Origin: Nitrospirota bacterium
GTDB lineage: Bacteria > Nitrospirota > Nitrospiria > JACQBW01
Reading direction: 5' to 3'
Length of the DNA stretch: 34,027 nt
Assembly (NCBI GenBank): GCA_016201875.1
Contig: JACQBY010000060.1
Location: forward strand, 1 to 34,027
Position 1 is the first letter of the stretch. Each line of letters opens with the position of its first letter. Positions 1 to 34,027 of the stretch are shown one piece after another. The position numbers were made by a program, and so were the translations under genes. Below the pieces are notes generated by a model. That model saw nothing but the letters and a program-made list of their open reading frames with translations. It did not search any database and had not been told where the DNA came from.

Positions 1-139
1 TACAAATATGCCCATTTATCCGTCATTCCGGCATGCTTTAAGCCGGAATCCAGTGACTTTGCCTCCGTATTTTCCTGAAAACACCTGGATTCCCGATAGA
101 GGCATTCGGGAATGACGAAAAAGCGCCGCTGTAGTGTTA
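1..139 (+). repeat. 139-bp repeat, copy 1 (5' end possibly cut by window)
   Basis: This copy is identical base for base to 1543-1681. It contains two imperfect hairpins: one opens with GTCATTCC and closes with GGAATCCA, the second runs TGGATTCC to GGGAATGAC. The right end carries CCGCTGTAGT, the reverse complement of ACTACAGCGG found just left of copy 2. The last three bases are the stop codon of the minus-strand regulator at 137-1474. It is probably a non-autonomous palindromic element of REP/MITE type. The left terminus lies outside the window. Confidence 0.9.
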
Positions 140-1474
140 TTTGCCAATATGATAATCTTTCATCTTTCGCCAGAGGGTTGTCCGGCTGATTCTTAATTTT
201 TCGGAGGTTTCTTTTAAATTCCAGTCACATTGATTGAGAACCTTAATGATTAATTCCCGTTCAATGGCCTCTAATGGATGCTCCCTGCCGATCGCCCGTT
301 CCACGTGGTCGGCTTTCAGCATTTGAATATCTCTGGGTAAATGTTCGGGCAGAATCGTATTTCCGTTACATAAAACCAGGGCATGTTCGATAATATTTTC
401 AAGCTCTCTGATATTCCCCGGATAATCGTAATTCAACAAAATCTCGATGGTGCCAGGGGAAACCGTTTCAGCGTCTTTTCCCATTTCCTTATTAAATTTT
501 TTTACAAAATAGTCGATTAAGAGAGGAATATCATCGCGCCGCTCCCTTAAAGGAGGGAGGGAAATCGGAACCACCCTGAGACGGTAATAAAGATCCTGCC
601 TGAATTTCCCGTCTTCCATCGCTTTTTTCAAATCTATATTCGTCGCCGCGATGACTCTCACGTCCACTTTAAGAGGTCTGGTGTCCCCGACCCGCTCGAA
701 CTCTTCTTCCTGAAGAACCCGGAGAAGTTTGACCTGCGTGGGAAGCGTCACATCGCCTATTTCGTCTAAAAAAATCGTCCCTTCATGGGCCAGCTCAAAT
801 CTCCCCTGCTTATTTGAAACGGCCCCGGTATAAGCCCCTTTGATATGACCAAAGAGCTCGCTTTCCAGTATCCCTTCCGCAAGGGCGCCGCAATTGACCC
901 GTATAAAAGGCTTGTTACGCCGGGGACTGTTATGATGGAGCGCCTGGGCGATCAGCTCCTTGCCTGTTCCGCTCTCTCCTTCGATCAATACCGTCGATTT
1001 CGTCCTGGCCAATCCGGGAAGAAGATTGTAAATTTCGAGCATTCTGGGGTTTTTCCCAACAATCTTGTCTCCCATCAGGAGTTTGGACTCCGGTTCCGAT
1101 ATTTTTTTGTCCGAAGGAGTCTTTTTAAATTGGACTACCGCCCCGACCGATTTTCCATTTTCATCTTTTAAAATAAAGGACGAAGCGCTTAATAATAGCG
1201 TCTTCCCCCCCTGTTTATTCCTGTAAACCGATTCAATCCCGGAATAAACCTCCCCGGCATTGAGCGTTCTTTCCAGAAGGCATTTTTGCCCGGGGGTGTC
1301 GATTTCTATCAAATGGGGGCATCTCTTGCCGGCCAGATCTTTTTCTGAAATTCCAAGAAGGGATTCCGCAGAGGAATTCATGAATAAAATTTTCTGATCC
1401 GGACCGATGGCCAGAATGCCCTCGGGGAAGGAATTCAATAAAAACTCCGGATTAAAAGAAGAAAAATCCTGCAC
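137..1474 (-). CDS. PAS-domain sigma-54-dependent Fis-family transcriptional activator
   Basis: A 445-aa cytoplasmic activator of sigma-54 RNA polymerase. An N-terminal PAS sensor (about residues 10-115) takes the place of a receiver domain, so the input is probably a small ligand or redox signal and not phosphorylation. The AAA+ domain has Walker A GESGTGKE (166-173), the sigma-54 contact loop GAYTGA (213-218, a Tyr variant of GAFTGA) and Walker B TIFLDEIG (233-240). A Fis-type helix-turn-helix occupies about 417-440. The start is GTG, with AAGAGG five bases upstream. The stop codon lies in one 139-bp repeat and the upstream region in its twin, so the whole unit is bracketed. Target genes cannot be read from the sequence. 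Family assignment is firm; the specific role is unknown. Confidence 0.95.
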   Translation of the reverse strand: MQDFSSFNPEFLLNSFPEGILAIGPDQKILFMNSSAESLLGISEKDLAGKRCPHLIEIDTPGQKCLLERTLNAGEVYSGIESVYRNKQGGKTLLLSASSFILKDENGKSVGAVVQFKKTPSDKKISEPESKLLMGDKIVGKNPRMLEIYNLLPGLARTKSTVLIEGESGTGKELIAQALHHNSPRRNKPFIRVNCGALAEGILESELFGHIKGAYTGAVSNKQGRFELAHEGTIFLDEIGDVTLPTQVKLLRVLQEEEFERVGDTRPLKVDVRVIAATNIDLKKAMEDGKFRQDLYYRLRVVPISLPPLRERRDDIPLLIDYFVKKFNKEMGKDAETVSPGTIEILLNYDYPGNIRELENIIEHALVLCNGNTILPEHLPRDIQMLKADHVERAIGREHPLEAIERELIIKVLNQCDWNLKETSEKLRISRTTLWRKMKDYHIGK

Positions 1475-1542
1475 AAAACCTCTTGAAATGAATGCGCCTT
1501 ACGCTATTTTTCTGTTTATGTTTAGTACTACAGCGGATTTTT

Positions 1543-1681
1543 TACAAATATGCCCATTTATCCGTCATTCCGGCATGCTTTAAGCCGGAATCCAGTGACT
1601 TTGCCTCCGTATTTTCCTGAAAACACCTGGATTCCCGATAGAGGCATTCGGGAATGACGAAAAAGCGCCGCTGTAGTGTTA
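1543..1681 (+). repeat. 139-bp repeat, copy 2, with terminal inverted repeats
   Basis: An exact direct repeat of 1-139. ACTACAGCGG at 1527-1536 pairs with CCGCTGTAGT at 1668-1677, giving a 10-bp terminal inverted repeat, so the full element is probably about 1527-1677. TTAG at 1522-1525 and 1679-1682 could be a 4-bp target duplication, though this is weak. No coding capacity. It fills most of the interval between the regulator start and the mdh stop; 1682-1761 shows nothing else recognisable. Confidence 0.9.
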
Positions 1682-1761
1682 GGTGGCGATAGGATTTATT
1701 ACTAAACTGGATTGATTTTAAACTTGAAAGGAAAGGTTGTCAATAAAATGAAAAAAGAAAT

Positions 1762-2706
<945 letters not shown>

Positions 2707-2741
2707 TTACCCCGGAAAGATTAAAATAGCAAACCATGGTC

Positions 2742-2771
2742 AAAATACAATAATTACCGTTCTTTTGTCAA
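2742..2771 (-). promoter_or_regulatory. Predicted sigma-70-type promoter of mdh
   Basis: On the minus strand TTGACA (2766-2771) is followed after 18 bases by TATTTT (2742-2747). The -35 is a perfect consensus and the -10 matches four of six positions. It would give a leader of about 30 bases to the TTG start of mdh. Confidence 0.5.
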
Positions 2772-2857
2772 TTATCGTTTATCGATGTTGGGAACTTTCG
2801 GCAGGAGCTGGCGCGTTTGTGAATCGTTTTTTGGGCCGGGGAATGGCCTGATGCCTG

Positions 2858-4063
2858 TTACTGGCTGGCGGGAGGGTTGGCGACCATATCTCCCACTTCT
2901 ACCGGTTCAAGACTCTTGTTGATGATTGCCGTAGAAGTCTCTTCCTGAACGGAAATGACCTCGATTTCAGCGGTAATCCGTTTAGAGGGTTTTTCTTTTG
3001 CGACGGACCCGTAAAGCTTATTTTTTTCCCATTCTTTCAGAACCACCAAACGATGGCCGGGTTGAATGCCATCCTTTGTTCCTTTATCAAGGTAAATAAT
3101 ATCATACTGCTGATTGCTGGTTTTAATATCATGGGAGGCGATCACAAGTCCTTTTAATTTTTCCGGATAAGGGACCTCATTCATCACCAGGCTGATGGGG
3201 TCTACCGGGTGATAAACCGTCAACGAATCTCCGACATTGATCAAATCAAAAGATTTAATGATTCTGGCCAGATGCCCTTTTTGTCCCTTTCGAGCCATCA
3301 CATCGGGAATGATCTCGAGATAACCTTTAATCCGGATTAAATTTCCGATTAAATGATGGGTCTCCGGGTGGTAAACCGATTTAATCGGCTCAAATATCGT
3401 ATATTGCTCTCCCACTTGCAAAGAATGATTTTTTTCGGGAAAAACATAGACGGCATCCCCGTCTCCTAAAAGGGAATGGTCCTGTTCCGATGCCGTAATA
3501 GAGGCAACTTTTTCTTCCTTTAAAAACTTTTTGGAAATAAACCCTCCGGTCGCCAGATCTCTCACTGTCCACACCGGGGTTTTTGTCTCTTCTTCCTCCG
3601 CGGCAGCAACAGGCTCAGGCTGAACCGCCCTGGGTTCTTCTTTAGGGGCTTCTCCGTTTTTTGTTTCCTCGGCAACAGCCGCCGGTTCGGCCTCTTCTTC
3701 GGGCATCTTCTGTTCTGTTAATGCGGCTATTTCAGTTTCTTCTTTTTTTTCGACCTCTTTTAAAAAGGATTCAGACGGGAGAAATATTTTTTGACCGGGG
3801 TAAATACGGTCGGGATGGGGGATGGAAGGGTTCTTCCCCCAGAGTTTAGGCCATAAAAAAGGCTCTGTATAATGTGCCGTGGAGATCCCCCATAAAGTAT
3901 CTCCTTCTTTTACGGTATAATAAGTTCCAAGAGTCTCTTGCAGCCCTGACCCCGGACTTTCGCCAACGCCCTCAGCATATCCTTTTAACGCAGGGATACA
4001 TAAGAAAACAAGCAACATAAGCAAGAAAAAGGAAATCTTCGATTCAAATGGGTTTAAACGCAT
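2858..4063 (-). CDS. LysM domain envelope protein
   Basis: About 401 aa. It has an N-terminal hydrophobic segment (around residues 8-28) consistent with a signal peptide or anchor. One LysM peptidoglycan-binding module follows at about 46-97 (YTVKEGDTLWGIS ... DRIYPGQKIFLP), then a Glu/Ala/Pro-rich linker to about 165 and a C-terminal domain of about 230 residues with no catalytic motif I recognise. It probably binds peptidoglycan as a non-enzymatic envelope protein. I chose the ATG at 4063 because GGAGAAG sits five bases before it and the promoter at 4087-4114 would start transcription almost at the alternative ATG (4075), leaving that one no ribosome site. Monocistronic by spacing. Confidence 0.88.
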   Translation of the reverse strand: MRLNPFESKISFFLLMLLVFLCIPALKGYAEGVGESPGSGLQETLGTYYTVKEGDTLWGISTAHYTEPFLWPKLWGKNPSIPHPDRIYPGQKIFLPSESFLKEVEKKEETEIAALTEQKMPEEEAEPAAVAEETKNGEAPKEEPRAVQPEPVAAAEEEETKTPVWTVRDLATGGFISKKFLKEEKVASITASEQDHSLLGDGDAVYVFPEKNHSLQVGEQYTIFEPIKSVYHPETHHLIGNLIRIKGYLEIIPDVMARKGQKGHLARIIKSFDLINVGDSLTVYHPVDPISLVMNEVPYPEKLKGLVIASHDIKTSNQQYDIIYLDKGTKDGIQPGHRLVVLKEWEKNKLYGSVAKEKPSKRITAEIEVISVQEETSTAIINKSLEPVEVGDMVANPPASQ

Positions 4064-4086
4064 GGTCTTCTCCATTAATTACACAA

Positions 4087-4114
4087 AAGATAACATAGCC
4101 CTCTATTTTGTCAA
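4087..4114 (-). promoter_or_regulatory. Predicted promoter of the LysM gene
   Basis: Minus-strand TTGACA (4109-4114), 16-base spacer, TATCTT (4087-4092). Perfect -35, four of six at -10. The predicted start near 4080 leaves a leader of about 17 bases to the ATG at 4063, which supports that start over 4075. Confidence 0.5.
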
Positions 4115-4120
4115 GCCCTG

Positions 4121-4235
4121 ACCGTTAATAAGGGCTCATCTGCCGCGTTCTCGTCGCTCGCCAATTCTCATGTACTGATTCGTACACTCCGGGTGCCTCG
4201 CTCCTGCGGCCTTGCATCTGAACCCTTCTCAACGG
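4121..4235 (-). repeat. Palindromic repeat family B, copy 1
   Basis: A roughly 115-bp imperfect palindrome. Read on the minus strand it opens with CCGTTGAGAAGGGTTCAG, passes a GTAC-centred middle (GTGTACG ... CAGTACATG) and ends GCAGATGAGCCC then TTATTAACGGT. The same order of motifs is found at 23870-23988. It lies directly 3' of the cyclophilin gene, so it may also act as a terminator of the long minus-strand operon. No coding potential. Confidence 0.8.
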
Positions 4236-4245
4236 CCAGGGGGTT

Positions 4246-4746
4246 TTAGCCTTCAGCGGCGATGACCACTTCCATGTCGACTCTTTCTTTTGGATTATCG
4301 TTCGAATCACGGGATAAACCGACGATCTTGTCCGCCACATCCATTCCCGAAGTCACCTCGCCAAAAATGGTGTACTGGCCGTCAAGAAAGAGGGCATCCG
4401 AAACGCAAATAAAAAATTGAGAACCGGCGCTGTCCGGATTTGCCGCGCGGGCCATCGAGACAATCCCCCGTTTGTGGCTTTTTTTATTAAACTCCGCCTT
4501 GATGGTATGCCCGGGGCCTCCCATTCCATGCGTCCCGCGATTGTCTTTATGAAGCCGGGTATTCGGATCCCCTCCCTGAATCATAAAACCGGGGATCACC
4601 CGATGAAAGGTCGTTTCATCATAAAATTTCTTTTTTGCCAGAGAAATAAAGTTTTCGACATGTCCCGGAGCCGATTCCGGAAAAAATTTAATTTGAATAT
4701 TGCCAAATTTCGTTTTTATGGTTGCGCCTTCGTTTTTTTCAGACAT
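4246..4746 (-). CDS. Peptidyl-prolyl cis-trans isomerase, cyclophilin type
   Basis: A 166-aa cytoplasmic cyclophilin that catalyses proline cis-trans isomerisation during folding. There is no signal peptide. Core residues are visible: FHRV with Arg49, GFMIQGGD (54-60) and SQFFI (109-113), matching the cyclophilin active site, followed by LDGQYTIFGEV. The reading frame is open further upstream, but ATG 4746 has AGAGGAGAAG six bases before it and the protein begins at the domain, so the longer 209-aa version is rejected. It is the last gene of the minus-strand run, 43 bases after tatC, and is followed by a palindromic repeat. Confidence 0.95.
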   Translation of the reverse strand: MSEKNEGATIKTKFGNIQIKFFPESAPGHVENFISLAKKKFYDETTFHRVIPGFMIQGGDPNTRLHKDNRGTHGMGGPGHTIKAEFNKKSHKRGIVSMARAANPDSAGSQFFICVSDALFLDGQYTIFGEVTSGMDVADKIVGLSRDSNDNPKERVDMEVVIAAEG

Positions 4747-4789
4747 CGCTTCTCCTCTTGATGTTACAGGCAAAAGAACCTCAGAGCCT

Positions 4790-5566
4790 TCATACGGTTG
4801 AATTATTTCCGGAACCTTTGATTGTTTTTGATTGCGCCTCTCCAAAGAGCCTGATTCCCCAAATTCCCGCCTCATAGAGGATCATTAACGGGACCATCAT
4901 CAGTATCATATTAAACAGGTCCGGCGTGGGGGTCAGAATGGCAGAGACAATGGAGTTTATTAAAAGTGCGTACTTTCTATTTCTGGCCAGCCATGCCGAT
5001 GAAACAATCCCGGCTCTGCCCAGGAGAACCAGGGCCACCGGGAGAATAAAGATCAGGCCGAAAGCCAGCATAAATTTTAAAACAAAGTCAATGTAGCCGG
5101 TGATCATAATCTGCGGCTTGATTCCCTTTTCAATACCGAATTGAATCAGGTAAGTTAACGCAAAAGGGAGGACGGCAAAATAACAGAATAAGACGCCGAG
5201 GATAAAAAAAAGGGACCCTCCGATAATAAAAGGAATGGCCAGTTTTTTCTCCTTCTGCGCAAGCCCCGGCGAGATAAATCTCCAGATCTGAAACAATATA
5301 TAGGGGAAAGAAACAAAAAATCCAGCAAAAAAAGCAACTTTCAGAGTCACCCATAACGCCTCGGCGGGAGAATTAAAATAAAGGTCGGCGGGAAGGAGCC
5401 TGCGCAACAGGTTGAGAAGCCAATCGGCCTTCTGCATGGCGATCCCGAAGAATAGGGCGACTACCACCAGCGATTGAATGATCCGCGACCGAAGCTCCGA
5501 CAGATGTCCGGAAACCGGCATCAGCGCTTCAGGATGATTTTTTTTCTTCAGCAGCTTGAACATCAT
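4790..5566 (-). CDS. tatC: Sec-independent protein translocase TatC
   Basis: The core membrane subunit of the twin-arginine export pathway for folded proteins; it recognises the RR signal peptide. 258 aa, normal length. The N-terminal HLSELRSRII motif (about 21-30) is the hallmark cytoplasmic segment. Six hydrophobic segments follow, with the conserved SPAEALWVTLKVAFF region around 66-80. The gene overlaps the preceding tatA/B-type gene by 38 bases, so the two are translated together. The C-terminus carries a short extension after the sixth segment. Assignment is secure. Confidence 0.96.
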   Translation of the reverse strand: MMFKLLKKKNHPEALMPVSGHLSELRSRIIQSLVVVALFFGIAMQKADWLLNLLRRLLPADLYFNSPAEALWVTLKVAFFAGFFVSFPYILFQIWRFISPGLAQKEKKLAIPFIIGGSLFFILGVLFCYFAVLPFALTYLIQFGIEKGIKPQIMITGYIDFVLKFMLAFGLIFILPVALVLLGRAGIVSSAWLARNRKYALLINSIVSAILTPTPDLFNMILMMVPLMILYEAGIWGIRLFGEAQSKTIKGSGNNSTV

Positions 5567-5765
5567 TTTTTTCTTTTGGAGGCGCTTCAGCCCCGGCTTT
5601 GTTTAGCTCCGATAAAACGGCTTTCTCGACCTGCCCCGCCTTCTTCTTAAAATCGGCAAGAATCCTCCCGAAATCCCTGGAAAGAGCCATGGCTTTTTCA
5701 GGGCCGAGCACCAGGAACCCGATCAATAGAATCACCATGAGTTCGGGAAAACCTATTCCAAACAT
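5529..5765 (-). CDS. Twin-arginine translocase subunit TatA/TatB family
   Basis: 78 aa with the standard architecture: FGIGFPELMVILLIGFLVLGPEK at the N-terminus (short membrane helix, Glu8, then the GPEK hinge), an amphipathic helix (about 30-50) and a charged, unstructured tail. The GPE hinge and Glu8 look more TatB-like than TatA-like, but the family cannot be split confidently at this length. It acts with TatC, whose gene overlaps it. If it is TatB, a TatA must be encoded elsewhere. Confidence 0.92.
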   Translation of the reverse strand: MFGIGFPELMVILLIGFLVLGPEKAMALSRDFGRILADFKKKAGQVEKAVLSELNKAGAEAPPKEKNDVQAAEEKKSS

Positions 5766-5775
5766 CGCGGAGCGA

Positions 5776-6015
5776 TTATCCTTTTTTTGTTTTAAATTGC
5801 CGGATCATCCTGGCCAGGCTGTCTTTAAGGATCAACTTTTCTTTGTGCAGTTTTTTTACAGCCAGCGCCTCTTCGGGAAGGAGGTTTTTCCGCTTATTCA
5901 GCTTTGCTAATTGTTTGGCGAGATCTTCGTGGTCCTTTTCATCATCACGGAACTTTTCATTCTCCTGCCGGAGCGTTTTAATCACCTCTTCATCATTATT
6001 CAGCAAGTTTGCCAT
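5776..6015 (-). CDS. DUF465 / YdcH-like small coiled-coil protein
   Basis: 79 aa, highly charged and predicted to be almost entirely helical. The C-terminal block EEALAVKKLHKEKLILKDSL matches the conserved DUF465 pattern (xxLKxxKLxLKD). No function is established for this family. The start is supported by AAGGAGA seven bases before ATG. It lies ten bases from the tatA/B-type gene and 35 bases from rimI, so it is part of the same transcript. Confidence 0.88.
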   Translation of the reverse strand: MANLLNNDEEVIKTLRQENEKFRDDEKDHEDLAKQLAKLNKRKNLLPEEALAVKKLHKEKLILKDSLARMIRQFKTKKG

Positions 6016-6050
6016 AGCGGGTCTCCTTATTCATTATTTAGGTTCGCCTG

Positions 6051-6503
6051 TTAATTTTCTGGAGCAGTCCATTGGAAAATAGCCGCATTTTCTTTCGGAT
6101 TGGAATAATATCCCTTCCTCGCGCCGATTTTTAAAAACCCTGATTTTTCATAAAGGGCGATTGCCGCCTGATTCGATTCCCTGACTTCTAAAAAGATCTT
6201 TTTGATATTTTTCTGCCTCATCTGGTCCATCACCTGCAAAAGGGCTCTTTCTCCCAGGCCCATCCGCCGGAAATCCGGGTGGACGGCGAAATCAAGGATA
6301 TGGGCTTCGTCAAAAAGCGCCCAGAAACAAAGATACCCGGCAATCCTCTCTCCCGCTTTAAATACGATCTGCTCCGAAAATGGATTTTTCAGGAGTTCGC
6401 TTTCAAACATCCCGCGGGTCCAGGGCTGGCTGAAGGATACCCCGGCAATTTTGACCACTTCCTCCAGATCTCCGATCTTCATTTTTTCAAAGGTACAATC
6501 CAT
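6051..6503 (-). CDS. rimI: Ribosomal-protein-alanine N-acetyltransferase RimI
   Basis: 150-aa GNAT acetyltransferase. The acetyl-CoA loop RRMGLG is at 79-84, with FLEVRESNQAAIALYEK (104-120) and a terminal GYY (131-133), the usual RimI layout. In other bacteria RimI acetylates the N-terminal alanine of ribosomal protein S18. Its start overlaps the end of tsaB by 17 bases; tsaB and rimI are a common pair. The substrate is inferred from family and neighbourhood only. Confidence 0.93.
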   Translation of the reverse strand: MDCTFEKMKIGDLEEVVKIAGVSFSQPWTRGMFESELLKNPFSEQIVFKAGERIAGYLCFWALFDEAHILDFAVHPDFRRMGLGERALLQVMDQMRQKNIKKIFLEVRESNQAAIALYEKSGFLKIGARKGYYSNPKENAAIFQWTAPEN

Positions 6504-7170
6504 CGGCCTGAACTTTTAGAGACGGATATTCCGGCATGATCAACTCCGTTTCTTCGCTGAAGTTCTCCTCTCCCTTTTGAAAGGCTGCCAGGGCAAGGGC
6601 CGACGCTCTCGGGGCTCTGTCCAGCGGAGAATGATAAATTCTTGTTTCGGAGCCTTTTGCAATCGCCCCTTCCGGCAGGTCTCCCAGAAGATGAACGGGG
6701 GTTCCCCCCTCTTCCAGCTCTTTCAGAAGGTTCGCCAGGGGAATCTGCCTGGCCGGCTTCAGAGAGACCAGCGTGAAGGGGTCCTGATATTGATAAAGGG
6801 CCGTATAGACCTCGTTCTTCCTTGCCGGGATCAGGGGACAGATCAGCCAGGGGGTAAACGGAATCTGTCTCGCAAAAACCTCCAGCGCAGGAACTCCTTT
6901 AACCGGCTTGTTCAGGCCCGTCGCAAGACCCTTGACGGTTGCAATGCCGACGCGAAGTCCCGTAAAGGAGCCCGGCCCGACGGAAACCGCAAACAGGTCA
7001 ACCTCAGGAAGAGCCACCTGGCATTCTTTCAGCAAAAGATCGATCATCTTCAGGATCCTTTGCGAATGATAGGTTTTGTTCGAAACGGCCATTTCGCCTA
7101 AAAGGACGCGGTTTTTCAGAAGCGCAACGCTCCCTGTCCAGGTTGAGGTTTCAACAGACAGAATTAACAA
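6487..7170 (-). CDS. tsaB: tRNA threonylcarbamoyladenosine biosynthesis protein TsaB
   Basis: 227 aa, the non-catalytic partner of TsaD in formation of t6A37 on ANN-decoding tRNAs. The N-terminal ILSVETST and the SVGPGSFTGLRVGIATVKGLA block (about 63-83) are diagnostic of the TsaB/YeaZ branch of the ASKHA fold. The start is TTG (7170) with GAGGAG eight bases upstream. No TsaD, TsaE or TsaC gene is in this window. It is 20 bases downstream of the lipoprotein gene and overlaps rimI. Confidence 0.95.
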   Translation of the reverse strand: MLILSVETSTWTGSVALLKNRVLLGEMAVSNKTYHSQRILKMIDLLLKECQVALPEVDLFAVSVGPGSFTGLRVGIATVKGLATGLNKPVKGVPALEVFARQIPFTPWLICPLIPARKNEVYTALYQYQDPFTLVSLKPARQIPLANLLKELEEGGTPVHLLGDLPEGAIAKGSETRIYHSPLDRAPRASALALAAFQKGEENFSEETELIMPEYPSLKVQADGLYL

Positions 7171-7190
7171 TCAGGCACTCCTCGCGCGCG

Positions 7191-7985
7191 CTACTCCAGC
7201 TTAAAATAATCGGCGGGAAAAAGAGGCGAAAAATTCATTTCTAAAAAATCGGCCTCAAACTCCCCTTTTTCTGATTTTACCCTAATTCGATCCGGCCATG
7301 AAGGGTTATTTTTTTTGGACAACCCGTCGAAATACAAGGTCCCGATCTGTCTGGCCTCTCCGGAAGCATCCTCATAGAGCTCCTCCCGGACCGGATAAAA
7401 CGATACCCCATCCAGCCAGATTTTCTTTCTGATGATCCCTTCTTTCCCTCTGATTTTAATCACCAGGCAGAGGATCTCCGCCTCGCTTTTTTCAAAAATA
7501 ATCACCTCATCTTTTTGGGTGACGGGGTTTCCTCCATACCGGAGTTCGCTCATTAGCCTGAAGAGGTCTTTCCCCCAGGGAGAGGGGTTCCATCCGATCT
7601 CCTCCGGCATCATCACTCCGGAGGGGTCTTCCAGCTTCATGATCCCTGGAGGGCCTCCTCCCGTACTGATTTTTAAAAAATCCCCGGAAAGAGTCAGGTC
7701 AACGATCGACCGTCCAAACGGGTCAAACCCCTGGAAACGGAAATGATCCTCCTTTTCAAATGCCAGGACTCCGCTTAAAGCATGGCTGGCCGCGTGAGAA
7801 GGCCTGATAGAAAGAGAGACCATTCCTTTCGCCGCCTGAAGCTCTTTTTCTCTCCGGGAAAAAAGGTCAAGTAATTCCCTTGACGTCTTCTCCTGAACCG
7901 GAATCAGGGCCTGCATGGACGGCGCACAGGCCTCTAAAAGAAGGAGGAACCAGAACGCGAAAAAAAAAAGGGGTTTTTGTTTCAT
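7191..7985 (-). CDS. Outer-membrane lipoprotein, LolB/DUF4292-like
   Basis: 264 aa. A hydrophobic signal peptide ends in a lipobox (LLEAC, Cys20), so the mature protein is lipid-anchored. The mature domain begins with a helix (RELLDLFSRREKELQAAKG) and then alternating beta strands (GVLAFEKEDHFRFQGFDPFGRSI ... FLKIS) that recall the half-barrel of LolA/LolB and DUF4292 proteins. A role in lipoprotein or lipid handling is possible but inferred. Its ATG overlaps the radA stop as ATGA, so translation is coupled. The gene is real; function is uncertain. Confidence 0.85.
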   Translation of the reverse strand: MKQKPLFFFAFWFLLLLEACAPSMQALIPVQEKTSRELLDLFSRREKELQAAKGMVSLSIRPSHAASHALSGVLAFEKEDHFRFQGFDPFGRSIVDLTLSGDFLKISTGGGPPGIMKLEDPSGVMMPEEIGWNPSPWGKDLFRLMSELRYGGNPVTQKDEVIIFEKSEAEILCLVIKIRGKEGIIRKKIWLDGVSFYPVREELYEDASGEARQIGTLYFDGLSKKNNPSWPDRIRVKSEKGEFEADFLEMNFSPLFPADYFKLE

Positions 7986-9337
7986 GTAAAAAGAACGCTC
8001 ATGACTTCTTCGATGTTCCTTACCGGAATGATTTCAACAGGAAGGGACGGGTAGAGATGCTCCAAGTTGTGGGCCGGAATAAGTACCCGTTTAAAGCCCA
8101 GTTTGGCCGCTTCTTTTAATCTCGTCTGAATGTCCGCCACGCCCCGGATCTCCCCCGCAAGCCCCACTTCCCCCAGGATAAGGGTATGGGAATCGACCAC
8201 ACGCTCTTTAAAGCTTGATGCGACGGCGGCAACGATTCCAAGATCGATTGCCGGTTCCTGCAGATACATTCCTCCGACCACATTGATAAAAATGTCCTGC
8301 CCCTGAAAATGGAAACCCCCTCTTTTTTCCATGATGGCCAGGAGGAGGGCCACCCTGCCGGGATCGACGCCGTTGGCCACCCGGCGGGGAATTCCGAGAT
8401 ATCCCGGAGTGACCAGCGCCTGCAGTTCCACCAGAATAGGCCGGGTCCCCTCGACGCTGGAGACCACAACCGAGCCCGCCGCCGACCCGGGCCTCCCCGA
8501 GAGAAAAATCTCCGAAGGGTTTTGAACTTCGTTCAACCCTGCTTCCACCATCTCAAAAACCCCGATTTCATGGGTGGATCCGAACCTGTTTTTGACGCTT
8601 CTTAGAATACGGTAGGGATGCCCCTTATCCCCTTCGAAATAGAGAACGGTGTCCACGATATGCTCCAGGACGCGGGGTCCCGCAATCACCCCCTCTTTGG
8701 TGACGTGGCCGACCAAAAAAGAAGAAACTCCCGTTGTTTTTGAACAGACCATCATCTGGGAAGCGACCTCCTTGATCTGGCTGACGCTCCCCGGCGGAGA
8801 TTGCAATTCCGAAGAAAAAAGGGTTTGAACGGAATCGAGAATGATCGTGACGGGATTGATTTTTTTTATCGCGCGGAAAACTTCTTCAAGGGAAGTCTCG
8901 GAAAGGAGGTAGAGATTTTCAGAGTGAATGCCAAGCCGGCTTCCCCTCATTTTAATCTGGGTCAGCGATTCCTCGCCCGAAACATATAAAACTTTTCCAA
9001 CAGCGGCAATTTTATTTGAAATCGAGAGAAGGAGCGTCGATTTTCCGATTCCGGGGTCTCCTCCGATCAGCGTCACGGACCCTTTCACCAGTCCTCCGCC
9101 TAAAACCCGGTCAAACTCTTCGATCCCGACCCGCTGGCGGTCTTCTTCGGATTGCTCGATTTCGAGATATCGCCTCGGCTCGTTTTCGATTCCCCCTTCG
9201 GGGCTTCTCCCCCGGTTTGCTTTCTCGATCTCTTCTACCAGGCTGTTCCATACGCTGCATTCCGGACACCGCCCCAGCCATTTAAACGACTGGTAGCCGC
9301 ACTGCTGGCAATAAAAAGTGGTCTTCGTTTTACTCAA
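7982..9337 (-). CDS. radA: DNA repair protein RadA (Sms)
   Basis: 451 aa, typical length. An N-terminal four-cysteine zinc finger (Cys10, Cys13, Cys24, Cys27) precedes a RecA-like ATPase with Walker A GGDPGIGKS (92-100) and the RadA-specific KNRFG motif (249-253). A Lon-protease-like C-terminal domain runs from about 280. RadA is a helicase-like motor that helps process branched recombination intermediates. The start is TTG with GGAGG immediately upstream. It lies 15 bases after the patatin gene and is coupled to the lipoprotein gene. Confidence 0.97.
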   Translation of the reverse strand: MSKTKTTFYCQQCGYQSFKWLGRCPECSVWNSLVEEIEKANRGRSPEGGIENEPRRYLEIEQSEEDRQRVGIEEFDRVLGGGLVKGSVTLIGGDPGIGKSTLLLSISNKIAAVGKVLYVSGEESLTQIKMRGSRLGIHSENLYLLSETSLEEVFRAIKKINPVTIILDSVQTLFSSELQSPPGSVSQIKEVASQMMVCSKTTGVSSFLVGHVTKEGVIAGPRVLEHIVDTVLYFEGDKGHPYRILRSVKNRFGSTHEIGVFEMVEAGLNEVQNPSEIFLSGRPGSAAGSVVVSSVEGTRPILVELQALVTPGYLGIPRRVANGVDPGRVALLLAIMEKRGGFHFQGQDIFINVVGGMYLQEPAIDLGIVAAVASSFKERVVDSHTLILGEVGLAGEIRGVADIQTRLKEAAKLGFKRVLIPAHNLEHLYPSLPVEIIPVRNIEEVMSVLFT

Positions 9338-9352
9338 CGGCCTCCGCTCCGG

Positions 9353-10144
9353 TTAGAAATAAGAGAATTCTTTCAGTGCTTTCTTGATATAAGGGATCTG
9401 CTTCTCGGCGGCGGTCCTCCCCCGCTTGATCATGAGAGCCCCTTTTTTAAGATCGATGAGAGAAATTCCGGAGGCATCCACATTCATGACGATATCGGCA
9501 AATCTTTTTTCCACCGCGGCGTTTTTTTTGGCAAAGAGGGTAACGGTATGGATCCCGATCTGGATCAGGTTGTTCAGCTTGGACAAGTCCCTTGCCCGGT
9601 CGTTGACATCCACGGCTAACGTCAGGGTGGCCCCCATATTTTCGATCAGCGTTAAAACTGGAAGATTGCTGGCGATTCCGCCGTCAACCAGGATTTTTCC
9701 ATGTTGATGAACGGGAGAAAAGATCACCGGGAGAGAACAGCTTGCCATGACGGCTTCGGGAACAGGCCCCTCGGTCATCACAACTTTATCTCCTGTTTTT
9801 AAGTCGGACGCCACAACGGCTAAAGGGATTTTGAGATCTTTGAACTGGATGGCTCCCAGATGCTTTGAAAGATACCGGAGAAGATTCTTGCTGGAGATCA
9901 GTCCCCCCCTGGAAAAAACAGGCTTCACCACTTCTCTCCAGGAAAGATGAAGCGCCATTTCACTCATTTTATGGATGCTTATTCCCGCGGCATAAAGAGC
10001 CCCCACGACCGCTCCGCCGCTGGTCCCCGCAATCAGATCGATGCCGATCCCTTCTGATTCCAGAACTTCCAATACGCCGATATGGGCAATGCACCGGGCG
10101 GCTCCGCCGCTTAAGGCGATGCCAATACGAGGCTTTTTAATCAT
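9353..10144 (-). CDS. Patatin-like phospholipase family protein
   Basis: 263 aa, cytoplasmic, no signal peptide. The nucleophile elbow GTSGG is at 40-44 (Ser42) and the dyad aspartate is in VDGG (Asp154), so a Ser-Asp lipid acyl hydrolase is expected. The glycine-rich oxyanion segment reads SGGAARCIAHIGVL where most family members have GGGxRG, so the usual Arg-Gly is shifted to Arg-Cys. Substrate is unknown. It overlaps the upstream VOC gene by eight bases. A second, divergent patatin lies at 32644-33630. Confidence 0.92.
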   Translation of the reverse strand: MIKKPRIGIALSGGAARCIAHIGVLEVLESEGIGIDLIAGTSGGAVVGALYAAGISIHKMSEMALHLSWREVVKPVFSRGGLISSKNLLRYLSKHLGAIQFKDLKIPLAVVASDLKTGDKVVMTEGPVPEAVMASCSLPVIFSPVHQHGKILVDGGIASNLPVLTLIENMGATLTLAVDVNDRARDLSKLNNLIQIGIHTVTLFAKKNAAVEKRFADIVMNVDASGISLIDLKKGALMIKRGRTAAEKQIPYIKKALKEFSYF

Positions 10145-10616
10145 GCGAGTCTGTCCGGGGACCCGTCCGCCCCGCTCTCATTGACCCCAATCCCCGGACC
10201 TCCTCCGGGCAAGCTTCATTCCCAACCGGCTTTTCCAATAAAACAATCTCTTCTCCGTCGGGCCCGGAAATCATGGCCGCCCGTTCCCCCGGCACAGGCT
10301 CATAGGGCTCTTTGAGCACAGGGACTCCCTGGTCCCTTAACGCCTGAACGGTCCGATCAATACTGGCCACAAGAAAACCGAGGGAAACAGGCCCCACGCT
10401 ATTTTCGTTCCAACCCCGATTTAACGGTTGCGAGGGTTTTCCTCCATAAAGTTCAATCCGCCCTTCTCCGGCCATGAACCAGACAATGGCTCTTCCTTTC
10501 GGACTAACCTCTTTTTTGATGACTTTTAAACCTAAAACAACCCCGTAGAAATAGAGGGATTTTTCCATGTCCCGGGTTTGAATGGCAATATGGTGGAGCC
10601 GGTATTCCAGGATCAT
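10137..10616 (-). CDS. VOC-superfamily (glyoxalase/epimerase-like) protein
   Basis: 159 aa with two beta-alpha-beta-beta-beta modules. Likely metal ligands His9 (LHHIAIQTRDM), Glu55 (RIELY) and Glu123 (GEEIVLLEKP) are present, but the second-module histidine usual in methylmalonyl-CoA epimerases is not obvious (GPVSLGF), so the reaction cannot be assigned. The true start is ATG 10616, which overlaps the DUF507 stop as ATGA; the frame is open 18 codons further upstream but that lies inside the DUF507 gene. The Arg/Gly-rich tail (about 140-159) is unrelated to the fold. Confidence 0.85.
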   Translation of the reverse strand: MILEYRLHHIAIQTRDMEKSLYFYGVVLGLKVIKKEVSPKGRAIVWFMAGEGRIELYGGKPSQPLNRGWNENSVGPVSLGFLVASIDRTVQALRDQGVPVLKEPYEPVPGERAAMISGPDGEEIVLLEKPVGNEACPEEVRGLGSMRAGRTGPRTDSHD

Positions 10617-10888
10617 CTCTGCCGTTTTGCCAGTTCCTCGATAAAAAACTTCTTGTAGAGGATCTCCCATTCGGAGCTTCCTTCAACAGGACGGCGGCTG
10701 TAAGAAAAGATTTTTTGGCGGATCATCTGGTCAATTTCTTCGCCAAGTTTCAATTCAGCGAAAATAATCTTTTTAATCTCTCTGAGGACTCTCGGCTCTT
10801 CTTCGAGAAGGGTCGCCCACTTTTTTTCGATTAAACTTTCCAGAATTTGATGGGTTAAAGAGGAGACTCTTTCTTCACTTAAAATCAT
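10613..10888 (-). CDS. DUF507 family protein
   Basis: 91 aa, charged and helical, starting ILSEERVSSLTHQIL and ending in a FFIEELAKR segment typical of DUF507. Function unknown. It is the first gene of the eleven-gene minus-strand run. No ribosome site is visible before the ATG, and the predicted promoter at 10895-10924 would start transcription at or next to the ATG, so the transcript may be leaderless. Confidence 0.88.
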   Translation of the reverse strand: MILSEERVSSLTHQILESLIEKKWATLLEEEPRVLREIKKIIFAELKLGEEIDQMIRQKIFSYSRRPVEGSSEWEILYKKFFIEELAKRQR

Positions 10889-10894
10889 GGTTTT

Positions 10895-10924
10895 AGTTTA
10901 GACCAATCTCGAACTCAAAGTCAA
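10895..10924 (-). promoter_or_regulatory. Predicted promoter of the eleven-gene minus-strand operon
   Basis: Minus-strand TTGACT (10919-10924), 18-base spacer, TAAACT (10895-10900). Five of six and four of six consensus matches. Only six bases separate the -10 from the ATG of the DUF507 gene, which implies a leaderless message if this is the promoter used. Confidence 0.4.
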
Positions 10925-10955
10925 ACTGGACGGGGAACCCGAGAACAGCATCTCT

Positions 10956-11070
10956 TGGATTCCCGCTCCCCGCTTTAAGCATGCGGGGACAAGCTTCGAG
11001 GGCCGGGAATGACGAAAAAGAGCTCTCAAGACTTGCATAGAACCGTCATTCCCGCGAAAGCGGGAATCCA
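10956..11070 (+). repeat. GTCATTCCC-type palindromic repeat pair
   Basis: Two hairpins in the order TGGATTCCCG...CGGGAATGAC (10956-11013, with an inner GCTTTAAGC/GCATGC part) and CGTCATTCCCGCGAAAGCGGGAATCCA-type (11044-11070, near perfect). The order is the reverse of the pair inside the 139-bp repeats. The remaining intergenic DNA up to 11257 is AT-rich with TATGAT at 11170-11175 but no convincing -35. Confidence 0.8.
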
Positions 11071-11257
11071 GTCCTTCCGGTCTTTGGAGCGCCAATTTTC
11101 TGGCAGTTCATGCGGATTATCCTATGGCTTTCATCAAAAACATTATTTTTATAAATAATATTAACCACTTATGATATTATATAGGCAGGTACGTTTATTG
11201 CGTAAGTATTCCATAAGTGAGGAATTTTCAGAACGCTCTTTTAAGATAAAACGACCT

Positions 11258-13159
11258 ATGGGGAAAAAACCAAATTTGCCAAAAGTCCTTCCCGCGCCCA
11301 AAAGAAGCCTCCTTGTCAAATTCATCATTTCTTACTCGGTGATGATCGGAGCGGTTTTTTTTATTGGAGGAGGGATCCTCTTTTATCATATCCAAAGAGT
11401 TCTGGATGAAGAACTCTCCAGGAGGCTGCTGGGGATCTCGGAAATCGTCGCGGCAACAGTCCCCCCCTCCTACCTCAATAAAATTCATCCCGGGGATGAG
11501 CATTCTTACCTTTTCAACCATCTTCTGGAATTATTAAAGAAAATCCAGGCGAAATCGCATGTCAAAGACATTTTTATTTTCGACCGTGAAAACCGGATTA
11601 TTATTGATGCCGACGAAGAGGTCCAGATCGGACAGATTTATCTTTTTTTGAAACTCGACCTGACCGAACTCGATGAGGTTTGGAAAGGAAAAACAGCCTC
11701 GTCCATCCTTTATAAAGGGGATGACGGGAAATTTTATAAATCGGGGTATGCTCCGATTTACGATGAAGAGGGACATCTTGTCGCAGCCGTCGGAGTGGAG
11801 GCAGGAGCCGACTTTTTGGAAATCGTAACGACATTCAAAAAAAACATTTTTTTGCCCGCCCTCCTCATTTTCTTCTTCATTATATTCGTCAGCTGGCTGA
11901 TCTCCAGATCGATCATCAATCCGATCAAACAGCTGGTATCGGCGATGGACCGGCTGGGACAGGACCAGTCTTATTCAAAAGTCCCCGTGACCACCCGCGA
12001 TGAAATAGGCTTCCTGAGCAACTGTTTCAACCAAATGATTGACAACATCAGCGAAAAAGACGCTCTGCTCAAAGAGCTTTATCACAAAGAACAGGTCAGG
12101 GCGAATACCTTTGAAAATTATAATAAATATATTCTGGAAAGTATTTCAACAGGGGTTATCGGAGTCGACCGGAGCCTTATCATAACCACTTTTAATTCCG
12201 CAGCCGGGCGGATTTTGGAAATCCCTTCCCTGGAGAGCAGGGGGAAACCCTGCTTTTCCGTTCTCGGCGGGGATGAAAACAGGCTGAGCCAGATTCTTAT
12301 GGAAACCGTCACCGGCCAAAAAGAAAGCGGAGGGATCGAAATCCCCTTTGTCACGCCGAAAGGGACCCACAAATGGCTTCAAGTCAGTTCGGCGCCTCTT
12401 TATGAGAAGGAGAATGAATTTGTGGGGGGATCGGTTATTTTTATCGATCTGACCCATGTTAAAAAACTGCAGGAAGAGATCAAAATCAAGGAAAGATTGG
12501 CGGCATTGGGAGAAATGTCCGCCCAGGTGGCCCATGAAATACGGAATCCCCTTGGCGCCATCGAGTTAAATGCCGAATTTCTTGAGCGAAAAACGGAGGA
12601 TGAAAAGTCAAAGGTTTTAACGCGGAATATCATCGAAGAAGTTAAAATCCTGAACAGGATCGTAACCGATTTTCTTGCCTTTGCCAGAGAGCCCAGGTTG
12701 AACAAAAAGAAAATCTCGCTCGGGCCTCTTCTTCAGAAAACAGCGGATATGGCCTGCGCGGCGTATCAAAAAATCCCGGTCCACACCAAAATTTCCATCC
12801 CCCCCGATTTTCCATTGATTGAACTGGACGAGAATGAGTTTAAAAAAGCCCTGCTGAATTTCCTTCTCAATGCCATTGAAGCCATGCCGAGGGGAGGGGA
12901 CCTCGCCCTGACCGTTGAATCCAGGGACGGCGCCTGCGCTATTTTGATATCCGATACGGGGTCGGGAATCCCGGATGCTGTCAAAACCAGGATATTTAAT
13001 CCCTTTTTTACGACCAAAGAAACAGGAACAGGCCTCGGACTGGCCATTGCCCATAAAATCATCGCGGGCCATTACGGAACGCTCTCTTTTACCAGCCAGG
13101 CTGACAAAGGAACGACTTTTTTGATCACGATCCCTTTTAGCAGCGGAGAAAAAACGTGA
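11258..13159 (+). CDS. Membrane-bound PAS sensor histidine kinase (NtrB-like output)
   Basis: 633 aa. Two membrane segments (about 17-43 and 197-219) enclose a periplasmic Cache-like sensor domain. HAMP (about 218-271), a PAS domain (about 289-401), HisKA with AHEIRNP (His426) and HATPase with N-box NFLLNAIEAM, DTGSGIP (566-572) and GTGLGLAI (590-597) follow. It should phosphorylate the sigma-54 regulator whose GTG start overlaps its stop. The frame is open to an ATG at 11171, but that ATG sits in an AT-rich promoter-like stretch and the extra 29 residues resemble no domain; neither start has a good ribosome site, so the start is uncertain. Confidence 0.92.
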   Translation: MGKKPNLPKVLPAPKRSLLVKFIISYSVMIGAVFFIGGGILFYHIQRVLDEELSRRLLGISEIVAATVPPSYLNKIHPGDEHSYLFNHLLELLKKIQAKSHVKDIFIFDRENRIIIDADEEVQIGQIYLFLKLDLTELDEVWKGKTASSILYKGDDGKFYKSGYAPIYDEEGHLVAAVGVEAGADFLEIVTTFKKNIFLPALLIFFFIIFVSWLISRSIINPIKQLVSAMDRLGQDQSYSKVPVTTRDEIGFLSNCFNQMIDNISEKDALLKELYHKEQVRANTFENYNKYILESISTGVIGVDRSLIITTFNSAAGRILEIPSLESRGKPCFSVLGGDENRLSQILMETVTGQKESGGIEIPFVTPKGTHKWLQVSSAPLYEKENEFVGGSVIFIDLTHVKKLQEEIKIKERLAALGEMSAQVAHEIRNPLGAIELNAEFLERKTEDEKSKVLTRNIIEEVKILNRIVTDFLAFAREPRLNKKKISLGPLLQKTADMACAAYQKIPVHTKISIPPDFPLIELDENEFKKALLNFLLNAIEAMPRGGDLALTVESRDGACAILISDTGSGIPDAVKTRIFNPFFTTKETGTGLGLAIAHKIIAGHYGTLSFTSQADKGTTFLITIPFSSGEKT

Positions 13160-14508
13160 AAAAAATATTGATTGTTGAAGATAAAGAATCGATGAGAAAA
13201 ATGCTGATAGATGTTTTTTTAGAAAAGCGTTATGCCGTCACCGAATGTCAGGACGGAGAGGAAGCGCTGAAAAAAATCGAGGAAGAATTTTTTGACGTTG
13301 TGCTGACAGACCTGAAAATGCCGAAAAAAGACGGTCTTGACGTATTAAAAGCTTCAAAAGAAAAATCTCCCGACACGGCGGTCATCGTCATGAGCGCTTT
13401 TGGCACCGTGGAAACCGCCGTTGAAGCCATGCGGCTGGGGGCATTTGATTATGTGCTCAAACCTTTTTCCCTCAACGAGATTGAAATTAAAGTGGAAAAA
13501 GCGCTTCAACAGAAAAATCTCGTCAACGAAAACATGTATCTCAAAGAATCCCTGGGTAATTTCGGGAATATTCTCGGGACAGAGGAGAGCATTCAGAAAG
13601 TTTTCAGGATCATTGAGAAAGTCGCCCCTCAAACCACTTCGGTTCTGATTCTGGGAGAGAGCGGAACCGGAAAAGAGGTTGTGGCCAGAGAAATTCATAA
13701 AAGAAGCTTAAGGGTCTCCCAGCCGTTTATTGCGGTAAACTGCGCGGCTCTGGCGGAAACGCTCCTGGAAAGCGAATTGTTCGGCCACGAAAAAGGGGCC
13801 TTTACCGGCGCGGCTTTTCAAAAGAGAGGACGGTTTGAACTGGCCGACGGGGGAACTCTTTTTCTCGATGAAATCGGCGAAATCAGCCAGGCGATTCAGG
13901 TCAAGCTTCTGAGATTCCTGCAGGAAAAAGAATTTGAGCGGGTCGGCGGAACCAAAACGTTTAAGGTCGATGTCCGGATCATCGCGGCCACAAACCGGGA
14001 CATCAAAAAAGAGGTTGCGGAAAAACGGTTCAGGGATGACCTTTACTACCGTTTAAACGTGGTCACCGTCACCCTGCCTCCGCTCCGGGAGCGCCAGGGA
14101 GATATCGACAGCCTCGCCGGACATTTTCTGCAAAGATATAATAAGGAACTTCATAAAAATAACCGTCTGGCTCCCGAGGTCCTGGCGGTTTTCAAAAAAT
14201 ACCGCTGGCCGGGGAATATCCGGGAGCTTGAAAATGTGATCGAAAGGGCGGTTGTATTATCTGAAGGGGAACTTATTCAGTTATCCGACATTCCGTCTGA
14301 AATGATCCAGGAAGGGCCTGTCGTTAGAGACCTCCGCCGGCCCGATTCCACGGTCAATCTTCCTGAGCAGATCGATCACATGGAACTCGACATTTTAAAG
14401 AAAACCCTTGAAGAAAACCATTGGAACCAGACCAAAACAGCCAAAGCGCTCGGACTTAAACGAAGCTCTCTGCAATACAAAATGAGAAAATATGGACTCC
14501 TCTCCTAG
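13156..14508 (+). CDS. NtrC-family sigma-54 response regulator
   Basis: 450 aa. Receiver domain with acidic pair Glu8/Asp9, phospho-acceptor Asp52 (TDLKMP) and Lys102. AAA+ domain with GESGTGKE (167-174), canonical GAFTGA (214-219) and TLFLDEIG, then a Fis-type helix-turn-helix at about 423-445. Phosphorylation by the upstream kinase should trigger oligomerisation and sigma-54 promoter melting. Start GTG overlaps the kinase stop (GTGA) with GGAG nine bases before. Targets are unknown; the downstream genes overlap it and probably share its transcript. Confidence 0.97.
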   Translation: MKKILIVEDKESMRKMLIDVFLEKRYAVTECQDGEEALKKIEEEFFDVVLTDLKMPKKDGLDVLKASKEKSPDTAVIVMSAFGTVETAVEAMRLGAFDYVLKPFSLNEIEIKVEKALQQKNLVNENMYLKESLGNFGNILGTEESIQKVFRIIEKVAPQTTSVLILGESGTGKEVVAREIHKRSLRVSQPFIAVNCAALAETLLESELFGHEKGAFTGAAFQKRGRFELADGGTLFLDEIGEISQAIQVKLLRFLQEKEFERVGGTKTFKVDVRIIAATNRDIKKEVAEKRFRDDLYYRLNVVTVTLPPLRERQGDIDSLAGHFLQRYNKELHKNNRLAPEVLAVFKKYRWPGNIRELENVIERAVVLSEGELIQLSDIPSEMIQEGPVVRDLRRPDSTVNLPEQIDHMELDILKKTLEENHWNQTKTAKALGLKRSSLQYKMRKYGLLS

Positions 14509-15427
14509 CCGCTCCCTTTCCAGTATTCACACCCGAGTTTTCCTGACGGGAGTTTACAGAACCCTCTTCTTCTGTTTTATGTTTCTGTTCATGGAGTCGG
14601 CAGCGTATCCTTTATCTGAAGATATCCGGGGCCTCAAAAATAAACTTGCGGAATTAAATCATCAACTCGGCGTTGAAGAAAAAGAGCGGGAAGCCCTTGA
14701 ACGTGAAGAAAACCGTCTTACGGAAAACATCCGGGGTCTTAAAGTGAAAGCTCAATCAAAACCGAACCTTTTACTCAACCTGAGAATCGAAAACGGCCTT
14801 AAAGTCTTGCGGTCGGTCCTTGAGGCAAGACAGCAAACCAATAAAAGAGAAACCCTGATCCACGACGAACTGCTTGAAACAAAAAGAAAATTAGAAACTC
14901 AGGTGGAAAATGAAATCAGGCGGGAAATCGCGCTGGCACAGGAGGCTTTTACCAGGGGAGATGAAGCAGAGGCCGACGGCCATTATAAAGAAGCGCTTCA
15001 ATTGATGGAAGAACAAAAACAATATCAAACGGAACCCCCGGCTCATCCTAAAATAATATCCCCTCCTTTAAACGTAAACGCCCTGCTGGCGGAGAAAGAG
15101 ACGCCGGATCAACTCAGAGAATTGGCCGATTTTGCGAGAAACGATGTTGAAACTTTTACCAGAGAGATCAAATCGCTTCAGGAAAACAAAAATCGGACCC
15201 AGGAAGAGATCAATATCCGTAAAAACCTGATCAAGTATCCGGGTCTCCTCGAAAGGGGGGAAAACAGCGCTCCCCTCCAAAAGGGAACCTTGGAACAGGA
15301 ACTCTTAAAGCTGGAAAAAACCGGTAAAATCATCGACAATCAAATCGTTCAATATAAAGGGGCCCTTCATACTCTGGAACGGCAAATTAAAAAGATAGAA
15401 TTTCAAATTAAACAAAAAGAAAAATAA
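14492..15427 (+). CDS. Secreted coiled-coil protein of unknown function
   Basis: 311 aa. The N-terminus has a basic stretch and a hydrophobic segment (about 18-38) that looks like a signal peptide with possible cleavage near SAAYP. Nearly all of the rest is charged, heptad-rich helix (for example KNKLAELNHQL, EREALEREENRL). I recognise no family. Its start overlaps the regulator gene by 17 bases, and it is followed after ten bases by a TPR lipoprotein, so it probably works in the periplasm as part of the complex encoded here. The exact start is uncertain, since no strong ribosome site is visible. Confidence 0.8.
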   Translation: MDSSPSRSLSSIHTRVFLTGVYRTLFFCFMFLFMESAAYPLSEDIRGLKNKLAELNHQLGVEEKEREALEREENRLTENIRGLKVKAQSKPNLLLNLRIENGLKVLRSVLEARQQTNKRETLIHDELLETKRKLETQVENEIRREIALAQEAFTRGDEAEADGHYKEALQLMEEQKQYQTEPPAHPKIISPPLNVNALLAEKETPDQLRELADFARNDVETFTREIKSLQENKNRTQEEINIRKNLIKYPGLLERGENSAPLQKGTLEQELLKLEKTGKIIDNQIVQYKGALHTLERQIKKIEFQIKQKEK

Positions 15428-15437
15428 TGGGGTAACG

Positions 15438-16091
15438 ATGAAAACTTTCAACCGGCTGTTCAGTTTGTTTGGTTTTCTGGCGCTTTTAACGATGGCGGAT
15501 GGCTGTTCAACCGCCTCGTTTTCGGAAAAAGGACATGATGCTCTGGAGCAGGGGGATACGCAGAACGCGGTTCTTTACTTCAAGGAACATCTCCAGAAAA
15601 ACCCCCAGGATACAAAGACCAGGAATAATCTGGCGGTTGCCTACCTGAGGCGGAAAAATTATGATGAGGCTTTTCAAGAATTGCAGAAAGTTATCGCCCA
15701 GAATCCGGACGATCCGAAAGCCCACTATAACCTTGCCCTTGTTTATTATTACAAGAAACTTTTTAATGAAGAAATTGAGGAATATAAAAAGACCCTTGCC
15801 CTCTCCCCCACCCATTACGGCGCCCATCTCAATCTGGGCAACGCCCTCCTGGCAAAGGGACAAAAAATAGAGGCCCTCGAACAGTATCAATGGGTTCTTG
15901 AAAAAGATCCTAAAAACGAGAAAGTCCTCTATAACCTGGGGGTCTTATACCTGGAACTTAATCAGAAAGAAAAAGGCATTTCGATGTTAAAGAGGTATCT
16001 GGAGGTTGATCCTGAAGGAAAATTCTCAAAAGAAGCCCGCTCCCGCCTTGAAGAACTGAGCAAGAAAAAGGCTCCGCCCGGCGACCAATAA
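15438..16091 (+). CDS. TPR-repeat lipoprotein
   Basis: 217 aa. Signal peptide ending in a lipobox-like ADGC (Cys23), then five consecutive tetratricopeptide repeats (about 30-200; for example NNLAVAYLRRKNYDEAF, LNLGNALLAKGQKIEAL, YNLGVLYLELNQKEKG). It resembles the PilF/NrfG group of periplasmic or outer-membrane scaffolds. Position between a coiled-coil protein and a beta-barrel suggests an assembly or scaffolding role for that barrel. GGGG precedes the ATG by five bases. Fold is certain; partner is inferred. Confidence 0.9.
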   Translation: MKTFNRLFSLFGFLALLTMADGCSTASFSEKGHDALEQGDTQNAVLYFKEHLQKNPQDTKTRNNLAVAYLRRKNYDEAFQELQKVIAQNPDDPKAHYNLALVYYYKKLFNEEIEEYKKTLALSPTHYGAHLNLGNALLAKGQKIEALEQYQWVLEKDPKNEKVLYNLGVLYLELNQKEKGISMLKRYLEVDPEGKFSKEARSRLEELSKKKAPPGDQ

Positions 16092-16124
16092 TTTAAACCA
16101 GATTATTTTAAAAAGGAAACTCAA

Positions 16125-17135
16125 ATGAAAAGAATCTTTTTTATTTTTGTGATGTTATGGATTCAAACTGTTTTATTTGCGGGGACTTCCGCGGCAGATC
16201 CCCCCCGGCAAATTGAATACCAGGCAGGACTCGATTTGAGATATAGCGACAATGTCATCTACACCTACAACATCTCTACCCAGGTCATCACCACGAGCGG
16301 CGATTTTATCTACGAGCCGTACTTTACCGTAAAATTTAGAACCCCCGGGTTAACCTCCTACCCGGCAAGAATCGTTCTCTCCCTTTCAGATAATATTTAT
16401 TCAAAATATTCTCCCATCAATTATCAAACCTGGTCTCTTCTTCTGGAACAGAAAATGGACCCAAAGACATTTTTCGGATTGAAATACACCCTCATTCCTT
16501 ATTTATTTGCGGGTGAAGAGGATATTTTACAAAGCGGACAAAGTGGAATAGATACCAGCCTCTCTTTACGGTTAAATATTTTAACAGCGATTTTTGATAG
16601 AGATTTCGCTGAAAACAAGAACATTTATCTTTACGCAAAATATGCCAATAAAGATTATAATACTCCGATAGTCTACCGGAGTGCGATCGTCCGGACATTC
16701 GGAGGAGATTTAACGATTAAATGGAACCGGGCAACCACAGCGATGGCCGGCCTCTCGTACGAAACCAATGAAGCTGAAAAGGGAATGAGGACACTCATCT
16801 ATCCTCTCCCCACCGGCTCTGTAACTTTTAACGATGATTTCAGCTACACGGCCCCCGCGATCACCCTCCTCCTCATTGAACATCTCTCGGCCCAGGACAC
16901 GCTCCGTTTTAAAGTCACCCATAAGAGCAGGAGTTTTACCGTTGACTCATCGGAACCGCTTCATGGAGGCCGGAATGACCAGATCAATGATTTTCTGATT
17001 GCCAACGCTTATAAAATCACGGCACAATGGACATGGAAACTGAGTTACGCGCTATATAAAAGAGATTCTAATCGCTCTTATGCCAATTTTACCGAGAATG
17101 CGTTTTTAACCGGAGTAGATTTTTCGTTTAAATGA
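16125..17135 (+). CDS. Putative outer-membrane beta-barrel protein
   Basis: 336 aa. A signal peptide (cleavage near TSAA-DPP) is followed by repeated amphipathic beta strands with alternating aromatic residues (LRYSDNVIYTY, YLYAKYANKDYN, WKLSYALYKRDS). The last strand ends FLTGVDFSFK, close to the aromatic C-terminal signature of outer-membrane barrels but with a terminal Lys. No named family recognised. A ribosome site (AAGGA) lies upstream. The stop codon overlaps the start of the next gene. Confidence 0.85.
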   Translation: MKRIFFIFVMLWIQTVLFAGTSAADPPRQIEYQAGLDLRYSDNVIYTYNISTQVITTSGDFIYEPYFTVKFRTPGLTSYPARIVLSLSDNIYSKYSPINYQTWSLLLEQKMDPKTFFGLKYTLIPYLFAGEEDILQSGQSGIDTSLSLRLNILTAIFDRDFAENKNIYLYAKYANKDYNTPIVYRSAIVRTFGGDLTIKWNRATTAMAGLSYETNEAEKGMRTLIYPLPTGSVTFNDDFSYTAPAITLLLIEHLSAQDTLRFKVTHKSRSFTVDSSEPLHGGRNDQINDFLIANAYKITAQWTWKLSYALYKRDSNRSYANFTENAFLTGVDFSFK

Positions 17136-17893
17136 AGAAAAAGAGCCCTTATCAACCGATCATCGGCGTCACTCCCGATTTCAATGGCAAGCCGTCGGAA
17201 TTTGGAGGAAAAGAGCCGACCTGTTTCGTGAGAAGCCGCTATCTGAACGCCATCTGGGCGATGGGAGGGATCCCCCTTGTTCTCCCGGCAACCGATATGA
17301 AAAAAGCCGCGGATCTCCTTCTCGACAGGATTGATGGGCTCCTTCTCACCGGAAGCGGACCCGATATCCCCCCCTCGCTTTACCATGAAAAACAGAAATA
17401 CAGGTTTTCTCTCATGGACCCTCTCAGGATCCATTTTGAAACCGCTTTATGCCGTCTGGCCATCAAGCGCCAGAAACCTCTGCTGGGGATCTGCGGGGGG
17501 ACCCAGGTGCTCAATGTGGTGTTGAAGGGCTCGCTTTATCAGGATATTCCCTCGCAGATTCATACAGGAACGCGTCACAGGCAAAAAGAAAAGGCCTCTC
17601 AGCCCTCCCATTGGGTCAATATCATGGAAGACTCTCACCTTTATCGCATTTTGGGAAAAACAAAGATCCGGGTAAATTCTTCTCATCATCAGGCGGTCAA
17701 AAAACCGGGCAAACCGTTAAAAATCAGCGCGGTTTCTCCCGATGGGGTCATTGAAGGGATTGAGCTTCCGGACCACCCCTTTGCCATCGGCGTTCAATGG
17801 CATCCTGAATCCCTCTATCAAAACAACCTCCACGCGAAGAAAATCATTCGCGCCTTTATCAAAGCCGCAGAAACAGACAGATCCAACCGTTGA
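17132..17893 (+). CDS. Gamma-glutamyl hydrolase family protein (peptidase C26, PuuD-like)
   Basis: 253-aa class-I glutamine-amidotransferase fold. The nucleophile elbow GICGGTQ has Cys121, and GVQWHPE supplies His224 and Glu226. PuuD-type enzymes cleave gamma-glutamyl-GABA; most members have GICRGxQ, so Gly123 in place of Arg is a difference that may change the substrate. There is no signal peptide. Its ATG overlaps the barrel gene stop (ATGA), an unexpected coupling of a cytoplasmic hydrolase to an envelope operon. The gene ends the plus-strand run. Confidence 0.92.
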   Translation: MKKKSPYQPIIGVTPDFNGKPSEFGGKEPTCFVRSRYLNAIWAMGGIPLVLPATDMKKAADLLLDRIDGLLLTGSGPDIPPSLYHEKQKYRFSLMDPLRIHFETALCRLAIKRQKPLLGICGGTQVLNVVLKGSLYQDIPSQIHTGTRHRQKEKASQPSHWVNIMEDSHLYRILGKTKIRVNSSHHQAVKKPGKPLKISAVSPDGVIEGIELPDHPFAIGVQWHPESLYQNNLHAKKIIRAFIKAAETDRSNR

Positions 17894-17915
17894 AGGGCTA
17901 AAAAAGGCCTTACTT

Positions 17916-18038
17916 CGGGGCAGGGGGACAACCCTCTTTCCGACGCCGCCAAAGTTTACCCTCAATCTCTATATTTTTATATTTTGGTGGGGTGGCAAAC
18001 TTCGCCGAAGTCTACATTCGGGCAATCCCCCTGCCCCG
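17916..18038 (+). repeat. Palindromic repeat family C, copy 1
   Basis: A 123-bp palindrome. CGGGGCAGGGGGA at the left pairs perfectly with TCCCCCTGCCCCG at the right (13 bp), and inner arms include GCCAAAGTT and AACTTCGCCG. It lies between the convergent C26 hydrolase and M16 genes and could terminate both. The reverse-oriented partner, also 123 bp, is at 21716-21838. Confidence 0.85.
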
Positions 18039-18072
18039 GAGCATACCGGTCCACAGCCCTTCCCCGTAGCGC

Positions 18073-19509
18073 TTATGGGGAATCGTTGGAAAGGGTGATC
18101 GAATGGACCGGACCGAAAACCGAGAGCGGCTGGTCAAAAGCGGAAGCCTTCCCGACGACCAGCAGGGTCATCCCTCCGGGGTGAAGGTATTTTTTTGCCA
18201 CACTTAAAATATCTTGTCTGGTGACCCGGGCGACCTGATCCCTGAATTGCTCCATGAAATCTTCGGGCAGATGGTAATACTCCAGAGAAATCTGCCTGGA
18301 GACAATCTGTGCCGGCGTGGCAAATGAAAAGATGAACGAATTTAAAAAAGCGTCTTTGGCCGTTTGCAGTTCTTCTTCCCTGACCGGCTCCTCCTGAATC
18401 TTTTTGATGTTCTCCATCATTTCAGTAATGGCCTTTGCCGTATTTTTCGATGTCGTCTGGCCATAGGCAAAAAACGATCCCACCTCGAGATTTCCGGGGG
18501 AGAAGACCGAACCCACGGAATAGGCGAGCCCTTTGTGAGTCCTCACCTCCTGAAATAACCGGCTTGAAAACGTCTGTCCTCCCAGGATATCGTTCATCAC
18601 CGATAAAGCAAAATAATCGGGGTTATTCTGTTTAATGCCGAGATGGCCCATACGGATATAAGATTGCGTCACCTCTTTTTCAATCAGATGGACAGAAGGA
18701 TTAAAGGCCGCAGGAATCGGCTTGAGGGGGGGGACCCCCTCTTTACGTTTTTCCCATCCGTTGAATTTGTCGATTATTTTCTGAATCATCTCTTCTGATT
18801 TAAAATCGCCTGTAACCCCCAGAATCATCGAATCGGGATGAAAGTAGCGGGAATAAAATTCGACGCAATCCTGCCGCGTGATTTTTGAAAGGGTCTTCAG
18901 TGTCTCTTCGCGGCCAAAGGGAGTATCGGCCCCATACAGCAGTTTTGAAAATTCCTTCCCCGCAATGGAAGAGGGATTATCATTTCTTCTCCGGATACCT
19001 TCAATCGCCTGATTTCTCAACTGTTCGAGCTTATCCTCCGAGAACCGGGGCCTCATCAGAACATCGGCAAAGAGGTCAAACCCCTGATCAAGATCTTTGG
19101 TCAATACATTCAGCCCAGCGTACCCGGAATCTCCCCCTATCCCTGCCGACAGGCTTGCCGAAAGATATTCGAGAAGTTCATCCACTTCATCCCCCGTCCG
19201 GTTCCCCGCCCCGCCGGTTCTCATCAGGGTCCCGGTCAGGCTCGCCAGTCCGATCTTATCCTCCGGCTCATAGAGACTCCCGGTCTGAACCATCGCGGAT
19301 ATATTAACAATGGGAAGTTCATGGTCCTCAAGGAGATAAAGGATCATCCCGTTCGGGAGGACCGACCTTTTCCCTTTGGGAGGATGAAAATCGAGCGGCG
19401 CAAACTTTAAAGAGGGGGCAACCGCATGAGCGTTAAATGAAAACGGCCAGAGGAGTAAAAAAACCAATGCCGGAACAATGACTTTACTGAAAACATTAAG
19501 GGGTTTCAT
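18073..19509 (-). CDS. M16-family peptidase homologue, zinc site absent
   Basis: 478 aa with a signal peptide (about 1-29, cleavage near AHA). It has the two M16 domains, but where the zinc motif HxxEH belongs the sequence reads GLASLTGTLM (87-96), so it should be catalytically inactive. Such proteins form heterodimers with an active M16 partner, as the beta/alpha subunits of mitochondrial processing peptidase and bacterial pairs do. The active partner is encoded just upstream, overlapping by 14 bases. It is likely periplasmic. GGGAG precedes the ATG. Confidence 0.94.
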   Translation of the reverse strand: MKPLNVFSKVIVPALVFLLLWPFSFNAHAVAPSLKFAPLDFHPPKGKRSVLPNGMILYLLEDHELPIVNISAMVQTGSLYEPEDKIGLASLTGTLMRTGGAGNRTGDEVDELLEYLSASLSAGIGGDSGYAGLNVLTKDLDQGFDLFADVLMRPRFSEDKLEQLRNQAIEGIRRRNDNPSSIAGKEFSKLLYGADTPFGREETLKTLSKITRQDCVEFYSRYFHPDSMILGVTGDFKSEEMIQKIIDKFNGWEKRKEGVPPLKPIPAAFNPSVHLIEKEVTQSYIRMGHLGIKQNNPDYFALSVMNDILGGQTFSSRLFQEVRTHKGLAYSVGSVFSPGNLEVGSFFAYGQTTSKNTAKAITEMMENIKKIQEEPVREEELQTAKDAFLNSFIFSFATPAQIVSRQISLEYYHLPEDFMEQFRDQVARVTRQDILSVAKKYLHPGGMTLLVVGKASAFDQPLSVFGPVHSITLSNDSP

Positions 19510-21022
19510 TTGACTTTGCTCCCTTTCCAGACGGCTCGGGCCTGCTTAAATCGGCCACAATTTTGTTCTTGTCGTTAAAATACTTTTCCGCCACCCGCAT
19601 CACATCTTCAGGTTTTATTTTTTCCATTTTTCCGCGGAATTCCAGCAGGTATTTCCAATCGCCCGTAATCGCTTCGTAATAAGCGAGCTGCCCTGCCAGA
19701 CCGCTGTTCGATTGAAGCGAACGGATCAGCGACCCGTCAAACTGATTCAGCAATTTTTGAAATTCATGGGGCGGCACAGGCTCTTTTTTTAACCGGTTGA
19801 TCTCTTCATCAATTCCCTTTTCCAGTTCGGCCAGCGTATGAGGCGCCCGGGGAGCGCCGGAAATCAGGAAAAGATTCGGGTACCGGGAACCCGGAGTATC
19901 CGGATCGGTTGAAACCGTCTGGGCAATCTGTTTCTCCGTCACCAGGTGTTTGTATAGCCGGGAAGTTCTTCCGTCCGAAAGAAGCGAGTCAATCATGTCA
20001 AAGATCAGACTGTCGGGGTGATCGATTGCCGGGCGATGATAAGCAATATAGACCATCGGGTTGGCATCAAAATCGATATGGACCCTCCGCTCTCCATCCT
20101 GGGGAGGTTCAACGAAAGAAACCGGCGGAGGAAGAGGCGTGGAGGGGATCTTTCCAAAACTCTTTTCCATCTCCCGGATCACCTGATCGGGATGGATATC
20201 GCCGACGATCACAATGACGATATTGTTGATCCCGTAATAGGTTTTAAAAAATACCTCGGTTTGAGTCCGGGTCAGGGACTGAACATCCTGAGTCCACCCG
20301 ATTCCGGGCAATCCATAAGGATGGACCCAGAAAGCGGTCCGAAGAAGGGCCTCGTAAAGCTTTCCCGACGGCAAGTTTTCATAACGGAGGCGCCTCTCTT
20401 CAAGAACCACCTGCTTTTCCTTATAAAATTCTCTCAGCACGGGACGGGTCATCCGGTCGCTTTCGAGAGCGATCCAGAGGGGAAGCCGGTTCGAAGGGAG
20501 GCTCACCACATACTGGGTGAGGTCTTTGCCGGTCGACGCGTTAAATCCCGCCGCGCCGTTTCGTTGATAGATTTCTCCGATTTCATTCGGAACGACAAAA
20601 GCTTCTTCTTTTTGTTCGAGCGTTCCCAGCGCCTCTTCAAGCTTTTTAATTTTCGCCGGTTCTCCTTTATCCCCCAGCGCCCGCTCCGCTTTTATCTTTA
20701 TGAAGACCTTCTCCATTTCATCCAACAGGGGTTTTTCGAGTTTATAGTTTTTGGTGCCGATCGTCTGGGTGCCCTTAAAGGCCATATGTTCATAAAGATG
20801 AGCGATTCCCGTTATGCCGGTCTGCTCGTTGACCGACCCGGCTTTATACGTAATATTGAAGGAAATCGTCGGGGAGGTATGCCTTTCAACCATCAGGAGG
20901 GTTAACCCGTTTTTAAACTGATGTCTGATGACGCGGCTTTGGAGATCCTCTCCCCGGCTCTCCGCGCCGGCTGTTAAAAAAACCAGAAATACCGATAAAA
21001 AAATAAATCGTCTAATGGCCAT
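19496..21022 (-). CDS. M16-family zinc peptidase, active subunit
   Basis: 508 aa with a signal peptide (about 1-20). The inverted zinc motif HLYEH (75-79) is intact, and the downstream glutamate lies in QVVLEERR (about 208-209). Between them is an insertion of roughly 50 residues rich in Lys and Glu (about 95-145), longer than in typical M16B enzymes. It is predicted to degrade peptides in the periplasm with the inactive subunit. AAGGGG precedes the ATG. Eight bases separate it from gph. Confidence 0.95.
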   Translation of the reverse strand: MAIRRFIFLSVFLVFLTAGAESRGEDLQSRVIRHQFKNGLTLLMVERHTSPTISFNITYKAGSVNEQTGITGIAHLYEHMAFKGTQTIGTKNYKLEKPLLDEMEKVFIKIKAERALGDKGEPAKIKKLEEALGTLEQKEEAFVVPNEIGEIYQRNGAAGFNASTGKDLTQYVVSLPSNRLPLWIALESDRMTRPVLREFYKEKQVVLEERRLRYENLPSGKLYEALLRTAFWVHPYGLPGIGWTQDVQSLTRTQTEVFFKTYYGINNIVIVIVGDIHPDQVIREMEKSFGKIPSTPLPPPVSFVEPPQDGERRVHIDFDANPMVYIAYHRPAIDHPDSLIFDMIDSLLSDGRTSRLYKHLVTEKQIAQTVSTDPDTPGSRYPNLFLISGAPRAPHTLAELEKGIDEEINRLKKEPVPPHEFQKLLNQFDGSLIRSLQSNSGLAGQLAYYEAITGDWKYLLEFRGKMEKIKPEDVMRVAEKYFNDKNKIVADLSRPEPSGKGAKSNETP

Positions 21023-21029
21023 AATCCCC

Positions 21030-21695
21030 TTATTTAATCATTTGAATTAAACTTAAAATGTCGTCGCAGAAGTAATCGGGAGAGGCTTCCTTTAAACGGT
21101 CAGGACCCGTCAATCCATACCCCACGGCGCACGATTTCGCTCCGGCGCTCCTTGCCGCCAGAATATCATTCACCCCGTCTCCGATCATCAGCGTTCTATG
21201 GGGAAGGACGTCAAGCTCTTCGATAACCTCGAGAAGCATTTGAGGGTCCGGTTTGAGTTTCATTCCGGGGACGCTCCCCACGATCAGAGAAAAATAATCC
21301 CTGATGTTCAGTCCGGTCATGATCTTCGAAGTGTAATCGGCCGGTTTATTGGTGGCCACAGCCCGGAGTTTCTGATTGAAATGTTTCAAGACCTCCTCGA
21401 CCCCGGAGTAAAACCGGGTAGAATCGAGAAGGTGTTCCATATAATATTTCCGGAAAATAGAAATGGCATTTTCAAAATCGGGCCCCGAATCCATCCCAAT
21501 TGCTTTTCCGAGGAGTTTGCGGACCCCGTCTCCGATATAGGTATAAATGGTCTCCGGGTCTCTTAACGGAAAACCGAGCTCTTTCAGGCATAAATTAACC
21601 GATATCGCCAGGTCCCCTTTAGTATCGAGAAGCGTGCCATCGAGATCAAAAATCAATAAATCAAATTCTTCCAAATTTTCCTTTCCCGTTGTCAT
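21030..21695 (-). CDS. gph: HAD-family phosphatase, phosphoglycolate phosphatase-like
   Basis: 221 aa. HAD motif I FDLDGTL (Asp17, Asp19), motif II in AVATNKP, motif III around LKPDP and motif IV GDGVNDILAA are all present, with a helical cap from about residue 30. Length and motif context fit Gph, which dephosphorylates 2-phosphoglycolate, but related HAD enzymes cannot be excluded. It heads the M16 gene pair. No clear ribosome site precedes the ATG. Confidence 0.9.
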   Translation of the reverse strand: MTTGKENLEEFDLLIFDLDGTLLDTKGDLAISVNLCLKELGFPLRDPETIYTYIGDGVRKLLGKAIGMDSGPDFENAISIFRKYYMEHLLDSTRFYSGVEEVLKHFNQKLRAVATNKPADYTSKIMTGLNIRDYFSLIVGSVPGMKLKPDPQMLLEVIEELDVLPHRTLMIGDGVNDILAARSAGAKSCAVGYGLTGPDRLKEASPDYFCDDILSLIQMIK

Positions 21696-21715
21696 TCTAC
21701 TATTCTACTGGTCTG

Positions 21716-21838
21716 CGGGGCGGGGAGATTGCCCGAACGGAGACTTCGGCAAAGTTTGTTTACCCCTCCATGAAGTAAAAATATAGAGATGAGGGTGAAC
21801 TTTGGCGCCGTCGGAGAGAGGGTTGTCTCCCTGCCCCG
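21716..21838 (-). repeat. Palindromic repeat family C, copy 2 (inverted)
   Basis: A 123-bp element matching 17916-18038 in reverse orientation. Stem ends are CGGGGCGGGGAGA and TCTCCCTGCCCCG. Relative to copy 1, one stem position changed G to A on one arm and C to T on the other, so pairing is kept. It lies directly 3' of the Rieske-like gene. Nothing else is recognisable between 21839 and 21877. Confidence 0.85.
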
Positions 21839-21877
21839 TAGACAGGACTTCCGTTGCGTCTTTATTTTTAGATCCCT

Positions 21878-22438
21878 TCACGGGGTTTTGAGGAAAAATG
21901 GCTCCACTTCGCGGAGGCTTTCTTCCACCCGGTATTGATCCTTTACGCGCCGGACTTCGCCATCCATATTCTGGACATTTCCGGGGTCTACAATCACCTC
22001 TCCCATCTCATTGAGGCGGAGAGCCAGCCGGTCTAATGCCAGGGTGGCAGAGCCTCCCGCCGGATTTCCCTGCCGGTTATAAAAACTTCCCCATGATGGC
22101 TCAACGAACTGGTTCCGTCCGGGGACCCAGTTGATCAGAGCTGTCTGATGGATCATCTTTTCGGCATATTTATCTTTTGCGCTGAGCGCAAATAAAACAT
22201 GGCCTTCTTTAACGATAAAAAAATGATGATCTTGACGCCAATCGGAATTGACTCCTTCGCGAAAGGAAGCCAGGGGAGCGGTCTTGACTTCTGTGGTTTC
22301 TTTATAATCAACGGTCGGAATCAGGAACTTTGCGGCAACCCAGAGAAAAGCCAAAAATAAAACCAGCGGGATAACCGTTCCGGTAATTAAAGAAGAAAAG
22401 CCTTTCGGAACATCGGGATTTTCTTCTTGTCCTTGCAT
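21878..22438 (-). CDS. Membrane-anchored Rieske-like protein lacking all Fe-S ligands
   Basis: 186 aa. One N-terminal membrane helix (about 18-40) anchors a periplasmic domain. The C-terminal half follows the Rieske pattern: HVLFALSAKDKYAEK where CTHxGC is expected, then VEPSWGSFYNRQGNPAGGSA where CPCHGSxF...G is expected, then LALRLNEMGEVIVDPG. There is no cysteine in the protein, and both His ligands are replaced, so no 2Fe-2S cluster can bind. The assignment comes from pattern recognition and needs a profile search. The gene has its own promoter and is divergent from hemL. Confidence 0.75.
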   Translation of the reverse strand: MQGQEENPDVPKGFSSLITGTVIPLVLFLAFLWVAAKFLIPTVDYKETTEVKTAPLASFREGVNSDWRQDHHFFIVKEGHVLFALSAKDKYAEKMIHQTALINWVPGRNQFVEPSWGSFYNRQGNPAGGSATLALDRLALRLNEMGEVIVDPGNVQNMDGEVRRVKDQYRVEESLREVEPFFLKTP

Positions 22439-22467
22439 GGAATCCGTTCCGGCATTTTAATTTTTTT

Positions 22468-22496
22468 ACTATAAGGGAATGTTTTTTTTGTTTCAA
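22468..22496 (-). promoter_or_regulatory. Predicted promoter of the Rieske-like gene
   Basis: Minus-strand TTGAAA (22491-22496), 17-base spacer, TATAGT (22468-22473). Five of six at both boxes. The leader to the ATG would be about 24 bases. Confidence 0.6.
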
Positions 22497-22508
22497 TACT
22501 TTTTTACC

Positions 22509-22538
22509 TTGAATTGGAATCCCCACAGTCAGTAGAAT
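22509..22538 (+). promoter_or_regulatory. Predicted promoter of hemL
   Basis: TTGAAT (22509-22514), 18-base spacer, TAGAAT (22533-22538). The predicted leader is about 20 bases to ATG 22565. The element is back to back with the promoter of the divergent Rieske-like gene. Confidence 0.5.
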
Positions 22539-22564
22539 GGCTTTTCTTAATTTTGGAGAAACCC

Positions 22565-23842
22565 ATGAGCCAGTCGGAAATTTTGTTTAAGAGGGCGAAG
22601 ACCCTGATCCCGGGGGGCGTCAACAGCCCCGTCCGCGCATTTAAAGCGGTCGGAGGAAGTCCCCTTTTCATCAAAAAAGCAAAAGGGGCGATGATCACAG
22701 ATGTCGATAACAACGCCTATATCGATTTTGTCCTCTCCTGGGGACCGATGATTTTAGGCCATGCCCATCCTCTCATTTCACAAAAAATAGAAACCGCCCT
22801 GAAGAGCGGGACCAGTTTCGGCGCCTCCACCCCCCTTGAGGTGAAGATGGCTGAACTGGCGCACGAAGCCTTTCCCTCGATTGAAATGGTCAGAATGGTC
22901 AGCTCAGGGACAGAAGCCGCCATGAGCGCCCTCCGCCTGGCCAGGGGATATACCGGACGGGACAAAATTTTAAAATTTGAAGGATGCTATCATGGCCATT
23001 CCGACAGCCTCCTGGTAAAAGCCGGTTCAGGCCTGGCCACCTTGGGCATTCCCGACAGCGCCGGCATTCCAAAAGATTTTGCAAAACATACCCTCACCGT
23101 TCCCTACAACGATCTGGAAGCCGTCCGGAGGACCGCCAAAACAATCGGCTCCCGGCTCGCGGCAATCATCGTAGAGCCGGTGGCCGGGAATATGGGTCTT
23201 GTTCCCCCCTTTAGAGGATTTCTGGAGGGATTAAGGGAAATTTGCGATCTTTACGATATCGTCCTGATCTTTGACGAGGTGATTACCGGGTTCAGGCTCT
23301 CCTACGGCGGCGCTCAGCAATATTACGGCGTCGCTCCCGACTTAACCTGCCTCGGAAAAATTATCGGGGGGGGATTGCCGGTTGGCGCTTATGGCGGAAA
23401 AAGAAAAATTATGTCGCAGATTTCCCCTTCCGGCCCCGTTTATCAGGCCGGGACGCTATCGGGGAACCCTCTGGCCATGACTGCCGGAATCACCGCTCTA
23501 AAAATCCTGAAAAAGAAAAAACCTTATCAAGACCTGGAAGAAAAAACTGCTATTCTTGTGGAGGAGATACGGCAAGCGGGGAAGAAAGAAAATATCCCTC
23601 TTTCCATCAACCAGATCGGTTCGCTCTTTACCCCCTTTTTCACATCAATCAGCGTCACCGACTATCCATCGGCAAAAACCTCCGACACGCGGAGATATGG
23701 AAAGTTTTTCAACCTGATGCTCAAAGAAGGGGTTTATCTCCCCCCTTCCCAGTTTGAAACGGCGTTCCTTTCAACCGAACATGGTGAAAAAGAGCTGGAG
23801 AAAACGATCCAGGCCGCAAGAAAGGCCTTCAAAAAGCTTTAA
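22565..23842 (+). CDS. hemL: Glutamate-1-semialdehyde 2,1-aminomutase
   Basis: 425 aa PLP enzyme that turns glutamate-1-semialdehyde into 5-aminolevulinate for tetrapyrrole synthesis by the C5 route. The N-terminus IPGGVNSPVRAFKAVGG is diagnostic. PLP-binding Asp237 (IFDEVITGFR) and Lys265 (LGKIIGGGLPVGAYGG) are in place. ATG 22565 has GGAG eight bases before it and gives the normal N-terminus; the frame is open from a TTG at 22514, which is inside the promoter. Monocistronic, with a palindromic repeat after it. Confidence 0.97.
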   Translation: MSQSEILFKRAKTLIPGGVNSPVRAFKAVGGSPLFIKKAKGAMITDVDNNAYIDFVLSWGPMILGHAHPLISQKIETALKSGTSFGASTPLEVKMAELAHEAFPSIEMVRMVSSGTEAAMSALRLARGYTGRDKILKFEGCYHGHSDSLLVKAGSGLATLGIPDSAGIPKDFAKHTLTVPYNDLEAVRRTAKTIGSRLAAIIVEPVAGNMGLVPPFRGFLEGLREICDLYDIVLIFDEVITGFRLSYGGAQQYYGVAPDLTCLGKIIGGGLPVGAYGGKRKIMSQISPSGPVYQAGTLSGNPLAMTAGITALKILKKKKPYQDLEEKTAILVEEIRQAGKKENIPLSINQIGSLFTPFFTSISVTDYPSAKTSDTRRYGKFFNLMLKEGVYLPPSQFETAFLSTEHGEKELEKTIQAARKAFKKL

Positions 23843-23869
23843 GAAAGTTAAAACGGACTCGTTAGGCTA

Positions 23870-23988
23870 ACCGTTGAGAAGGGGTCAGTTGCAAGGCGGA
23901 ACGAATCCTCGCCCCGGAGCGTACATCGTTAGTACGAGAGGATGCGAGGGTGAAGTGACAACGCAGCAAATGGCCCCTTATCGACGGT
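23870..23988 (+). repeat. Palindromic repeat family B, copy 2
   Basis: About 119 bp between convergent hemL and marC. The ends form a 23-bp imperfect inverted repeat with four mismatches: ACCGTTGAGAAGGGG at left and its counterpart CCCCTTATCGACGGT at right. The middle has CCCGGAGCGTAC and AGTACGAGAGGATGCGAGG. It matches 4121-4235 read on the minus strand. The last base is the start of the marC stop codon. It may serve as a two-way terminator. Confidence 0.85.
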
Positions 23989-24575
23989 TAGGAGAGGAGG
24001 CCCATGATGCCCCTTCTCATCATACTAACAGCAATGGCGGCTAAAAGGAGCCCTGCGACTTTGGCAATGGCTCTCGATCCATTAATTCCCAACACCTTGA
24101 TGATCCATCCGGCTTCATAAAAAATAATCCAGGCGATGACCAGATTCACAAATATCGAAAAAATGACTAAACCGATGGGATAAGAACCGACTAAAATCAT
24201 GGCGGTCGTTAAGGTGGCCGGCCCGGCGATAATGGGGGTTCCCAGCGGAACAATCCCCACACTTTCTCCTATCGGAATTTTCTTTTCACCCTGCCTGAGG
24301 AGTTCCGTAATAGCAAAAATCAACAGGAGTATTCCTCCCGCGATCATAAAATCCTCAACCCGGATTCCAAGGACTTTAAACACCCCCTGGCCGATCACCA
24401 TAAAAATGACCGTGACCAGAAACGCGGTCATGACCGATTGGGTAATAATCTTTTTTTTGCTCTCTTTTGAAAAGCCTTCTGTCAGGGTAAAGTAGACAGG
24501 CAGAACCCCCAGAACATCAATGGCGACAAAAAGGGGGATAAAGGTAAAGAAAAACGAGTTGAGAAGAAGACTCAT
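23988..24575 (-). CDS. MarC-family integral membrane protein
   Basis: 195 aa with about six hydrophobic segments. Motifs FVAIDVLGVLPVYF near the N-terminus and GTPIIAGPATLTTAMIL (about 112-128) are typical of MarC/UPF0056. The family's transport role is not established; early links to multiple antibiotic resistance have been disputed. Its ATG overlaps the GroES gene stop (ATGA), so the two are coupled. The stop codon lies at the edge of a palindromic repeat. Confidence 0.94.
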   Translation of the reverse strand: MSLLLNSFFFTFIPLFVAIDVLGVLPVYFTLTEGFSKESKKKIITQSVMTAFLVTVIFMVIGQGVFKVLGIRVEDFMIAGGILLLIFAITELLRQGEKKIPIGESVGIVPLGTPIIAGPATLTTAMILVGSYPIGLVIFSIFVNLVIAWIIFYEAGWIIKVLGINGSRAIAKVAGLLLAAIAVSMMRRGIMGLLS

Positions 24576-24901
24576 TCCGTATAGCCCAAAACATCCCTCT
24601 CCCTGACCAGCAGATATTCTTTTCCTTCAATCTCGACCTGGGTGGAGCCATATTTTTCGAAAAAAACCCGCTGGCCCGGTTTCAAAACGGTTTTAACGAA
24701 CTTCTTTTCTTTTTTGGTCTCTTTTGCCTTCCCCCGTTTATCATATTCTTCTTCTTCAAGCCTTCCTTCGCCCACAGAAATGACTTCGCCTCTCTCTGTT
24801 TTTTCCCGGGCGCTCTCCGGAAGATAAATTCCGCCTCTGGTCTTTTCGGAAGCGGACTCCTGCTGGATCAAAACCCAATCATGCAATGGTCTAAATTTCA
24901 T
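24572..24901 (-). CDS. GroES-family co-chaperonin, stand-alone
   Basis: 109 aa, somewhat longer than the usual 95-100. It starts FRPLHDWVLIQQ and has the mobile-loop region SEKTRGGIYLPESAREKTERGEV with the hydrophobic tripeptide (IYL) that contacts GroEL. A charged insertion of about ten residues (EEEEYDKRGKAKETKKEKK, about 50-68) precedes the VLKPGQRVFFEKYG block. No groEL is adjacent; marC follows by ATGA overlap. AAGGA precedes the ATG by about eight bases. Probably a second GroES paralogue; whether a canonical groESL exists elsewhere cannot be seen. Confidence 0.92.
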   Translation of the reverse strand: MKFRPLHDWVLIQQESASEKTRGGIYLPESAREKTERGEVISVGEGRLEEEEYDKRGKAKETKKEKKFVKTVLKPGQRVFFEKYGSTQVEIEGKEYLLVRERDVLGYTE

Positions 24902-24992
24902 CTATTTTTCCTTTCATGGAAAACTCAGGTCTGCTGAGGAATGGTCGAAAGTCCGGTATCAGGACTCTCAGAGAATTGAATAAACTCCCGGT

Positions 24993-25021
24993 ATTATAAT
25001 ATCTGTTTGAGAAGAATGCAA
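24993..25021 (-). promoter_or_regulatory. Predicted promoter of groES-marC, inside the 3' end of the PiT gene
   Basis: Minus-strand TTGCAT (25016-25021), 17-base spacer, perfect TATAAT (24993-24998). The -10 overlaps the PiT stop codon. The leader would be about 85 bases and contains a small AGTCC/GGACT hairpin. No CIRCE heat-shock element was seen. Confidence 0.6.
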
Positions 25022-25983
25022 ATGACCCATGCCATGAGCGCAGACGCGGGGAGCGTTAATATCCAGGCGGAAACAATGTTGATTCCTATTCCCCATTTGA
25101 CCGCGGAGAGTCTCCGGGTCGATCCCACCCCCATAATAGCGGCGCTGATCGTATGGGTCGTGCTGATCGGCACCCCGATATGGGAGGCCGCTTCGATCAC
25201 CGACGCGGCCGAAATTTCCGCGGCAAAACCGTGAATCGGTTTTAGCGCGGTGATTTTAAGGCCGAGGGTCCGGATAATCCGCCACCCGCCAAACGCCGTC
25301 CCCGCGGCCATGGCAAATGCGCATGAAACGATTACCCACACCGGAACATGAAACTCGGTTAATGAATAGAAACTGACCAGGGCCGCGGTGATAATCCCCA
25401 TCGATTTTTGAGAATCGTTGCTCCCATGACTGAACGCCATGTAAGAAGCGGAGACGATCTGCAGTTTCTGGGAAATGCCGGTCACTCTCGACGGGGTGCT
25501 CCGATGAAAAACCCAGAGGAGAGCGGCCATCACCAGCCAGCCACAAAGAAACCCGATCAAAGGAGAGAGAAAAAGGGCGATCAGGATTTTTTTTAATCCG
25601 CTCCAGATCAGGACTTGATACCCCCCTGTCGCGATGCCGGCCCCGACCAATCCGGCTAAAAGGGCGTGGCTCGAACTCGAAGGGAGCCCGGAATACCAGG
25701 TAATTAAATTCCAGATAATGGCGGCAATAAGCGCCGCGATAATGGTCGCCTGGGTTACCGCCTGGGCGGCCACCAATCCGGCCCCGACGGTTTTGGCCAC
25801 CGCCGTTCCTGAAAATGCGCCGATCAGGTTCATCATCGCGGCCATGGCGATCCCCATTTTCGGGGTCATGACCCGCGTCGAAATCACGGTGGCAATGGCA
25901 TTTGAAGAGTCATGGAAGCCATTGATAAAATCAAAAATAAGCGCCAGGATCACAACGGCGACAAGAAGGTAAAAAGGTTCCAT
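24994..25983 (-). CDS. PiT-family inorganic phosphate transporter
   Basis: 329 aa, about ten membrane segments. The two PiT signatures are present: DFINGFHDSSNAIATVI near residue 19 and FSHGSNDSQKSMGI around 190. It imports metal-phosphate by proton symport in characterised relatives; some homologues carry sulfate. I use ATG 25983, which overlaps the DUF47 gene stop (TGATG), over the TTG one codon upstream. Transcribed with its DUF47 partner, a standard pairing. Confidence 0.95.
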   Translation of the reverse strand: MEPFYLLVAVVILALIFDFINGFHDSSNAIATVISTRVMTPKMGIAMAAMMNLIGAFSGTAVAKTVGAGLVAAQAVTQATIIAALIAAIIWNLITWYSGLPSSSSHALLAGLVGAGIATGGYQVLIWSGLKKILIALFLSPLIGFLCGWLVMAALLWVFHRSTPSRVTGISQKLQIVSASYMAFSHGSNDSQKSMGIITAALVSFYSLTEFHVPVWVIVSCAFAMAAGTAFGGWRIIRTLGLKITALKPIHGFAAEISAASVIEAASHIGVPISTTHTISAAIMGVGSTRRLSAVKWGIGINIVSAWILTLPASALMAWVICILLKQIL

Positions 25984-26597
25984 CAAGTATTTTTCAGCGA
26001 AATCGTCTCCAGAATATTGGAAACGTCTTCACACCGGTCGGTCGCTTCTTCAAGGTTTTCGTAAATCTCTTTCCATTTAATGATCTTGATCGGGTCTTTT
26101 TCTTCTTCAAACAATCTTGCCAGGGCCTCGTTCAGTACCCGGTCGGCCTCATTTTCGAGCCGGTTAATTTCAATAAAATGGGAGGAGTCTATCGGTCCCT
26201 TTCCCAGAAGGGAAACGGTCCGGACCACTTCCGCCGTGCACTGGCAAATAATATCGGCCAGGCTTCTGGCTTCGGGGGTCGCTTCTCTAATCTTAAAGAT
26301 GACCATCTTATTGGCCGCGGCATCGGTCAGGTCAAGGACATCGTCAAGCGCTCCGGAAAGGTCATAAATATCCTCCCGGTCGATCGGGGTAATAAAGGTC
26401 GTATTCAGTTTCTTAATAATTTCATGGGTGATCGTATCCCCCTGGTGTTCTATATCTTTGACTTCTCTTACTCTCTTCTCAATATCGGCCCCGGGTTCCA
26501 TCACTTTTTTTATTGCGATCCCTCCCAGGTGAATGTTTTTTGCAGACTCATTAAACAGCTCGAAAAACTTTTCTTCTTTCGGTAAAAAGCTAAACAT
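25983..26597 (-). CDS. DUF47 (PhoU-like) phosphate transport accessory protein
   Basis: 204 aa, all helical, of the TIGR00153/DUF47 family, with repeated acidic metal-binding segments such as KDIEHQGDTITHEI, REDIYDLSGALDDVLD and LENEADRVLNEAL. It is thought to regulate the adjacent PiT transporter. ATG 26597 has AAGGA six bases upstream; the ATG at 26615 has its purine run directly against the codon and is less suitable. Coupled to the transporter by a TGATG overlap. Confidence 0.94.
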   Translation of the reverse strand: MFSFLPKEEKFFELFNESAKNIHLGGIAIKKVMEPGADIEKRVREVKDIEHQGDTITHEIIKKLNTTFITPIDREDIYDLSGALDDVLDLTDAAANKMVIFKIREATPEARSLADIICQCTAEVVRTVSLLGKGPIDSSHFIEINRLENEADRVLNEALARLFEEEKDPIKIIKWKEIYENLEEATDRCEDVSNILETISLKNT

Positions 26598-26641
26598 AAA
26601 TTTCCTTTCGTTCATCCCTTCCAGACGAAATTTTGTTCATT

Positions 26642-26670
26642 AAGATAACTCCAAATCCAGAAACAATCAA
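26642..26670 (-). promoter_or_regulatory. Possible promoter of the DUF47-PiT operon
   Basis: Minus-strand TTGATT (26665-26670), 17-base spacer, TATCTT (26642-26647). Four of six at both boxes. No Pho-box-like direct repeats were recognised. Confidence 0.4.
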
Positions 26671-26769
26671 GAGAATTTAAAAGTTTCCCGGCCGAAACCG
26701 GACAAACCGGACAATGCCTTGCCTGATCAGACTTTTTATGGTACCTTATTCGGACAGGAGACAAAACCG

Positions 26770-27051
26770 ATGAAAATAACCGAAGATATCAAACCCATTA
26801 CTTATCTAAAATCAAAAACCGCTGACATGCTTAATCAGATTAACGAAACTCACAGACCGGTTATCATCACACAGAATGGCGAACCCCGCGCCGTTTTGCA
26901 AGATCCTGAATCCTACGAACGAATGAAATCCGCAATCGGTTTGATGAAGCTTCTTGGCCAGGGAGAAGAAGATGTCCGGGTTGGCAGAACCCGCGAACAG
27001 GGTGAGGTATTCAGCCGGCTTAAAACCAAAATAAAGAGCAGAAAACAATAG
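26770..27051 (+). CDS. Phd/YefM-family antitoxin
   Basis: 93 aa. The N-terminal half has the Phd/YefM DNA-binding fold with KPITYLKSKTADMLNQINETHRPVIITQNGEPRAVL, the conserved family block. The C-terminal basic tail (ending KTKIKSRKQ) would wrap the toxin. ATG 26770 is chosen for the AGGAG about nine bases upstream; the frame is open 17 codons further but lacks a ribosome site. The toxin gene starts 128 bases downstream and not immediately adjacent. Confidence 0.93.
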   Translation: MKITEDIKPITYLKSKTADMLNQINETHRPVIITQNGEPRAVLQDPESYERMKSAIGLMKLLGQGEEDVRVGRTREQGEVFSRLKTKIKSRKQ

Positions 27052-27080
27052 ATGCCCAGCGAGCAAGGCAAGCGTCGTAT

Positions 27081-27161
27081 CCCCTCCCTTGATGGGAGGG
27101 GTAGGGGAGGGTGAAAAGGTGATTTAAGCCCCTCTCCCAGCCTCTCCCACAAGGGGAGAGG
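27081..27161 (+). repeat. Double hairpin repeat between antitoxin and toxin
   Basis: CCCCTCCC/GGGAGGGG (8-bp stem, 27081-27101) and CCTCTCCC/GGGAGAGG (8-bp stem, 27141-27161) separated by an A/T-richer middle. Such paired C/G-rich hairpins resemble dispersed intergenic repeats in many genomes. It fills most of the 128-bp gap between antitoxin and toxin. Confidence 0.7.
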
Positions 27162-27179
27162 AGTCGTAAGGGTATCGGT

Positions 27180-27503
27180 ATGAGTCATAAATATTTCGTC
27201 AGATGGACAGAAACAGCAGAGGAGGATTTAAACAATATCATTGAGGATATCGCTGAAGAAAATCCGCACAGGGCATTGGAGGTTTTGGAAAACCTTCGCA
27301 GAAAAGCTTTGCATTTGAACACTCTGCCTGAAAGGGGACGAATTGTTCCTGAACTAAAAGATCATGGGATCACTCTTTTCAGGGAATTAATCTTTGCCCC
27401 GTGGCGGATGATCTACAGAATATCAGGAGAGACAGTGTATGTCCTGGCTCTTTTTGATTCAAGACGCAATCTGGAAGACATTCTCCTCGACAGGTTTCTT
27501 TGA
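27180..27503 (+). CDS. RelE/ParE-family toxin
   Basis: 107 aa, typical size. The fold signature is visible: WTETAEEDLNNIIEDIAEENPHRA helices, RGRIVPEL, then FRELIFAPWRMIYRISGETVYVLALFDSRRNLEDILL strands. It could be an mRNA interferase or a gyrase inhibitor; the sequence does not settle which. Arg and Tyr residues of the last strands are present, so it looks intact. The start is ATG with a weak GGT-rich upstream site. Confidence 0.92.
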   Translation: MSHKYFVRWTETAEEDLNNIIEDIAEENPHRALEVLENLRRKALHLNTLPERGRIVPELKDHGITLFRELIFAPWRMIYRISGETVYVLALFDSRRNLEDILLDRFL

Positions 27504-27830
27504 GAATTCTGAAATAAACAGGTCCCTTTAATTAAAAAGGCATCATATTTTTTGTCGGTAGTAATCGATTTCATGCTCAATGCCTTCGACCCGCTTCCGA
27601 AATCCACCATCCAACTTTAGTTTCTCCGATACCCAATCGCAGACCCATCCCAACACCGTAACTCCCAACACCAAAACTGTCTTGTGTGCTGTATTACATA
27701 GCGCTTAACGTGGTAGACAGCACCAGTATAATCTAAGCGAAGCAATCGGGACATTCAGACCTTAATGATCAACTATATAAAAGTAATATTCAACAAAAGA
27801 TTTGACCCCTTTATTTGTTCTGATTTTCTA
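27504..27830 (+). other. Intergenic region, no confident gene
   Basis: About 330 bases after the toxin gene. No gene with family resemblance was found. On the minus strand 27543-27671 could encode a 42-aa peptide from a GTG start, with a hydrophobic N-terminus and a charged helical tail ending EIDYYRQKI; there is no ribosome site I would rely on. The region precedes a strong terminator and could equally hold a small RNA or gene remnants. Confidence 0.5.
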
Positions 27831-27831
27831 A

Positions 27832-27872
27832 GGGAAACAGATTAAATGTTCAATCTGTTTCTCTTTTTTTTT
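27832..27872 (+). terminator. Strong intrinsic terminator
   Basis: GAAACAGATT (27834-27843) pairs perfectly with AATCTGTTTC (27852-27861) around an eight-base loop. The stem can be extended by two pairs and is followed by nine T residues (27864-27872). It stands 330 bases past the toxin gene, so it may end the toxin transcript or that of an unseen RNA. Confidence 0.85.
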
Positions 27873-27932
27873 AATTTTTTCACTCCATATCAAACTTTTA
27901 TTATAAAAATATAACCTCCCTTTAACTTGCCG

Positions 27933-27961
27933 TTGATTTTTTTATATCGTTTAGATATGAT
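27933..27961 (+). promoter_or_regulatory. Predicted promoter of the DUF3015 pair
   Basis: TTGATT (27933-27938), 17-base spacer, TATGAT (27956-27961; five of six). The leader to the first DUF3015 ATG would be about 60 bases. The region is AT-rich and lies right after an intrinsic terminator, which insulates the locus. Confidence 0.6.
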
Positions 27962-28027
27962 TTGGCCCGACTTGAAAATATTAAAGTCATGAAGTTCTTA
28001 TAAATCAAAATTAACAGGAGGGATGGC

Positions 28028-28498
28028 ATGAAGAAATTCGTAGCACTAACAGTAGCATTCATTTCTTTATTGTTTGTAGGAAGTAGTTTTGCCGCCGATG
28101 GAGAATATGGCGCCGCAGGTTGCGGCCTCGGTTCTCTGTTATTTGGAAAACAACCTGGTTTTGTTCAGGTTTTTGCTGCAACGACAAATAACAGCACCTA
28201 TACCAATATGTTTGGAATTACCTCCGGAACATCCAATTGTAATAAAAATACGGTATTTGCCTCCAACGACAGGTTAAACAGCTTTGTCCAGAACAACCTG
28301 GACAACCTCGCAAAGGAGATCGCTATGGGAGAGGGAGAATCGCTTGACACCCTGGCAGAATTAATGGAAATCCCTGTTGAAGAAAAAACTGCTTTCAATA
28401 AAAATCTTCAGGCCAATTTTAAATCTATTTTCCCGTCTAAAAATGTCGTCGTTGCGGGCGTTATCAATAATATCATTGCAGTCACCTTGGCCAATTAA
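28028..28498 (+). CDS. DUF3015 family secreted protein, paralogue 1
   Basis: 156 aa with a signal peptide (cleavage near SFA-ADG). The mature protein opens YGAAGCGLGSLLFGKQPG and has TSGTSNCNK, the two conserved cysteines that could form a disulfide. The next block, NNLDNLAKEIAMGEGESLDTLAEL, is shared with the neighbour. DUF3015 proteins are periplasmic or envelope proteins of unknown function. GGAGGG lies five bases before the ATG. First gene after the promoter at 27933. Confidence 0.93.
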   Translation: MKKFVALTVAFISLLFVGSSFAADGEYGAAGCGLGSLLFGKQPGFVQVFAATTNNSTYTNMFGITSGTSNCNKNTVFASNDRLNSFVQNNLDNLAKEIAMGEGESLDTLAELMEIPVEEKTAFNKNLQANFKSIFPSKNVVVAGVINNIIAVTLAN

Positions 28499-28548
28499 TC
28501 AGGTAAAATACTTTAATTATCATTCATAATTATTTTAAGGAGGTTTTG

Positions 28549-29022
28549 ATGAAAAAACTCTTAGTTGTGGCGATTCTTGTATCTTTTTCTTTAATCGGTA
28601 TTAGGTCTGCTTTTGCGGTCGAGAGAACCTACGGGGCAGCCGGATGCGGTTTAGGCTCCATGTTGCTGGGAAACGAGCCTGGGATGATTCAGGTACTTGT
28701 GCTCACACTTAACAGTCTAGCTTATAACCAAACATTCGGAATTTCATCGGGAACGTTGAATTGCGAGAAAACTCCCACCAAGTTTGTCGCCAATCCGCAA
28801 TTGAACCAGTTTGTCGTTGCAAACCTGGATTCCCTGGCCAAAGATATTGCCAGGGGAGAAGGGGAATCTCTCAATACCCTCGCCGAACTGACCGGACTTT
28901 CCTCCGACAAGAAAGTGGCGATTTTTCAGAAATTACAGGCCAACTTCTCAAATATCTTTCCCTCCGAAAAGGTTGAAGCTCCCGAAGTGATTGATCAGAT
29001 CATGAAGATTCTCAACAGTTAA
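28549..29022 (+). CDS. DUF3015 family secreted protein, paralogue 2
   Basis: 157 aa, signal peptide cleaved near AFA-VER. It shares with paralogue 1 the blocks YGAAGCGLGSMLLG, SSGTLNC and ARGEGESLNTLAEL, so the pair arose by tandem duplication; intervening residues have diverged substantially. AAGGAGG precedes ATG 28549 by five bases; a TTG one codon earlier is ignored. An intrinsic terminator begins 31 bases after its stop, inside the next gene. Confidence 0.93.
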   Translation: MKKLLVVAILVSFSLIGIRSAFAVERTYGAAGCGLGSMLLGNEPGMIQVLVLTLNSLAYNQTFGISSGTLNCEKTPTKFVANPQLNQFVVANLDSLAKDIARGEGESLNTLAELTGLSSDKKVAIFQKLQANFSNIFPSEKVEAPEVIDQIMKILNS

Positions 29023-29037
29023 TCCGGTCAATACTTA

Positions 29038-30942
29038 ATGGCCAGTTCTTTCAGGGGATATGGATTTTTTCTAAAATCCATATCCCCTTTTTTCATATTT
29101 CTCATCCTTGTTCTCTCCCCTGTCCGAGGGGATGAACTCCCATCTCTCGATCAACTTCTGGTAAAAGCTAAAGAAAACAAACTTTCGGAAAACCGTTACT
29201 GGCTCATTCTCCTCCATTACCAGTCCACTCTAACAGGCCATAAAAGTCTCATTGACGATCCGCAGTTTTTCCTCGCTTCAGATGGAAAGAAAAATCCAGA
29301 AGGAGAGCTCGCGGCCACGCTTAAAGCCTTTTTTAATTCAAGTGAAAAAGGGGATAACCATCCTCGATGCAGATTCCCGGCCCGTTATGAATGGCTCAAA
29401 TCAGTATTGAATTGGGAGGAGTCTCTTTTTTCGAACATTTCATGTGACGAATTCAGGAAATATGAGTTGACCCTTCAACCCAAATCGGCAGTTCTGGTCT
29501 TTCCTGCTTTTTTTATGAATAACCCGGCTTCGATGTTCGGACATACCCTTCTTCGGATTGACAACGCTTCTCAGAGTAAACTCCTCTCCTTTTCGGCAAA
29601 CTACGCGGCTTTCCCGGATTCTTTTGGGATTCTTTACCCTATTAAAGGAGTTTTTGGTTATTACAAAGGATTTTTTTCCATTTTCCCTTACTATGACACC
29701 GTCAAAATGTATAATGATACCGAACAGAGAGATATGTGGGAATACCATCTGAACTTTTCTGAAGCAGAACTTCAAAAAATGATCTGGCATCTCTGGGAAC
29801 TTAAAAACATCTATTCCTACTATTACTTCTTTGACGAAAATTGCTCCTATAATTTACTTTATCTTTTTGAGGCGGCCCGGCCCTCTCTTCACTTAACCGA
29901 CAGGAGCTGGTTCTGGACGATTCCCACCGACACCCTGAGAGCCATTCAAGCGGAAGGGGTGGTTGAAAACGCCGAGTTTCGTCCAGCCAAAGGAACAAAG
30001 ATCCGCTATATCGCTTCCCAACTTAATGAAACCGGTGAAGATAGTGCGTTAAAAATTGTGGAACAGAAACTTGATCCGTCCCAACTCCAGGCAAAAGATC
30101 ATGACGAAAAGAAGAAAATTCTGGACCTGGCTGTAGAAGAAATTCAGTATCAATACAATAAACACCAAATGGAAAAAGATATTTATCTCAAACTCTTTTT
30201 ATCGACTTTGAATGGACGGAGTAAATTGGGGAATTCAGGGAGCGATCCTTATCAGATTCCGGTCCCGATGCCTCCAGAAACAGGCCATCGATCCAGCCGA
30301 ATAAGCCTGGGGGGAGGAATCAGAAAGAACAGTTTCTTTGAAGAGATCAGCTATCGTCCCGCTTATCACACCCTGGTGGATCCGGAGGAAGGATTCGCGA
30401 GAGGATTGCAGATTGTTTTTGCCGATACAACCGTCAGGGCCTATAACGACGGCAGAATAAAATTGGAAAGTTTCGATCTAATCGATATTGTTTCTCTCTC
30501 TCCCCGGGACCGTTTTTTCAAGCCTCTTTCATACAAAATTAAAACCGGCTTTACCCAACAGATGACCCCTTCCGGAGATGACCGGAGGGTCTACAGGCTG
30601 AACCCGGGAGTCGGCATGGCATTTGAAAACCGACAGATCGGATTAGTTTATGGACTGGCGGAGATCAGCTTGAACTTGAGTGAAGAATTCAGAGACCGAT
30701 ATGCTTTGGGAGGGGGTCTTCAGATTGGCGTCATTAAACAGATCGCCGATTCCTGGAAAATGACCTTCTCTCTCGAAAAAATCGCTTATCCTGTCAGGAA
30801 TGTGTTTCAGGAAAACAGAGCGACTGCCATTCAAACATTTAAATTAAACCAGAATAACAGCCTCAATCTTTCCCTCCTCTGGGATGAAGCGTTTAATCAC
30901 GACCAAACAGAAGTCAAAATCAATTGGAATATTTATTTTTGA
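29038..30942 (+). CDS. DUF4105 (Lnb N-terminal periplasmic) protein with possible C-terminal beta-barrel
   Basis: 634 aa. Signal peptide to about residue 31 (VRG-DELP). The DUF4105 core includes NPASMFGHTLLRID (His169) and DENCSYNLLYLFE (Cys269); these conserved His and Cys suggest a papain-like thiol fold, which is inference. From about 425 onward the sequence alternates in beta-strand pattern and ends VKINWNIYF, an outer-membrane barrel-like terminal Phe, suggesting an anchored barrel. Codons 6-18 encode the stem of an intrinsic terminator (29053-29093). No in-frame alternative start lies beyond it that keeps the signal peptide. Poor ribosome site. Likely functions with the DUF3015 proteins. 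Confidence 0.9.
   Translation: MASSFRGYGFFLKSISPFFIFLILVLSPVRGDELPSLDQLLVKAKENKLSENRYWLILLHYQSTLTGHKSLIDDPQFFLASDGKKNPEGELAATLKAFFNSSEKGDNHPRCRFPARYEWLKSVLNWEESLFSNISCDEFRKYELTLQPKSAVLVFPAFFMNNPASMFGHTLLRIDNASQSKLLSFSANYAAFPDSFGILYPIKGVFGYYKGFFSIFPYYDTVKMYNDTEQRDMWEYHLNFSEAELQKMIWHLWELKNIYSYYYFFDENCSYNLLYLFEAARPSLHLTDRSWFWTIPTDTLRAIQAEGVVENAEFRPAKGTKIRYIASQLNETGEDSALKIVEQKLDPSQLQAKDHDEKKKILDLAVEEIQYQYNKHQMEKDIYLKLFLSTLNGRSKLGNSGSDPYQIPVPMPPETGHRSSRISLGGGIRKNSFFEEISYRPAYHTLVDPEEGFARGLQIVFADTTVRAYNDGRIKLESFDLIDIVSLSPRDRFFKPLSYKIKTGFTQQMTPSGDDRRVYRLNPGVGMAFENRQIGLVYGLAEISLNLSEEFRDRYALGGGLQIGVIKQIADSWKMTFSLEKIAYPVRNVFQENRATAIQTFKLNQNNSLNLSLLWDEAFNHDQTEVKINWNIYF
29053..29093 (+). terminator. Intrinsic terminator inside the DUF4105 signal-peptide codons
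   Basis: AGGGGATATGGATTTT (29053-29068) pairs with AAAATCCATATCCCCT (29073-29088) without mismatch, a 16-bp stem with a four-base loop, followed by six T residues (29088-29093). It should end the DUF3015 transcript, yet it lies within the coding region of the next gene, so that gene would need read-through, antitermination or translation that opens the stem. Confidence 0.85.
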
Positions 30943-31790
30943 AAAATTCAAAAAACCGGCTTTTTCTGATTTTTCTGGCAATCATACTGGGAGGCTGTAA
31001 CGGTATTTTTTATCAGCCGACACCGAATCTTCTTATGACGCCCGAAAAATTAAAATATACCTATGAGGATGTCTCTTTTAAAAGTCTGGACGGAACCGTT
31101 TTAAACGGCTGGTTTATTCCGGGACGAGGGAACATTAAAGGAACAGTGCTCCAGTTTCATGGAAACGGAGCAAATATCGGCAATCATTATGGAGCAGTCT
31201 ACTGGCTTCCGGATGAGGGGTATAACGTCTTCCTGTTTGATTACAGGGGATATGGAAAATCAGGAGGGACCCCCGCCCGGCAGGGGATTCAGGAAGACGG
31301 GATTGCCGCGCTGGAATATATTCGGCAAAGAGCTGATGTCATTCCTTATCCTATTATCATTTATGGACAGAGCCTGGGAGGTGCGGTGGCGGTTTCTACC
31401 GTTGCCACCCAAAAACAGGATGGGATTGTGGCGGTCATCCTGGAAAGCTCATTTACCGGCTATCGCGCTATAGCCAGGGAAAAACTTGGCTCGCTTTGGT
31501 TAACATGGCCTCTTCAATGGCCGTTATCTTTTTTAATCTCGAATGAATACTCTCCGCTCGATATGATCGGAAAAATCTCTCCGGTTCCGCTATTGATCGT
31601 TCATGGAGACGCCGACGAAGTCATTCCAAAACATCATTCCGAAACACTTTTTAAGACCGCAAGAAAACCGAAAACGCTCTGGATCATTCCCGGAGGTCAT
31701 CACATCGACGCTTTCTCATACCCCCATCAGGAAAACCGGAAGAGACTCCTGGAATTTCTTGAGCAAGCGTTACAAACAACCGTCCATTAA
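30939..31790 (+). CDS. Alpha/beta-hydrolase lipoprotein
   Basis: 283 aa from TTG 30939, which overlaps the DUF4105 stop (TTGA) and gives a canonical lipoprotein signal with lipobox LGGC (Cys20). An earlier TTG at 30924 would add five residues. The hydrolase fold has nucleophile Ser145 (YGQSLGG), acid Asp224 (HGDADEVIP) and a His254/255 pair (PGGHHIDAF). It resembles the BAAT/DUF-type envelope hydrolases near FrsA/YsiB-like proteins; the substrate is unknown. Cotranslation with the DUF4105 gene suggests shared function at the outer membrane. Confidence 0.9.
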   Translation: MKNSKNRLFLIFLAIILGGCNGIFYQPTPNLLMTPEKLKYTYEDVSFKSLDGTVLNGWFIPGRGNIKGTVLQFHGNGANIGNHYGAVYWLPDEGYNVFLFDYRGYGKSGGTPARQGIQEDGIAALEYIRQRADVIPYPIIIYGQSLGGAVAVSTVATQKQDGIVAVILESSFTGYRAIAREKLGSLWLTWPLQWPLSFLISNEYSPLDMIGKISPVPLLIVHGDADEVIPKHHSETLFKTARKPKTLWIIPGGHHIDAFSYPHQENRKRLLEFLEQALQTTVH

Positions 31791-31983
31791 ACGTCACGGT
31801 CACGTCAAAATCCGCTATAAATCGTCATTCCCGCGAAAGCGGGAATCCATAAGATGTTGATTTTTTGAATTCTGGATTCCCGATAAAAACATTCGGGAAT
31901 GACGAATTGAATTCTTTGTAAAACCTCTGACATTTTTTTAGAGAGTTTGCTCACAGAATGACGTGACCCTGCATTAAACGTCA
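31785..31983 (+). repeat. Palindromic element with terminal inverted repeats and 12-bp flanking direct repeats
   Basis: CATTAAACGTCA occurs at 31785-31796 and 31972-31983. Just inside are GGTCACGTCA (31798-31807) and its reverse complement TGACGTGACC (31959-31968). The interior holds the GTCATTCCC...GGAATCCA and TGGATTCCC...GGGAATGAC hairpin pair (31823-31904). The left direct repeat contains the hydrolase stop codon. This has the layout of a small inserted element. Nothing else is recognisable up to 32044. Confidence 0.7.
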
Positions 31984-32044
31984 TTTTGCTTTTAAATCAA
32001 TACTGTTTAGGTTACACTTTTAAAAAGAAGGAGGGTTCTTCGTC

Positions 32045-32485
32045 ATGTTTAAAACTTTTTTATGGCTCTTATTTCTGGTAATCACCTTTGCAACGGGCTA
32101 TTATTTCGGAGAGCGCCATTCTTTTGTTTTACCCGGACAAATTTCAGAGATCCCTTCTGAACTCTCGTCCAGAACCTCTAATCTGGAACATACGTTGAAG
32201 GGAATCCGCCTCTGGATGGCTCTCAATGATTCCAAAGACCACCTGGGTCTTGCTTCGTCTGCCCTGGAAGAAAAAAATTTCGGGAGCGCCGTGAATGAAG
32301 TGAGAGAAGCCAAAGTGAAGCTGGAAAAGGCGGAGAGCCTTTCGCAGGGAGAGTTGAAAAAAGAGCTGAAACCGCTGAACCAGTTGATTTTGAAAACCGA
32401 AGCGGATCTTGCGCAAATGGACCCTAAAGCCAAATATCAGGTCGACAGTGCAAAAAACAGGCTCGAAAAGATCATTTCAAAATAG
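32045..32485 (+). CDS. Membrane-anchored coiled-coil protein, unknown function
   Basis: 146 aa. One N-terminal hydrophobic segment (about 4-21) followed by a soluble, charged helical domain with heptads (LEHTLKGIRLWMALNDSKDHL, VREAKVKLEKAESL). No family recognised; shape recalls small envelope proteins that count or space subunits. AAGGAGGG lies nine bases before the ATG. It converges with the small minus-strand gene at 32477-32647, overlapping by nine bases. Confidence 0.82.
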   Translation: MFKTFLWLLFLVITFATGYYFGERHSFVLPGQISEIPSELSSRTSNLEHTLKGIRLWMALNDSKDHLGLASSALEEKNFGSAVNEVREAKVKLEKAESLSQGELKKELKPLNQLILKTEADLAQMDPKAKYQVDSAKNRLEKIISK

Positions 32486-32647
32486 CCCCTGATCCTTTTG
32501 ACGCTTAAAGAAACAGAGATAAGAAGGCGCCTCTCCTTCTTGAAACCGGATATGGATTAACTCCCACCCGTCGTTTCCGATGAAATTCAGCTGGTTGGTT
32601 ATTTGCACGGCGCTGAGTTCTTCAACGCGATACTCCCACGCCCTCAT
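32477..32647 (-). CDS. DUF4177-like 56-aa protein
   Basis: A short gene, easily missed. The 56 residues begin MRAWEYRVEELSAV and contain LNFIGNDGWELIHIRF, then PSYLCFFKRQ; this is the WEY...GWEL...FKR pattern of DUF4177. Function unknown. Its ATG overlaps the stop of the patatin gene as ATGA, the same coupling used elsewhere in this window, which strongly supports translation. The 3' end overlaps the convergent gene's last codons. Confidence 0.8.
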   Translation of the reverse strand: MRAWEYRVEELSAVQITNQLNFIGNDGWELIHIRFQEGEAPSYLCFFKRQKDQGLF

Positions 32648-33630
32648 GAAGGGCTTTCGTTGAGTTCTGTAAACAGGGTATCAGGGAGGTTTTCCGTTTT
32701 CGGAAGGGTCGCCTGTTTTGGCTTTCCCAGCCAGAATTGCTTTAACCGTTTATTCCGAATCTCCCGTTTGATGCTTTCGACCATCGCCCGCGCCGCCTCT
32801 TCTCCCGCCTTGTAGCATTCCAGACCCCGGTGAAACTCGGCCCAATGAATATGCCCGACATTGGGGCGGATGACAACATCTGCATGGCTTAGCTGAATTT
32901 CGCTTAAAACATTCCGGGTCATGTCGCTCGCCCGTAAAACAATCTCAATCCCCCGTTTAAGTTCCGAGGGTTCAAGATCATTTGACGCCTCTATCGCAAT
33001 GGTAAAAGTGGCTCCGTGTCTGAAGGCAGGCTCTATCGGCACACGGTTAACCCATCCGCCGTCAATTAACTGCATCTTCCCGATTTTAACAGGGGGGAAA
33101 ACACCCGGAATGGCACAGCTGGCCGCGACGGCCTCTCTCATCGGACCTTTCGATAAAATGACCTCGTCCCCCGAAAGAATATCGGCGGCCACGCAGACAA
33201 AGGGAATCTGCGTATTTTCAATCTTCATGTCCGCAATCAATCCGCTTAACGTTTTCTGGAGTTCTTCGCCGCTGATAAAATAACCCCGGTTTAAAGAAAT
33301 GCCATAAAACATCCCTCTTTTGATATAGGACTTTATCTGATTGATCAAAGTCGTATTTTTGACTTCGGTAAAGCTTTCTTTTAAAAATTCGAGCCGGGCA
33401 TGTTTAAACAGCGGGGTTTTTAAAAATTTGATGATTCTATCTTTAATCAGAGCCGCATTGGGTTCGATGGCGTAAAGGCCTCCGACAAGAGATCCGAAGC
33501 TGGTCCCCGAGATAATGTCGACAGGGATATTTTCTTCTTCAAAGACTTTTAAGACCCCCAGGTGGGCAAACCCCCGGGTTCCGCCGCCCCCCAGGACAAT
33601 CCCGATTTTAAAAGATTTGTTGATTTCCAT
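32644..33630 (-). CDS. Patatin-like phospholipase family protein (second)
   Basis: 328 aa, cytoplasmic. The oxyanion loop GGGGTRGFAHLGVL (about 14-27) is canonical, the nucleophile elbow is GTSFG (42-46, Ser44) and the dyad aspartate is Asp190 (LIDGGWVN). A C-terminal Lys/Arg-rich extension (about 285-328) is present. It is a lipid acyl hydrolase by family; the substrate is unknown. It is 14 bases after the Lys-rich gene and coupled to the DUF4177-like gene. Confidence 0.93.
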   Translation of the reverse strand: MEINKSFKIGIVLGGGGTRGFAHLGVLKVFEEENIPVDIISGTSFGSLVGGLYAIEPNAALIKDRIIKFLKTPLFKHARLEFLKESFTEVKNTTLINQIKSYIKRGMFYGISLNRGYFISGEELQKTLSGLIADMKIENTQIPFVCVAADILSGDEVILSKGPMREAVAASCAIPGVFPPVKIGKMQLIDGGWVNRVPIEPAFRHGATFTIAIEASNDLEPSELKRGIEIVLRASDMTRNVLSEIQLSHADVVIRPNVGHIHWAEFHRGLECYKAGEEAARAMVESIKREIRNKRLKQFWLGKPKQATLPKTENLPDTLFTELNESPS

Positions 33631-33644
33631 GTGGATCAGGCCGC

Positions 33645-33887
33645 CTATCCTCCGGTTTTAGGAGCCGCTTTCCCTTCCTCGCCTGTTTTCTTTTTTACCT
33701 TTTTAGTTTCGATCTGCCGGGCTTTTAAATCGAGCGCTTTCTTTTTCCGCTGGGACCGTTTTAACTTCTTGCTCCAGTAACGGACCGTCTCCCGTTCCTC
33801 TGCTTTTCCGGCAAAGGAGGCTTTGACTTTGGTCAGTTTTTTCTTCAATCTTTCTACTTTCTTGACTAACGGATCGGTGGTTGCCAT
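33645..33887 (-). CDS. Small lysine-rich coiled-coil protein
   Basis: 80 aa, with 22 Lys and 6 Arg. The sequence is helical (VKKVERLKKKLTKVKASF, ERETVRYWSKKLKRSQRKKKAL) with an alanine/glycine-rich tail. Such basic proteins may bind nucleic acid or ribosomes; no family is recognised. AAGGAGA lies four bases before the ATG. It starts the minus-strand group with the second patatin. Confidence 0.78.
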   Translation of the reverse strand: MATTDPLVKKVERLKKKLTKVKASFAGKAEERETVRYWSKKLKRSQRKKKALDLKARQIETKKVKKKTGEEGKAAPKTGG

Positions 33888-33935
33888 CTTTTCTCCTTGG
33901 TTTTATCTAGTGCTTGATTGCCATAATACACGTTA

Positions 33936-34003
33936 CGTCATTCCCGAATGATTTTATCGGGAATCCATTGATTTTGCTAGATACCCGCTTTCGCGGGTAT
34001 GAC
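33936..34003 (+). repeat. GTCATTCCC-type palindromic repeat pair
   Basis: Hairpin CGTCATTCCCGAATG...CGGGAATCCA (33936-33967) then a variant TAGATACCCGCTTTCGCGGGTATGAC (33978-34003). Same order as the pair in the 139-bp repeats. It lies upstream of the Lys-rich gene. Confidence 0.75.
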
Positions 34004-34027
34004 AATTTACTTGCGCTAACTTTTGCA

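Follow-up and report, generated by a model that had tools for sequence, protein, structure and literature searches.

A gene pair of DUF3015 and a barrel-fused Lnb_N enzyme as the core of what looks like a conserved bacterial envelope module

The 34,027-nucleotide stretch of Nitrospirota DNA analysed here (assembly GCA_016201875.1, contig JACQBY010000060.1; hereafter the window) carries a locus that looks like a conserved envelope module with a two-gene core, made up of DUF3015, present as one or two genes depending on the bacterium, and a barrel-fused enzyme of the PF13387 family, and the linkage between these two genes is firm. The four ORFs of the locus were verified, all on the same strand (Table 1), and N-terminal segments resembling export signals, which the earlier note on this DNA had claimed for all four products, are recognised by eye. 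The source assembly is 83% complete. The genes near the locus are ordinary by Pfam: PhdYefM and ParE as a pair, a phosphate transporter accompanied by a PhoU-like protein, and a patatin.

Table 1. Features of the DUF3015–barrel enzyme locus, in window coordinates
Feature	Position	Strand	Evidence and remarks
Intrinsic-terminator-like hairpin upstream of module	27830..27865	+	14-bp stem, 9-T tail
Promoter-like hexamers TTGATT-17-TATGAT	27933..27961	+	frequency in region equals chance; unproven
DUF3015 protein 1, 156 aa, secreted (by eye)	28028..28498	+	Pfam; GCGLG...SGTSNC motif; C32/C71; RBS AGGAGG
DUF3015 protein 2, 157 aa	28549..29022	+	Pfam; RBS AAGGAGG
Barrel-fused Lnb_N protein, 634 aa	29038..30942	+	Pfam; AlphaFold2; Foldseek
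Terminator-like hairpin, proposed attenuator	29053..29088	+	16-bp stem, T run; within 5' coding end of barrel gene
Lipoprotein alpha/beta hydrolase, 288 aa	30924..31790	+	Pfam; lipobox LGGC, Cys25

When 84,980 species genomes were searched with the barrel protein as query, 80 named loci emerged; in 72 of these a same-strand DUF3015 gene immediately precedes the barrel gene, the remainder being six contig ends and two loci from Pseudomonas, where the two genes are unlinked. These loci come from at least eight phylum-level groups and cover Nitrospirota, Gamma- and Betaproteobacteria, Deltaproteobacteria/Desulfobacterota, Bdellovibrionales, Sulfurimonas/Campylobacterota, Myxococcota, Binatia, and Spirochaetia. 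Among 58 relatives from the same class, PF13387 was found in 46 genomes and PF11220 (DUF3015) in 44; 41 of 46 long PF13387 proteins (≥450 aa) are preceded within 3 kb by a same-strand DUF3015 gene, and at least two of the other five lie near contig ends. Among 114 evenly sampled Gammaproteobacteria, PF13387 occurs in 30 genomes and DUF3015 in 22, all 22 of which also encode the barrel protein, and 25 of the 27 DUF3015 matches adjoin the barrel gene. The same order, DUF3015 and then DUF4105 (the former name of PF13387), appears in independently annotated records from Acinetobacter nosocomialis, Salinivibrio, and Pseudoalteromonas; in one record the Acinetobacter pair sits next to the beta-lactamase gene blaADC. 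The gene-neighbourhood analysis proposed in the earlier note therefore found recurrent co-occurrence in unrelated genomes, the opposite of the outcome named there as refuting, and the note's description of the two families as recurrent neighbours proved accurate for the barrel-type PF13387 proteins. Barrel-less members of about 320–440 aa lack such a neighbour, the single apparent exception (G028:C243) being a piece of a long form truncated where its contig ends, and some second copies of the barrel type also lack DUF3015.

The two members of a pair also share their history. Across 84 pairs, the DUF3015 and barrel distance matrices correlate with r = 0.87, while the highest value among 500 permutations was 0.14. 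These permutations ignore shared species history, and the stronger point is therefore a single genome with two back-to-back pairs (L076), in which the barrel protein and the DUF3015 protein of each pair group with the same outside relatives, so that the pairs are inherited as units. A possible fusion of DUF3015 to the barrel protein in one genome (G141) turned out to be two genes, the long frame being merely open upstream.

The barrel protein consists, by Pfam, of DUF7843 (aa 48–122), PF13387 (aa 139–303; 163.6 bits over nearly the full profile length, gathering cut-off 22.2 bits), a linker, and DUF7840 (aa 411–633), and this combination of domains is present in 59 of 59 aligned long forms. 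His169 and Cys269, whose positions had been quoted correctly before, are invariant in 59 of 59 relatives. In the AlphaFold2 model (mean pLDDT 90.5, pTM 0.87), Cys269 opens a helix spanning residues 269–280, and about 12 barrel strands occupy residues 421–633, ahead of the C-terminal Phe634. The DUF7840 region is thus confidently predicted to be a closed 12-strand outer-membrane barrel with a C-terminal aromatic residue; among the Foldseek matches listed, only outer-membrane barrels appear, KdgM, NanC, and FapF having the best TM-scores, so that the earlier description of a His/Cys domain fused to a possible outer-membrane barrel finds good support. All the PDB fold matches listed fall on the barrel part, the PF13387 part is without a PDB sequence match, and PDB sequence searches with the DUF3015 and barrel-enzyme family profiles returned no relative.

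The PF13387 domain, now named Lnb_N in Pfam, takes its name from the Bacteroides lipoprotein N-acyltransferase Lnb, as which DUF4105 has been identified; Lnb was placed in the permuted NlpC/P60 group together with LRAT and other lipid enzymes, whose members act on acyl linkages (PMC12994826). The window protein fits this group in that a catalytic-type His precedes the Cys, both are conserved, and the Cys stands at the start of a helix. With LRAT/HRASLS, YiiX, TseH, and Tox-Act1 it shares the His-then-Cys order and a predicted papain-like topology but differs in having a barrel anchor and a DUF3015 partner and in lacking a toxin-delivery or immunity context. Barrel-type outer-membrane enzymes such as PagP and PldA also act on phospholipid acyl chains; unlike in these, the putative active site of the window enzyme lies in a separate periplasmic Cys/His domain and not in the barrel. 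Of the two main families that had been taken to be of unknown function, DUF3015 retains that status, whereas PF13387 has a function described for Bacteroides Lnb, which leaves only DUF3015 and the barrel domain without one.

Both small proteins of the window are clear members of PF11220 (137.8 and 128.5 bits, E 3e-40 and 2e-37, gathering cut-off 25 bits), the second copy being 50% identical to the first, and here the family is tied to a barrel-type enzyme and a putatively attenuated gene order. The two cysteines already pointed out in these paralogues, C32 and C71 in first-copy numbering, are kept together in 62 of 62 sequences covering both positions and may form a disulfide instead of serving as an acyl site. 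The C-terminal helical part, with an invariant G-x-G-E, is modelled with confidence (aa 81–156), and a fold search with the model, confident only over these residues, returned no relative. On the other hand, the most conserved region of the family, at about aa 30–80 and including the strongly conserved stretch GCGLG...TTNGT...SGTSGC, coincides with the low-confidence part of the model, which suggests that this stretch does not fold alone and may act against a partner or the membrane.

The arrangement of the locus points to unequal expression of the two core genes. The terminator proposed upstream stands as a strong terminator-like hairpin (-16.4 kcal/mol, z -5.1 against shuffles) that insulates the module from the PhdYefM/ParE genes. 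The hexamers of the "dedicated promoter" are indeed present, but sites of this type occur in the region at chance frequency (8 found, 7.9 expected), so the promoter is unproven. A second strong terminator-like hairpin, absent from the earlier note, starts 31 nt past the stop codon of the second DUF3015 gene; while the four same-strand ORFs described there as one directional unit are real, this hairpin splits DUF3015 from the barrel gene, and the locus is therefore not one uniform transcription unit. Under one fixed rule applied to all junction and control classes, such hairpins were found at 44 of 85 DUF3015-to-barrel junctions, in a set of loci that includes related Nitrospira and is thus not fully independent, compared with none of 15 DUF3015–DUF3015 junctions, 13 of 309 sites inside the barrel gene (about 4%), 17 of 101 sites after it, and 22 of 255 shuffled junctions. 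A separately fetched set of Gammaproteobacteria gave 12 of 20 junctions versus 1 of 20, or 15 versus 2 with a laxer tail. In addition, strong ribosome-binding sites precede both DUF3015 genes of the window, none being obvious before the barrel gene, and DUF3015 genes often outnumber enzyme genes within a genome. Together, these sequence features lead us to infer a large excess of DUF3015 over the enzyme, which would suit a substrate, a carrier, or a structural partner.

The hydrolase is a recurrent yet optional third gene. Its assignment to the alpha/beta hydrolases by Pfam, with a nucleophile S150 in GQSLGG, HGDADE at 227, and GGHH at 257, and its signal sequence followed by the lipobox agree with the lipid-anchored hydrolase described earlier; lipobox-like motifs recur in most of the tightly linked orthologues. 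The first 19 nt of the gene lie within the barrel gene, and orthologues of about 38–51% identity sit directly beside their barrel genes, often with an overlap of 1 to 19 nt, in Gamma-, Beta-, and Deltaproteobacteria, in Bdellovibrionales, and in the window's own lineage. The coupling of the two genes is therefore real and recurs in relatives, but the hydrolase is not a constant member, as most Nitrospira, Sulfurimonas, and Acinetobacter loci lack it. At other loci the third gene encodes a HEARH-motif protein that matches no Pfam family and is in several cases a lipoprotein, or else a methyltransferase or a ceramidase-like protein; some loci have no third gene. In Desulfoluna, a second DUF3015 gene adjoins a lipobox hydrolase with no barrel gene there, which also ties DUF3015 to the hydrolase.

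Taking the gene linkage, the co-occurrence, the domain make-up, the invariant residues, the predicted barrel, and the hairpin as the observed or computed basis, we tentatively favour, at a little less than even chances, an acyltransferase or phospholipase of the outer membrane that has DUF3015 as its abundant dedicated partner or substrate; the acyl chemistry, the part of DUF3015 as acceptor, and the role of the hydrolase are our inferences from that basis. The barrel protein would sit in the outer membrane and hold its permuted NlpC/P60-type Cys/His domain at the periplasmic face, where, if the domain works like Lnb and LRAT-type enzymes, Cys269 would form a thioester with an acyl chain drawn from a phospholipid of the outer membrane and then hand the chain to an acceptor. 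DUF3015 would be the dedicated periplasmic partner, most likely the acceptor or carrier, its excess arising from the terminator-like hairpin after its gene, and the lipid-anchored hydrolase, where present, might clear the lysophospholipid by-product or undo the acylation. A more specific form of this proposal, which we consider doubtful, is that the DUF3015 family forms a class of periplasmic proteins to which a barrel-anchored Cys/His acyltransferase attaches lipid at the outer membrane, bypassing the Lgt-Lsp-Lnt pathway, and that the outer-membrane lipoprotein hydrolase serves as an eraser or lysophospholipid scavenger.

The main rival, somewhat unlikely in our judgement, is that the barrel protein acts in the outer membrane as an LRAT/HRASLS-type phospholipase, which would remodel phospholipids or take out misplaced ones, with DUF3015 as a periplasmic regulator, inhibitor, or chaperone and not a substrate. 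The permuted NlpC/P60 relatives do include phospholipases, and the third gene often encodes a lipase-like hydrolase and once a ceramidase-like protein; a regulator, however, need not exceed its enzyme, whereas the hairpin, the strong ribosome-binding sites, and the multiple DUF3015 copies indicate excess.

The enzyme could also be a second Lnb-type lipoprotein N-acyltransferase, completing some of the lipoproteins at the outer membrane while DUF3015 plays an accessory part, a reading we consider improbable. It would suit the PF13387 fold that the protein has in common with Lnb, including an exported catalytic domain with a conserved His and Cys, and the lipoprotein encoded next door. The Lnb equivalog model (NCBIfam NF051878, 394 model positions, cut-off 550 bits), on the other hand, gives the window protein only 18.3 bits, four of five relatives 17–26 bits, and the fifth no match, and we therefore rejected the window protein as an Lnb orthologue; the Lnb reaction is carried over by fold and not by orthology. 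The two proteins differ further in that the window protein, at 634 aa, is barrel-fused and DUF3015-linked, and in that the genomes encoding it retain Lnt: 55 of the 58 class genomes have a match above the Lnt cut-off, and the source genome has one on contig C12 (364 bits). This retention also disqualifies the barrel protein as a replacement for Lnt, although one close relative (G002) has no Lnt above the cut-off. Moreover, DUF3015 has no lipobox.

Very unlikely, in turn, is a barrel acting as an export or surface-display channel for DUF3015, with the Cys/His domain processing DUF3015 in transit. Such a role would be in keeping with the 12-strand polypeptide transporter FapF among the top Foldseek matches and with DUF3015 being always upstream where linked and co-inherited with the barrel, but the TM-scores, which reach about 0.6 on the target, reflect only a generic 12-strand barrel, and the porins KdgM and NanC match equally well. 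Finally, conservation of gene order without a shared function, for which the conserved wider neighbourhood within Nitrospira might speak, is largely refuted, because the linkage spans phyla despite all other neighbours differing and the pairs move as units.

The description of the pair as undescribed agrees with the literature searched, a collection covering a minority of the subscription journals: no paper on DUF3015 paired with DUF4105 was found there, nothing on DUF3015 beyond one Leptospira expression table, and, among the matches listed, only unrelated word matches for DUF7840/7842/7843 and Lnb_N. Together, these data point to a module that looks widespread, unstudied, and envelope-modifying. 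Through it, DUF3015, a family without a recorded function, gains a strict partner of predictable chemistry, and the Lnb fold gains a second form, fused to a membrane barrel and serving some purpose other than the maturation of lipoproteins. From the terminator conserved downstream of DUF3015 follows a directly testable prediction, that of much DUF3015 and little enzyme, and the pair is also present in genetically tractable genera such as Acinetobacter. If the proposed lipid modification of DUF3015 is true, this would be a protein acylation system found across at least eight phylum-level groups.

Assignment of a start codon to the barrel gene is uncertain (window 29038-29088), as the terminator-like hairpin falls inside the first codons, and in this start region a leucine (CTA) of the window corresponds to a methionine in locus L067 of the closest relative. 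The same locus carries, 3' of the hydrolase gene, a third DUF3015 gene in shortened form (9894-10250). In Desulfoluna (L185:5054-6539), a second DUF3015 gene adjoins a lipobox alpha/beta hydrolase without a barrel gene, and in Acinetobacter nosocomialis (L187:5962-9605), blaADC adjoins the DUF3015-DUF4105 pair. The divergent DUF3015-like proteins of L179, L180, and L181 have an apparent lipobox, with the sequence LLSAC or one like it. The conserved GCGLG motif is absent from them, and their genes have no adjacent barrel gene.

Features around the module and in other genomes
Feature	Coordinates	Position
PhdYefM antitoxin and ParE toxin genes	window 26719-27503	immediately upstream of module
Patatin-like phospholipase gene	window 32644-33630	near module, opposite strand
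HEARH-motif family	L073:6940-7599; L076:12436-13080; L084:5041-5760; L085:6408-7061; L086:6779-7501	immediately 3' of barrel gene, several class relatives
Divergent DUF3015-like proteins	L179:5015-5638; L180:4175-5203; L181:4794-5192	class relatives

The window also holds two copies (31827-31848 and 11048-11069) of a dispersed palindromic repeat, ATTCCCGCGAAAGCGGGAATCC, for which a search of the 1.9-Mb assembly holding the window returned 108 matches at ≤2 mismatches, the reversed sequence used as a control giving 0 matches in the same assembly.

In G002, the genome of the closest relative with the module, the lipoprotein N-acyltransferase Lnt was not found over the cut-off in a 95%-complete assembly, and this absence may reflect an assembly gap. 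In several class relatives, the position immediately 3' of the barrel gene is occupied by a family with no Pfam match in the two members scanned, several members of which carry a lipobox. Because the HEARH (HExxH) motif is conserved across this family, its sequence points to a possible metalloprotease.

Follow-up and report, generated by a model that had tools for sequence, protein, structure and literature searches.

The DUF4105 gene of this Nitrospirota contig raises the question of why a perfect hairpin followed by a run of T residues, the anatomy of an intrinsic terminator, lies within the codons of a signal peptide. In the window (the whole 34,027-nt stretch of DNA that was analysed), the element follows two copies of a DUF3015 gene in an operon with the following parts.

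27933-27961, + strand: possible operon promoter, TTGATT-17-TATGAT (consensus match only)
28016-28021, + strand: AGGAGG, Shine-Dalgarno site of DUF3015 copy 1 (from the sequence)
28028-28498, + strand: DUF3015 copy 1 (PF11220; Pfam E 3.1e-40)
28537-28544, + strand: AAGGAGGT, full-consensus Shine-Dalgarno site of DUF3015 copy 2 (from the sequence)
28549-29022, + strand: DUF3015 copy 2 (PF11220; Pfam E 2.3e-37), TAA stop at 29020-29022
29038-29040, + strand: ATG of the DUF4105 gene, with no Shine-Dalgarno site; kept in the relative G002
29038-29130, + strand: signal peptide MASSFRGYGFFLKSISPFFIFLILVLSPVRG (from the translation; cleavage site judged by eye)
29038-30942, + strand: DUF4105 gene, comprising Lnb_N (PF13387), DUF7843 and DUF7840 (from Pfam and alignment)
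30924-31790, + strand: alpha/beta hydrolase ORF, which overlaps the end of DUF4105; next gene of the operon, in the same order in G002

The DUF4105 product scores 163.6 bits against PF13387, for which the cut-off is 22.2, and belongs to the Lnb_N/DUF4105 family. The available part of PMC12994826 describes a catalytic His and Cys in the permuted NlpC/P60 core of this family; H169 and C269, which are invariant in a 12-row alignment, would be this pair. The Bacteroides Lnb, a DUF4105 protein, is reported to be a lipoprotein N-acyltransferase (cited in the same part of PMC12994826), and a low dose would plausibly suit a DUF4105 enzyme of this kind. The ATG at 29038 is the only canonical start that gives the signal peptide, with no other ATG, GTG or TTG before the mature protein. 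The gene order and strand in the window are those expected around a terminator internal to an operon; promoters were assessed by pattern scanning.

The initial annotation described a perfect 16-bp stem, a four-base loop and a six-T tail at 29053-29093, which proves correct to the base.

29053-29068, + strand: 5' arm of the terminator stem, with the codons for R, G, Y, G and F
29069-29072, + strand: loop TTCT (from the sequence and the fold)
29073-29088, + strand: 3' arm of the terminator stem, which encodes K, S, I, S and P
29088-29093, + strand: T tract, the first T of which also pairs with A 29053; it begins the hydrophobic core (F, F, I)

The two arms form 16 pairs, of which 6 are G-C, with 0 mismatches. 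The stem and the T tail occupy codons 6-19 of the DUF4105 gene, close to the span of codons 6-18 given for it in that annotation. The gap between the stop codon of DUF3015 copy 2 and the stem is 30 nt, and the stem begins at base 31, in agreement with the distance of 31 bases noted earlier. The overlap of the stem with the n-region and the start of the hydrophobic core, also proposed then, is confirmed.

The segment 29045-29100 has a minimum free energy of -24.9 kcal/mol (z = -7.2; matched by 0 of 200 shuffles), the 16-bp stem has an energy of -24.3 kcal/mol, and the terminator score is 34.9 (formula as implemented here). A stable stem-loop adjoined on the same strand by a T-rich tract, which defines an intrinsic terminator, is present in the window, and the stem is the longest among the 27 terminator-like sites in 24000-34027 (14.3 expected). 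That only 6 of the 16 pairs are G-C counts against the terminator reading. When the window peptide is recoded at random with synonymous codons, 0 of 300 recodings are as good. An Rfam scan of the window at gathering scores gives no match to a known RNA regulatory family. A dispersed repeat was considered and rejected: among the exact matches in the window's genome, the stem core occurs as one inverted pair, with one lone further match. A covariance model of 28 loci places the junction site as the top match in each of the 4 genomes searched, a rank that is partly built in, as the loci of those 4 genomes were in the model.

The second-best match of this model in the window's genome (40.9 bits) is another terminator-like hairpin at 27830-27873, with 14 pairs and then a T run, approximately 155 nt before DUF3015 copy 1. 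A promoter-like sequence at 27705-27732 would give a transcript of approximately 130 nt ending at this hairpin, possibly a small RNA or a leader attenuator. No counterpart of the hairpin is found upstream of DUF3015 in G002. Further upstream of the operon, a Phd/YefM antitoxin and ParE toxin pair lies at 26719-27503.

Two other genomes of the window's family were compared. Neither DUF3015 nor DUF4105 is found in G001, and the operon is present in the nearest relative, G002, the DUF4105 protein of which shares 72% amino-acid identity with that of the window. In G002, start codon, stem and T tract all occupy the positions that they have in the window. Over its second half the element is identical in the two for 24 nt, the longest exact run in the gene, and 231 of the 434 comparable codons for the same amino acid are identical. 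The G002 hairpin folds at -21.8 kcal/mol (z -4.4); one A-U pair has changed to G-U, and the innermost pairs beside the loop are lost. A second, shorter DUF3015-like ORF (L002:4287-4673) is present in G002 downstream of the hydrolase.

A query of genome contigs with the single protein found no relative, and an alignment query did find relatives. The survey comprises 227 DUF4105 loci (30, plus 100 stretches from class Nitrospiria, 80 named multi-phylum records and 17 others), and 211 of them have a same-strand DUF3015 gene upstream. In 199 of these 211 the distance from the DUF3015 stop to DUF4105 codon 60 is at most 360 nt and fully readable, which gives 180 distinct junctions. With a hairpin called at -14 kcal/mol or lower within 100 nt of the DUF3015 stop, and with expectations taken from dinucleotide shuffles, a strong hairpin is present in 147 of the 180 junctions against 5.0 expected, and a hairpin with at least 5 T in 8 in 110 of the 180 against 1.1 expected. 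Control regions of the same operons rarely contain one: 12 of 103 after the DUF4105 stop at the same loci, 11 of 178 at the end of the DUF3015 gene, and 7 of 176 at the DUF3015 start, where 0 have a T tract. The surveyed loci are interrelated, so the counts are not independent; most are metagenome bins, and their start codons are predicted. The junction hairpin is not due to chance.

The T tract is weak (fewer than 5 T in 8) in 37 of the 147 hairpins. No hairpin is called in 33 of the 180 junctions, although at least two of these calls (L149 and L150, outside the 147) are wrong, the DUF3015 stop having been mis-set. Several of the 33 are complete, for example those in Desulfoluna and the Nitrospiria families f5 and f8, and the element is therefore not needed by every such operon.

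Sorting 149 hairpins (the 147 together with L149 and L150) by their distance to codon 60 reveals two layouts, with 33 hairpins near, 111 far and 5 between. In the near, or embedded, set, 32 of 33 loci have an in-frame ATG, GTG or TTG ahead of the stem and a frame that stays open through it, compared with 5 and 4 in the other frames. A stop codon within the stem occurs in 0 of 33 in the DUF4105 frame versus 16 and 8 in the other two. One codon register, in which a codon's first base is paired to the third base of the codon opposite it, is common to 28 of the 33, and the peptide (K/R)GYG....SIS(L/P)F recurs, followed by Phe, Ile and Leu. The phyla represented include Nitrospirota, Thermodesulfobacteriota and Spirochaetota. 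On this evidence the embedded stem, that of the window among them, is predicted to be read as protein.

In the far set (111 loci, mostly Nitrospiraceae), the register of the stem is scattered (50, 32 and 29), and the likely DUF4105 start, a GTG, TTG or ATG, is mostly approximately 15-25 nt past the stem. Because this hairpin is read in all three registers, it is classed as a non-coding leader before the predicted DUF4105 start; a coding hairpin in Nitrospiraceae is ruled out by the scattered register and the likely start past the stem. Five loci of one group (L200, L203, L211, L075 and L055) have an intermediate hairpin distance with a common register and perhaps represent a third layout. In L048 and L052 (class Nitrospiria, family f12), the DUF4105 frame contains no ATG, GTG or TTG between a point 40 nt upstream of the DUF3015 stop and the mature protein, and the DUF4105 start codon may be unusual.

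In a tree of 118 DUF4105 proteins from which the signal peptide was removed, the midpoint split (support 100) leaves all 29 embedded rows together on one side and 0 among the 59 rows on the other; the tree was made by a quick method with a root for drawing only. Some rows labelled no_hairpin (such as L143, L154, L155 and L157) do carry hairpins, their junctions being believed duplicates of other rows. The window and G002 cluster with 'Deltaproteobacteria' records and the 'Nitrospira sp.' metagenome bin L143, apart from the Nitrospiraceae in their class, and this placement suggests a transfer or an old split.

The embedded hairpins were aligned in 28 rows, consisting of 27 of the 33 embedded loci and the displaced locus L176; L152, L175, L187, L234, L235 and L236 were left out. 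The paired positions are complementary in 95.4% of 392 cells, a value that is partly built in, since the rows were picked for a hairpin, which does not apply to the both-sided changes. These occur in 13 of 14 pairs and in 91 cells against 22.8 by shuffle. The covariation score is 0.719 compared with at most 0.228 for slid partners, and a separate consensus fold gives the same helix. Conservation of the stem in relatives, suggested as a check by the initial annotation, is hence found together with compensatory changes, and the structure is kept by selection, as for an intrinsic terminator. The d'Aubenton-Carafa score (formula as implemented here) exceeds 0 for 32 of the 33 embedded hairpins and for 104 of the remaining 116. 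A matched criterion is passed by 30 of the 33 embedded hairpins, compared with 2 of the 67 that fall within the DUF4105 gene.

The same data bear on whether the peptide alone is selected, with the hairpin a by-product of signal-peptide codons or of chance. Signal-peptide cores are U-rich and the (K/R)GYG....SIS(L/P)F motif does recur, as this explanation would have it. However, recoding the peptide at random with synonymous codons fails to give the hairpin: in a group of 38 loci, picked by a start before the stem and so different from the 33 picked by distance alone, the observed value is reached in 0 of 300 recodings at 29 loci and in 1-10 of 300 at 8, and the remaining locus, L187, has no terminator by the criterion of this test. 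Additionally, the stem pairs covary, the hairpin is kept where it is non-coding, and the DUF3015 start regions show neither the frequency of hairpins nor any T tract. A by-product of this sort is scarcely credible.

The T tract is also conserved. T 29088, T 29090 and T 29093 are invariant over the 28 rows and a fourth position nearly so. The proportion of T is highest, at approximately 0.49-0.66, over the 8-9 nt that directly follow the stem and falls to approximately 0.25-0.45 beyond them, the non-coding set included; because T also peaks in the far set, the tract is not a mere by-product of hydrophobic codons. This matters for a reading in which the hairpin mainly shields the 3' end of the DUF3015 mRNA against exonucleases after processing, or hinders translation of DUF4105, and transcription does not stop. 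The hairpin does belong to the end of DUF3015 and lies near the DUF4105 start in both layouts, and similar stem-loops also affect the stability of the upstream transcript, as the accessible portion of PMC9045158 reports. Neither function, however, needs a T tract, which is kept even where it is non-coding, nor the three invariant T residues, and we regard this reading as improbable.

Where DUF4105 lies more than 360 nt away, a hairpin is still present behind the DUF3015 stop in 10 of 11 loci; at least 5 T in 8 follow it in 6 of these displaced loci, and the T tract is poor in 4 of the 11. Among 16 loci in which no DUF3015 is seen, at least 5 of which are cut by a contig end, a hairpin is present in one, L106, the stretch of which, at 348 bases, is too short to show DUF3015. 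Since the hairpin stays after DUF3015 when DUF4105 is displaced, the element belongs to DUF3015 as the 3' end of that gene, and in the embedded form the DUF4105 frame appears to extend into it. The initial annotation had not foreseen that the hairpin is, by these comparisons, a DUF3015 3' end across several phyla and that it is usually placed outside the predicted DUF4105 coding sequence.

Inserts of approximately 670-860 nt separate DUF3015 from DUF4105 in six Nitrospiria loci (L018, L022, L127, L086, L103 and L126). Three inserts contain toxin-antitoxin-like ORFs (HicA-like; Phd/YefM-like with PIN-like; HicB-like), of which the HicA and Phd matches are below the Pfam cut-off and the PIN-like ORF has no Pfam match. 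In L086, L103 and L126 the hairpin is kept behind DUF3015 with a poor T tract.

The translation signals of the two genes differ. A Shine-Dalgarno match of at least 5 nt is present at 34 of the 36 DUF3015 starts with enough sequence, and 33 of 38 DUF4105 starts have no match of even 4 nt, which is consistent with the excess of DUF3015 over DUF4105 predicted in the initial annotation. Among the 32 embedded loci with a start, 24 have it 0-10 nt past the DUF3015 stop, as would be expected for reinitiation. In the window, DUF3015 copy 2 and DUF4105 share one frame; a fusion by read-through of the stop codon was rejected, as the frame relation varies between loci.

The reading that we prefer, and consider probable, is that of a partial intrinsic terminator of DUF3015 inside the DUF3015-DUF4105(Lnb_N)-hydrolase operon, which would keep DUF3015 high and DUF4105 low. 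Most polymerases would halt at the T tract and leave abundant DUF3015 mRNA with a stable hairpin end, and a minority would read through to make the sole mRNA for full-length DUF4105. In the embedded form, the DUF4105 start would lie between the DUF3015 stop and the stem, with the stem serving as code for the n-region and the T tract as code for the start of the core. Translation of DUF4105, which has no Shine-Dalgarno site, probably relies on ribosomes that come directly from translating DUF3015. We infer the termination, its partial efficiency, its stoichiometric purpose and the reinitiation from the arrangement of the sequence. This reading has a cost in that termination inside DUF4105 would strand ribosomes on an mRNA lacking a stop codon.

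Since the stem of the embedded form lies behind the start codon, mRNA for full-length DUF4105 must cross the stem, whatever promoter it comes from. A separate promoter past the stem, named by the initial annotation as a finding that would overturn its proposal, could not yield the full protein from the ATG at 29038, the only canonical start being upstream of the stem, and it was rejected for this layout. In the leader layout, a separate promoter past the hairpin, with a leaderless mRNA, is possible.

One reporter study bears on the efficiency of a terminator so placed. It is PMC4824070, which we take to be the work of Li and co-workers (NAR 2015). The available part of PMC4824070 reports, for E. 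coli, that terminators act efficiently when they lie within 100 bp of the start of a gene, and that termination is repressed by a ribosome at a stop codon if the stem begins less than approximately 27 nt further on. By analogy, the 30-nt spacing of the window would leave the terminator mostly active, and the spacing of 7-14 nt in many Nitrospiraceae would make it leakier. Wu and co-workers describe, in the accessible portion of PMC9045158, transporter operons in which stem-loops after the first gene lower the later genes and set transcript ratios.

The spacing also invites a regulated form of the element, as the initial annotation suggested in calling it an attenuator: a ribosome ending DUF3015 or starting DUF4105 would cover the lower stem, and read-through would report the distance between ribosome and polymerase. 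An initiating ribosome covers approximately 15 nt downstream, and the embedded starts, at a median of 15-17.5 nt before the stem, place it within reach of such a ribosome. The leader-layout hairpin lies mostly 7-14 nt past the stop, in the range of repression reported for E. coli in the available part of PMC4824070. The spacing varies, however, with the embedded stem 16-47 nt past the stop and the first start 8-43 nt before the stem, and there is neither a conserved antiterminator pairing nor a known signal. The duplex energy of the 5' arm with the upstream RNA of the DUF3015 3' end, compared with shuffles at 38 loci, reveals no antiterminator (mean z 0.06). The terminator-like anatomy of the proposed attenuator stands, and no conserved antiterminator accompanies it; regulation by this route is unlikely.

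A narrower idea concerns one old DUF3015-lnb branch, in which the terminator lies in the signal-peptide codons and a restarting ribosome would either unfold the stem or fail. If this were true, translation would gate the expression of a lipoprotein-modifying enzyme exactly at its export signal, and one set of nucleotides would have to serve polymerase, ribosome and secretion machinery simultaneously. We hold this idea to be doubtful.

The partial terminator, if correctly read, predicts how the ratio of DUF3015 to Lnb is set in bacteria in which neither protein has been studied, and it ties a small exported protein of no known role, DUF3015, to a lipoprotein-modifying enzyme. The embedded form would be a natural and deeply conserved case of dual selection on one stretch, for terminator and signal peptide, with covariation separating both. 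Gene finders and terminator finders tend to exclude each other's territory and can miss such elements.

A literature search, to which subscription journals were mostly closed, returned no description of a terminator in the DUF3015-DUF4105 junction. The nearest systems are known from sources available in part. In ABC importer operons of Clostridia (PMC9045158), a long stem-loop likewise follows directly on a highly expressed gene for an exported protein, lying between the binding-protein gene and the transporter genes, and lower transcript is likewise expected for the genes behind it. Those terminators, as far as the accessible text goes, are intergenic and their effect was measured, whereas here the stem and T tract lie in the coding sequence of the next gene at 33 loci and are known from sequence. 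The terminator tR2, inserted within 100 bp of a gene start in E. coli (PMC4824070), is alike in that it functions shortly after the beginning of a second gene, because the polymerase is still ahead of the ribosome there; those constructs are artificial, and the available part of that study gives no natural, conserved case of this gene pair. Attenuators in leader peptides, pyrBI for instance (named in the same part of PMC4824070), also have a terminator hairpin in a reading frame, where the position of the ribosome could matter, but regulate through a short leader peptide and pause sites, whereas the frame here is that of a full enzyme and no alternative structure is found. In Borrelia burgdorferi (PMC10319736), terminator-like RNA ends are also found within genes, 151 of 994 scoring as intrinsic; the accessible part of this catalogue is genome-wide for one species and includes no dual-coding hairpin shared across phyla. 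Terminators within operons and within genes are known already; what seems to be new, in the literature covered, is a single covarying terminator, located in the codons for the next gene's signal peptide and kept across phyla.
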